In this document: one piece after another, positions 1 through 64,000 of the stretch
Layout: the number at the start of each line of letters is the position of its first letter
Numbering within the stretch: position 1 is the first letter of the stretch
DNA from: Tetrahymena thermophila SB210
Lineage: Eukaryota; Ciliophora; Oligohymenophorea; Hymenostomatida; Tetrahymenidae
Assembly: GCF_000189635.1 (NCBI RefSeq)
Contig: NW_002476335.1
Coordinates: 62,001-126,000, forward strand
Length of the DNA stretch: 64,000 bases
Direction: 5' to 3'
Made by a program: the position numbers and the translations under genes
Notes under the pieces: generated by a model
What the model saw: the letters and a program-made list of their open reading frames with translations, nothing else
The model's database searches: none
What the model was told of the DNA's origin: nothing

Positions 1-3000
1 TACGCCGAAACCACTATTTTAAAAATGATAAAAATATTAAAGAAATTTTGAATTCTTAAAATTCTTTAATTAAAGGGTTCAGAATATTATTTAAAATTTA
101 AAATTTCTACTGAATTTATTTATTTAATTTGATGATGAAATTTTAACAAAATATTTTAATTAATTACTATAACTTTGCAAAATGAAACCTCCATAACCTA
201 TTCCAATAAATTTAAATTTATCAGTCTTAGTGTTAATCAGCTTCTCTTGGTCTAATTTAAACAGCAATCTATCAATTACTTCTATCTAATAGTAATTAGG
301 ATACAATAGTTCCGAATTGTATATCGTATATGATTATCCTATTTGATTATTTGATTTAAATAAAACATTCAAAAACAAAATTTTAAAGTCATAACTTCTA
401 CTTACTTATTCAAATTTATTTTTAAAATTTCTATTAAAAATTTGATTTAAACAAATTAATAAATTTAAATGTATTTATTTATTTAAATCCCTTGTTTTAT
501 AAGTAGATTTATTCTAAGATAAATTAATTTGTTTGGATTTATTTGTTTGGTTAATTAGACTATTTACTATTTATTTATTTATTAAAAACAATTATATAAA
601 TATTTTACCAGGCAGGTTAAACAGCAAAACTCTCCTATTTGGATTTTGTTATAATAAAGATTCAAACAACTATTTATATTCAAAGTAGCTATCAAAGAAA
701 TCTTAAAGAAAAACAATTATTTCATTATTTTTTTCAATGTTATGCTAACTATTTTCTCTATTTCTGCTTTACTTTTTGTATGGGCTATCTAAATCATTTA
801 ATTACTCTGAAATATTATAATTTTATTCATTTTTTGATTTATTTTCATGTATATCATCTTCTTGCTTAATTTCTTAATTCTTAGATTTCTCTCCTCCAAT
901 TAAGCAGTAGGGAATTGCAGTACTCTCATCAATAACTAAAAATTTCATATCAGAGCTATCAATTATAGGTTCTTAGTATCCCATTATATCACATACTTTT
1001 TCTAAAGTTAATTCTTGGACTTTATCAATATCTAAATCATCGAAGAAAGGATTGATCGGAGATGATATCTTTGTGATAAATTAATAAAATTTGTCAAAAA
1101 GTAATTTATTATTTTTAAATATTACTTTGAACTTATGAAGTTTTCTTAAATGTTGAAAGTTAGCATGATTATAATAGAGACTGTTTATTTATATTAATGC
1201 TGGTTTTTAGCCTTCTTACTGAGCTATTTGGAGCTTGTTAAGTAAAACTTAACGCATCTGGGAATCGCTGTTAATATTTCTTCTTAAATTCTTTCTATCC
1301 TCTGCAATTTTAAAGAGTAAATATGAATCGGCATTAATGTCTTTTCTCTTCATATCTTTGCTTGGCTTCTCAAGGAGGTTAACAACCTATTAATTATTTT
1401 TTAGCTAAATTAAAAGTATGATATTTTCTAATATTTTTACTGGTTTTCTGTAAGCTTTAGTCTCATTAAGGATTTAGCTTTTGATCTTTGAATCTGCAGG
1501 CTCTTTATACAAATCTCTTAACTTTTCATAGTTTAGGAAACCTTTTTTAATATTAAAAAATTGAGCTATAATTCTAATTTTTAAAATTAAAGTTTACCTA
1601 GAGTTAATCTATTCACCTCAATATCTTTTCTTGTATTAGGCAAGAGTCTGGCTTTAGTTGTTTTTGCAAAGTATTACTGTTAATCTTGTATTTGTTAATC
1701 CTCACGAGGATTTATAGAAATTTTAGAAGACTTTGAAATTTTAAACTAATTTTATCGTTTAGGATCTACCGACTTCTACTTAATTATGACTTAACTTTAC
1801 GATTTTAATAACTCTCTGGCATTTTATTCATCTTTAATAGAGTTTTTTTAATTTATTGTATCTCCTGCTCCATTTTAACCTTCTTATTCATTATTTTAGT
1901 TAAACTGAATAGTTTAAAATTAGTTCGCAGAGCTCTATCTTGTGAAATATTGTCTTGTTTATGTTTATCTCATTTTTTCTTTCAGCTTTTCATCAAAATA
2001 CTTCGAAGTTAAGGAATAAATGATGAAGCAAGACTTGCAAATTTTAACTCTCTGATTATTGAATTTTTAATAATATATTTATACAAATTGGATATTTAAA
2101 AAATTTACTTTGTATTAATTTTCATAATTATCTACAGTATATGATTTTTTCATAAAAGGGTACTCTACTTCTATATCTATATTTCCAAAATTATCCTCAT
2201 TTGTGTAGTGATAATTTTAAGATTTAACTATTTAACTCTCCTTAGAAAATATTTTATTTTTACGAAGGATTTCAATTACTTATAGAGCATACTCACGGGT
2301 TCTTAAAATAAGTTGATTTGATATTTCATAAGGTAAGCTAATTGCTATATTTTCTAATTACTCCTTTCTCACTCCAAAATGTTTTTTATATTCTTCTAAA
2401 ATATTTTTTCTCATTGCAAGAGGACCTCTTTTATTATAAGTAGTTTGAGTTATTATTTAAAGAATGATTTAATATTTTTTATTAATACGTATTTTTTTCA
2501 AGCATCTCATAATCACAGAAATCTCCTCCACACTTCTCTACTCTCATTTTTTTATATAATGTAGCAGAGTATTTTTTATCGTCCTGCTAAATAACTTGGG
2601 GTAGCCTAATAAAAAATTTTTTTAAAGTTTTTTTTGAAAAAATTTATTATTTTACTTCATTTCTACTCCACCTACTTTTACTAAATTGTGTTTTTTCTGC
2701 TTTTTATAAAGTTTTCTAAACTCCTAAAATGTCATTTACTTTTACTCTTTTATCTGCTCAATATCGTAAGGAGCTTATTTAAAAATTAAGTAAACATATT
2801 TATTTAGATACAAAAAATATAGTTTTTACCATAAGAAAAAAGCTCTATAAATAAATGTTTTATTCCCATGAATATTATATTGCCATTTCTGTCAAGCATG
2901 TATTTAGGAGTGAATTTTCTAACTTTCAACTTATATGCTCTCTCTATGAACTCAATTAACCTTTTAGAACTCTTAAATGAAATTTATTTATTAATAAAAT

Positions 3001-4294
3001 AGTTAATTAAAAAAACAAAATTATTTTGAAAATACGAAAAGTAAGTATATTAATTTAAAATAAATAATACTTCTTAAAGCTTAACGTTGAGAGATTAGTC
3101 AAAGCATTTAAAAAATAATTTTTTTCCTTTAATGATAGACTCCTTTTTCCCTTAGCCTCCCATATTTTGATCTTTATTCTCATTGTTATTTGGTTATTCC
3201 TAGCTTGTTGTATAGCCCTTCTTTGTAGAAAATATCTTTTTGTAAAACTTAAATCCCAAAGGAAGGGTATTTTCATCATGCCTATATTCAACGTAGAATA
3301 CTTCATCTATTTATTTAAATTAAAGTTGAGATTTTAATATTAAGTCTTTGTTGAATACTAATTAAATTTAAAGAGTAATTTAATTATGTTTTACTTGCTT
3401 TTGAATTATTTGGAACATAAGATTAAATCATTGAAATGTTAGCCGTCTATTTGCCTTCAAGAAATAATTTTACAAGATCAGGCCCTATTAGAGCTTCTGT
3501 CTTTTTATCTGCATATCTGATGAAACAAACAGGTTCTTTCTAAATATGAATTTAAAAAATTATCAAAAATATAGGAGTTAGTTATACTTTTTATTGAATT
3601 AATTTGCGGATTTAAAAATTTAATATATATGAATGAGTTTTTCAATTCTTGATACATTATATTTATTTATAGGAATGAAGCGAATTTTAATTAAAATATT
3701 AAGTTATGGAATTAATGCAACAATTTAAATCTTTTGATTACTTGCTGGAGCTTCTTGCTATACTCTGAAAGTGATGTTAAGTTATCGATACGCAGTTCTT
3801 CAGGGCGAGAAATACCTAAAAAGAATTTGCAAATCTCAAAATGATTGACCTTATCAGTATTTTTATGTAGTATTTATGGAATTTTGCCCTTGCTAGTGTT
3901 GAAAAACCAAGTGTTAGGATTGCCTTTTAAATAAAATTTAACAAAAGGAGGTTAGAGACTGCTTAGAATTCTTAAATAGATTATAAAAATATATAATATG
4001 AATGATTTTCGACATTAAAGTATTCGATTTTCATTTTAAATTGCTTCATTTATATACACTTGATTTTAATAATTATGCTGCTACTATTCCTTTTATAACT
4101 GCTTCTTTTGTAGCTTTTAAACTAAAATACCAAAGTCTACCTGACTCCCAAAGGATTGTTTGAGGTATCACTTCACTGCTTTTTTGGTTTTTCTTCTTAA
4201 ACATCTCATAAAAATATGTAGTAGATTTTAGTTGGATGAAATTTTCATCACGCTTATCCTCTAGTGGATTTTTATCTTCGTACAACTATGACAT
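1..4294 (-). CDS. Multi-exon protein with C-terminal alpha/beta-hydrolase-like domain (partial)
   Basis: Unrecognised ciliate protein, cut by the left window edge. Exons found by frame and GT..AG signals: 4294-4060, 3923-3742, 3539-3395, 3306-3071, 2971-2830, 2773-2656, 2605-2489, 2427-2109, 2051-1598, 1541-609, and 338 to the edge; all phases agree. About 960 residues precede the last exon. The N-terminal half has conserved-looking blocks, including a Cys-rich stretch (VEKCGGDFCDYEML) and a later KICKSCFIIY segment. The part encoded by the end of exon 10 and exon 11 resembles an alpha/beta-hydrolase fold: strand-like IIVFLQDFFDSYFEYKQLF, then VLLFNLPGQSYT across the last intron, then KFKFIGIGYGGFILQSY. 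The last motif sits where the nucleophile elbow should be but carries Gly instead of Ser/Cys/Asp, so catalysis is doubtful. Another in-frame intron may follow near 150-80. The gene and most exons are well supported; function is not. The ATG at 4294 is the first in the frame, but the frame stays open upstream. Confidence 0.8.
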
Positions 4295-4597
4295 ACCTTT
4301 CTTCTTAAATAGTTTGATAGTTTTTTTTTCTATCAATAATCTTTCGCTGAAAATGTTAGTAAAGTTTTGAGTGGGCCGGTCACTGGAAATGATTGATAAG
4401 TTGTAGTGAAGAAATAAAAATATATACACAAATAAATAAAGGGGGAGAAAAGCTGAGAGAAATGCTCAATTTACAGCGAGAAGATAAGGGAAAAAAAAGC
4501 GGCTTCGCATAAAAATTAATTATTCCCAAAAAAGAGAAAATAATTTATATATCAAGAAAAAAACAAAGAAAATAAAAGAAAAAAAAAAAAGAAAAGA
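4295..4597. promoter_or_regulatory. Divergent intergenic promoter region
   Basis: Three hundred bases separate two divergently transcribed genes (hydrolase-like on minus, HMG-box on plus), so both promoters must lie here. It holds a purine-rich tract just before the HMG start (gggggagaaaagctgagag at 4441-4459, then poly-A). No defined ciliate promoter motif is visible. Confidence 0.5.
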
Positions 4598-5395
4598 ATG
4601 AGTTCTGAATTTAGCTAATTCTGCTAATAAGTAAGCAGCCAACTTAGTGGTTTGGCTACACTTTTCCAAAAGTTTGGCAAGTCTGGAGCTGCTGACGCTA
4701 AGCCTGCAGTTTCTAATAACAAGTCCACCGATGATAAGAAAAAGAAAAAGAAGGAAAAGAAGGACCCAAACGCCCCCAAAAAGCCAATGTCTGCCTATCT
4801 CATATTCTGCTAAACTAGATAACCAGAAATTAAGGCTAAAAACCCTGACCTTTCTTTCTCTGAAATTTCTAAGGTTGTAGGTTAAGAATGGAGAGACTTG
4901 AGTTAAGATAAAAAGCAAGGTTACATAAAAAAAGAAGAGTAACTCAAAAAAGAGTATAATTCTAAGCTTGCTGAGTTCAATAAAAAAAATAATGGTTCAA
5001 CTTAATCATCATCTACTGCTCCTTCTACTTCATAAAGTGAAGAATAAAAGAAAAGCAAGGCCAAGAAGAAATAAGAAAAGAAGGCTAAAGAAGCAAAGGC
5101 CAAAGCAGCTTCTGCTGTTGTTTAAAAACCAAGTAAAGCTGATTCTGATGAAAGTGACGATGATTCATCTGAAGAAGTAAAACCAGTAGCTAAAGCCAAG
5201 GTTGCTACCTCTACTACTGAAAGCTCTAAAGCTTCAAAGGATAAGAAGGTAGCCGTATCTAAGAAAGCTGAAGAAGAACAAGAAAAGAAATCTTCTAAGA
5301 AAGTAGTTGCTAAGCCTGCTTCTTCTTCCAGTAGTGATGAAAGTGATGATTCTGATGATTCAGAACCTGTTAAAGTTAAAAAGGTTAAAAATTGA
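4598..5395 (+). CDS. HMG-box chromatin protein with charged Ser/Lys tail
   Basis: Single exon, 265 residues, TGA stop. Residues about 58-127 form one HMG box: it opens with DPNAPKKPMSAYLIF, has EISKVVGQEWRDLS in the middle and ends near NSKLAEFNKK, matching the HMGB/NHP6 pattern (N-P-A-P-K-K-P, the aromatic on helix 1, and the W in helix 2). A lysine-rich linker (about 45-55) precedes the box. Downstream are Lys/Ala-rich stretches and Ser-Asp-Glu clusters (SSSSSDESDDSDDSE near the end), typical casein-kinase-2-like acidic tracts. Such proteins bend DNA non-sequence-specifically and act in chromatin or the nucleolus. Codons are less AT-biased (AAG, GCC, TCC) than most neighbours, as expected for a highly expressed gene. 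The N-terminal 40 residues are not part of a known domain. Which ciliate HMG paralogue this is cannot be decided. Confidence 0.95.
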
Positions 5396-6087
5396 TTTTA
5401 TTGCTACTATTTATTTAATAAAAAAATAGTGAATTTATGAGTATTTGTATCCTTTTTTATTGGTTTCTAAACGTTTATGCAATAATTTTTATTATGTATT
5501 AGATTTATTTTGTTTCGGTTTAGCGCTTCTTTTAAAAATTTTGTAAAAATTATTACAAATAGAATATCTATTTGTAGCCAATTAGATAAATACAGCATTG
5601 ATATTTTTAAATTTAAATTTTGATTCATAAAATAGTTTTAAACATGTGTCTATCTATCTACCTACCTATTACATATATCTATCAAATATAAATTCAAAAT
5701 AAATTTGTTATTCTATTAAATAATTTAGTTAAATCAACTATGTAATTTATACAAAAAAATTCTTAAATCCTTTAATAACCTATTTTAGTTTATTTTAGTT
5801 GTCTCATTTCACTTTTTTACTTTGTCTCAATTCGTTGATAAATTTAAAAAAAAAATAGTTTTACGAATTACTATCATTTTTTTTCTCAGATAGCAATTTG
5901 TATAATTCAAACTAAATTATAAAAAATAAATAGCTTAAAATTTAAAATAAAATAAATTATTGATTGTTTCAAATATATTCAAAAAATTATTTTTTTATTG
6001 TAAGCTTAATTAATTTCTGGAATCTAATATAATCTTTTTTTTTAGAAATATTTGATTAAAGTAGCAAGCTATATATTTATAAAAGTA
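5396..6087. other. Intergenic, HMG gene to WD40-like gene
   Basis: AT-rich spacer with 3' UTR of the HMG gene and 5' region of the next plus-strand gene. A short tetranucleotide tract lies at 5650-5670. No coding signal seen. Confidence 0.6.
5650..5670. repeat. Tetranucleotide microsatellite (CTAT)n(CTAC)n
   Basis: Reads ctatctatctacctacct. One of several 4-base tracts in gene flanks of this window. Confidence 0.8.
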
Positions 6088-7386
6088 ATGAATCTGGAGC
6101 AATAAAAAAAGAAGAGAAAAAATTAGAAAAGTTGTTAAGATGTTTTTAATGAAGCAAAAGAGCAAGATAATTAGATAAAAATGGTAATAAAAAATACTAA
6201 ACGCTTCCCTAAGACATATAATGCTTTGTGCTTTTTAAGAAATGATACTCTTTTAGCTTTAGGGAATAGCAAAGGAGTTGAGATTCTTCACTTCAAATCG
6301 ATGAAAGTTATTAGATAGATTAATTTTAGAGTAATTGCTTCGTTTAATGAATTGCATTAAAATTAAGTAGTTAATAACAACTAGAATTTATAAATGGTTC
6401 AAAATAACATGAACAATCAACAAAATGGTGTGATAAATTTATTCTTAGATTTATTTGATGATGAAGTTAATTTTAGAGAGGAATATGTTTCAATAGCTCT
6501 AATTAAAGAGTTATAGACAAATATAAACTGGATAGGTGTGAGTGATTATAAAAGGCTTAAGGTATGGGACTACATAACAGGGTTAGAGAAATTTCATTTT
6601 GAGAATTGTGGGACTATAAGTACTTTTGCAGAATCTAGGAAACATAAAGTTTTACTTATTGGTAATTCAAAAGGCTAATTACAAATAGGTAGCTTAGTTG
6701 ATGGCAAATTAATTCACCTTTATCCAAAATCTTCAGTTTTATAAATAATTATTACTCCAAATTAAGATAAAGCTGTAGTTTGTTTATCGAAAAATCATTC
6801 GATTATGATTTATGATTTGGAACAAGTATTGTATAAAAATCAAAAAGAAGGTATTGAAATTAATAAATATGCTTAGATATATTCTAGTACACCTATTGAT
6901 AATAATAAGACTGCTATGATTGATAGTTTTTTAAATTTAATAATTGTGAACAATGATAATTTTGAATAGAAGTTACTTGTTAAAAATCTACTTAAGTAAC
7001 CCTCAGATGATAAACGTTCTATATAAATTTTATATTTGCATGATAATACTCACGTTGCTTTGTATTATAAGAAAAATTTGCTAATTTATAACTATATAAC
7101 TAAAACTGTTGTAACAAATGAAATAACTAATGGAAATATTAAGAATTTTAAAACTTATGCTTGGAACAATATATCCTACTCTCCAAAATATAATTAAATA
7201 GTAATATGGGCTAAATCTTAGCAAAAAGGATATTTATACACAATAGACCTTCTCAATAATAAAAGAAAAAATTAACTCATGTAAAATAATTCTCATAAAA
7301 AAGTAAACAAAGGATAAAATCATACCACTCAAGGTGAAGATGAAATGCCATTCAAAGTATTTCTTCATGATTCAGTGGAAAACTGA
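6088..7386 (+). CDS. WD40-like beta-propeller protein
   Basis: Single exon of 433 codons (432 residues) ending in TGA, with many in-frame TAA/TAG codons read as Gln. After a Lys/Gln-rich start (about 30 residues), the sequence shows repeated beta-strand quartets resembling degenerate WD repeats: NALCFLRNDTLLALGNSKG, then WIGVSDYKRLKVWDYITG (classic final-strand WD at about residue 165), then KVLLIGNSKGQLQIGSLVDG, and AVVCLSKNHSIMIYDLEQV. The strand-turn-strand spacing of about 40 residues fits a propeller, but only one true WD dipeptide is present. Likely a protein-interaction scaffold; no partner can be named. The start is the first ATG after an in-frame-open AT-rich leader. Its neighbours on the same strand are a short frame and UTP10, but no functional link is shown. 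Confidence 0.75.
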
Positions 7387-7714
7387 GAAAATTTTTACCT
7401 ACATTAAAATCTTTATTATGAAACATTATTTATTTATTGCTTGTATTCAGTAAATATCAAAAGTTTATAAAATTAAAAAATACAAATTTATTAATCCCCT
7501 TTTAATTATTAAATATAATGTCTAATATACCTACCTACCTATATATTAAAAGCAATTTAATTTTCATTTTTGATTATTTTTTAAAGTAAAAATGTATTTT
7601 TAGTTTGCTTTAAATGTCTACCAAATTAGTAGAATTAATTTGCTACCAACATTTAAAATAATTAAAAATATCTTTAATTATGATGATAATTGAAAATTTT
7701 AAGATTTAGATGAG
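7387..7714. other. Intergenic spacer
   Basis: AT-rich spacer holding the 3' UTR of the WD40-like gene, a (CTAC)n tract at 7530-7541, and the leader of the next frame. Nothing else seen. Confidence 0.6.
7529..7541. repeat. (CTAC)n microsatellite
   Basis: Reads acctacctacct, about 145 bases past the WD40-like stop codon. Confidence 0.7.
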
Positions 7715-7948
7715 ATGAATGTACAATCAATGAGTCGAAATTAATTTTCAAGCTAAATTTAGTAGAAAAAATATGATAGAACTTATTAAAATGAATAAAA
7801 GTTTCAAGGCAAATAAATTGGTAAAAAAATGCCAAAGTAGCATTTTGAAGCTATTAAGATTTAGTTAATCTTAGATTTATTTTAGATATAAGAAAGTAAA
7901 TTAAATCAATCTGACATAAAAAGGATAAACTAACAAGCAAATACTTGA
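7715..7948 (+). CDS. Short Gln/Lys-rich reading frame upstream of UTP10
   Basis: A 77-residue frame from ATG to TGA, rich in Gln, Lys and Asn, with a moderately hydrophobic helix-like stretch near the middle (EAIKIQLILDLFQIQ). It ends only 74 bases before the UTP10 start codon and is in a different frame. That gap is short for two independent ciliate genes, so it may be an upstream ORF in the UTP10 leader, a small separate gene, or chance: with only one stop codon in this code, frames of this size arise often in AT-rich DNA. The composition looks more protein-like than random (few Phe/Leu runs, charged and Gln-rich). Not recognised. Confidence 0.4.
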
Positions 7949-8022
7949 TAAAATAAAAGAGCAAATAGCTTAAATTATTAATAATAAAATAAATTAAATA
8001 AATTTTCTATTCAAATTCAAAA

Positions 8023-11000
8023 ATGTCAAGTTTAGCATAGCAGTTGTCATAGCTCAAATAGCAAGATTAGACAGTTATTAAAAAAAATGATGTAGTATAG
8101 GCAGCTTCCTTACTTTTCCATGCAAAAGTAGCAAGCGCTGTAGATTTAGAGCAAATTTACTCTTTAGCAGTAACTGGTTTTTAGAAGTTATGTATTAAGG
8201 ATGAAAATTTCATGAAATTTTAAGAAGCAATTTTCGGCCCAAAATACAGAAGAGTCGACAGAAATATTTTGCTAAAGAAAGAAAACGAAGAACTTTCTGA
8301 AAAATTATAAGAATTTTTGTGTTTAGTTTCACTCCACTTCTTAGAAGAAGATGCACATAAAATTATTGATTACCTTCTTCGTAATTTTAATGTTCATCAT
8401 TATGAAGCTGAGTATGTTATCATATATTTTATGCATTACCATGCAACCCCTTTTTACACTCGTTTATTATAGAATGTAACTCTTAAGACTCGTGAGCATT
8501 TTGGCTTTTTAAATACTCCTATTTCAAAAGGTGAAATGGTTTAACGTGAAACCATTGCCAAGTAAATCAACTATGATAGTCACATCTTAGCTTAATTAAT
8601 TAAATACAATCAAAAGGTTTCAGACCTTTATTATTCATAGTCTAATAAGAAAAAATCTGAAACTAATGAAGAAAAATCTAATGATGTTGTTTTCAATATG
8701 GTTGGTACTGATAATAAGGCTAGTAAACTTAAAGTAAATCCTACTAGCTTTTTACAAGCTATTTTAATTGATTTGTTATCAATAAAAACTCGTTTGACAG
8801 AGACCTTTGTCAGTAGCTTAATTGAAACTATTAATCATTTCCTCAAGAGAGGAGATCATGCAGCGATTAGCTTTGCCCTAATCGCTTTAGGTTCTCTTTT
8901 AGTTAGAGATAAAAATATTAATACATAAATAATTGATGAGTTTGCATCATTTCTTATTACTAAAATTAACTCTTAATAATTGACAAAGCAAGCTAAGACT
9001 TAAGCAGAAGGAACTAAATGTGTAGAAACTGTAGTAAAATTCCTCTTCTTCATCTGCCAGCGTAATTTCTTGAAACATATTACTACTGCATAACTTAATA
9101 AGTTAAGTGAAGCCTACCAATTTGATGAAATATTCAAAATTAGTTTTGATAAGGTGAGCCAATAATATAGTACACTTAATTTCTTCGCTTTAACTTTTAG
9201 TGCTTTAGTTAGTGGATCTTTAAAGCAATTTGAGTCAAGTATTTCTTTTGTTGAATCTCTTGTTGAAAATTTATAAACCTATGACTCCATCTATTCAAGC
9301 TCTAATCCCGAATTAAAGGACTAATTACTAAAGAATATTGTCTTCGAAAGATTCTTCTTTAGTTCTGAAGTAGGTGAAACTGAAATAAATGTTGATATCT
9401 AAACTGAGGTAGTTGTTTTTATGAAGAAATATTTTTTGGCTGATTTAATTCATTATCTGAATTCCAAAATAGCAGAAGAAACTAGCAATCAAAAGGAAAA
9501 TAATGAAAAAAATGTAAAAGTAGAAAAGTTAAAACATTTTATGAATGAAAATTTCCCTGGAAGTGTATCTTTCCATGAAAATGTTCTTCTCAAAAGAAAT
9601 TTGATCATTTAAACATCATCATCTAAAAATAAGAAGGGAGCTTAAGAAAACAGAGAATATCTTAATGCTATTCTTACAATGTTGAATAACGAACAAAACC
9701 CAGAAGAAAAAAAAGAGTTGTTGGCAAATTATTTGGATTACTTGGTAAATATCATTGTTCTCAAATTAAATGTAGAAACCAACAGCAAAACTCTTAAAAT
9801 AGTTTTCGAATTATTAACTCATCCTGCTATTGAAATTGCTTAATCTGAAATAGAAGATGAACAACGTAGAAACCACTCTAAACTTTAAATGATCTAAGGC
9901 TTCTATCGCTTTTTAATCTCAAATCTTAAAAACTAAGCTGGTGTTACTTTCAAAAAAGAAATAGTGAAGACTTTCCGTACCTTAACTCTTAGAAGTGACA
10001 ATGAGAATGTCTTGTAAAAGTAATGGGTTTTTTCTACTTTCTTTGTGCTTGTTCAATCTGATGATCTTGCAGATAGTTATAAAGAAATTTATTAAACTTT
10101 AAAAGATTATCTTCCTAACATTTTTGAAAAATTGTAAAAAAAGCAATTCCCTATGATTGATTTGTTGCTAAGTGCAAAGAATGAATTCAGTAACTTCCTC
10201 TAGTGTTTGTAAAATCTTAGTAAAGATGTTTTATGCATTTAAGGAATAGCTAATTTTATGGCAAATGTGTTTGATAATGCTGAGTAACTTGCTTTAATTA
10301 CTACTTTGGATGCAGTTTCATAAAAGAGTTTATTACATTCCTGCTTGAGTATCATTTAGAATATAGTTATTGATTCAAAGCACAACAAAAGTGCCAATCA
10401 AATTGATTACATTTTGCTTAATAGCTAGGTTTGTAAATTTATAGTAAAGAACTATAACAACTCTATAGTATCTAACGAAATCATAGTTAATCTACTTAAT
10501 TTCATTTTAGAATAGCCCTAATACGAAAACTTAATTTTAATTAAATCAGATTTGATTGACAAGTTGCCATTCAACGATATTTGCCTTCTTTTAGGTAAAA
10601 AATTCATGTACACTCAAAGCTGTGATGGATTAACTCTTTAAGGTAATATTAAGTGTCTTTTCTTGATTAATTAAACTCTTAAAGCCAACACTGAAAAGGT
10701 AACAAGCTAATTGTCTTATTAACTCTTCACTCTTGCCCTTATAAAGCTTGGTAGTGCCATAGCTTAAGAAAAACAAGGTCTTTTCTTAATAATGGAGAAC
10801 TGTAAGAAAATCCTAAAGAAAAATGCTGGTGAGTTTGATGCTATACGTTTGAGTGATGCATTAAACACAAACACTTGCTTTGTTGGAGTAGAAAATCAAC
10901 AAATGGAATAAGAAAATAACATTGAAAAAGTTAACATTAAATATAAAATTTTGTTAAATTTATGTGAAGTAGTAAGCAAGCACAGAGTAGAATTAGCTGT

Positions 11001-14000
11001 CCATAATCCTCCTATCGGTAAAATTATTGCTAAGGAAGTATAGCAATAGTAGAATAATCAACAGAGAGATTTAAATAGCATATTGAATTTCTTATTGTCT
11101 TAAATTTACTCACAAGTACAAAGTGAATTTTTAGTTTCTTTTATGGGAATTTTTGCTGAAATCGTGAAGCATCACCACTAAGTAGCAAAGCCTAACCAAT
11201 AATAATAATAATAATAACAATACTAATTTAACCTTAATAATATTGATCAAAATCTTTTAATAGAGTTGTTACAAAAATTACGTGAAAATTCATATCTAGA
11301 AAAAGATAATAATTTGATGGCTATGTATGTTGAGTTTTATTCTAGATTACCTAGTGATGAATTATTAAACTCAAACTTCTAATACCTTTATGCAGATGTT
11401 CTTTTACAAAAAATTTCTAAAATTGAAAATAGAAAGCTTAGAGCTACTCTTTTAAGCACTTTTATTTCTTCTTTGGATGATAAAGTATTCCAACGCTTAA
11501 ACGAATCCAATCAGCTTTCTTTCTTAAAGCTTATTTTAGAAAATTTGAATAGCATGACTTTTGATGGTTTAACAGAGCATCTTATTTCTATCAATTTCTC
11601 TAAAGGCATTTGCTAATCTCTTTTAGATTATTTGTAGAATTTAATTAACAATCAACTCAAATTAAAAAAACTTTCACAAAAGCATGAAAATCAAGTTATT
11701 TATATGTTAGAATTAATTTTGTTAAAAGAAGATACTGTAACTTAAGAATTAGATCTTAATAAGTTATTCGATATTATTTAAGTCCCTCTTGCTACTCCTC
11801 GTATTTAGGTGCTACTTTTCAGAATTATCAAAAAGTGCTAAGCCTATAACATTTACTTGCATCAAACACTCCTGTCTTCTGTTAAAAATGTAAATAAATT
11901 ATCAGAAGCAGAAACTGCCTCATTAAACGAAATAAAACTAAGAATAACTGGCGGAGAAAATAATGAAGAATATAAATTTATTGAAATCTTAAAATTCCAT
12001 ATACAAAAAAATACTCCAAAGAGCTCAGAATGGAAAACAACTGATGAAGAAGAACAAAATGGCGAATAATAGTAAGGTGAAGAGATGGACTAAAGTGAAA
12101 AATAATACTTCGAATTGCAACAACTCGAAATAGTTCACGAAACTGCTGATATAATGTGTTTAATTTGTTCAATTAACTTTAAAAAAATAACAAACATTTT
12201 ATTTGATGTGCTTGAGTAAATGTACAAAAACTTCTTATCTGAACAAAAACAAATTGAAAATGAAGAACAAAATAACTAATAATAGGAAGCCTAAACCGAA
12301 GAGTAGAAGTAAATGACCTAATCTTAAATATTAGAATCCAAAGTAGAATTTTTGTTTGAAATCTTTGGTTTTGTTGCTAAGAAATTAATGCAACACGCTG
12401 GAGAAGTGAGACGCAATAAATTAGTTAAATTCTCACTACTACATTTACAAGCTGTTTTTTCTTTATTACCTTATTTCAATTAGCAAAAAACATCAATTCT
12501 TACAAAGATTCGTTAACTTTCTGAAATATATGGTGGTCCTTCAAACCTTCTCAGAGTTCTCTTTATTTAAGCTGCTAATAATCTGACTCACCCCAAAATG
12601 AGTGAAGTTATATTAAAAGAAATACCTTTAGCCATTACTGAATTGCTTTTTTCAAAGCCCGAAAATACCCTTTTGGAAGAAGTTTTAGATGAAAACTAAA
12701 TTTCTGACAATGTATGCTCCAACTCTTTGAACACATTCCTTAACTTTATTAAAGGTGTGTTTGTTCAGTGGACCACTTTCCATTCTCTCCCTTCAGACGA
12801 AAACTTAAACAAGCTTATGAATCCTTAGAGTTTCTTAATAGCTAAGTATCTTTAAATTACTTCCAAACGCCCTAACGCTTGCAAAACTTTCATTAGAAAC
12901 TCTCTTGTTTTACTCCACACTCTTTTTAAGAGTGAACCTTTCTTGCGTACCTTAAAATCATTGATAGAAAAACCTAACTCTACAGAAAAAATTGCAAAAA
13001 CATTCTTCTCATTTTACTATGAGTTAATCCGCTTTGATAACTTGTAAAAGAATGCAATGAGTAGATGTAAATCTTCAAAAGACGGAGGCTTATTGACTCC
13101 TTTTGCTAAACCTTTAAAAAGAATAATGTAAGCATACGCTGTCCTCACATCTTCATTCATCCGTCTCTTCGAAATTGATATTTTCTTCACTATTTGTGCT
13201 CTTATCTTAGATAACAATCATCAAATTTCATATCATATCCGTTCTTCTATTCTTGAAATTATGAATTAATAGCTTGATTCTGCTCCCACCATCAAGAAAA
13301 AACATAACTTTGCAATCATTAGAATTGTTAAAACTTTGCATGAAGAAATTGCTGCTAATTTAAAAACAGTTTATCTTAACAACAGCAACAACATCAATAA
13401 CACAGAGAGTGATAAGGCTGATATTAAAACTAGCGAAAAAACCAAGAAAAATAAGAAATCCAAGCAAAAATAAATTTCTACCTCTTAAGAATAGAGAAGT
13501 ATTTAAAAGTATTTGTCAAGCTGTATTGTTCTATTTACTACTGCACTTAATAGAAAACCTGGTTTATTCTAACCTTAAAATTAATAAATTGACAGTGCTG
13601 GATTAATGGATACCCTCATTTGTTTCGTTGAAAATTAAAACTATTCTTTTATGTTGAAGACTTCTTTAATCTTTTTGATAGCTAACCTTTCTGCTCAAGG
13701 AAACAAATTCAGAGTATTACCTCACCTTCATTCTATTGCTGGTGAATTATTACGTCAAGCTCTCGGATTACTTTACTTTAATGATAAGGACTCCTTCGAC
13801 ACTCTTATCAATATTATCAACAGTTAAAGTGCTTCATCAAAATCTAAAGAAAACTAAGGAAATTCTATGGCCGAGTTTGTTAAGGAAGTATTTGATTAGC
13901 AAAATCTAGAAGTTAACATTTTTAGTTAGCCTTAATATTTCAAACATCAAGATTCTATTGTTAAAAACTTAGATGGTTTGTTTACTTTGGTTGTCCGCTC

Positions 14001-15477
14001 TATTGAAAACTTAATCCTTTGTCTTAAAAATTTAATTTCTCCTTATCTCTCTTTCATATCATTAACTATTTTGAGTTTTTCAGCAAGACCATCTATTCAT
14101 TAACCTCTTACCGAGCTTATCAATAAATTATCCACCTTATTGGAATCACGTGTATTATTAGAGTGCATATTGCTTCCTCATACTGAAACTTGTTAATAGA
14201 TTTCACCCTAAGCTGTTGAATTATACACACTTTTACTTGAAAAGACATTTTAATAGATTGATTCTGATACACTTGATGCATTCCTCTAAGAAATATACAA
14301 GAAAATCTTCTTATCTCTTGATTACACCAGAAAACAATTTATTAATAAAGAATTATACATCCCTGAAACAATAGACGTAGTCGAAGATGCTTAAGTAAAG
14401 TCAGTTGCTGCCTTAGTAATTAAAACTAATGAAATTCAATTACGTAAGTTCTTCATGAATATTGTAACTTGGTCTGAACGTATATTCAATGAATCTGAAT
14501 GTGGATATCACTTCTTAGAATATCGTAAAATTGTTTTATTAAAAATCGTTTTCTAATTATCTGAAACAATGACTTCACTGTTTACTCCATTCTTCAACTT
14601 CATATTTGAGACTTAATTGAATCAATTTAATTCTTTCTCAAAAATATATTCTGTCCAAAACCCTCTTGATCTAATGCAACAAAATGCTTCTCTTAACAAA
14701 AAGAGAAAGAGAGAAGATAATAATGACGAAAATACAAGCATATATCATTAATTATCCTTGAAACTTACCCAACTCAACTTGGCATCCTTAAAGTCTTGCT
14801 TCTAAAACGACAAAGAAGAATTCATTGATACAACTAAGTTCTAAAATCTAATAGAACCTCTTCTTTCAATTTATGATGCATTCTACTTTAATGCTTATTC
14901 TGATTACTTGACCTTCATAGATACCCATTTAGCTCCTACAATAATTTCCTTGTTCTAACTCCTTAAAGAAGATTACAAATGGAAAACACTCAACTATAAT
15001 GTAAATTAAAATCTTATTATTTTTTACTTTATAAAAATATTTTTAAACAGAATTTATTCTTAAAATTTACTTTTTACAATCATTTTTAGATAATCAAAAA
15101 AAATTAAAAAAACCTACTTTTAAATTTAAAAACATTTCAAAAATAGAATGAATGTTTTATATTTTGATTTGCAAATAAATGAATATTTTCAATTGAAAGA
15201 TATGAAAGAATATTAAATAATTTTCAATTAAAATTAGCTTTTGCTTAAGACCAGAAGTGAAAACAGTAAAATTAGATTAGCAATTCTTAAGACACTTGAA
15301 AAGATTCTTGAAACATTTGGTGAAAGATACATGATTTTAGTTAATGACATTTTACCATTTATCAGTGAAACTCTTGATGACCTCGATCCTGAAGTAGAAA
15401 GAATTTCTAAGTCGATAGTAATAAAGCTAGAAGAAATATCTGGAGAGAATATTAGAGAATATTTCAAATCTAAATGA
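8023..15477 (+). CDS. UTP10: UTP10/HEATR1, small-subunit processome scaffold
   Basis: Two exons, 8023-15000 and 15238-15477 (237-base intron), giving 2,405 residues; human HEATR1 is about 2,140 and yeast Utp10 about 1,770. The N-terminus matches the family: MSSLAQQLSQLK, then DVVQAASLLFHAKVASAVD (compare the SLLFDPKEAATID region of HEATR1), then ILLKKENEELSEKLQEFL. The body is long alpha-helical HEAT-like material without low complexity except short Gln/Asn runs, for example near 11205 and 12280. The last exon encodes the family's closing HEAT repeat (KIRLAILKTLEKILETFGE, then PFISETLDDLDPEVER, then EEISGENIREYF). Known role: in the nucleolus, Utp10 belongs to the t-UTP/UtpA subcomplex needed for pre-18S rRNA processing and rDNA transcription. 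I followed the frame along the whole first exon and saw no in-frame TGA, but did not check every codon. Confidence 0.95.
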
Positions 15478-17448
15478 AAAAAATATATATAAAAGGTTTG
15501 AAAACTAGATTCAAGCTTTTTGAAAAACATTATTTTAATTAATTTTTGTATGAAAAATATATAATTTATACATATTTTTTTTTGTTTTAATTCATGAATT
15601 TTGTTTAAAATCTTTGATAAATACTTGCCTTGAATTATAAACCAATAAACTCAACCGGTTTGTTACAAAAAATTGATTTCCCTGTTTTGATTAATTAAAA
15701 ATTAATATAAAACATAAAACGCATTAAGTTTTGATAATATTTATTAAATTTCACATGACTTCAAATATTCAAAGTTAAACATCAAAGAATACTAAAAAAA
15801 TATAAATATTAAATATTAATTTATAGCTAGAATAGAAAATTAATTATTAATATTGAAGAATTTAAGAGTTAATTATTGAATTATTTCTAGCATGATTTTC
15901 GGTTGATTTTTGAGTTGATTACTAAAGTTTTTAATAATATTTCCTGAAAATTTTTAAATAAATTTGTGGGATTTTTAAATTCCTTACACTTTTTAGAAGT
16001 AAGATAGTTTCTATTTATTTTTAAATAAATTGTTTAAAGGAATATACTTAATATGTAAATTAGAATAATATTTTTTTATTTTCTAAATAACTTAAAGCCA
16101 AATTTATTTTTACATGCAAAGCTAATTTTAGCGTAAAGTAATAAAAAGGTTTTTGGGTTAATTATTTCATTTAATCAAATAGGAATTGGACTGTCTTATC
16201 TATATTTATCTTTATTTTTAAATCTATTTATATATTTAAAATATTTCTCGAGTTGGATACTTAAAATCCAAATTAAGTATATTAGTACCAATTTATATAG
16301 CATTTTTAAGGCTCAAGTATTAAATTTATAAATTTGCGAAAGGCTGGTTTTATACTATTTTAATTTCTAATTAACTATTCGAAATGTTAATGAAATCCTA
16401 TAAAGTTTATTTCAAATTTATCATCATGCTCAGTTCTAGATATATTAATAGGATAAGCAAAATTATAAAAAACCTTGTATGAATAAATCACTTTGTTAAT
16501 TATAAAGAAATGTTTAGAAATAAATGTATGATTGTATGCCTTAAACATTATTGAATAAAAGTTTAAAAGTTTTTTTACTTTACGATTTTTAAACTCATTA
16601 AAATAAATCTAAAAAGATATCTAAAATTTTAAGTAAAATTAAATTTATAAGCAGATTATTTCCCTAAAATACTTCGATACTAAATATTTGTAAGCAAATT
16701 AATAGTTTAGGTTGTAACCAATAGTAATCGGGAAATTATTAATACTTTTGTATGATTATTCTATAAATTAAGGTTATTTATTAATAATCACTTATTACAA
16801 ATTTTTTTTCTTAGTATTTTAATTTAGCTTACAAAGCTCAAGCATTCAGCCAGAGAAGTCACTGACCAATATAAATTTAAATTTTAATACTAAATAAATC
16901 TCTTAAGAATATTTATCCCATCAAAATACAAGTCTTGTTATTTATGTATTAATAATTAAAAATATCTTTCAATTTTTTATTTCATGAAAGTAAATTAAAG
17001 TTTTTTCTTTACAGCACATAATTGCTGCTTTTAATAATTGCTAAATATTATAATTTGAAAATAAATTAAATTAGATCGAACATATAGAACTAAAATATGC
17101 TAAATCCATGTAAAAATATGTTTAACCAGCGCGAACTTTATTTACTTTATTTAGTATAGAGAGTAATTTAAGGTAAGTAACTCAATTCAAGTGATAAGGC
17201 CTTCTTGTTTCCAATCTAATAGCATTTACTTTTCCTTGTAACTATTAAATTATTTCATTTTTCTTGATTAAATCATTAAAAATAGATTTTTAAATCATTA
17301 ATATGATTTTATTTTAAACTCTGATAACTTTTTTAAAGAAAACTGAAAATCTTTAAAAGAGAAATACTAAATTTAGCTTTAATTTAATTAATTAAGTACA
17401 ATTTTATTAATTTTTGTTTTAACTTTATTTATTCAGTAAATGATTGAA

Positions 17449-17462
17449 TAGGTAGGTAGGTA
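17449..17462. repeat. (TAGG)n microsatellite
   Basis: Reads taggtaggtaggta inside the gene-poor region. Confidence 0.7.
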
Positions 17463-18398
17463 AAAATATTGTATTTAATAATTAACATATATATATTATT
17501 TATCTATTTCAATTTAATTTTAGTTTAGAAAATATTACAGAATACTCTTTTTTTACAGCTTATATTTTAGCTTTTATATTTGCCATATTTTTACTTCAAA
17601 TAGAGAAACCAAATAGAGGCAATAAAGTTTGGATTACTAATACATGTTTGAAAATTTGTTAAAACCCTTTATACTTAAAGTAACTAATCACAATCATATA
17701 GAATCACACTTAGATCAAACTAGCCAATAATTAAAATGTAAATTGAGTCGCTTATTACTTTATATAATTAGGGGCCAGCCTTTTTTATGTACTTTTCCAT
17801 TTTAATAAATTAGCAGATAATTAATCTTGTGATTTAAGTTGGAAAAAAATATTAATTTATAGTCTTTTGCTTATAGATACTCTTTTATATTTATTTGAAA
17901 TCAAATGTGTGGAATACAACCAATTAGCAGAAAAGAAAAAAAAATAATAAAAGTAATTACCATTTTGTTAAGTGGTGCAAATAAAAAACCTTAAAGAAGT
18001 GTACTATTTCAAAATATTTTTATATAAAAAATTTTCAGTACCTTTATATAATTTATGTAAATTTCGATGTTTCAAAAATAAACAAAAAATATAAAAGATT
18101 TTATAAACAAAATATAGATTCTTCGAATATCCTTATTTTTTTTTAATTTAGCGAGAATAATATATACATTGAAAAATATAATATTTGTGCTAATAATTAG
18201 ACTATTATATGAAATTTGTTTCTTGGGAAAGCAACACTTATATTGAAATCAGATTATGAAAGCAAACTTTTAGGAATCAAATGAATTAAAAGTTAAACTA
18301 TAAATTAAAATAATACTATAAATTTATCATGCATTTTTCAGGAGAGAAAATCATTTTATGGATAATTTTTTTAAATAAGTACAAATTTCATGAAATTA

Positions 18399-18414
18399 GG
18401 TGGATGGATGGATA
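18399..18414. repeat. (GGAT)n microsatellite
   Basis: Reads ggtggatggatggata, about 260 bases beyond the stop of the minus-strand gene at 18677. Confidence 0.7.
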
Positions 18415-18676
18415 TAGATTTACATATTTAATGATTATTTAGTAAGATTGATAGATGCTCTGAATTACAGCATCTTTTGAATATTTGTATGTGTATTTTA
18501 GTAAAAAGGTTAGTAAAATGTTTTGAGTAGTTTAATTTAATGGTTCTAATTTATATTTTGTTAGTATGAAAAGATTTTATTTGTTTTTTTTAATATTTAG
18601 TAGGGTATTGAATATATTTTTAGTAATGGAGGAATAATTTAGTATTAAATATCATCAAATCATGAACTGAATCATA

Positions 18677-19360
18677 TCAATAATGATTGGCAACAACATA
18701 GCCATCAGGAAGAGGAGTAAATTACTCTTTGTTAAGAACTTTGTTTAGGCAATTTTCTACCTAGGTCTTCTTTTTTTAGGCATTTTCAATTTTATTGTGT
18801 AATCTCTTAATCTCGATTTGGATATCTTGTTTATCGGAATTGTAGTAAGATTCAATTAAATCCAATTATTTTTAATTTATTTTTTCAAATTTGTTGCTAA
18901 TGTTCTTCAAGAAAAACATATATTAGGTGAAGTCTTCTGATTTCAATATACTTTTGTTTGGTAAGCCTTTTAGGTTGTTATTATCCTATTGCTACTCGAA
19001 ACTATTACGGTTTGAAAATCTCCAAACATCTGCCCTAGTAGATTTTCTTTGTAATTCAGCCTTTTCAAGAGACTTTTTAGAAGCAAACATTGTAGTAGAC
19101 TTCTAAGAAATTGAGTTGTTTGGTAATCCACCAGTTGAAACCTGAGTTTGGAAAGTCTACTTTTTAGAAAAATCAAAATCAGCTATGAGGTTATTGTTAT
19201 TGTTGCTTCTATTTAAATCTTCATCATCTTCTAAATTACCACATTTACCGAGATATTACTGTCTCTTTTCTCTTATTTCATCTAAAATCTCAGAATAAAT
19301 AGTAATAATTTAGTTAATTTTATCTTCGAGTTTATTTGATTTAGATGTATGGCAACCCAT
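18677..19360 (-). CDS. Small MGC-type lipid-anchored coiled-coil protein
   Basis: Single exon, 227 residues. It starts MGCHTSKSNKLED: Gly2 with Ser6 fits an N-myristoylation signal and Cys3 is a likely palmitoylation site, so membrane attachment is inferred. The middle is Ser/Asn/Gln-rich and probably disordered. The C-terminal third (about 150-215) has heptad-like hydrophobics with charged residues (FLKNISNKFEKINQKQLDLI, then IQIEIKRLHNKIENAQKKK), suggesting a coiled coil. The protein ends in a proline-glycine turn, PLPDGYVVANHY. ATG at 19360 is the first in frame and its Gly2 makes the start convincing. No family recognised. Transcription converges on UTP10 across a long spacer. Confidence 0.8.
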
Positions 19361-20910
19361 TTTTTGTTTATATTTGTAGGATTAGAAGGCAAATAAGTAT
19401 TTCAATGTATTTTGAATATTGTAGTAAGGGTGAAGGAATAATAAATTGATTGTGGTGCTATTCTTGTTTAATGAATAGATAAAAATTATTTATGTTTAAT
19501 TCAATTTAGTGAAACTAAATTTTTATGATTTCTATTTATTTATTTTCGATTCAATTAATTATATTTATTTTGTTATAATCAATGGTCTATTTCTGCTATG
19601 ATCAGTAGCAATATTTGATTATATTAAAAGTATTAATTTACGTTATTATTACTTTTCTAATTCAAACTATTTTTAATTTTTTTTTTCTCTTTCCCCCACT
19701 TTTCCCCCCTCAGCTATTTTTATTACTCCCTATCTCAATGTTACAATTAATAATTTGATTTCAATTTCTATTTACATATTTGCTATTTATTGCATGACAT
19801 AATTAGTTTGCATTCATTTTTTCATTCAAATTACTTCTCAAATAAAAATTCAAAAATGTTCAGATATATTGCTTTTTTTTAATGCCCATTACTTTTTTAG
19901 TGTAATCAATCACATTTGGTTTGGAAATTAATAAATCATAAATATTTAAATAAATATTCTCTACCCTCCTCAAAAAACTTCTTATGGACTCTGTAATATA
20001 GTTGAATGATTAGTATTAATATTATTTCATGAACATGAAAATCTCAACTTAATTTAACTACATTCAATAACTTAACCTAATATTTTGTCTATATTCATAA
20101 AACATGTATTAAAAACTAACTGATTTACTTAATAATCTACCATAAAATTTATTAATTCTTTAAAAATTGTATAATTTCTCAAGCTTTAGTTGTAGACATT
20201 CATCTTGTTGCATTGAAAATTTAAATTATTAATATGCAAATAATTATTTGAAGTATGTTAAAATATAATCTTTAAATGATTGGTCAAAATTTTATGTTAT
20301 GTTCAAGCTACTAAAATTTGAGGACTATCCTTGTGCTAGACTTAAATAATTTATGTAAAAATTGGATAGATCTACAAAAGCAATTATTAATAATTACTGA
20401 AAACAAAGAATCAGATTAGATAAGCACTTATTTCCAATGATTAAGATACTAAACCTATTTAAATATAAGTAAGATTATCAAAGAATAGTTATTTAAATCG
20501 ATTACAATCATTGAAAAATTGCTGACTCAAATCGATTTTTAATATTCATAAATATTTTTGAACATAAACAATATTTATTTTGTGGTATGTATTTTGATTC
20601 ATTAATTAGAAAGGCATAACTAATCTGCATTTAAAATGTTTAATAAAATCTCATATTAATTTTTCTTTTTAATCTGTGAAGCATTTTTCTCATATCTTAT
20701 ATAATTAATTTCATATTTAATCATAACATAATTAATTTTACACACAAATTAGTTCTTTATTTAAAATACATAATCATTTTTGCAGATGTAAAAAATTAAA
20801 TTAAAAACCTAAAAAGATTTTAAACAAATAATTAAAAGAGCAAATATGATTTTTTAATATTTAAAACTAATAAACTTAAATTATTTTATATTTTAGCTTA
20901 TCTTTAAAAT
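19361..20910. other. Intergenic, no clear gene
   Basis: AT-rich, with pyrimidine runs (ttccccc at 19688-19710) just upstream of the minus-strand MGC gene that may be part of its promoter. Frames of about 35-50 codons near 19880-19990 (minus) and 20290-20440 (plus) look weakly protein-like but could not be joined into a gene. Confidence 0.5.
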
Positions 20911-21373
20911 ATGCTCATCTCTTTTTTATTAAACATCAATAGTTTGCTCGTGAGTTAAATAATTTAAATATATTTATTTTTGTTTACAGGACTTTATAGC
21001 ATAATTCAAAAAAAATGATGAAGTAGAAAAAATCTATATTACTAATAAAATATAAAATAATTTGAATTTTAGGAGTGGGTTTGAAGATAAATTCTTGTCA
21101 ATAATTGATGGTAAATATATTGATTACTAGTTCTTTAGTAAAAATAACTTAAGCTTTCATTTTTCAAAAAAATATTTTAATAATTTAGAAAAATTTAAAG
21201 AGAAAAAACATGATAAATCTATTTATTTATGTAAAATTATTTATAATGTTTAAAGTTGTGCTGGATATCATATTTTTTACTCCAAAATTTAAATGGAGAT
21301 CTATATCCTTGAATTTGTTAAAGTAATCAATAATATTGATGTTAAAATTTACATCTGTTATGAGAAAATCTGA
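20911..21373 (+). CDS. Doubtful 140-residue protein, two exons
   Basis: Tentative model: exon 20911-20949 (13 codons), a 40-base intron with clean GTGAG...TTTACAG ends, and exon 20990-21373 (127 codons plus TGA). The second exon is rich in Lys, Ile, Phe, Tyr and Asn and includes KFKEKKHDKSIYLCKIIYNV. It has no recognisable domain and its composition follows local AT content, so it may be a decayed gene or chance. Supporting it are the good acceptor, the phase-0 join and the open length. The first exon is very short, so the real start may lie upstream (a 48-codon frame near 20293 is a candidate). Confidence 0.3.
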
Positions 21374-22001
21374 TATTTTAAGAATTACTTTTAAATATTA
21401 TTGTTTAAAAAAAAATTTAGTTAAATGCAGTGATAAATAATTTACAGTACAATTAATTTCAGATAATTACAATAAAATTCATGAATAGAAAAGAAACAAA
21501 TGATATTACTTTTATTATATCTTAAAATAAATGAATAACTCGTAGGATTTTTATAATATTTTTATGTTTTGAGGTTCAGAGTTGGATTTACTTAGACAAA
21601 AAAGGCAAAATGAAGATTTAAAATTGCTTTCTAATTTATTACATAAACGATTGAGATTCTTATTAAATCTTATAAATAATTTAAGATGAAATACTCATTT
21701 TCATTAAAATAGAAAAATCTGTTAAGATGTGGCTTTAATTTTCCAAAAATAACTAACTGGCTGGCTACTTAATTTATATTATAAATAAAAGAAAAAATAA
21801 CCAATCAAACAAACAAACTATTTAAAAATACATAAAGTTAAAAGAATGTAATACTTATTCTAGATCTAATTTGATAATATTTTTCAAATACTTTAGTGCT
21901 TTATTATTAAGATAAAGTATTTTTAGAATAATTTTTGAAATACATTTATTGATATACCTTGCTTAATTATTTTATATTTTTACTTTTTTTAAATGCTTAA
22001 T
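21374..22001. other. Intergenic spacer
   Basis: Lies downstream of the doubtful plus-strand frame and of the minus-strand gene ending at 22002. It holds two 4-base tracts (21751-21767, 21801-21820). Nothing else seen. Confidence 0.55.
21751..21767. repeat. (AACT)/(GGCT) tetranucleotide tract
   Basis: Reads aactaactggctggcta; a second tract of aaac units follows at 21801-21820. Confidence 0.6.
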
Positions 22002-24230
22002 TCAATTTTTTAGCTATACTTTTTTGAAAACAAATTTTCCTGTTTTGGCTAGCGTTTGTCTATCTTACCACTAAGCATGAAGAACTTCTTCTGACATAAT
22101 ATTTTATTCTTCAAATAAAAACTCACTTTATTAATTTTCGTCTTTTAACTAGTCTAGGAACTGTTAATTTATTTGAATAAAACTACCGTTTGGAGACTAC
22201 TGTTATTCTTAACGTGGATAACCAAAGATTAAACTTCCATTAGATTAGAATTTTCCATTTTTATATTCATCATTCAGAGTATATTTTTTTAAGAATTTTG
22301 TCTTATAAGTTATCTAACCATTAAAGCCTTCACTTTCACTGTTTATCCTAGATCTACCACCACTTACAAAAGAGCTATTACCTCTCTTGTATAAGTTATA
22401 TCTGTCAAAAGTTTATGAATTTTGAATTTATTGTGATTAATTGTTAGAATTTTCTTGATTTTAAGCTTAATTTGTTAATTGTGCTAACCTTTATTAATTT
22501 TAGTAGCTAAGTATAGAATCTTTTTCTAAGTTAAATTTGTTTACTCCTATAGCTTCTATAGACTTTTATTATTCATAATTATCTTCTTAAATGTGCTTTA
22601 CCTGCTCATAGTTCCATTGATTCTAAGTCTAGTCGAGTTTTTATTGAGCATAGTGACCACTTTTAAAAGAAAGAAAAGTACCATTCAATGTATTTTTTTA
22701 TTATGATCTGACTGCAGCAGATAAAGCTCTTTTTTTATGAATAATTTCTAGATGCTCTTCTTTGATTCTCTCATTTTTATCGTTAGGATTCCATTCAGGA
22801 CGCTTAGAATTTTATTCACTAGGTTCACAGTTGTAACTTCTTAAAGTTCTATACCAATACGAATCTCCATATTTCTAGTCTATAGGCTTTAGAATTTCAA
22901 ATGCATTAATTGTTTCTATTTTTTTTCTGTGCTATTCTTAAGATAACAAAATTGATCTCTGAGGATCTCTTTGAATATACATCGATTACTTAAATATTAG
23001 CTCATCAAATTTTCTTTCATTATTTTCGAATTTTTCTAAAATCTTTTATTCCTTTAACAGCTACTGTTGTTCTTCAATAGTTAATGATTTAAGTATACAT
23101 TTATTATTTTCTTATATTCTGCTTTAATTCAATTTTAGCCTTTCTTCTTCTTCTTGAATTTTTTATATAACTTACTCCTAAGTCATTTCTTTTTCATAGT
23201 AAAATTCATTTCCATCGTTGTCTTTCTACATTTTTTAAAAAACATAAAATTAAAATTGGTAAAAAGTATAGCTCAAACCAATATTTTATTTTATAAGTAA
23301 AATAATATAAATAGGATTTACTTAATTCATTAATTCATCTCTTTTTTTTCTTTTCATAAATTTAATATCACTGACGAATGTTTTATCTTCTTGCTGATGC
23401 CATAGCTTTGGATAAATTTATGTTTTAGACATCTTTTCTTTGGCATCAGCGTCTTCGTTTAGACTAATTGGTGCATAAGAATTCCCTCTTTTACGAATCT
23501 CATCATTTTTTGTTTTTATTAAATCATTTAAAATATTATTATTTAATTTTTAAGTTTAGTCACTGCAATCACTATTTTGAGAAGTTTTATGCTTTTATAT
23601 TTCTTTTGTCAACTCTTTTACATACCACTATGGTTTTCCTACAATAGAATAAGGTATTATTTTTCCTTCTTTAGTATATTGAGGACCTAAAGTTTCATCC
23701 TTACTATAATTTTAGTAAATTTTAGCTGTCTCAAAAATATTTTTGACTTATTTTCCTACGTTATCAACTTTTGCTTGTGAGTTTTCATGAAGAGATGTAG
23801 ATAATTTTCTAAATTTTTAATTAGAACTTGGGTCATCAGATTAGTTTTTATTTTACATACCATTTTAAATATTGCTATTTTATTATATTTATTCGTTTTA
23901 TTTACTCCTTTCTATTAAATCCTGCTTTACTTCATTTCCATTTTATTGTTTATTTGTAGACTACTCCATTTATGAATGTATATTTTCAGACTAATTTTCT
24001 TTTTTCTCGTTTAGTTGTATTTTATTTAGCAAATCGTTCTCATCTACTTTTTTTGCTATAAATCTTATTTGAGATGGCTAGATTTAATTATATGAAGATT
24101 GCATTTTTGCCAAAAGGTGAGTCCTAAGAGGTTAGCATTTATCTTGATACGATTAAGCTACTTCATAAGGAGATTTTTCAATAATTTAAACCTTACGAGG
24201 TAAGGCTGGTTTAAGCTTAAGCTTATTCAT
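22002..24230 (-). CDS. Conserved-looking low-complexity protein, 710 residues
   Basis: Two exons, 24230-23322 and 23225-22002, with a 96-base intron (phase 0). The product is Gln/Asn/Lys-rich but has islands of ordered sequence: EKSPYEVAQSYQDKCQPLRT near residue 20, GPQYTKEGKIIPYSIVGKPQ around 175, a coiled-coil segment in exon 2 (EQVIQKIQEEEERLKLNQSR), then KPIDQKYGDSYWYRTLRSYN and RPEWNPNDKNERIKEEHLEI. The YWxxLR motif resembles short conserved motifs in ciliary coiled-coil proteins, but this is an impression, not an identification. The C-terminus is Ser/Asn/Gln-rich with a PxxxF-type end. It could be an axonemal or basal-body structural protein; other explanations are equally open. The ATG at 24230 follows a clean AT-rich leader, and the 2.4 kb upstream is gene-free. 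Confidence 0.85.
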
Positions 24231-26639
24231 AACTTTTAATTTTTCTAACTACAAATATTAAAATTTATTAAGAAAAAAAATCAATCAAAAATGAAATATT
24301 AAATTTATCACAAATCAATTATTTGATATTAGTTTAAATAAATAGTTAGTTATATCCAACAATTAAATAAGTATTTAGTAAATTTAGAACCATTCGATTT
24401 ACTATCATGCAAATATATAATAATATCTAAACAAAAACTAAATTCTTATTTGTTTATATATTAATTATATATATATATAACTTAAGAAAATGTTTTTTTT
24501 AAATTTTAAACAAAATAGCTCAATCATCAAGCCAATTAAAATCTATTCAAAAAAGAAATCATAAAATTATTTAAAATTTTAAATTAAGTTTTTTAATTTT
24601 CACTATCAAACGACTAAAGATAAAATCAATTCTTTATTTCAATTAGAGATAAAAATTTAAGATAGAAATATTTTATATTACAAACATTATTAAAATTAAA
24701 TTTTTTAATTTTTGAGAAAATACAAATAAAAATTTAAAAAAGGAAAAAACTTTTATAATAAAATAATTCAAAAAATTTAAATTGTCTATTAATTTACAGT
24801 TTTTAGATTTAACCAAAACCTCAAATATTATATATCATGCTGCTGCTGTTTTATTTTTGTTTTAATTTAAACTAATTTTATCAAAAATATTCTGCTGGGA
24901 TTTAATTTAAGTAAAATTTAAAATAGAATTTATTATTTAAAGGCATATTTTGTGTAATTTTATATTATTTGCAACTAAATTTAAACTATTTCTTTTAGTC
25001 TTGCTAAATACTTTTTCACAATTTAGATATATTTAAGTTTTTCTTAATTTAATTAGTTTATTCTCACACAACTGATAAATTATTTTTTATTTATTAATGT
25101 AAAAAAATGATCTAAAATGAATCTAAAAATTTAAGAAATCAATAAATAATTCTATTTTATTTATTTTTTTTATATGATTCTAAAAAATAAGATTTTATAA
25201 TTAAATGTTTTTAGTATTAAGTTGATATTATAATAATTACTTAAAACTTTAAAATTTAGATAAACGTTTATTTACCACAAATAAATAACTCTTTTTATTA
25301 CAGTTTATAATGAGTGGATAATTTATAATTAGTATAAGTTGTGTAAAAACTCTAATCTTAGATCATAATGATAATATATTTATTATTGAATTATAAAAAT
25401 TTGGATTTTTTGATGATATAATAAAATGCCCTATCAAATTTTGATTTTAACAACTAAACCATACAGAATCATAAAATAAGCTGTAACCTCTTATTGATTC
25501 ATAAAAAATTATAAAACTATAAAATAGTTAAAAAGTAAATGAAATTTATTTTATATTTTTATAAAACTTTACTTTAAGAAAGTTAAAAATTTTATTCTAT
25601 TCTATTTTAATTTTAAACATTTTTTGAGTATTCATAGCATTTTATTTATTGATTTTATTTTAAAATATGTTTTTCTATAGTAAACTTTTTCTATTGTTAA
25701 AAAAATAATATAGAATAAATAAAATTTAAAGAATTGTTTGTTTACTGAGTCTGTTCATGCGAATAATTAATTAATTTTCAGTTATTATTATGTAATATTA
25801 ACTAGCGCTTATATAAATCATTAAATATAAAATAAGATTTTTTTTATTATAAATTATATCATCATAACCACCGACCAAATTTTAGAAATTGTTAAGAAAA
25901 ATCATTAATAAAAGTGTTCTTTACGAAATACGTTTAGAATAGAAAAATTGAAGCTATTATATCGATTATTATTTTATGAATAGATATATTAATAATTCAT
26001 AAGACAAACAAATTTACTGACATTTTAGTATGCTCTCTTGTAAATTTTTGTAACAAGAAAATTAAAATACTAATTTAATGAATTATATATTTATTTATCA
26101 TAAGCTATTATATTATATTTTAGCTATTTTTATAGTTAAATAATAAAAATAGTTTAAAAGATAAAGAAGAAGAATAAAAAGTTGTTGATATTGATATGAA
26201 TTAGTATAACTCAGTGTATTTTCTAATTTTGAATTATACAATATTTAAAAACTGGTTTTGATTTTCAAAAATTTAGTTATTTAAAAATAATTTAGATTTT
26301 TAGTTTTTTTACAATAAAGCTTTTAAAAATGTTTTTTATCTAATTATTGAAGTTAAAAAATAGATGATTCCATTTTTAAATGAAATATTTTTATTTTTCA
26401 ATTTTTGTTGCAGAGCATTTTTGTAAATAGTTTTTTAAAAGATTAATTAATGAATTAATAGTTAAGTAAAAATAAAAAAAGTTAAATAACCTACCTGAAT
26501 AAAATTAAGAAATACCAAGCTAAAAACATTAATTAACAAGATAATAATTAGAAAAAATATTAAACGTAAACAAGTTCTACATAAAAAAAAACAACAAATA
26601 AATCTAATATCACATAAATTCCTATCATAATCTCCAAAA
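24231..26639. other. Long divergent intergenic region
   Basis: About 2.4 kb between divergently transcribed genes (minus gene at 24230, plus kinase at 26640). Extremely AT-rich with homopolymer runs. No coding frame, RNA fold or repeat family was recognised. Both promoters must lie within it. Confidence 0.55.
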
Positions 26640-28813
26640 ATGTCAATAATAAAAAATGGTAACTAAACTATACTTGAAGTTGAAGACGAGCTCCTCGTAA
26701 GCCCTGAAAAGACAAAAAAAGTATATAATAAAAACTTTGCTATGACAGCTTAATTTAATGATAATTATAGCAGCTTTTCTTTCATAGATTAAGTAGATGA
26801 AGCTGACTAATAAAACCCTAATTAAAATGCCTTCGCAGACGAATAAAGTGATCAAGAAGGTGAAGATTCTGGTTTTTTCATGAGAGGAAAAAGTTCCACT
26901 ATAAGCAAGTGTTCTGATATAGAGACAATATAATCAGTTAGATCAATTACATCTAAGCGCCCTAGCTTCTTCCTTCAATAAAGAATTCAACTCTAAATCC
27001 CTAGTTTCAAGAAATTAGAATGTGCTGCTAGTAAAGAAGAAATTTAATTTACATCAAAATACGTAGTTGGAAAGAAATTAGGTGAGGTAAGATACAAAAA
27101 AATCTATTTTACATTTATTATTTTTAAAATTTTCAAATTTTAAGATTGGTTTTAATTAATTAAAATCAGTCATATATTAAATATTAATCAGTAAAAAGCA
27201 TTTTTCAAAATCCATTTCTAATTGAAATTTAAAAAATAAAAGGGAGCAAATGCAGTTGTAAAGGCATGCTACTAAAAAGATGAGAGTGGAGAACCAGAAA
27301 AGTGTTAATCAAAATTGTATGCTGTTAAAATATTTAAGACTAACTCAATAGAACAAATTTTAGAAGTAAATTACATTTTAAGTGGAAAATTGTTTTAAAT
27401 AAATTATCCAAATTCCAACAACCTACTCTCTTCTTTTTTCTCTGAAATTTAGAGTAGAAGTCTAAAATTTAAAGTTCATTTTTTGTTGGGCATAATTATA
27501 TTTCTTTTTCACCTTATATACTACAAATAAAAATTTGATTTGTATTTTATGTTAATAAAATAACATAAAAACGTCATATCTTAATTAAATTTACTGTTAT
27601 TTTGGTTGCTCTAATTCATTTTTAAATTTTAGCCAGCCATCTAATAGTTAGTTATACAATTTAATAAATTTTGATTTAGAAATTTATATAATTAACTTTC
27701 TTCTAATTAAATAGATTTAAAGGGAATGCTAAATTATGCAACAAATCAATCATCCTAGTATAATAAAATTCAAAGAGTTAATTATAGAGAAATCTACAAA
27801 TAAGGCTTATCTTGTGCAAGAATTTGCTTAAGGTAAGAGTCTTTAGAGTTATCTAACCGAAAATTGTTAAAATCGCTAAATGGATGAAGTCACTGCTTTA
27901 TCCATAGTTCTATAAGTCCTGAGAGGTCTCTGCTCCTTACATAGTAGGAATATATGCCATTTCGATATTAAACCAGATAATATAATCTATAATTAAAATA
28001 ATGGAAAGATTAAAATAATCGACTTTTCATCTTCACGCAAATCATACCCAAACCAAAAACTACTTACAAATATTGGGACATTAAACTATAAATCTCCAGA
28101 ATATTTCGGAGGTTCTTAGAGAAACACAAAATCAGATATCTGGAGTGTAGGTGTTATCTTATACTAACTTTTAACAGGCTTTCTTCCTTTTGATGACTTG
28201 AGGTAAATAACATTTTTCAAATTCAAAATAGTTTTAAGAAAGTTTAATGAAATTGGAAATTTACATGTTTTTATTCCAGCTAATTAAATTGAATTTTATT
28301 TTTTTAATATTTAACTCATTCTTATTATAAAAAATAGTGGTAATCCTTGTTCTATTACAGAAAATATCAAAAATATGAAATTCTAATAGCAATATAAAGA
28401 AGTTATTTCACCAAAAATGCTTGAAATTTTAGAGTTAATGCTAGTATTTGATCCATCAAAAAGATACTCAGCTAACTAATTATTACAAAAAATACCATAT
28501 TAAGTAATTATTATTTTTTTGAGGATAAAATTTAATTTTTATATTATAAAATAAATAGACTGAATTATATTCCCTAAAACAACTTAAATCTAATAGAAAA
28601 CCAGCATAATAAACCAAAAATTCAACTTTTAAATCTAACTAAAATTTTGAAAATAGCTTGTAAAGAATAAGTACTACATAGACTTTTTTGGATATAGTAA
28701 TGTCTCCTGAATTATGTTAATCAAGAACCGACCGTTATTTAAAGATACACTCTTCTCAAATAGAAGATTTTAAAAACATTTTATCTATAAACTTAGACAA
28801 TATAGTTATATGA
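26640..28813 (+). CDS. Atypical Ser/Thr protein kinase (HFD/DFS variant)
   Basis: Five exons: 26640-27086, 27243-27365, 27715-28202, 28338-28503, 28559-28813; phases agree; about 492 residues. A 140-residue acidic/Ser-rich N-terminus is followed by a complete kinase domain: glycine loop KKLGEGANAVVK (about 145-156), Lys in LYAVKIF (178), Glu in EIQRECQ (194), catalytic loop HFDIKPDN (272-279), DFS (293-295) in place of DFG, activation-segment end YKSPE, and DIWSVGVILYQLLTG of subdomain IX. The HRD arginine is Phe, making it a non-RD kinase, and the DFG glycine is Ser, but both catalytic aspartates, the Asn and the Lys are present, so activity is possible. The topology is closest to CAMK/ULK-type kinases. 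The C-terminal 85 residues look disordered. Glycine-loop codons are split by the first intron. Confidence 0.92.
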
Positions 28814-29823
28814 CATCAATGAGCTTAATAAATGAGCTAAAATTTTTAAAAACATATCTTTATAATTCTAAAATAAAAAAATCTTTTTCTTTTCGAACCT
28901 CTCTATATTAAATATCTTCCTGCCATCTCTTTCGACAAAATCTTTTCAAGCTTAAAAATGTTATCAACTATTAATATGCCCTTACATTTATAAATTCAAA
29001 TGATTAATAAGAAGAAAGTGCATAATGCATTATTATTATTATTATTCAATTACTAATCTAATTAATAAATAAATAATCTTATAAATTAACAAATAAATTT
29101 ATCTTACAATGCAAAAAATATATATCAAATGTAATCTTCAAAATATCTACTTAGCTATTTATTTTGTTTAAAAACTATGATTTTACTAAAATAAATAACA
29201 AATTTCAATTTCAAAAACGATTCTTTATCATAAATTAAATAATATAAAATTATAATCTAATCATTTTAATTTAAGTCTAGGTATACAAAGATAGAAAAGA
29301 GATTCATTGTAATTCTTAAAAATTTGATATTAACATTTTTATTTGAATAGTTAATCAAATAATTAAAATAGAAAAATAGTGCAAATTATATAATTTATCA
29401 GAGTAAAATATGGATTTATTTTTAAAAAAATATTTATAATAAATTCTATTTTTTTATAATTATTGATTTCTATTTAATTTACAGCAAAATTATTTTTAGA
29501 TAGATTTACTTAAGTTGATTTCTTCATTTATTTTTACATTTATCTAATAATTAATTTATTCTTTGAAGTTATTTCAAGATTAGTTTTATATGGTGGAAAT
29601 GTGCATGAATTTTACTTACATATGCTAATTTAATTTTATATCAACCAAAGTAACGTTCTTCGTTGATTATTTTTTTAATTCATGAATTATAAATTAATAA
29701 ATATATTTATATTTTTAATAAATAATTAGTTTCTTTATTTTATTTAAAGTCCCGTTATAATTTTTTTTCTTTCTTTATTTTACTGTTTTTTTATAATATA
29801 GAAAGAAAAGGTTAAGAGTAAAC
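28814..29823. other. Convergent intergenic region
   Basis: Between the 3' ends of the kinase (plus) and the histidine kinase (minus). AT-rich with a tta microsatellite near 29030-29046. A ggttcgaa match on the minus strand near 28890 lacks a T-stem and is not a tRNA. Confidence 0.55.
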
Positions 29824-32800
29824 TCATATTAGCCTATATTTTTATAATATTTCATGTACTTTTTGTTTTTGAATAGGTTTATTTAAAAAATCTTCAAACA
29901 TTGTTAGCTACTTCTTTTCCTCATTTGTGTATTCGTTTGCAGTCAAACTAATAATTGGAGTGGCGATTTTTAAATCTTACTTTATTATTTATGAAGCTGT
30001 TTATCCATCCATAATAGGCATTTACATATCCATGAATATTAGTTTAAAATTCATTTATTTTGCTTTTTATACTGCTTACTCACCATTTTCAGCTTGATAA
30101 ACAATGATATTTTCATTTTCTGAGATAAGCAATTTTAAAGCTAGGATGTTAAATTGATTATCATCAACTATTAGAATATTATGTTTAGGTTTACAAGGAA
30201 TATTTTCTTTTATATTTTTATAGGAAAACGGTAAAGTAGGGCTTTGCGTCTATTATAAGGCCTCACTTTTTGAAGATTTTTATCTATTTTATATATACTT
30301 GTACTCGATTTCTTTGCCAAATCGAAGAAATGAAGGATTTGGCTTTTAATACTACTTTAACTTCAGGTTAGCAAAGCTTAAACGCATACTCTTTGCTTAT
30401 ATAAATTCATCAGACCCTTAGCTTGTTCTCTCTTTCGGTGTACTTGCTAAGCTAAATGAATATTATTGGTGATTTAACAAATGCTTTTTTTAATAATTTT
30501 TTATTGGCGAGCTCTATTTAAATTGTGTGTTTATTGTTAAGTTGCTTGATTAGTCACTATATGATGCTTCTTCTGTTGTTGGCTAAAGCAGTATTATATT
30601 AGAATTTTTAGAATAATTTTAAATAAAGGAATTTTTATTATCTTAAGAGTCAGTAATTTATTTATTTTATGGAAGAGATCTTTCAATTAACTTTTATTCA
30701 ATTTGTTTAACAGATGATATCAATTAGCTCGTCTAGAAATGGATAGATGGATAAACTTAATTTGGAGGAGGATTGGCAAATTAGTATTCCTAAATATTCA
30801 TTTAACCGAAAGAGTCAAGGTCTTGTGATTCGTGCATGTTAGATTTAGCTGAAGAACGAGTAATAAAACGACTTTTCCTACTTTCTAATGTCACCCTTTA
30901 CTCACCGTGAAGTTTTTTAACTGGACTTTCATACTAATTAGGAAGTAAGTAAGGAGGATATTCTTCAATTACAATATTTCCAGATTAGTTAGAGTTTTCT
31001 TGAAGTTATAATGTAGAACGCTTATCCTTAATATTAGATGTTAATTCATTGTTTTAAGAAAATGCCCTACATTTCAAGTCATCAAATGTTTGATAGGAAA
31101 CTGAATGATTTTTAAAATTCTTCAATGTTGCTGGTGTTACCTCTCCATAATGTTGAATACTTTCTTAGTAATTCTATTTCTCATATCCATTTTTATCTTA
31201 TTCGTTTTGTTAGTTTTCCATCATTGATTGATGTTATAACTATTATTCCTCCTCTTCTTCTTACTCCTCTTCTTTGATTTATTCAGCATATTTATTATTA
31301 TTTTGATAAATTTGAAAAGTAAAAATAGATCCTTCATTTTATACGCTCTCAACTTAAAATTAGCTTGTTGGCCCTAGCTCTCCAACTATAGTTTTACAGT
31401 TATTAAGACCTAAACCAATACCTTTAATTAATTAATTAATTTATTAAATTAAAATCTGTTAACTTTTTCTCTTTTATTGAATTTTAAAATAAAATCAAAA
31501 TAAATTTATTTTCTTTTTTCAAAATTTCTAAAATTGATTAGGTAATTTACCATTTTTGTTTAATCCCTCCTGGTTGAAGGTGCTGTACTGCTAAAATAAT
31601 TTAGCTTTTATCTCTTCTGACATTCCTATACCTGTATCTTATACAGAGATAGATATAAGATTACTATTTTCGCCAATAGTTGATATACTAATAATTATCC
31701 GACCTTACTAAGTGAATTTTAAAGCATTTGAAATCAAATTGATTAAGACTTGCTTTATTCTGTTAGAATCATTAAAAACTATTATATTTTTTATATCAAG
31801 AAAACACCCTTATTTGTAATTCAGTGATAGTTACAAGCCTTTTTATTCAGCTTGAAATTTAAATAAATCAATAACTTCTTCGAGCACATCCCTAAGATTA
31901 AATTTGTCAATTCTTAATCTGAATATTTTTTTCTTCATTTAACTGTAATCTAAAATGTCAGATATAAGATACATCAGAAGGCCAGTAGTTTTTAAACTGA
32001 TTTCTATAAAATTGCGAGAGTCTTCAGGGATCTTATTAACCCCTTTTTCTAAAGCAAAGTTAAGGAATTAAATTAATTAACAAACAGGTGTTTTTATATC
32101 ATGACAAACAGAAGCTAATAGCTTGTCTTTGTATTCATCTAATTCTTAAAGTTTCTCAGCATTTATTTTTTCACTGATATTATTAAGAAGTACCAAAATT
32201 TGTCTTGAATTCTTCCACACTATTTTCACATCATAATATTAATCTTAGTATGTGAATAGAGTTCCTTACTTTTCGTCTATTACACTTCTGAAATTGTGCT
32301 TTATAGAAAGCAAATCGTATAAGTTTTTAATTTAATTTTGTTTCATCCATAAATAATTTTCTTCAGCTTATTTTTAGAAAAGATTAGACGTACTGATTCC
32401 AGCACTGTTAAAGGCAGCGATATCACTGCTAACGAGATTAGACATTTGGTTTTGAAAATGTTAATTGTTTGGACTGCTACTTAAAACTCTTTGAGATTAT
32501 TCATTTTTGCTTTAATTCTCTCTACAAATAGTCATTTCTTTAAGCATTTTATTTACTATTAAATTACCCTTACTCTCCTTGTTGAAAAATTCATTTTTTG
32601 ATTTCTAATTTTTGAATATACATTAAAATCCTAATGGGCCTTTCTACAATATAAGAAGGGAAGAGGGCATAAGGTCATCAAGTATTCTACTGTGCTCTTT
32701 TAAGTTAGCTCTTTCATAAAACAGTTCTCCAAATTATTACTTTATATGTTATTCACAAAAGTATAAAATTAAGATAGCTGAAACCACAACTATTTAGAAC

Positions 32801-33563
32801 TGGATAAATGGCAATTCAATGCTTTCAATAATTTTGCATCTGAATATCCTTTAATTAAAAAAAATTAGCATTATCAATCATATTTTTTATTTACAGCTGT
32901 ACATTATTATATTTTTATAAAATATTTGCCTCATTTAGCTCATTAACAGGTAATAAATTTTTATTAAGTAAAAAATGAATTATGAATAAATTTTAAATTT
33001 ATCTTTATAAAAATGCATTGGCTATGAAAATATTTTATTTGATATTTTTGTTTAATAAAAGTTAAAAAAAATTACATATATTCCCAACTAGCAAGCAAAA
33101 ATATTGATCTCAAAATCCATTTATTAAAGCAGAGGCATAGTAGAATAGAAAGCAAAGTATGCATAAATATGATAGCTGATATTTGACTTATATCTTCAGA
33201 AAAGCCTTAATCACTTAAATAATTCTCTAATATAAAAGCAAAATTACAAATTTAAAGAAGAAGAGCTAGTAATGGAGTATATCTTTAAATCTTTTTAAGG
33301 CAAATAAGAAGAGCAAGCAAAATAACTATGGCAATTATTAATGAATACAATAATGCCATATTTTCTCTATAAAAATGCAATTTTAATATCTAACTGAGGA
33401 ACAATATACAATTTATAATAACTATTGAGTAAAATAATTTATACTTAGAATATCGACATAAATTTTCATATTCTTATTACGTTGGAGTATCATTAAAATC
33501 TAGAAAAGAGCTCAAAACTTTATAAATTTCATTTTGATGTGCCGATTTTTGCTTCCAGCACAT
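29824..33563 (-). CDS. Membrane hybrid histidine kinase with C-terminal receiver
   Basis: Three exons, 33563-33076, 32848-31551 and 31421-29824; 1,127 residues. The N-terminal part carries several hydrophobic segments (e.g. YSLIIAIVILLALLICL and FIQFQIVVVSAILILYF), so it is a multi-pass membrane protein. A PAS-like stretch follows (LDDLMPSSLLIL). The H-box is SVCHDIKTPV with the phospho-accepting His near residue 412. The HATPase has an N-box (QVLINLISNALKFT), G1 (DTGIGMSEE) and G2 (GIGLGLNNCKTIV, split by the second intron). A linker of about 350 residues, Ser/Gln/Asn-rich with an acidic EEEQEEEEEQQ run, leads to a receiver domain: ILIVDDNQFN, phospho-Asp in IFMDMQMPIMDG, Thr in SLTAN, Lys in LNKPI. 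Both modules keep all phospho-relay residues, so sensing plus intramolecular relay is expected. The stimulus and downstream phosphotransfer partner are unknown. The start is the first ATG before the membrane segments. Confidence 0.95.
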
Positions 33564-34778
33564 AATCTACTAATAAATTTATAATGTCTTTAATAATTTT
33601 CTTAAATAGTTAGCTTAAGACTATCAAATATGAAATATTTTAAGATTTTATTTTAATTATCCTTAAAATCCTTTCGAAATAGTTTTAAGATTTTGTATTT
33701 AAAAAGCCTTCTGAATATAACTTTTTGATGGAAATTACTCTTTTCTTAGCGTTTATTGCTATATTACTTATATTTATTTGCAAATTATTAAAGCCTTCTA
33801 TAATAAAATAATTAAGGAGCTATTCCACACTTTTTACAGACAAATTAATAGCTTTAAAATACTTTATAAAAATTGTATACTTTTAATTAAAACAGCATTT
33901 TTATAAATTTCATTAGATAAAATAGAAGTATTTTATATGGACATTAAATGAATAATTTGTATTTACCTAATTCTACTTACTATTTTTTTATAAATAATAA
34001 TAAACGCTAGCTTTCGTGCTAAACCACCACATACCTTATCTGATTCTTTTATTATAAAAAAATCACGCTCATAATTTAATATATTGATTTACAATTCAAA
34101 TTTTATAAAAATAATTATTAATTTTGAATATTAAAAAATAATCATTAAAATTTATTTTTTATTCTGTAAATTAATTAGGCCAGGTAAGATAAGATAATAT
34201 TGTATCACACCTGTTTAGTAAAATAATAATACAATAATATAAATAAATATAAACCCTAATTAATATTTTTTTTCTAATTTTAAAAAAACCAAAAAAAACC
34301 TTAAAACTTTATCCATACATAAATGGTTATTCTTTATTATTTTCAAAACTACAAATAATAAATTAACTAATCAATATATTAGCAATTAACTTTTAGAAAA
34401 GCTAAATAAAAATAATTTAATAAATCTACAATTAAGATTTAAGAATTTACTTTAATTCTTAATTCTAAAATACCTAAATAAATAATTACCTTTCAAAAAA
34501 TTAAAAATTAAAAATTAACATATTGAAATACTAAATTCGATAAATATATTTTTATGATAATTATTTTGTAAATATAATTTAAAATAAGATTAATTCACTT
34601 TACAAAAGTTAAAATAATTTTCGACTTGAAAAATTTGTAGAAACTACTCATTTATTTTTTATTATCTTTTTTTTATTGATCAATTATATTGATAACAATT
34701 TAAAATTTAGACAGGATATAAAAGTGAAATAATAATTAAGAAATAATAAATAAGCTAGATAAATAGATAGATAGCGTG
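33564..34778. other. Intergenic, upstream of the histidine kinase
   Basis: Includes the histidine-kinase promoter (minus strand) and the 3' end of the LRR gene. A slightly GC-richer patch at 34008-34080 (cgctagctttcgtgctaaac) and an inverted caggt/acctg pair at 34183-34218 stand out but match no RNA family I know. A (TAGA)n tract lies at 34756-34775. Confidence 0.5.
34756..34775. repeat. (ATAG)n microsatellite
   Basis: Reads tagataaatagatagatag, directly past the stop codon of the minus-strand LRR gene. Confidence 0.7.
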
Positions 34779-36674
34779 TCAAAACTTTAATTAGTTCCCA
34801 AATATTGCAATTATTGCTCTTTAAATTATTTCTTTTCTATACATTTAGGCCACTGATTCTTTTTCCATGAGTTTCAAGACTTCTATAATATGAGTTCTAT
34901 CTTGAACTGCTTTTGTTATATATTAGAGAACTTTTTTTACTTAAGGAATCATACAATGGCTTTTAGTTATATTATTCAAGAAATTTTAATATAAAACCTA
35001 ATAAAAATATTTATTTACTTTGGTAAAACTATGTTAACTCTAGTAAGCTTTTTTAAATTTCTTATTTATGTGAGTAAATATACTAACGAGTATGGAGAGT
35101 ATTTATTCTGAAAATCCCTTGAAGAAGGAGGTCTTTATTATTTACATTACTTAACAATTAATTATTAATAGAATAAATTAAATTACTTTTTTAGATCTAA
35201 GTTGAGAAATTGCAGGTTTTAAAGTTTTCCTAATCCTTCACCAATAGACATAATAGCTTGTGAAGTAAAAGAAGGATTATTATCTCCCCATCTATTTAAT
35301 TAAATTTTTTATTATTTTAGGATATAATATTTTTTGAATATTTACCCTAGTAGTTTTAAATTTAACCACTCAAGATTTATTTATGAAGAAAGGAACTCTT
35401 AAAGGTAAGTAGCTCCTTCATTTGTGAATATTGTCTCCCATGGATTAGAGATAGTGCAGGCCCATCTATAATAAAAATTATTATTAAGAAATATATTTAA
35501 ATATTATTGATATTTAATTACCCTCTTAAATCTAACATGAGATATTTTAAATTCTAAAGTTTTTTCAATTCATTCATGTACTGCTACATATCAATATCTC
35601 TAATATTTCCCCAAGACTTCCAGCTAATTAAAGATATAGGCATATAAAATTCAGAGTTTTAAGTATTTGAAAATATTTTACCCACCACAACATAGGTATA
35701 ATGACTCTAAATTTAAATTAATAGGTATTTTTTGTATTATCTGTAAAAGGTCTTATTAGTTCGGATGTTATTAATCATTCTCTGTTCCCCAACTAAACGA
35801 AACAAATCTCTTATAATTAATTGTATGATTTAAAATATTTTACCCATGCAAATTTAGTGAAAGATGTTTTAGTTTATTTTATGCTTCAATAGTTTAAGCT
35901 AACTTTATAGATCCCAATTAGCCAGCTCCTTTTTATGCAAGACTTAATATTTGAAATTCAATTTTAATAATTAAAACATTAACAATATAATATTACGAAG
36001 ATAATTCAATATGAAGCATTTCTAAATTCGTTTAGACAAAAGCGATATCGATAATTGAGCAAATAATATCATCACTATATTCCTCAGAGACGCTATCAAA
36101 GTAGAGATAAAGATATTTAACTTTATTAACTTGCTGTATTATTTTGCATAATCTAATAACTTCAGATGTATCTAATTTATGCCATTTTCCTAACCTATTT
36201 AAAAGACATATTATTCTCTCCCTTTATTTTATTGTAATAAGCTATTAATTACTTCTTTAGATTTAATTCAAAGTATTCTATCTTTCTATTCTTATACACG
36301 ATTTTTTCAATGAATTTTTCTAGCCCATCAATTAGGAGATTTGATCTTTTCAAAATTTAGAACTTAAAAAATCGATCCATTAATAATTAAAGCATAAAAA
36401 ATAATTCTGATAATATTTTTATTACTTTTCTGTAAAATTTATGATTATATTCTTGTAGCTTGAGACATCAGAATCTATATTTTCAGGTAGTATATTTCTA
36501 TTTTAGTATCATATAAATTATAAAAAAGATGAATAACTTTATAACTAAAGTAGAATGATACTCGTTATTAAAATTCAAAAAAAAGCAATCATCGAGATAA
36601 ATATCAAAATTTGGTGGCAAATTTAAAAACTTATGTTCTTGATCTTACTAAATTAGCTGCTTTTCTATTTCCAT
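34779..36674 (-). CDS. Leucine-rich-repeat protein, one repeat per phase-2 exon
   Basis: Eleven exons: 36674-36562, 36497-36426, 36345-36253, 36221-35997, 35942-35844, 35792-35682, 35623-35522, 35465-35346, 35291-35187, 35132-35019, 34959-34779; 444 residues. Every intron interrupts its codon after base two, and each internal exon is a multiple of three. From exon 5 on, exons tend to begin with a conserved G-W (GWGTEND, GWKSWGN, GWACTIS, GWGDNN) and end with an LRR core such as LKHLSLNLHG, LESLYLCCGG, LKYLMLDLRG, LEWLNLKLLG, LQFLNLDLKK, mostly cut at the final Gly (GG|GT). This is the loose LRR style common in ciliates. Presumably protein-binding; cellular role unknown. The N-terminal exons lack LRR cores and the C-terminal exon is a charged helix. 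Splice junctions were chosen by frame, so individual edges could shift slightly. Confidence 0.85.
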
Positions 36675-37113
36675 TTTTATTATGCTTTTACACTATATAT
36701 AATTGATTTATTATTGAAATTTGATTTTTAATTATTGCATTAATATTTGGATATTTATCAAATTTTTAATATATTTAATTCTGTTTGTATAGAAAAGTTA
36801 TATCATACTTAATCAGTTTTACAGATAAACAAAATTTTATTTCTAAAAAAAGTTTTAAATATTTATAAAACTATTCAAGAAATAAATTCTAAAAACCAAC
36901 AATAAATATTTCTATTCAAATTTGTTTTAGTATTTAAAGTTTATTAATTTTTTTTTTTTTACTTATTTCTAAATTTAAATTTAAAAAAAATAACAAATAT
37001 TTTTTTAATAGGACTAATTTATAAAATTATTTTATTAAAGATTATTTATAAGCAATGAACTATAAGACTGAACTAATAAATAGCTTTAAAATATTATATA
37101 TTCAAAGGCCAAT
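36675..37113. other. Intergenic spacer, LRR gene promoter
   Basis: Separates two minus-strand genes; holds the LRR promoter and the dehydrogenase 3' UTR. Poly-T at 36948-36960. Nothing else seen. Confidence 0.55.
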
Positions 37114-38082
37114 TCAATATTTCAATTTTGAAAGAAAGTCATTAGTGAAATTGTAAGTCTCTTTTGCATATTTAATAGTGATTTACTTTAATTCCTCAAC
37201 TTTACATTCTTTATAGTATTTTCCACCTGCTAATTAGTTAAAATTAATTAAAGCTGTGTGCAGAGTAGTTTGCGCACCTTCAATTGGTGTTTTAATGAAG
37301 AAAGTGTAAATATATCTTAAAAATGAATTCAAAAATATATTTATTATTTTTATAGAACTACAAAGATTTCTAGTTATTTCAGTGTCTATTACTCCTGGAT
37401 GTATCGAAACAGATTTTAGGTTTAGACTGTCTTGATATTGCTCATTCAAGTAAAGAGAATATAAAGTTAAATAATATTTAGATTAAAAATAAGCTTTAAT
37501 GTGTTCATACTTTTTATTAGAATCAAAAAAAGAATAATCAGGGCTATCAAATTTTTAAATGTAGCTTACAACATTTAAGATTCTATTCTAGTTTTCTTTT
37601 TTAAATAAAGACAACAATTATTCTGTCAGATAGAATGTTCCAATATAATTTGTACCAAAAATCATCTCAAAGTTCTACTTAGTAACCCTTTTTTCAATCA
37701 AACCAAACAAACCTGCATTGTTAATCAAAATTGTTATTTGATCAAATTTAGATTTAACAGATTTGACAAATGTTCTTATGCTATCTAAATCTGATAAATC
37801 CAACTAAAATAGCTCTATCTTTGCTTTATTTTAGGTTTCTTACATTATTTAAGCTACAGCTTATTTAGCTTTTTGCATATCTCTACATCCCATTATTATA
37901 GTAGCATTTCTTTTAGCTAGATGTTTTGCAGTTTCTAGCCCTATTCCTGTGTTTGACCCTGTAATTACTACGACCTCACCAGTCATATCTCTGTCTACTG
38001 AACAAGATACACCTTTCATTTTCTTTCTTATAATTAGCAAGACAGCAATTATTAGTGTAAATGTTAGCATCAAATAACTCAT
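37114..38082 (-). CDS. Membrane-anchored short-chain dehydrogenase/reductase (RDH-like)
   Basis: Single exon, 322 residues. Residues 3-18 are a hydrophobic anchor followed by RKKMK, so the enzyme likely faces the cytosol from the ER membrane. Classical SDR motifs are all present: cofactor loop TGSNTGIG (41-48), a post-beta2 Arg-rich GCRDMQKAK suggesting NADP(H), DLSDLDSI (95-102), NNAG (121-124), Ser173 in VVSYI, and YFQSK with catalytic Tyr198 and Lys202, then PGVIDTEITRNL. The layout matches the retinol-dehydrogenase/WW-domain-oxidoreductase subgroup (SDR7C), which oxidises or reduces lipid alcohols and aldehydes. The actual substrate cannot be predicted. The length is normal for the family. 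Confidence 0.93.
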
Positions 38083-39312
38083 TTTTAAAAATATTAATTT
38101 TTTACTTATTTTTAATTGATTGAAATTATTTGGGAATTATTTATCTTTAATATTTATATCAAATATATTTTTAATATTAAAACAAAAAAATATTAATCTG
38201 ATTACACAAATTTCAATTTGATAAAACCATGTAAATTTTCAAGTTGATAAAAGTATTTAAGATAATTTCAGTCAAGTTTTATATTTTGAATAATTAATAA
38301 TATTATCCACATAAAAATTGTAAAAATTAAGTGTAAGAAATAACTTTTTAAAATAATTAAATTCCTTTTTTAAAAGTGTAAGCTTAAAATTAGTTAAAGC
38401 CTATTTATATTAATCCTATTTTTAAAAAACATTCTTATTATCATCATATCACATATTTATAATTACATTCCCTATTATGAAATATCTTTAATTTTAATAT
38501 TTAAATTAAAATTTTCCTAAAAGCGAGTGGATTTTTTCAGTATTTACATTCTAAAATAAACAAAATAAATTTTTTCTTTCTAAAACTGTAAATTTTAAAT
38601 TATTACAAATAATTTCTAGAATTTTTTTTTGGACAAAATATAAGTTTGAATTATTTTTTAAAATGATTATTATACAAATATACCTCTTTATTTAAAATTA
38701 TACATAAACTTTAAAAGTATTTTTAATGTGGAATTTTAAATATTTTGGAAGTTCAATAAATTTCAGAATATTTTCATAATTTTTAATAGTTATTGTTTAA
38801 TAAACTAATTTATGAGATTATATTTATTTTATTTTAAATTCTTGAAAATTAAATAATATCTGAATTAAAAGCTTCAGGTTATTTTGTTTAATAATTCTCA
38901 ATAAATTAGATTTAGTTTTAACAAAATATTTAAAGTTTTGAAATTTTTGGACAGCTTTGTTAAATTTACTAAAAATAAAATGCTACATATTACATAAATT
39001 TATTTATTTATTTGATTTGACATATACATAAATATAAAATATTTTTCATAAAAATTGATTTTTTTTTTTTTATAAATAAAAAGAATTTTTGTTGTTTTTT
39101 AATAAATGTTCATATAATTACTATTATAATTCTACTAAAGATCAGTGTTTTATTTAAAAGAAAGTACGCGAAAAGGTTAATATTTCAAACAAAACGAATA
39201 TATCAATATACTAATTAAACTAAATAATTTTAAAAAAACTAGAAACTAACAATTAATTAGATTAGAAAATAAATACCAATTTATATATCAAAAATATTTA
39301 AGAAAAGCATCA
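38083..39312. other. Divergent intergenic region
   Basis: About 1.2 kb between the dehydrogenase (minus) and topoisomerase III (plus), so both promoters are here. Very AT-rich with poly-T at 39059-39071. No gene or RNA signal seen. Confidence 0.55.
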
Positions 39313-42300
39313 ATGAAATAAATTTTAAACGTAGCTGAAAAGCCTTCTGTAGCTAAGGAAATATCAAGAGTATTAGGAAATGGATCTTAAAAAACTTTAG
39401 ATAGTGAATCAAAGTATAATCCTGTATTTTAGTTTGAATATAAACTGAAATAAGAATAAGTTAATATGTTATTCACTTCAGTAACAGGGCACTTAATTTC
39501 ATAAAAATTCGATGATAAATTCAAAAATTGGAAATCTTTTAACCCTTCAGTACTATTGGATTAATCATCTGAAATTTTAAAATTTGTGGAAAGTGATAAA
39601 ATCAGCATATAAAGAAATTTAATAAAATGGGCACGATAAGTTGACACTCTTATTCTTTGGTTGGATTGTGATCGTGAAGGAGAAGCTATAGCTTATGAAG
39701 TAAAATTAATATAAAGGAAGACACTTTTTAATCTTCAAAAATGATAGGTCATAGATATTTGCAGAGAAATCAATAAAAATTTATTAATTAAGAGGGCATG
39801 GTTTTCTTCTTTAGATAGGTTAAATGTTACAAATGCAATTAATAATTTAAGAGATCCTAGAAAGGAACTTTCAGAGGCAGTAGAATCGAGAATGGAAATA
39901 GATTTAAGAATTGGTTCTGCATTTACGGTGTTCTAAACACTCAATTTAAAAAATAATTTTTAAAGCTTAAAAGACAAAAAGGAAGTTATCAGGTAATAAA
40001 AATAATTTATAAACTTTGTAATATTAATAATAACTAAAGAGAATTATTTTATAAAAAAGTTATGGACCTTGCTAATTTCCTACTTTAGGTTTTGTTGTAG
40101 ATCGCTACAATTAAATTTTGAAATTTTAAGATGAGAAGTTTTGGTATATTCAGCCTTCATATTAATGGTAAAAATATAAATTTAATTTTGGTTGAAAATT
40201 TATAGTTCTAGTTATACATTTATTATAAAAGGAAAGATAATAACAAAACTTTGACTGTTGATTTAAAGTGGAGTAGAGGGAGATTATTTGACTAAGCTAT
40301 TGCATCTGTTTTCTATTTGAATTGCACTTAGAATGAAGATGGTGAGTATGATCCTAAAGGTATTGTTGTCAAGAAAAATGAAAGAGATACAACTAAAATA
40401 AGACCTTATCCTTTGACTACAGTTGATTTAACAAAATAGGGTTTTAATTTTTTATTTTCATGATTGCTAATTTTTTTTAATAATTATTTTGTTATAAGGC
40501 TGTAGGATACTGAGAATGGCTTCAGAAAAAATAATGCATACTGCAGAACAGCTCTATTAGAGTGGTTATATCAGTTATCCAAGAACTGAAACAAATAAAT
40601 ATCCTGACACATTTTAAAATGGTTAGTTAATGGATTTAGTTAGAAACCAAAAACAATCAGACGAATGGGGATTCTATTCATCGAATCTGATAGATTAAGG
40701 AAATTTTTAGAGACCTCGTGCTGGTAAATAAGATGATAAGGCACATCCTCCTATTCATCCTATTAAGCTTGCAAATAAAAATTAATTAAAACCTGAAGAG
40801 TGGAAGGTTTATGAATTTATAACAAGACATTTCTTAGCATCTTGCGGTAAAGACGCAGTTGGTGCTAAAACAGAAGTTGAAGTTAAATTCAATGATGAAA
40901 GTTTTAATATTGATGGTTTAGTTGTTAAAGGTAAAGTTTATTTAATTTATTGAATCAGTTTTAATTTTATTTTTTTTATAGAGAAAAATTATTTAGAAAT
41001 TTGGACTTATGAAAAATGGAACGACTCTATTGTGCCTCCACTTTAACCTGGATAAGTGATTATTCCCTAAAAGATTCTGCTATAAGAGGGAAAAACAACT
41101 CCTCCAAAACCCCTTACTGAATCAGAACTTATTGATATGATGAATAAAAATGGTATTGGAACTGATGCTACCATGCACGACCATATCCTTACTATTTAAA
41201 AAAGAGGATATGCAGTTAAGAATTAACATCTTATGTTTACTCCCACACCACTTGGATTAGCTCTATGCCACGCCTATGATCAATTAGGCTTAACTTTAAG
41301 TAAGCCAGACTTAAGAGCAAAGATGGAAAGATTAATGTCAGATGTAGCTGAAGGAAAGACTACAAGAGAAGCTATCATAACATAAATTATGGAAGAGATG
41401 AAATCAATTTATAAAACAGTTGAGCAAAATAAATAACTTTTCATCAAATCTGTAGGCGAGCAGCTAAAAGAACAAGAAAACAGTGCTTCCACTCTCAATA
41501 ATAGTAATATTTAGCCTGGAAGTGAATGTGGAAAGTGCTAAAAAATAATGGAACTACAAACTAATGATTACTAAAGATAATTGGTCTGCAATCCATGTAA
41601 CAAAAGCTACTCCATACCAAAAAATGGAAATCTAAACTTTAGAAATGAAAGATGCCCGTTATGTAATTTTTAGGTATTAGAAGTTACCACTGATAAAGGA
41701 ATTAGTTATAATATATGCCCTTCTTGCTACAATAACCCTCCATATGAATAAGATATAGAGAACTCAAATGCAAATTCTGAAGATTCTAATTTTAAAAAAA
41801 CTTCTATGCCTTGCTATAAGTGCATCAATAAAAATTGTAGCCTTTCTGGAGGTCTCAAAAATATTTCTCTTTACAATTGCCCATGTTGCAACTCTCCTAT
41901 TTAAATAAGAGAGACCAAAAAAGATAAAAAACAATTTATAGGATGTACTAAATACCCAGATTGCGACTGGTCTGTATTTTTACCAAAAGATATTTTATAA
42001 GTAAACTTCCCTTTTAAACTTTATTTGTAATAATTTTCATTTTTAATAGATTTTCCCAACAAGTTAAGAATGCTAATCTTGCAAAGAAAATAACAGAAAA
42101 AGTCTATTAGTAGAGGTAAAATTCGAAGAAGGGGGTTAATATGACACTTTTTGCAGATAAGATAATATTTGTGTGTATCCAGGATGCAATAGTAGTTTGA
42201 AGGAAGTAGGATTTACTTTCAAAGAAGCTAATTAGTCAAAAGCTAATAAGAACTAAAATTCCAACACAAGCTTCTAGAATAACTATAACAAAAATAATTT

Positions 42301-42905
42301 CTAGAATTAACGAAATAATAATAGATAGTATTCACCTAAAAATGCTGCATTTCAAAACAACAACAATAACAATAACAATAACAAGAGTAATTATTAATAA
42401 AATTTTACATGTTACACATGTAAATAACCTGGTCATACAAGCAATAACTGTCCAACTAAAAATGCAAGCTTTAAAAGTGGAAATTAGTAATATACTTCTT
42501 TTAATAAGTAAAACACTAGCAACACTTTTAACAGTAATTATAAAAACTTTAATTCTAATGCAACCCAAAATAGTAATAATAATTGGTAATCAAACAATTA
42601 AGGAACAAGCTAATTACAAAATTTAAATAACTACACTTGCACTAAATGTGATTAATAAGGTAAAATTTTGGTATTCTTAATCTTTATTGAAATAAATATT
42701 TTTTAAAAATATAATAATAGGACATTTGGCTAGCTAATGCCCATAAAAGAATATCCCTAATAATAATCTAGGTAAATAAGAATAGGATTAATAAGGAGCA
42801 GAAAAATAAAAAAGACAATAAAAATAGTGTGAGTTGTGTGGTGCTTTCCGCCATACTAAGAATAGCAACTGTCAAAATAATAAAAATAATTAAAATAACT
42901 AATGA
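39313..42905 (+). CDS. TOP3: DNA topoisomerase III with zinc-finger and zinc-knuckle tail
   Basis: Eight exons: 39313-39699, 39748-39992, 40060-40167, 40232-40440, 40499-40930, 40982-42000, 42050-42659, 42721-42905; 1,064 residues. Type IA topoisomerase, which passes single strands and, with RecQ helicase and Rmi1, dissolves recombination intermediates in the nucleus. The Toprim domain starts [17 protein letters not shown] and has acidic metal-binding residues in [27 protein letters not shown] and the active site [14 protein letters not shown] follow, with nucleophile Tyr near residue 343. After the core come Cys-pair zinc ribbons (CGKCQ..CNPC, CPLC..CPSC, CYKC..CPCC..CTKYPDC) and an Asn/Gln-rich stretch with three zinc knuckles: [28 protein letters not shown] and [15 protein letters not shown]. 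The first two are canonical CX2CX4HX4C; the third is CX2CX4HX5C. The intron inside the second knuckle is phase 1. Confidence 0.97.
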
Positions 42906-43322
42906 ATTAAAATATAAATAATTTGTCTTACGAAAAATATTGAAAAATAAATAATATTTATTAAGTATTCTTATAAATTCAGTAACACTTTATGACTAAT
43001 TTTTATATTTATTTTTAAGGGTTTAATATAATATCTCAAATAAAATATTTATTATTTATTTAATGAAATCTTTATTTCTTTAATATAAAATCATTTTGAA
43101 TTTAAAAAAGTTATTAATAATTTTGCTCTCTTTTTTTTTCCACTCCCTTATTTATGTGTTAAAGTTAACTCACATATATTTATTTATATAAATCAATACA
43201 TTAACTTTTTTAATAGACAATAGAGTTAATTAATTAATTTATATTTGAAAAATAATTGATTATTGTTATTATAAATATAATTATTGATATCAAACAAAAT
43301 TTATATTATAGGAAAACACAAA
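42906..43322. other. Intergenic spacer
   Basis: Between two plus-strand genes (TOP3 and SDE2). AT-rich; no further signal. Confidence 0.55.
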
Positions 43323-44444
43323 ATGAAATAACTATTAGTTGAAAACCCTTTTACAGAAAAAACTCAAATATTTAGATATTAAGATTCATAAGAAGTTAGC
43401 ATCTAATCAATATTACTATTTATTACCTAGAGTCTTAAACTTAATCATTAATTTGTTAATGATTTTAGATTTATTTTAAATGGTAAACAAGTATAGAGTA
43501 ATATTTAGTTAGCATGCAGTTTAGAACATAACTCTATCCTCAGAGTTCTAATGAGAATTAGAGGTGGTAAGGGAGGTTTTGGTTCGTAATTGAAAAAAGA
43601 TGCAAGGGCATAAAAAAAGATTACTGATTGGGATTTATCGAGAGATCTTTAGGGAAGAAGAATGAGAGATGTTAACAATGAAAAAAAGCTAGTTGAATTT
43701 TTCAAAAAGCAAAAATAAGAATAAGAATAAGTTGACAAAGAGTTAAAAGAGTTTAAAGATATGCAAAAAGAGTAAGGAAATCAAAATTTTGGATATCAAA
43801 TAATGAACAATGATTACAAAGACAGAATTGAAAAAGTAGAGGAATCTATATCGAGTTCTGTTTTACTTGGGATAAAAAAGTAAAAATAGAATAAGAATAA
43901 ACCTTCATAAGAATAATAAGAAGAATATGAAAAAGATGAAGACGGATTTAAGATACCAAAAAAACTGAAGAAAAGCGATTAAAACCCTGAAAGTCCCATA
44001 GAAGGCGAAATAAAATAAGAGTTCATTAACTCTATTAACTCTGAAGAGTCAGACAATAAAAGCGAAAAATAAGAAGAAAAAGTTTATTAATTGCCATTTA
44101 CAAAGAGTGATTTAAAATAAGAAGAAATCAGTACACAGAATTTAGATTCTGTAGATGAAAATAAATTAAGTGATTCATAAAATAGTTAATAAAAATAATC
44201 AAATATCGATAAAAATAAATTAATTGCTATTGGTGAAATAAAGGAATTCGATATTATTGAATTAGATTAAATTAAATCTACAGATGATTTAATTAAATTA
44301 GGAGATGCACACTTAAAGCACGAATTAACCAGATTAGGAATAAAAGCAGGTGGTAAACTTGAAGAGAAGGCATAAAGGTTATGGGCAATAAAATAAGATC
44401 CTTCAAACTTATTTAATCCGAAATATCTTGCAAAGAAGAAATGA
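43323..44444 (+). CDS. SDE2: SDE2 homologue (ubiquitin-fold splicing/genome-stability factor)
   Basis: Single exon, 373 residues. Residues 1-82 form the divergent ubiquitin-like fold that ends in Gly-Gly; the block LMRIRGGKGGFGSQLKK (76-92) reproduces the family's GG-KGGFGS processing site. Next is the SDE2-specific helix ITDWDLSRDLQGRRMRDVNN, the most diagnostic segment, then KKLVEFFKKQKQ. The middle is acidic and low complexity. The C-terminus has a SAP-like motif, LKHELTRLGIKAGGKLEEKAQRL in two halves around GIKAGG, then WAIKQDPSNLFNPKYLAKKK, as in SDE2. Known role: after cleavage by deubiquitinating-type proteases at GG, the lysine-starting C-terminal part joins spliceosomes in fission yeast and protects replication forks in human cells. 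Here, cleavage between Gly82 and Lys83 is inferred. Confidence 0.93.
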
Positions 44445-44713
44445 GTTTAATTAAAAGATAAATACATTATATATATATATAATTGATATTATTTGTTATT
44501 TATTTATTTCTTTACTACTTAAGTACCTATCTATCAAATAATTAGTATAAAAAATAAGAATTTTTACATATTCTAATAACTCACTTTTAGATTAATAAAT
44601 TTATAATTTATTTTAAAAACAAACAAATAAAACAAATTTCTTCAAAAAAAAGTAAATAGTTTATAAAGATAGATTAAAATTTAAGCGGAAGTAATTAATA
44701 AGATATATCAAAA
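44445..44713. other. Short intergenic spacer
   Basis: Separates SDE2 from the Q/N-rich gene on the same strand. Contains (TA)n at 44469-44482 and a ctatctatc tract at 44527. Nothing else. Confidence 0.55.
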
Positions 44714-47700
44714 ATGTATAACAATAGTTAAGGAGCTTAGCAATTTTAGCAATAAAACATTTTAAATGATTAAAGCAAAAAGATTGGCACATTTGAATTT
44801 AATTCTCATTAAATGGGAATACATTAAAGTAATATTTAACAATCTAATCTCTAAGATGCTAATTCTAAGTTTAACTCATAAATAGGGATTAGCAGTTAGA
44901 TTAATGAAAAGCAAAAACCTTATTTTTAAAAATAGTAAAACCTAAATTCGGAAAATTCTTAATTAAATGAAGAAAACTCACTCAATTCATAAGAATAGCC
45001 TTCCAGCAATTTCATCAATCAAAATTTATTTCAAAATAATAACTAATAAAATAATATGAATATCTAATAAATAAACATATCTTCATAATAGTATAGCGGA
45101 TTGAAAAATATAAATTAATCAAATAATTAAAATATTCTATCATATTATGATAATAATAGCCATATAGCATTTAATAATTAATTTTGTTAATTATATGAAA
45201 AGGATATAGTTAAAAGCAAAATATATAATTCTTTTTCACAAAAGAATGATATTGAAACAATATCTAATACTGAATAGATAAAGCATTAAATTGTAGATTT
45301 TATTTAAAAGTAATAAAATTAAAACATAAGATAACAAAATTTAATCTTCGAAAATAAAAATGATGAACAGAAATTCAGCTAAAATGAATAAGAATCTAGA
45401 TTGCCTAATAATTTAATTCAATAAAATAGTGCAAACTAATTTTAAAATAAAAGTTACAAAAATGATTAAGCAGTAAACTAAAATTAAGATGGATAATAAA
45501 ATTTTAATTAAAACTAAAGCTCTATTAAACACATTGAAAATGTTTAAATTAGTAACCAAAATTTTAGATAGGGAAACCTCTCAAATTAAGATCAAGAGTA
45601 AAAATCTTAAAATCAAAAAGAATCTATTGAATAGCAACTTTAAAATAAATTTAATAGAGAGCAATAAAATTAAATATATTCTAACAACAACAAATAGTTT
45701 GACAATATGAATTAATATTCACCTGAAAAACACTAAAATCACATAATTTAAGCAAATCCCTAAGTGTAAATACCTTTAAATAAGGATTTTGAATAATAAA
45801 ATAAAATTAATTCACATAATTATTCTGAAAGAAACTAAAAATTAATGAATAACAAATAAATAATTACAAAATAATAAGAAAATTAATGCCAATAACCAAA
45901 TTTTTAATAACAAAATACTTTTAATTAATAAAATTCTTTCTAGTAAACATTCAACAATAATAACAATAATGATACAAATTAAAATTAAGAAGGATAATAA
46001 AATTTTAATTAAAACTAAAGCTCTATTAAACACATTGAAAATGTTTAAATTAGTAACCAAAATTTTAGATAGGGAAACCTCTCAAATTAAGATCAAGAGT
46101 AAAAATCTTAAAATCAAAAAGAATCTATTGAATAGCAACTTTAAAATAAATTTAATAGAGAGCAATAAAATTAAATATATTCTAACAACAACAAATAGTT
46201 TGACAATATGAATTAATATTCACCTGAAAAACACTAAAATCACATAATTTAAGCAAATCCCTAAGTGTAAATACCTTTAAATAAGGATTTTGAATAATAA
46301 AATAAAATTAATTCACATAATTATTCTGAAAGAAACTAAAAATTAATGAATAACAAATAAATAATTACAAAATAATAAGAAAATTAATGCCAATAACCAA
46401 ATTTTTAATAACAAAATACTTTTAATTAATAAAATTCTTTCTAGTAAACATTCAACAATAATAACAATAATGATACAAATTAAAATTAAGAAGGATAATA
46501 AAATTTTAATTAAAACTAAAGCTCTATTAAACATATTGAAAAGGTTTAAATTAGTAACTAAAATTTTAGATAGGGAAACCTCTCAAATTAAGATCAAGAG
46601 TAAAAATCTTAAAATCAGAAAGAATCTATTGAATAGAATCCTTAAAATACATTTAGTTATTAAATTTAAAATAGAGAGCAATAAAATTAAATGTACACTA
46701 ACAACCACTAATAGCTTGACAATATGAATTAACATTCACCTGAAAAACAATAAAATCAAATAATTTAAGCAGATCCCTTAGTGAATATACATTTAAATAA
46801 TGATTTTAAATAATTCAACAATAATAATACAATATAACAAATTTAATCTTAGAATTCATTTAATAATTTCGATTAATAAGAAAATTAAAACTCTCCAAAG
46901 AAAAATCAGGTTGGACATAACTCATTCAATCTCAATTTTTAACAGCCAAAATAATAAGAATAAAATAATTTTCTTGTAAATTAAGCAAATTATTAGTAAC
47001 CTAATTAATACTTTTAATAGCAAATCGAAAACAAACAAATGAATCCTAATTTATAATTAGAACATTAAAATAATTAAAATGTATTCAATAATAATTAGCC
47101 AAATTAATAATAAGCGAATGCCATTTTTTAATATGAGAATTAATAACACTAATAATAGCATAACAATGATATTCTTTCTAATAATAATTAATTTATTTAA
47201 TAACACACCAATGGAACTTAAGATTAAAAAATAGTCAATTAAAATTATTAAGTTCATGAAAACAATTAAATGGATGTTTAAAATTAATAAAATAATTATA
47301 ATTAATAACAAGGTTATAATTATCAAAACATAGATTAAAATATGTTAAATAATAATTAGACAAATTAATAATAAACAAAGGAGAATTATAATTAATTTTT
47401 TTAATTAAACTAATAATAATAACAAAATAGTGATATTATTTCTAATAATAATTAATTAATTTAATATTAGAGCAATGGAACTTAAGTATAATAAATAGAT
47501 AATAATTATTAAGTTCATGAAAGCAATTAAATAGATGTTTAAAATTAATAAAATATTTATAATTAATAATAGGCTTATTATCATCAAAAAGTAGATGAAT
47601 AAATGGAAGTTGAAGATTAAAAAGAAGACTCAATTCAAAATAATTATCAACATAATTAAGAATAAGATAGTAATTATTAGTATTAAAATTTAACTTAGGA

Positions 47701-47941
47701 TTAAATTGAATAATTTGATTTATATAATCAATAGATTATATATATAAATTTAATTTATTCCAATTAACTTAATTTGGAATAATTAATTAAAACATATAAT
47801 AATTTGGTTAAAGTATGTATTTTAAATTAAGAAAATGCTAAAGCAATAGCTTATCTCTTAGATCTTCAAAAAATTGCTAAAGAATATAATATCCTTGATT
47901 TAGAAGAAGAAGTATTTAACCTTATTCAACTATTAATTTGA
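44714..47941 (+). CDS. Q/N-rich repeat protein (prion-like composition)
   Basis: Open for 1,075 codons from ATG to TGA with no intron needed; more than half of residues are Gln or Asn, most Gln being TAA/TAG. It begins MYNNSQGAQQFQQQN. Internal in-frame duplications are conspicuous: a 167-residue unit repeated at 45491, 45992 and (diverged) 46493, and an 88-residue unit repeated twice around 47090-47600 (motif SNNNQFIQ..NGTQ). Between repeats are a few ordered islands. The last 70 residues are normal helical sequence (NLEQLIKTYNNLVKVCILNQ, AIAYLLDLQKIAKEYN). The frame then stops, but coding-like sequence continues in a shifted frame (next entry), so the C-terminus is probably longer. Such proteins often form condensates or aggregates; no function can be assigned. 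The expansions are in frame, which argues for a translated gene. Confidence 0.8.
45491..46860 (+). repeat. 501-base tandem coding repeat, two identical copies plus a diverged third
   Basis: Copy 1 is 45491-45991, copy 2 45992-46492, copy 3 starts at 46493 and loses similarity gradually after about 46640-46860. Copies 1 and 2 look identical base for base over the full 501 bases when read side by side; copy 3 has scattered substitutions and a small insertion. The unit is 167 codons, so the frame is kept. Confidence 0.92.
47090..47600 (+). repeat. 264-base coding tandem repeat, two diverged copies
   Basis: Landmarks gatattctttcta (47168) and gatattatttcta (47432) are 264 bases (88 codons) apart, and flanking text stays alignable on both sides with many substitutions. 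Older than the 501-base duplication in the same gene. Confidence 0.8.
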
Positions 47942-48538
47942 ACATGCTTAAATAAATAGCCGATTAAAATTATCTTGATCTAAATTCTTATGATTATTAA
48001 GAGATATAAAAAATAAATAAATTAATTGAGTATTGAGAGAAAAGTAAAAATAATATAATTTGAATATTTTTTTGTTGTTTTAAATCTAATTAAACTAATT
48101 TTTTTGGAATATTTATCCATTCTTATTTCAAATATCATTTTAGAAAAAATTTGACCTTCAAATAGTTTTTAATGCTATTTAAGTCTCCTCACTAAAAATA
48201 TTTTGTAAATATTAAATTGAATTATAATATATTATTCTAATTAAAGTTTGAGTGATAAATAAATTGATTATGATTAAACATTAAATAGATAAATTAATAT
48301 TTTAACAGAAAAGATATAAATTTAAAACGAAGTAATGTTATATTTAGAATAATAAAAAAGATAAGGTTTTAGTTAATTTTTAGATGATTTGATTTAATAA
48401 TCTATGAAAGATTATAATCATAATTTAAAATTACCAAATTATGATTAAAAAGTAAAAGATTTATAATTAAAATATAAATAAAATGATGATGATAAGGTAA
48501 ATTAATTAATTTTAAAGTTAATGTAAAAGAATTAATGA
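47938..48538 (+). CDS. Probable 3' exons of the Q/N-rich gene
   Basis: Coding-like sequence in the frame starting at 47938 (NLNMLKQIADQNYLDLNSYD, ending KINKLIE) runs to 48029; a 280-base intron (48030-48309, GTATTG..TTAACAG, phase 2) joins it to an exon 48310-48538 with VMLYLEQQKRQGFSQFLDD and a Lys/Gln-rich end before TGA. The phase-consistent intron strongly suggests real coding. The frame is one base off from the upstream Q/N-rich reading frame, and no GT..AG intron I can find reconciles them. Either a splice was missed, or a one-base indel (natural or from assembly) lies near 47.9 kb, or this is a separate small gene. Confidence 0.55.
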
Positions 48539-48554
48539 TTTTATATTAAGTTAT

Positions 48555-48782
48555 TTATTTAATTCTTTCTATTTAATTAAACATATAAATTAACTTAAAT
48601 CTAAATATTATCTTAATTGTAAAGATAGCAAATTATTTTAATTTAATGTATTACTAACATTTATTTAATTCTTTCTATTTAATTAAACACTTAAATTTAA
48701 TAAAACATATAAATTAATTTAAATCTAAATATTATCTTAATTGTAAAGATAGTAAATTATTTTAATTTAATATATTACTAAA
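48555..48782. repeat. Imperfect tandem repeat, about 106-base unit
   Basis: Two copies starting ttatttaattctttctattt at 48555 and 48661. The second carries an extra segment of about 16 bases (acttaaatttaataaa). Both share atctaaatattatcttaatt and gtaaagatag. A weaker trace of gtaaagatg appears near 48920. Non-coding. Confidence 0.8.
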
Positions 48783-48971
48783 ATTTATTTATTTATTTGA
48801 TTTATTTAATACATTTATTTAATTTAATTGTAAATGTTTATTGGTAGACTAAAAGTCTGGTAAAAAAAATATTGTAAAATAAAATATTACTTTAAATACA
48901 TGGATTTAATTTTAATTGTAAAGATGACAAAATATTTTATTTAATATATATAAAAACTATCAACCATTAAT

Positions 48972-49083
48972 TTAATGTGTTAATACTTGTAAATACACTA
49001 AATACAAATAATTATGACTTAAATCTAGAATGAATATATATTTGCATTTTTCTTTGAGCAAAATGAATGTTATATATCTTCAC
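48972..49083 (+). repeat. Left terminal inverted repeat
   Basis: Contains ttgagcaaaatgaatgttat, mirrored in the right arm. Confidence 0.92.
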
Positions 49084-49291
49084 AATTTCAAAATAATGAT
49101 ATTTTATCTTCAATTAATTTATTCTTCTCTAAATAAATTCATCACAGATTCTATGAATTCATTTATACTTGTCGTGTAAATTTCAAATGAAATCAGTATA
49201 ACCCATACTAAAATCAATATAAAAATAAATTTTATATTAGAGATAAAATTTAAATATAAGATAAAGAAAGGTGAAAAAAAGACAAATAAAA

Positions 49292-49654
49292 ATGAATGAA
49301 GAATAAAATTTATTGAATCAAATTCCTTATTTAAATATACCTAAGATTATATTTCCATTTGAATCAAGTGAAAATATTAAAATAATGAAGGAAAGCATTG
49401 AAAAAGATGAATAAAATTTAGAAAAATTAAAATAAATAAAGGTTAATGAAGAAATTAAGATTGAATATTAATGGAGACTTAAAGAATTATAAAACTATAT
49501 AAAGGATTCAAAAGAAATACTAAAAGAACGTGAGGAATTATAGAGAAAAAATTCAAAAGTGAATATTTTCTTGAGTAGATTAAAGATCATATTGAAAATA
49601 TTTTGTTTGTTTGTTGTGGCATCGATAATACAATACATGTGGAAGAAAATGTGA
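49292..49654 (+). CDS. Small coiled-coil, tail-anchored membrane protein
   Basis: 120 residues, ATG to TGA. The first 30 residues are polar (MNEEQNLLNQIPYLNIPKII). From about 40 to 95 there is a charged heptad-rich helix (ENIKIMKESIEKDEQNLEKL, KELQNYIKDSKEILKEREEL), and the end is a hydrophobic segment, ILKIFCLFVVASIIQYM, followed by WKKM, the layout of a tail-anchored protein. It lies wholly between the arms of a 112-base inverted repeat, with the TGA on the inner edge of the right arm, so it may be cargo of that element. Composition and length look like a real gene; no family recognised. Confidence 0.6.
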
Positions 49655-49762
49655 GGATATATAACATTCATTTTGCTCAAAGAAAAATACAAATATATAT
49701 TCATTCTAGATTTAAGTCATAATTATTTGTATTTAGTGTATTTACAAGTATTAACACATTAA
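49651..49762 (-). repeat. Right terminal inverted repeat
   Basis: Reverse complement of 48972-49083 with two mismatches; the first bases overlap the stop codon of the 120-codon frame. Confidence 0.92.
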
Positions 49763-50184
49763 TTAATTTATGATTTAAAAATATTCGCTTATAACTTTTT
49801 TTTCCAATATATTTCATTGTTATCATATAATTATGTTAATAGACAAAATATTTTATTAAAACATTAGTTCAATAAATATAAATAGCTTCTTTTAAATAAT
49901 CAATCATTAAAAATGTATAATTAATATTAAAAATTTTATTTCAAAAGTTATCTACAAACTCAACGTTAAACATACCTTTAATATCATAATTAGTATTTTA
50001 TATTTAATTCTCAGATATTTAAAGCTTTTTTATATATTATTTATTTTCTAACATATATTATTAAAGTAGCTCTTAGTTTTCAAGGGTATTAATATTCTAA
50101 AGCATTATATATAATATCAAAAATATAAAAACTGTAAATGGTTTTATGTAATAATAGTAAAATCTTTAAAATAAAGTAGATCAA

Positions 50185-50540
50185 TCATTTAATTTATATT
50201 TTAATTTAATTAATATTTTTAATTTAAATTACTATTAACAATTTACTTAATAGCCTCTTTTCGGGAAGAGTTTAAAATTTTAATATTATTTCAATTTAAT
50301 TTACATTTTAACTTAATTACTATTAACAATTTAATTTATATTTTAATTTAAAACATTATTAACTATTTAAATTTATATCAACAATTTAATTTATATTTTA
50401 ATTTAAAGTAATATTGACTATTTAATTTATATCAACAATTTATCTATTATTTTTACAATTTAAAACATATTTTAATCTAATAAATTTTAATTATTTAACT
50501 TACATCAACAATTTAACTAATATTTTACAATTTAATTCAT
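50185..50540. repeat. Degenerate AT minisatellite with embedded hairpin
   Basis: Variants of ctattaacaatttaattta and tatattttaatttaa recur roughly every 45-70 bases, at least six times. At about 50253-50268 ctcttttcgggaagag can form a five-pair stem around ttcggg, unusual in this AT background. Confidence 0.6.
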
Positions 50541-51071
50541 AATGATAATTTATGATATTTTAAGAAGATTTTTAATATTATATTTTCTTTATTTTTAAAT
50601 ATTATTTTTATATATAGCTCTATAACATGTAGCCAAACGAGACCCCAGTGATAAAAAATGATCAATATGAATGATAATTTTTTAAAATTTCATTCATTAA
50701 TCTTAAGTTTTTAGGTCTTTAAAAATGAGAAATTACAGTTTACAATTAAAAAACTAATATTCTTAAAAACATATAAATGTTAATATAAATAAATAAAAAC
50801 TTTATTTAGTTTAGTTAGCTTTTGTGCAAGAAAATCATTTCTAAAATTTAATTTGAGGTAACTTGAAAACATTTTTTAATTTAAAAAATAAATAAATAAA
50901 TGAAATTCAAAGATTATTGTTATTAATATAATCATCATTATTTTTAATAATTAATTTGTGTAATAGTTTAAAAGAATATTTATTAATTCAAAAAAATTTT
51001 AATTAATTAAAAAATTCATTTAGATTATATTTACACTTATTGGTTGTAGATATTTCAAGTATAGGTAAAAA

Positions 51072-51086
51072 AATAGATAGATAGAG
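51072..51086. repeat. (ATAG)n microsatellite
   Basis: Reads atagatagatagaga, about 90 bases upstream of the NEK start codon. Confidence 0.7.
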
Positions 51087-51174
51087 AGATTCTTCAATTT
51101 AAGCATAGAACTTGCTAAGTTCTTAGAAGATATTAATAAACAGATTAATTTGAGAAACTCACTTAACAAATAAG

Positions 51175-54100
51175 ATGCTTAATAATGGATCTTCTTCTAC
51201 CCTAAAAGATTTTGATACATTAGGAAAATTAGGATAGGGTAGTTTTGGTGTAGTGTATAAAGTAAAAAGAGTTGTAGATGGAAATGTGTATGTCATGAAG
51301 TAAATAAACATCAGTAAAATGAATAGCAGAATGAAACAGGATGCAATTAATGAGGTTCACATTCTCTCAAAGTTGAATAACCCATATGTAGTTAAATATT
51401 ATGATTCCTTCGTTGATAAAAATTTGTTATGCATTGTAATGGAATATTGCGATAGCGGTGATCTATCTTCTTTTATTAAAAGCTAACTAGGAAGGCCATT
51501 ATAAGAAATGAAAATATGGAAGTATTTCATTATGTCTTGTATGGGGCTAGATTATATTCATAGGAAAAAAATATTGCACCGTGATATAAAGGCAATGAAT
51601 ATTTTTTTGAATAAAGATGATAGTTTACGTATTGGTGATTTGGGAGTTGCAAAAGTATTGTCTGATCAAGGAAATTTTGCCAGTACTATGGTAGGAACAC
51701 CTTTTTATTTATCACCAGAAATGTGTGAAGAAAAACCATACAATGAAAAATCTGATATTTGGAGTTTAGGATGCGTTTTGTATGAATTGTGCACTTATCG
51801 TCACCCTTTTGAAGCACAGAATTAAGGAGCTTTAGTTTTAAGAATCATAAGAGGCAAATATAATCCAATACCTACAAGTTATTCGAAAGATTTAGTAAGC
51901 ATGGTTGATATGTGTTTATGTAAAGATTATAAGAAAAGACCAAACGCAAGAGATATTTTGTAAACTTAAAGTAATTATTCCATTTTATTTGTTAAAAGCA
52001 TAAATTATATATCTGTATTATAAAAATTAAACCAGTTGTATTAGGAAAAGCAAGCTAATTAGGGATTGAGCTAGACTACACAAAAGTGAAATAAAAAGAA
52101 TTAAATTATTAATAGAAAAAAGAAGGATCAGTAAGCGTGCCTACTACAGTACCTTCAACTCCTTCATCAAATAAAAGTAAGAAATAAAAATTTTGATTAC
52201 TTTTTATGTTCTCATTAAGCTATTATATAATGTTTAATTTTATTTTTAGATCTTATAGATAAATAAAGAGAAAAAAATAATGCTCTCCTCAATCCAAATA
52301 ATCAAAATAAACCAATAAGCCACAGCCCTTCCTCTCATAATGTTTAAGCTGCTGCATAATAAAAAGCCAAAGATGATTTAATAAAAAAAATGCAATAAGA
52401 TGAAAGGGATTTAAATAAAAAAGTAGAACAAAAACTAATTTAATAGAATTTATAACAAATATAAAACAATGATAAGAAGTATAAAGACAGAATCTAAGAA
52501 TTATATAAAAAGGAGGAATAATTCAAACTGTTACAAAAATAAGAACTAGAAAGATAAAAAAATACAGAGTAAGTTCTCTAGATGTAAAAAAAGAGAGAAG
52601 AGTAAATGAAAAAAGATGAAGAAAGAAAATTATTAGAAAAAAAGAAAAAAGAGGCTGAAAAGAAAAAAGAGGAAGAAGAGTTAAGAAAAAAAAAAGAACT
52701 CGAAAAGTAGAAATAGGAAAAGGCAGCTGCAGCAGCTTTGTCTCAGCAATAATAATTAGTAAAAGAAAAGGAAGACTAAATCAAAAACGAATTTAAAATT
52801 AGATAAAATGGATTTGATCCTAGAGTAAATCAAGTTTCTTAATAGTAGCAAGTAAGTAAGGTTGAAAGAACTTCACCAAAGCAATCAGATAGCAAAAAGT
52901 AGCTGTTTGGAAATTAAATGCCTAACAATTTCAATAAATAGGTATAATAAGTTCAACAACAGCTTCCTTCTCAATTTGGTTACCAAAAAGTATGTATTTT
53001 AAAATTGTAAAAATAAATAATTTTTTTATATGCTATTTTAAATTAAATAGCAATAAGTTGAAAAGAAAAAAGAAATCATTTCTGAAAGAAAAGAGTCTAT
53101 CAAACCAAAAGAAGACGATAGAAAGAATATTTAAAGAATTAGAAAAGGAGCTCCTACTGGTCTTGGAAATATTGCCAAAAACCCTTTAAGCTATGGGTAT
53201 AAAGTAAGATATACTATGAAAGAACAATTTAAAAAAAAATAATTATTTTTAAATAGGATGTCAGACAATCAAAGGATGGAAGACCTTCAGATTTCAGTAT
53301 AAAACAATAAAATTTTGCTAAAAATCAAATACTAATTTAGTAATTAATTAATTAAAAGGTTATGAATAAGATTAAGACAGACAAGAAGTTTATAACTTAC
53401 CTGATAATGTCCACAAGTAAAGAAATGCACCTAAATCAGCACAACCATACAAGCCAACTGTAAATGATCTTAGAAATATTGCAAACTCAGGATTTGAAGA
53501 AAATACCTCTAAAATTTCTTCTCAAAGAGGATCAGTTATGTCTAACTAGACATCAAAATCATAAAATGACTAAAGAATCGTTGAGCAAAAGAGACTTAAT
53601 AGACCAGAATAAGGAAAATTACCATCAGTTGAAAGCTTTGATAGTTCTTTTGAAGATAGTCCTAATAAGCATATTAGCGTACAGAGCGCTAGCAGTCTTC
53701 AAAAATAAACATAAGAAGATAAGGATATGTAAAATGCTGTTTTAAATTAAGATTTAAATAGACCTCACACAGGTTAGTTAAAAGAAAAGCTGCACTATAA
53801 TAAACCTTTTGTGGATAAAGAAATTACGGAAAAATATGAAAAAGAGTTACAAAAACAAAATAAATAAAATATCTAATAAATTGTAAATGATAGCTTTATT
53901 GATAAGGAGTTTTGTTCCTCTTCAGACGATGATAAAAAGAGTAAATAAAATATTAAAAAATCAGATAAAAAATAAAATTTGGAAAACACATAATTCGAAT
54001 TTATTCCTGTCCCTAAAGCTAAAGAATTAAAAGATTGGAATAATAAAATTTAATTAGATAATAGTGAACAATAATAATAATGCTCTGAAGAAGAAGAAGA

Positions 54101-54966
54101 TGATAATAAGCTTGGAGATGAATATTTTAAAAGCCAAACTATTAATCGTGGCTAGTTGGATTTACCTGATGATATGGGTGGAGCTGATGAAGAAGATGAT
54201 AATAATTAAGATTATGATGAGGAAGAAGAAGAAGAATAAAAGGAGGAAGAAGATGATTAATATTATTAAGAAGAAGATGATGAGGATGACTAAGATTAAA
54301 GTGAAAATAACTAAGATGACGATTAAGATATTTAATCTATTCCAGATTAAAATGATTGGTAAAAAGATGAGGAAGATGATGAGTATGAAGATGACTAAGA
54401 AAACGAATATGAATAGTAAGCTGCAGAGTAATATAGTAAAAACAAGTATGAATAGGATGAATATGAAGAATAATCTTACGAATAATCTACTTCAACAGAT
54501 GTTTCCTCATAAAATAAAAGAGATATTAAGCAGAAAATTTAGTAAAAGCTTTAAGCAAGACTAAAAAGACAAAATGAACTTTAGACTCTTTTAGATATAA
54601 AAGTTTCAGAATGCCATAAAGTTCTTGGTGAATAAAAGTTTAATGTGATTTTGCAGTTCTTTAAAGATAAATTAAATGTAAGAATTTCAATCAAATATTA
54701 GATTATATTTAATTATATTTATTTATAAAAGTGTGAAAAAGAATTAACAGACGAAGATCAAGACGAAATAGATTAAATGATGCAAGAAAATATGAAAAAT
54801 ATTACTAATAATCAAGTAATTTACTTTAAATTAAATATTTAAATTTTATAATTACCAAATATATTAGGTAATTCAAAATTTCTACAAAATTTTGCATTTA
54901 GATATTGAGTTAGAAAAATGTAAAACCGATGTTAGAAGTATTTAAGAAAATATACAATAACTTTGA
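51175..54966 (+). CDS. NEK: NEK (NIMA-related) protein kinase with long coiled-coil/acidic tail
   Basis: Eight exons: 51175-51970, 52036-52176, 52250-52989, 53051-53203, 53257-53296, 53359-54677, 54732-54815, 54868-54966; 1,123 residues. The kinase domain is N-terminal, as in NEKs: LGQGSFGVVY (19-28), Lys42 in VMKQI, Glu60, HRDIKAMN (136-143), DLG (155-157; Leu for Phe of DFG), GTPFYLSPE, SDIWSLGCVLYELC. It is followed by QLGIELDYTKVKQKELNYQQ, then a long Lys/Glu coiled coil (MKKDEERKLLEKKKKEAEKK), basic linkers with TGLGNIAKN, a strongly acidic Glu/Asp/Gln block (about residues 870-1000), and short helices at the end. NEKs act at centrosomes, basal bodies and cilia; ciliates have large NEK families controlling cilia length, so a ciliary role is plausible. 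Which NEK subclass it is cannot be said. Confidence 0.93.
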
Positions 54967-55488
54967 TATAATATATTTATTTAGATATATATATCTATTG
55001 CCAGCATGATTTTAGCTAATTATTAAATAATTTAAATTAAGAAGTAATTAATCAATTAATGAATAAATAAATTAATTAATTATCTTTATTTAATCAAAAT
55101 GTTTTTCGTTTAAAAAAATTATTTATTTTGTAAATTATTTTTAAAATATTAATTTTTATCATTTAAGTTTTGTTAAAAACTATCAATTGATTTATATATA
55201 AATATTTATTCAATTTAAATATACTACGAAGCTTGATAATTTATATCATTCATTTATTTTTTAATGGAAATCTTAAAAATTTTTCATTAAGAATTTCAAA
55301 AATTAATTGAAATTTTTTTTATTAAAATGTTTTAAAAAATGATTTATTACGTATATAAAATATAATAAATATATAATAATTTAATAAATTTTAAAATCAA
55401 ATTGTTATTTTTTTATAAATTTACATATAATAATTATATTTTATACAACTTTTGCATTTTTACTTTATTATTTACTTCTAAAACCTAA
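54967..55488. other. Convergent intergenic spacer
   Basis: Between 3' ends of the NEK gene (plus) and the next minus-strand gene. AT-rich, nothing else seen. Confidence 0.55.
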
Positions 55489-58400
55489 TCATTTCAACTA
55501 ATTTAATTATTTTATATAAAACTCACTTGGCTTATAGAAAATCGGATTTCTAAATGAATTCTAAGAATTATCTGTAATTTAAATTTGGGGTATTTAATGT
55601 TATTTTCTTTCTGAATTTTATGCACTTAATCCAATAAAATCTTCTTTTTAAAATAATTCTTCAATTAACTGCTCTTAAGATTGTATTTTTATTTACTTAT
55701 CATATTAATTTAATTAGCTTTTACTTTATATGCTAAGCTTTTTAATAGATTTATCAAAGGCAGATTATTAAGGAGATTGTGTGATGTTTAAATCAGTAGG
55801 AATATTTAGAGACGAAGAAGACTAATTCTTCCTAGATTAATGTTTTTAAAAATATTTGTGAGAAGATTTCTTTTTAGGTTCTGGACTACTTTTATTTGTA
55901 TCAATTTATGGCTCACTTAAACAATTTTTATCGATTTAATTTAAAGCACTGCTTCTATTGGTTACACTGCTTTATTAGCTAAATGATTTATTTTCAGTTA
56001 AATCTTAGTTACTTAGACATTAATTAATAGTAAAAAAGTCATTCATTTGGATTGTTTGAGCCTAAAGATTTTTATCAGGTAAAGGAGATAAAGTGAGGTT
56101 TTTTTCAAAATTATATTGAGATCTATTATCAATTTTGTTAAAATTATTATATGTATTATTATTTATTGATGATCTCTTGGACTCTTCATAATTTTCTATA
56201 TTTTATAAAATATTTTCTAGATCTTACTTTTTCTTTGGTGACAAACTTTTATTAAGTTACGTATGCTTGAAAGATTAAATACAGGTTTCGTCTGTAGGCT
56301 TCTCAAATACTGCTAAACTTCCATCTTTTTAAATATAATCGATTCTTCTTTACAAAGCTTCTTTTATGGGTACATTTTACTATTAACACTAATCTATAAA
56401 ATCTTTTTTAACTCTATACTTAACTTATATTTCATAGTTTTTACCAGTACTATTTTGTCTTCTAGAATGAGTCATGATTATTTCATTGAAATAGGGTTAC
56501 AAATTTTATCTTTTTTCATAATTTTAATTAACTATGTAAATTGGAGATGAATCTGTATAAAGCTCATCATCATCAATATATCTGTTTTGTGTATTACTTT
56601 TCGTTAACTTTTCTTTAGATCTGCTTTATGCAAGATATCTATAGGTTTATGGCTAAATTATTTAACTTTAATAATATAATTTTAAAATTAATTTTTAGTT
56701 TTAAAAATTTTACTGTTTAATTGAAGTATCTATAGGAGTTATTTAACTTTATTTAATGGCTTATTTTTATAGATTTGAATTCTCTGTGTTTTTTTATGAT
56801 AACTAATTAGATTTTTTCTCATTATAAAGTGATTTTCTCTCTTTTAAAGGTGATGATTACAAGTTTATTTTTTATAATTAAGGATCTCCCTTATATTTTG
56901 CATAATTATTATAGCTTATTTAGACACTTCTTAAAATATCTTCTTATGAATCATAGTCATTTTCGCTAATCAAATTATTTTTTTAGTAAATTTTCTTATT
57001 TGGATTATCCTGTTATAATCTTACTTATTTATTATCATTCAATAAATTTTAAGATTTGCTTTTGCTTAGAGCCATTTATGGGTTGGTTTAGTTTTCCTAA
57101 TTTTTTTTTGAAATAAAATACTTATGATTTTACGAGCTAGATTCTGTTAAAATTTTTTAAGCATTCAAATCAAAACTAGAATCACTAAGTAATTAATTAA
57201 CTATTTCATTTTCATCGTTTTATTATGAATTATTTTTAGGATTTAAATAAGGAGTTTTAACTTCAAGAAGATGGTTTTATTTTAAGTTATTGCGAATATT
57301 GTGATTTTGTATATCTTCATTCTACTTACCATGTTTTTTTAAATAAGGGCTTTTTTATTAATCATCCCCACTAATTAAGCTAAATTTATGCTTAAATTAA
57401 CTTCCACTTTCTTCCTAATTTATTAAACAAAAATTTTTATAATAATTTTAAATAAAATACATTTTTCAACGAATTTTTTTTGAAATTTCTAAAGTAAATT
57501 ATTTATTAAATTTTTATAGATTTGATTGCTTTAAATTTTATTATTTATTTGATAGATTTTTATTTTTAAAATAAATATTGAATTAGTATAAAATAAATTT
57601 GGTTTGGAATTTATTTTTTTGATAAATTAAATCAATTTATTCTTAAAAATTAAATCAATTACCGATTGTTATATACTTGAATTTTATTTCTTGCGTTGTA
57701 AATTGATTTGACTATAAGAGCGAGTATATCTTTAACTTTACTGCTGATTGGAAGGAGTTTTATCTTTTTAATATATTTAATCTTCGAAAACAGAAGAATT
57801 TTTCTTGCTTCTACTTTTAACATAGTTTTTGAAATCTTTTTAAAAGCTATTTGAGTTTCTATAATCTATAAAAGAGCTACTTCTATTCAGTTTTTAATGC
57901 ATATCATCTTCTTATTAACTTTTAAAAATATTTTTTTTAAACTTTTGCTAATTGGATTATTAAATATCATCTTCAAATGCCATTAGATTTTATTTACTAT
58001 ATTCTGTTTGATAATAATCAATCTTATCTAAAACTTCTCTATCAATTTATCCATACTTATTTGGTATTTTGGATATAATTTGCTTTAACTAAGGACTATT
58101 TAATTTAAATGTAAGCATAAATAAACAATAAACTATTAATATTAAATTTTAAAAGAAACTATATAATTTTTTACTCAAATTTAAGTAGATCGAAACCTAA
58201 ATTGTTTTGATTGCTGCTGCCATTTAAAAATAATATCTATTTGAATCGACTCCTAGATATAGTATAACAATTTGTAAGAGCGATATATTTTTTAATAAAT
58301 GTGTTAAGCAGCTGCTTTTAGCCTTCCCTGAAATTTAATAATCTCTATTCCTAATAGTTTAATAAATATCATTAATTGATAGCATTTATAAAAGGCATTT

Positions 58401-58539
58401 TTACTATTAGCTAACTTTGTAAATTTACTATACTATTTTAGTCAGGACCCAATTAATTGAAAATAAAATCACATAAATTTGATTTCAAGTAATTTATAAT
58501 TTGCTAGATATCATTGCTGCTTATTTATTATTATTCCAT
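55489..58539 (-). CDS. Ser/Asn/Gln-rich protein, about 880 residues
   Basis: Four exons, 58539-58405, 58350-58175, 58095-57663, 57414-55489; phases agree and give 889 residues. A 48-base stretch at 56713-56666 has intron-like ends (GTAAAA..TTAAAG) and length divisible by three, so it may be a further intron (873 residues if spliced). Only the N-terminal 120 residues look folded: a polar MEQQQISSNDIQQIINYLKS, then LNFREGQKQLLNTFIKKYIA and ILFLNGSSNQNNLGFDLLKF; near residue 105, LKQIISKIPNKYGQIDREVL. The rest is low complexity with many Ser, Asn and Gln and repeated SP/TP motifs (SSPEPKKK, NITQSPQQ), likely phosphorylated and disordered. No family recognised. The last exon alone is 1.9 kb without an in-frame TGA, which supports coding. 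Confidence 0.85.
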
Positions 58540-59749
58540 ATTTTTTCTAATTTTTAGTTGAAATTAATTTATGTTTAACGATTAATAAATTTATTAAGAA
58601 TTTTAATATTAATTTTCTTATTAATTAATAACCAAATATTATTTTTCAATAATTCGCATTGATTTTTAATCTAAAAGTAAAAAAAATAAATGATCTAAAG
58701 ATATTCAATTTAAGTACGTAAATCTGCTGAGTAACTTTATTTTTTTTTTGGTAAAAATCAAATGTTTTTGATAAATACTAAAAATAAATATTGTAAATTA
58801 AAATTTTATAATTTTATTGCTATAACTTTTTAGTTAATTTATTTATGAATAAATCTATGTTAAAATCATTTAATATCTTACTGATCTTTTTAAATTCAAT
58901 TTCTCTTTAACTGATTTACATTTAACAATAAAATATAAATAAAATTATAAAATCATAAACATAATTGAAGAATTAAAATCTTACAAGATGGTAATATTAA
59001 AAAATTGGAAACATAGTAATGGTGTATTCAGTATTTATAAATTTATGTTACATATTATCTATGCTGAAAAATAGTAATATAATCTACAATATAAATAAAA
59101 TTATAAATTATATTTTTAGAGATTAAAATATGATGAAATAAATTTAAAAAAAAAAATTTCTTTCTTTAAGCAGATTTATATCCAAAAAAGCTTTTTAAAA
59201 CATTTCTAATTCAAAAAACTTTAAATTAGTTTATAAAATAAAAATAAAAAATAAATTAAAAAAAAGATATTGTTGTACTTTTTATAGTAATATTTGTACT
59301 CACTTATTTATCTATTTATTAATATTAAGAAGATGAAATATTTTATAAAAATTAAATTTTAAAAATTGCTTAGCTTTATTAACTGCATAATAGGTTTGAA
59401 AAAGTATTTAACTTTATAAATAATCAAAAAATGTTAAATAAATGAATAAACAATATTTGAAAACTCTCTAAATCAATCAAACTGTTTTAATTTAAATTAA
59501 ATAATATCTGATGAGTGTGGCTTGCTTTTCTTCATGAAATATATTTTTAAAAATATCTTGAAAAAATAAAATCCTGTTTAATAATAATAAAATTTTGTAA
59601 AGCTGAAAGCAAAAACAAAAGAAAGCATTGTGTTAGAGAAAAAATAATATAGATTAATAATACAATTTTAGCGTGTACTTTAGACTTAGGCTACATTAAA
59701 ACTCACTTTTATATCAATTATAAGCAAGATTTGCAACTTTAAAGTATTA
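58540..59749. other. Divergent intergenic region
   Basis: Promoter region for the minus-strand Ser/Asn/Gln-rich gene and the plus-strand SRPK. Very AT-rich; no other signal. Confidence 0.55.
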
Positions 59750-62700
59750 ATGAAACCAAATTTAGCTAAAAAATTTGCCGAAGATGAGGCATTGGTTAAT
59801 GATAAACCTCATTAATAAAACCATTAAGAACAACATGTAATTTAAAAAATGCCAAATAGATATATCCAAAAATAAAATTTTCTCTTTTTATTTACCATTT
59901 TTTGAACTCAAATTAATAATTTTTTATTCTAATTATTTCCAAAGGAGAATCCCTAGAAACCTCCTCCTATCTAGTTTGAAAATAATGATTTTTTAGGGGT
60001 TCCTGAAATGGAAGGACTGACTACAAAATCTGATAAGTATTTATTATGAAATAATTAAAACCAACTTTTTAAAAAATTAAACAAATAAAATAGATAAGTT
60101 TACAATATAGATGAAGAAAATGACAGCGAAGATGAAGGCATTGAAGATTATAAAATTGGAGGGTAAAAAATGAATATTTTAGATACATTTATCATTTATT
60201 AAACGATTGTTATTTTCAAAAAGTAATTAAAGCACAATTATTTATATCAAATTAGATATCATCCAGTGCATATAGGTGAAGTTATTAACAAGCGTTATGT
60301 GATCATCCAAAAATTAGGATGGGGTCATTTCTCCACCGTTTGGCTATCTAAGGATTTTAAATATGATACCTATGTTGCTCTAAAGATCCAAAAGAGTGCT
60401 CCACACTATCTTGAAGCTGCATATGATGAAGTTGAAATTCTTCAAAAAGTTGCAAAATAAGCCAGTAACCCTCAATGGATTCATCAGCTAAAAGAATATT
60501 ACAAAGATGTAATCCATTTATATCTTTTAAAACAAAAATATTTTTATAAAGTAAACTCGATCAGCAAAATAAAATGAAAATTCAGATAGAGCTATAAGCA
60601 AGCGTTTTTACAAATAAGCAGCAACTGCATTAATAACAAAAAAATAAAAAAAGCAAATTATTTACAATTTGAAATTAAAAATTACTAAATAATTAAATAA
60701 ACCTTTAAATGTGAAAAACAAATGTTGCTAATTTCATTAAAATCATGAAACTTGCTTAAAATTAGGTTAAAAACTGATTGAAAATTTAGATTTTTAGTGA
60801 AAAAAAGTTATTTTAAGATGAATTTTTAAGACATTACATTAACTAAAATTGATTTGCTTTATTTATATTTAAGGATAAGCAGAAAAAGACGTTTACAAGG
60901 GATGATTGCTAAGTAGTTTAACTGCTTAATTCTTTTGTATTCAGAGGTCCTTATGGTAATCACTTCTGCATGGTTTTCGAAATCCTTGGTGTTAATCTTT
61001 TAGAAATCATTAAAAGATATAATTATAAAGGTATTCCAATGCACTTAGCTAGAATTATAGCTAAATAAGTGTTAATTGGTCTTGATTTTCTTCATAGATA
61101 TTGTGGAGTTATACACACTGATTTAAAGCCAGAAAATGTGCTACTTTGTCTCACTTAAGAAGAGATTGTAAAAAATTATTTAACTTAGTAAAATAATAAA
61201 CAATAATTTAAATTGTTAGAGATAAATAGTGGAGAAAGGGCAATTAGAAAATTCAAAAAAGTTTTAAGAAAGAATTAAATTTTATCAGAAAGCACATGGA
61301 ATTAAGATAGATGAAGTACCTATCCTAGATCCATAAGAAGAGTAAAAGCAAAATGGTCATTCATAAAAAGAAAATCATAGCAATTGTAATGGGCAATAAG
61401 TAAAATCAATACAATTAAAACTAAATTGATATCTAAACCTATTCTTTTTAACTTAAAGAAAACGGATTCCTAGAATTAGTCAGCTTAAAATCCAAATCCT
61501 TAAAAATAAGAATAGAATGATAAAAATAACTTAGCATCAAAATAAGAATAGGATCAGTAAAATGAAGATGAGGATGATAATGATAATGACAATGATGACG
61601 AATAAGAAGAAGGTGCAACATCCACAGCTGCCTCTAATCAGAATAACTAAGGAGACAAAAAAAATTTAACTAAAAAGTAGAAAAAGAATTAAAGAAGAAA
61701 AGCTGCTCATAAAAGAAAGAAACAAAGAGAAAAAGAAGAAAAGAATAAATAGACAAATGATCAAGATAGCAATAAACAACAAAATAATTTAAATGGTAAG
61801 TAGTGTTACTTTAAAGCTATTTATATTTATATTTTTTTATATGTACACAGATAAGCAAGCTGAAGGTTAAAAGCAATAAATAGAAGAAGAAGTTAAGGAA
61901 GAAGATATTCCTGAAGAGATTCGCTACAAATTTGACAAGTAAAATTCATATATTTTTAAAAAAATTGAATTGACAAAAATGTAATTAAAGCTGGAATGGT
62001 AGAGGTGACAGACTCTAAACTAATGTAAGGGTAAAAATAGCTGATTTAGGTAATGCATGCTGGACACATCATCATTTCGCCACAGAAATTTAAACTAGAT
62101 AATACAGATCTCCTGAAGTATATTAAATTTACTCAAATCAACAGAATTTTTATTTTAAATAAATTTATTTATCATAAATATCAGACAATTATTGGAGTCC
62201 ATTATGACACTACAGCTGATGTGTGGTCTTTTGCTTGTATGATATTTGAAATGCTAACAGGAGATTTTCTTTTTGAGCCACGTAAAGGTCCAAATTTTAG
62301 TAAAAATGATGATCATATTGCACAAGTAAATATTTTTAGACATTAAATTAGCTTATTTAAGTTTTTTTTTAAAAGATTTAAGAACTCTGCAATAAATTTA
62401 CTAAGAAATTTGCTCTTTCTGGTTTTAAATCAAAAAAATATTTTGATAAGTAAGGCAATCTTAGAAGAATTCCTTCACTTCATTATTGGCCTCTTTTGAA
62501 CGTGTTAATTGAAAAGTAATTAAAATATAAATTTGAGTAATTGTGATAAAAATGTAATAAATATCAAAAAATAAAATTGTTTAGATATCACTTTAAAGAA
62601 GAAGAAGCCAAATTATTTGATGAATTTATGCAGGTAATGTTAAAAACTAATCCTTTAGACAGAGCAAGTGCTCATGAATGCTTGCAAACAAAATGGATTC

Positions 62701-63044
62701 ATACAAAACCCAATTATTTATTTAAATATACTGATTAAGAATTTATAAGATATTAAGATAAAAAGAAATTGCTTCAGTAAGAAGATTTAAATTTGTAGTC
62801 ACATGAAGCAGAAGATTCTGATAATTTTGACGGTGACCTATCAGAAAACGATATTAGCATAGATAGCGATGATAAAAGCGAATTTTAGGATGATAAATTC
62901 TTTGGAAAATACACTCCTCAAATCGATTAAAATCTCATAGATAGATCTTTTACTAACTTAGGCTATATAGGATTCGGAGATGGCATTAAACTAGATGAGC
63001 TCGACTAAGATCCAAATTGGTAGTTTATGAATCTCAAAGATTGA
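59750..63044 (+). CDS. SRPK: SRPK-type SR-protein kinase
   Basis: Twelve exons: 59750-59836, 59945-60036, 60094-60162, 60256-60508, 60874-61167, 61220-61399, 61459-61795, 61851-61938, 61991-62117, 62185-62325, 62376-62515, 62585-63044; 755 residues. The family signature EDYKIGGYHPVHIGEVI precedes the kinase fold; the glycine loop is KLGWGHFSTVWL, Lys in VALKIQK, catalytic loop GVIHTDLKPENVLL (HTD rather than HRD, typical of SRPKs), then a spacer of about 200 residues, then KIADLGNACW and IQTRQYRSPE with WSFACMIFEMLTGDFLFEP. The spacer, acidic and Lys/Arg-rich (KKNQRRKAAHKRKKQREKEE), sits exactly where SRPKs carry their localisation insert. Substrates are Arg-Ser repeats of splicing factors; the kinase shuttles between cytoplasm and nucleus. 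The tail is acidic and ends near GFGDGIKLDELDQDPNWQF. Confidence 0.95.
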
Positions 63045-63826
63045 CATGAATTAGGGATAAAAGAAAAATAATTAAAAAATATAATTCTCTTTACCTTATA
63101 TATCGCTCTCAAGCAATTTTTTAAAAATTAATAAAGATAAAACATAGATAACGCTAAAGCGAGCATTAAATTGATTGTAAATATTGAAGAGACTTTCTGA
63201 TTTTGTTAATAAGCTATGGATAAAATTACTTGTCTGCAGTATATAGGTTTTTAGAATTCCCATTAATATTCTATTTATTTATACAACAAAATAACCAACC
63301 AATTCTATTTTATAAATAAATTAAACAAATTTATCTTATGACATTAATTAGAGGTATATTTAATTGCAGTATCTTTTTGTTCCTTACTAACTAATTAACT
63401 TATTTGTCTGAAAAGCTTAAGTGCTTTTAAAATTTTTTAAAAAATCTTTAAGCTTTCAAGAAAAGTTCTATGAGATTTATTTCGTTTATTTTTAAGAAAA
63501 AAAATAATATTTTTAATGATAATAAATTAAAATCATTTTTTTTTGAATAAAAAATGTTTGAAACAGTAAAAAAATTTAATTTACATTTCCATAATAAATA
63601 ATTCTATTTATTGAGATAAATAATTTAAATTGTTATTTTTTAATTAATGAAAATCAATTGATTTCAAAGGAATTCTAAAATTTTTAAATTAAAAAGTTAT
63701 TTATTTTTGTAAGATTAATATCCAAATAAACAAACTATTATAAAATATAATTCTAAAAAGCTAAAGTTTTCTAAGAGAGAAAATAAAAATTTTTAAACTA
63801 GTAAATGATTTTTAAATTAAATAAAT
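63045..63826. other. Intergenic spacer
   Basis: Between two plus-strand genes. AT-rich with homopolymers; no gene seen. Confidence 0.55.
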
Positions 63827-64000
63827 ATGCTACTATAAAATTCTGATTAGGTGATTGAAAATGAAAGCAAAAACATTGATATTAATAGAAATGAAAATGA
63901 TGATAAAGATATTTAAAATTAAGAAAAAAAGCATTCTAAAACTCATGATGACAAGTAGGGAATTAGAAAAAGTCACAAGAAAAAAAAAACTTCAAAAATG
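63827..64000 (+). CDS. N-terminus of a Lys/Asp/Asn-rich protein (partial)
   Basis: Fifty-eight codons from an ATG at 63827 to the window edge, no TGA. Reads MLLQNSDQVIENESKNIDIN, then acidic residues, then a lysine-rich run HKKKKTSKM. The composition (charged, few hydrophobics) differs from the surrounding AT-driven Phe/Ile/Leu background, so it looks like real coding sequence, perhaps a nuclear protein. An alternative is that coding begins at an acceptor (gattag, ending at 63850) with the true start in an earlier exon. Too short to classify. Confidence 0.55.

What the first reader, a model, noticed from the sequence alone, without database searches (positions are those of the whole stretch)
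48972..49762. TTAA-bounded element with 112-base inverted repeats carrying a small tail-anchored protein frame
Seen: two 112-base arms, reverse complementary with two mismatches, outer ends both TTAA, 567 bases between them containing one complete 120-codon frame with a C-terminal membrane anchor. Known: piggyBac-type elements insert at TTAA, and domesticated piggyBac transposases excise internal eliminated sequences in ciliates. Inference: a non-autonomous element that survived in, or inserted into, the expressed genome, possibly with a cargo gene. Near-identical arms mean it is young or kept by gene conversion.
Basis: partly seen in the sequence, partly recalled or inferred. Interest (0 to 1): 0.75.

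Follow-up and report, generated by a model that had tools for sequence, protein, structure and literature searches.

The report
Solitary inverted-repeat insert in Tetrahymena macronucleus
A single short stretch of Tetrahymena DNA is bracketed by two nearly identical mirror-image arms around a small membrane-protein-like gene; it looks like a lone leftover of a jumping gene or a local mirror duplication, and the claim that it belongs to the piggyBac type is not borne out.

Summary
The inverted repeat is real: arms 48972-49089 and 49645-49762 (118 bp, three mismatches; 112 bp, two) far exceed anything else in the 264 kb compared, with TTAA at both outer ends. The genome is the Tetrahymena thermophila macronucleus. 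The piggyBac reading is weak: inside TTAA stands TGTGTT, not the published CACTTT or CCC; TTAA falls exactly at an arm end in 3% of low-GC positions, within two bases in 17%; a 7-bp flanking repeat, ATTAATT, competes. Arms and protein were found only here in the 101-Mb assembly, so no mobility is shown; the germline could not be searched. The 120-codon frame (49292-49654) has gene-like codon use for its low GC (2 of 253 comparable frames match it) and a C-terminal hydrophobic helix, but long frames are common (278 of 1000 shuffles), and its stop lies inside the right arm. Best reading: a solitary macronucleus-retained insertion with terminal inverted repeats, superfamily unknown. Close rival: local inverted duplication of a small gene's 3' end. 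Micronuclear sequence would decide.

The parts
48972..49089 (+). left arm of inverted repeat (112 bp with 2 mismatches; 118 bp with 3)
49645..49762 (-). right arm of inverted repeat; contains the last codons and the stop of the 120-codon frame and 108 bp downstream of it
48972..48975 (.). outer TTAA of left arm
49759..49762 (.). outer TTAA of right arm
48966..48972 (+). left copy of the alternative 7-bp flanking direct repeat ATTAATT
   Evidence: 7 or more in 0.85% of pseudo-elements in low-GC DNA
49762..49768 (+). right copy of the alternative 7-bp flanking direct repeat ATTAATT
49090..49291 (+). stretch between left arm and frame; its last 35 codons in frame score as non-coding; would hold any promoter and 5' UTR
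   Evidence: promoter role is inference
49292..49654 (+). 120-codon frame (code 6): charged helical region, then C-terminal hydrophobic helix (Kyte-Doolittle 19-residue maximum 2.17 from residue 92)

Best explanation
A solitary 791-bp insertion with long terminal inverted repeats, retained in the somatic (macronuclear) genome of Tetrahymena thermophila, in the 3.2-kb AT-rich spacer between a Q/N-rich frame and a protein kinase gene. It most likely entered the germline as a non-autonomous DNA transposon, or is the ends of a longer one whose middle is excised during macronuclear development, and escaped elimination. It carries a small tail-anchored-protein frame whose 3' end runs into the right repeat. 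The superfamily is open: TTAA ends allow a TTAA-type element, but the terminal sequence is not the published Tetrahymena piggyBac one. Shown: arms, TTAA, no second copy found in this assembly, gene-like codon use for its GC. Inferred: insertion, origin, escape from elimination, expression.
For: The arms end flush on both sides and are far beyond background. The whole unit, non-coding arms included, is richer in G+C (left arm 20.3%, pre-frame 17.8%, frame 21.2%, right arm after the stop 19.4%) than the 300 bp on either side (11.7% and 14.0%). PMC5182062 section 15 (read) reports about 1 Mb of putative TE sequence retained in the T. thermophila macronucleus, in some instances biased towards terminal regions of TE consensuses. 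The frame scores 0.152 bits per codon, best of six frames, reached by 2 of 253 ATG frames of 100-200 codons with GC under 24% outside the training genes.
Against: No second copy of arms or protein, and no convincing second copy of the spacer, in 101 Mb. No transposase in the unit: the frame has no Pfam match above a curated cut-off. Terminal sequence unlike the published Tetrahymena TTAA elements. All target-site readings are short and A+T only; a repeat of 4 or more, as TTAA is, arises in 22.5% of pseudo-elements. Coding evidence is modest: without the GC limit 41 of 336 frames, and in a first test 14.9% of 712 frames of 90-250 codons, score as high; another frame of the same stretch scores 12.0 bits against 18.3. 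No germline, RNA or strain data could be consulted.
Confidence: 0.45

Rival explanations
1. Local inverted duplication: the last codons, stop and 108 bp downstream of a small lineage-specific gene were copied in reverse orientation about 560 bp upstream by fold-back or template-switch repair. No transposition is involved and TTAA is incidental.
For: No convincing second copy of any part in the genome. The duplicated segment begins within three codons of the frame's stop codon and covers its 3' flank. TTAA lies exactly at a position in 3.2% and within two bases in 16.6% of low-GC positions, and TTAA density in the flanks is 4.8-6.8%. Two tandem copies of about 124 bp lie just to the left (48571-48823, 89% identical), so the spacer has seen local duplication. 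Fold-back inverted duplication after breaks is described in yeast (PMC10622511, abstract and outline only).
Against: A 7-bp flanking direct repeat is not expected (0.85%). The G+C step at both outer arm ends needs a second cause.
Confidence: 0.35
2. True piggyBac-type or TPB1/TPB6-type TTAA element or IES, retained in the macronucleus.
For: TTAA at both outer ends. The assembly encodes piggyBac-family transposase domains on three contigs (8 matches to PF13843), and TTAA-bounded, precisely excised IESs exist in this species (PMC5182062 section 17; PMC7599177 passages).
Against: Terminal bases TGTGTT, not CACTTT, CCCT(A/T)T or CCC(A/T)(C/T)T. The six published coding-region IESs are described as exceptionally short (three are 136, 188 and 194 bp); this is 791 bp. 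It is present in the macronucleus, whereas those IESs are removed. TTAA at the arm end is weak evidence in this AT-rich DNA.
Confidence: 0.12
3. A hairpin-RNA locus: transcription through both arms gives a long stem that is diced into small RNAs.
For: Folded as RNA the unit forms one long stem, -232.9 kcal/mol against a mean of -115.6 (sd 6.55) for 20 shuffles, z -17.9.
Against: Any such inverted repeat does this. No second genomic place with more than a short match to the arms was found. No small-RNA data. Two literature searches gave listings that I could not tie to this locus.
Confidence: 0.06
4. Assembly artefact.
For: Fold-back reads can create inverted copies (general knowledge).
Against: The arms differ at three positions and enclose 555 bp that is not itself an inverted repeat.
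Confidence: 0.02

Closest known systems
TTAA-bounded coding-region IESs of Tetrahymena thermophila (excision by Tpb1p/Tpb6p according to PMC7599177, passages)
   Same: TTAA at both ends, inverted-repeat-bounded unit, same species
   Different: Those have CACTTT ends, lie in coding regions in the six cases of PMC5182062, and are removed from the macronucleus; this one reads TGTGTT, lies outside the neighbouring coding frames and is retained.
Miniature inverted-repeat transposable elements (MITEs) of ciliate germlines, e.g. Blepharisma (PMC9942856, listing and start of abstract only)
   Same: Small, inverted-repeat-bounded, no transposase (definition of MITE recalled)
   Different: MITEs are multicopy; no second copy of this one was found in the assembly searched.
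Flanking inverted repeats that set IES boundaries in Tetrahymena (PMC6547420, passages)
   Same: Inverted repeats left in macronuclear DNA
   Different: Those are short motifs (5-10 bp) some 45-62 bp outside an excised IES; these arms are 118 bp and enclose retained DNA with a coding-like frame.

Membership tests
piggyBac-type / TPB1-TPB6-type TTAA element | TTAA at both ends of the element | tested here: met
   weak, 3.2% exact and 16.6% within two bases by chance
piggyBac-type / TPB1-TPB6-type TTAA element | terminal repeat CACTTT (IESs) or CCC-type (germline piggyBac) just inside TTAA | tested here: not met
   TGTGTT on both sides against the published consensus
piggyBac-type / TPB1-TPB6-type TTAA element | encodes or depends on a piggyBac transposase | tested here: inconclusive
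   no Pfam match above cut-off in the unit's frame; PF13843 domains encoded elsewhere in the assembly
piggyBac-type / TPB1-TPB6-type TTAA element | precise excision to one TTAA during macronuclear development | not testable with these tools
   needs micronuclear and progeny sequence
MITE / TIR transposon in general | terminal inverted repeats at both ends | tested here: met
MITE / TIR transposon in general | target-site duplication | tested here: inconclusive
   TTAA, TTAAT or ATTAATT depending on the boundary chosen
MITE / TIR transposon in general | dispersed copies | tested here: not met
   none found in the 101-Mb macronuclear assembly; germline not searched
IES boundary inverted repeats (PMC6547420) | short motif pair at similar distance outside an excised IES | not testable with these tools
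   no micronuclear sequence; the arm length argues against it

The most novel reading that the evidence does not exclude
A germline transposon-derived unit that has stopped being eliminated and now serves as a somatic gene: its terminal repeat supplies the stop codon and 3' end of a young tail-anchored protein gene, i.e. a transposon end domesticated in the macronucleus of a species that normally removes transposons.
Probability: 0.15. Interest if true: 0.6.

Novelty: new member of a known kind. Interest (0 to 1): 0.3.

Why it matters
Tetrahymena removes about 95% of its putative transposon sequence from the somatic genome (PMC5182062 section 15). An intact inverted-repeat unit that stays and carries a frame would be a dateable case of escape from elimination, and its arms a ready probe for germline relatives. 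If it is only a local inverted duplication, it matters little beyond annotation.

Tried and rejected
Copies elsewhere. Arm as DNA, three patterns with up to 3 mismatches, spacer, left flank, right flank, protein. One search found 5 places beyond the two arms (the reversed control pattern found 6); 4 of the 5 were compared with the unit by BLAST (L037-L040) and 1 (C426) was not fetched. Searches found 2 and 1 further places where the reversed controls found 0; these 3 of 3 were fetched. In one search five of these loci (L037, L038, L046-L048) were compared with the arm: best E 1.1e-6 (L047, arm 1-106 at 71%) and 1.2e-6 (L046). Of 112 pieces of C4 as control one was better (1.3e-7) and one equal (1.2e-6), so these two rank high among controls; but they had been picked for holding a match, and none of the five has paired arms (two AT-rich self-palindromes in L038). 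I take them as background; distant relatives of the arm are not strictly excluded. The spacer has one weak second match, about 60 bp at 87% on C186 with 29 identical bases, in AT-rich sequence without the arms; the right flank has one on C314, 78%, not followed.

Protein relatives: Pfam best E=0.005, below its cut-off; Protein Data Bank sequences best E=0.22; viral contigs none confirmed of 17 pattern matches. A single-sequence AlphaFold2 model (mean pLDDT 81.3) has long helices at 26-47 and 56-119; Foldseek gave no PDB match at E<=0.001, best E=1.4, so no function is named.

Rfam: no match in the window at the gathering score. ARAGORN, bacterial code: no tRNA.

The tandem copies left of the unit were considered as part of it and left out, because they stop before the arm. 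A sequence model of the arms was built but could not be used on the whole genome and was not used further.

Not in print: I make no such claim; paper searches were made, and the two main papers on TPB1/TPB6 (PMC5238731, PMC5766162) are not held.

Full report
What is there. The window is 62001-126000 of contig C199 in a 101-Mb, 445-contig assembly. GGGGTT arrays occur at both ends of contig C4 (listing; length 465,941), long frames are open under code 6, and a telomerase reverse transcriptase frame is letter-for-letter identical over long blocks to PDB 6d6v, which I know as the T. thermophila enzyme (the species of that entry is recalled, not printed). So I take this to be the T. thermophila macronuclear genome. 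Arms 48972-49089 and 49645-49762 are reverse complements with three mismatches (two over 112 bp), with TTAA at both outer ends. The pair is the only one at E<=1e-5 in the 64-kb window and far above the 18 pairs in 200 kb of another chromosome.

The frame. 49292-49654 encodes 120 residues under code 6. Length is no evidence: 278 of 1000 shuffles have an equal or longer frame. Codon use is somewhat better evidence: 0.152 bits per codon against a low-GC background, best of six frames, though the next frame has 12.0 bits against 18.3; 2 of 253 ATG frames of 100-200 codons with GC under 24%, outside the training genes, reach it, but 41 of all 336 do when richer frames are included, and in a first test 14.9% of 712 frames of 90-250 codons did. 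The GC limit was my choice. The C-terminal hydrophobic maximum (2.17) is matched in the last 32 residues of 21 of 604 frames of 100-250 residues, of which 4 have no other hydrophobic stretch; the frame's own 155-codon reading is probably among them. The upstream 35 codons look non-coding. A single-sequence model gives two long helices with the anchor in the second; no relative was found by sequence or fold. The stop codon lies inside the right arm, so the arm supplies the 3' end of the presumed gene.

Is it a TTAA element? TTAA is met, but it is weak evidence in DNA this AT-rich: exact at 3.2% and within two bases at 16.6% of low-GC positions. The published coding-region IESs of this species carry CACTTT inside TTAA and the germline piggyBacs CCC-type ends (PMC5182062 section 17); this unit has TGTGTT. 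Other boundaries give direct repeats TTAAT (5 bp) or ATTAATT (7 bp); 7 or more arises in 0.85%, 5 or more in 4.6% and 4 or more in 22.5% of pseudo-elements. I therefore do not file it as piggyBac.

Is it mobile? The arm, the left flank and the protein matched nowhere else in the macronuclear assembly, and the spacer and right flank have one weak AT-rich second match each. Mismatch-tolerant patterns found 8 further places in all; 7 of the 8 were looked at and none holds a paired-arm unit, although two align to the arm about as well as the best controls do. The genome search skips common words, and the germline, where other copies would live, is not held. Retention of transposon sequence in the macronucleus is reported: about 1 Mb, with terminal bias in some instances (PMC5182062 section 15).

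Judgement. A solitary retained TIR-type insertion (0.45) is preferred over local inverted duplication (0.35), on the flush ends, the possible 7-bp duplication and the G+C step. The margin is small. The rest is shared among piggyBac proper, a hairpin-RNA locus and artefact. The near-identity of the arms fits youth or gene conversion; nothing here separates them.

Noticed in passing
window 44381-47941 (+): Q/N-rich 1186-codon frame with 224 TAA/TAG glutamine codons and an internal duplication with an offset of about 501 bp (45475-46298 and 45976-46814, 95% identical), plus a second pair at 47067-47335 / 47326-47596 (81%).
   Followed up: partly
window 8023-15477 (+): Single open frame of 2484 codons with a BP28CT domain, matching UTP10/HEATR1 chains in the Protein Data Bank.
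   Followed up: partly
window 48571-48823: Two tandem copies of about 124 bp (89% identical) just left of the unit, in DNA of about 12% G+C.
   Followed up: partly
window 51175-52089 (+): Protein kinase gene (Pfam Pkinase, E=1.2e-67), the nearest clear gene downstream.
   Followed up: no
window 41137-42144 (+): C-terminal part of a DNA topoisomerase (Topoisom_bac) with a TOP3B-type zinc ribbon.
   Followed up: no
G000:C411:1656-3258 (L008, L010, L011, L013): piggyBac-family transposase domain in four pieces near the start of a contig, with fewer reassigned codons (TAA/TAG) inside the matches than the copies on C209 and C114.
   Followed up: no
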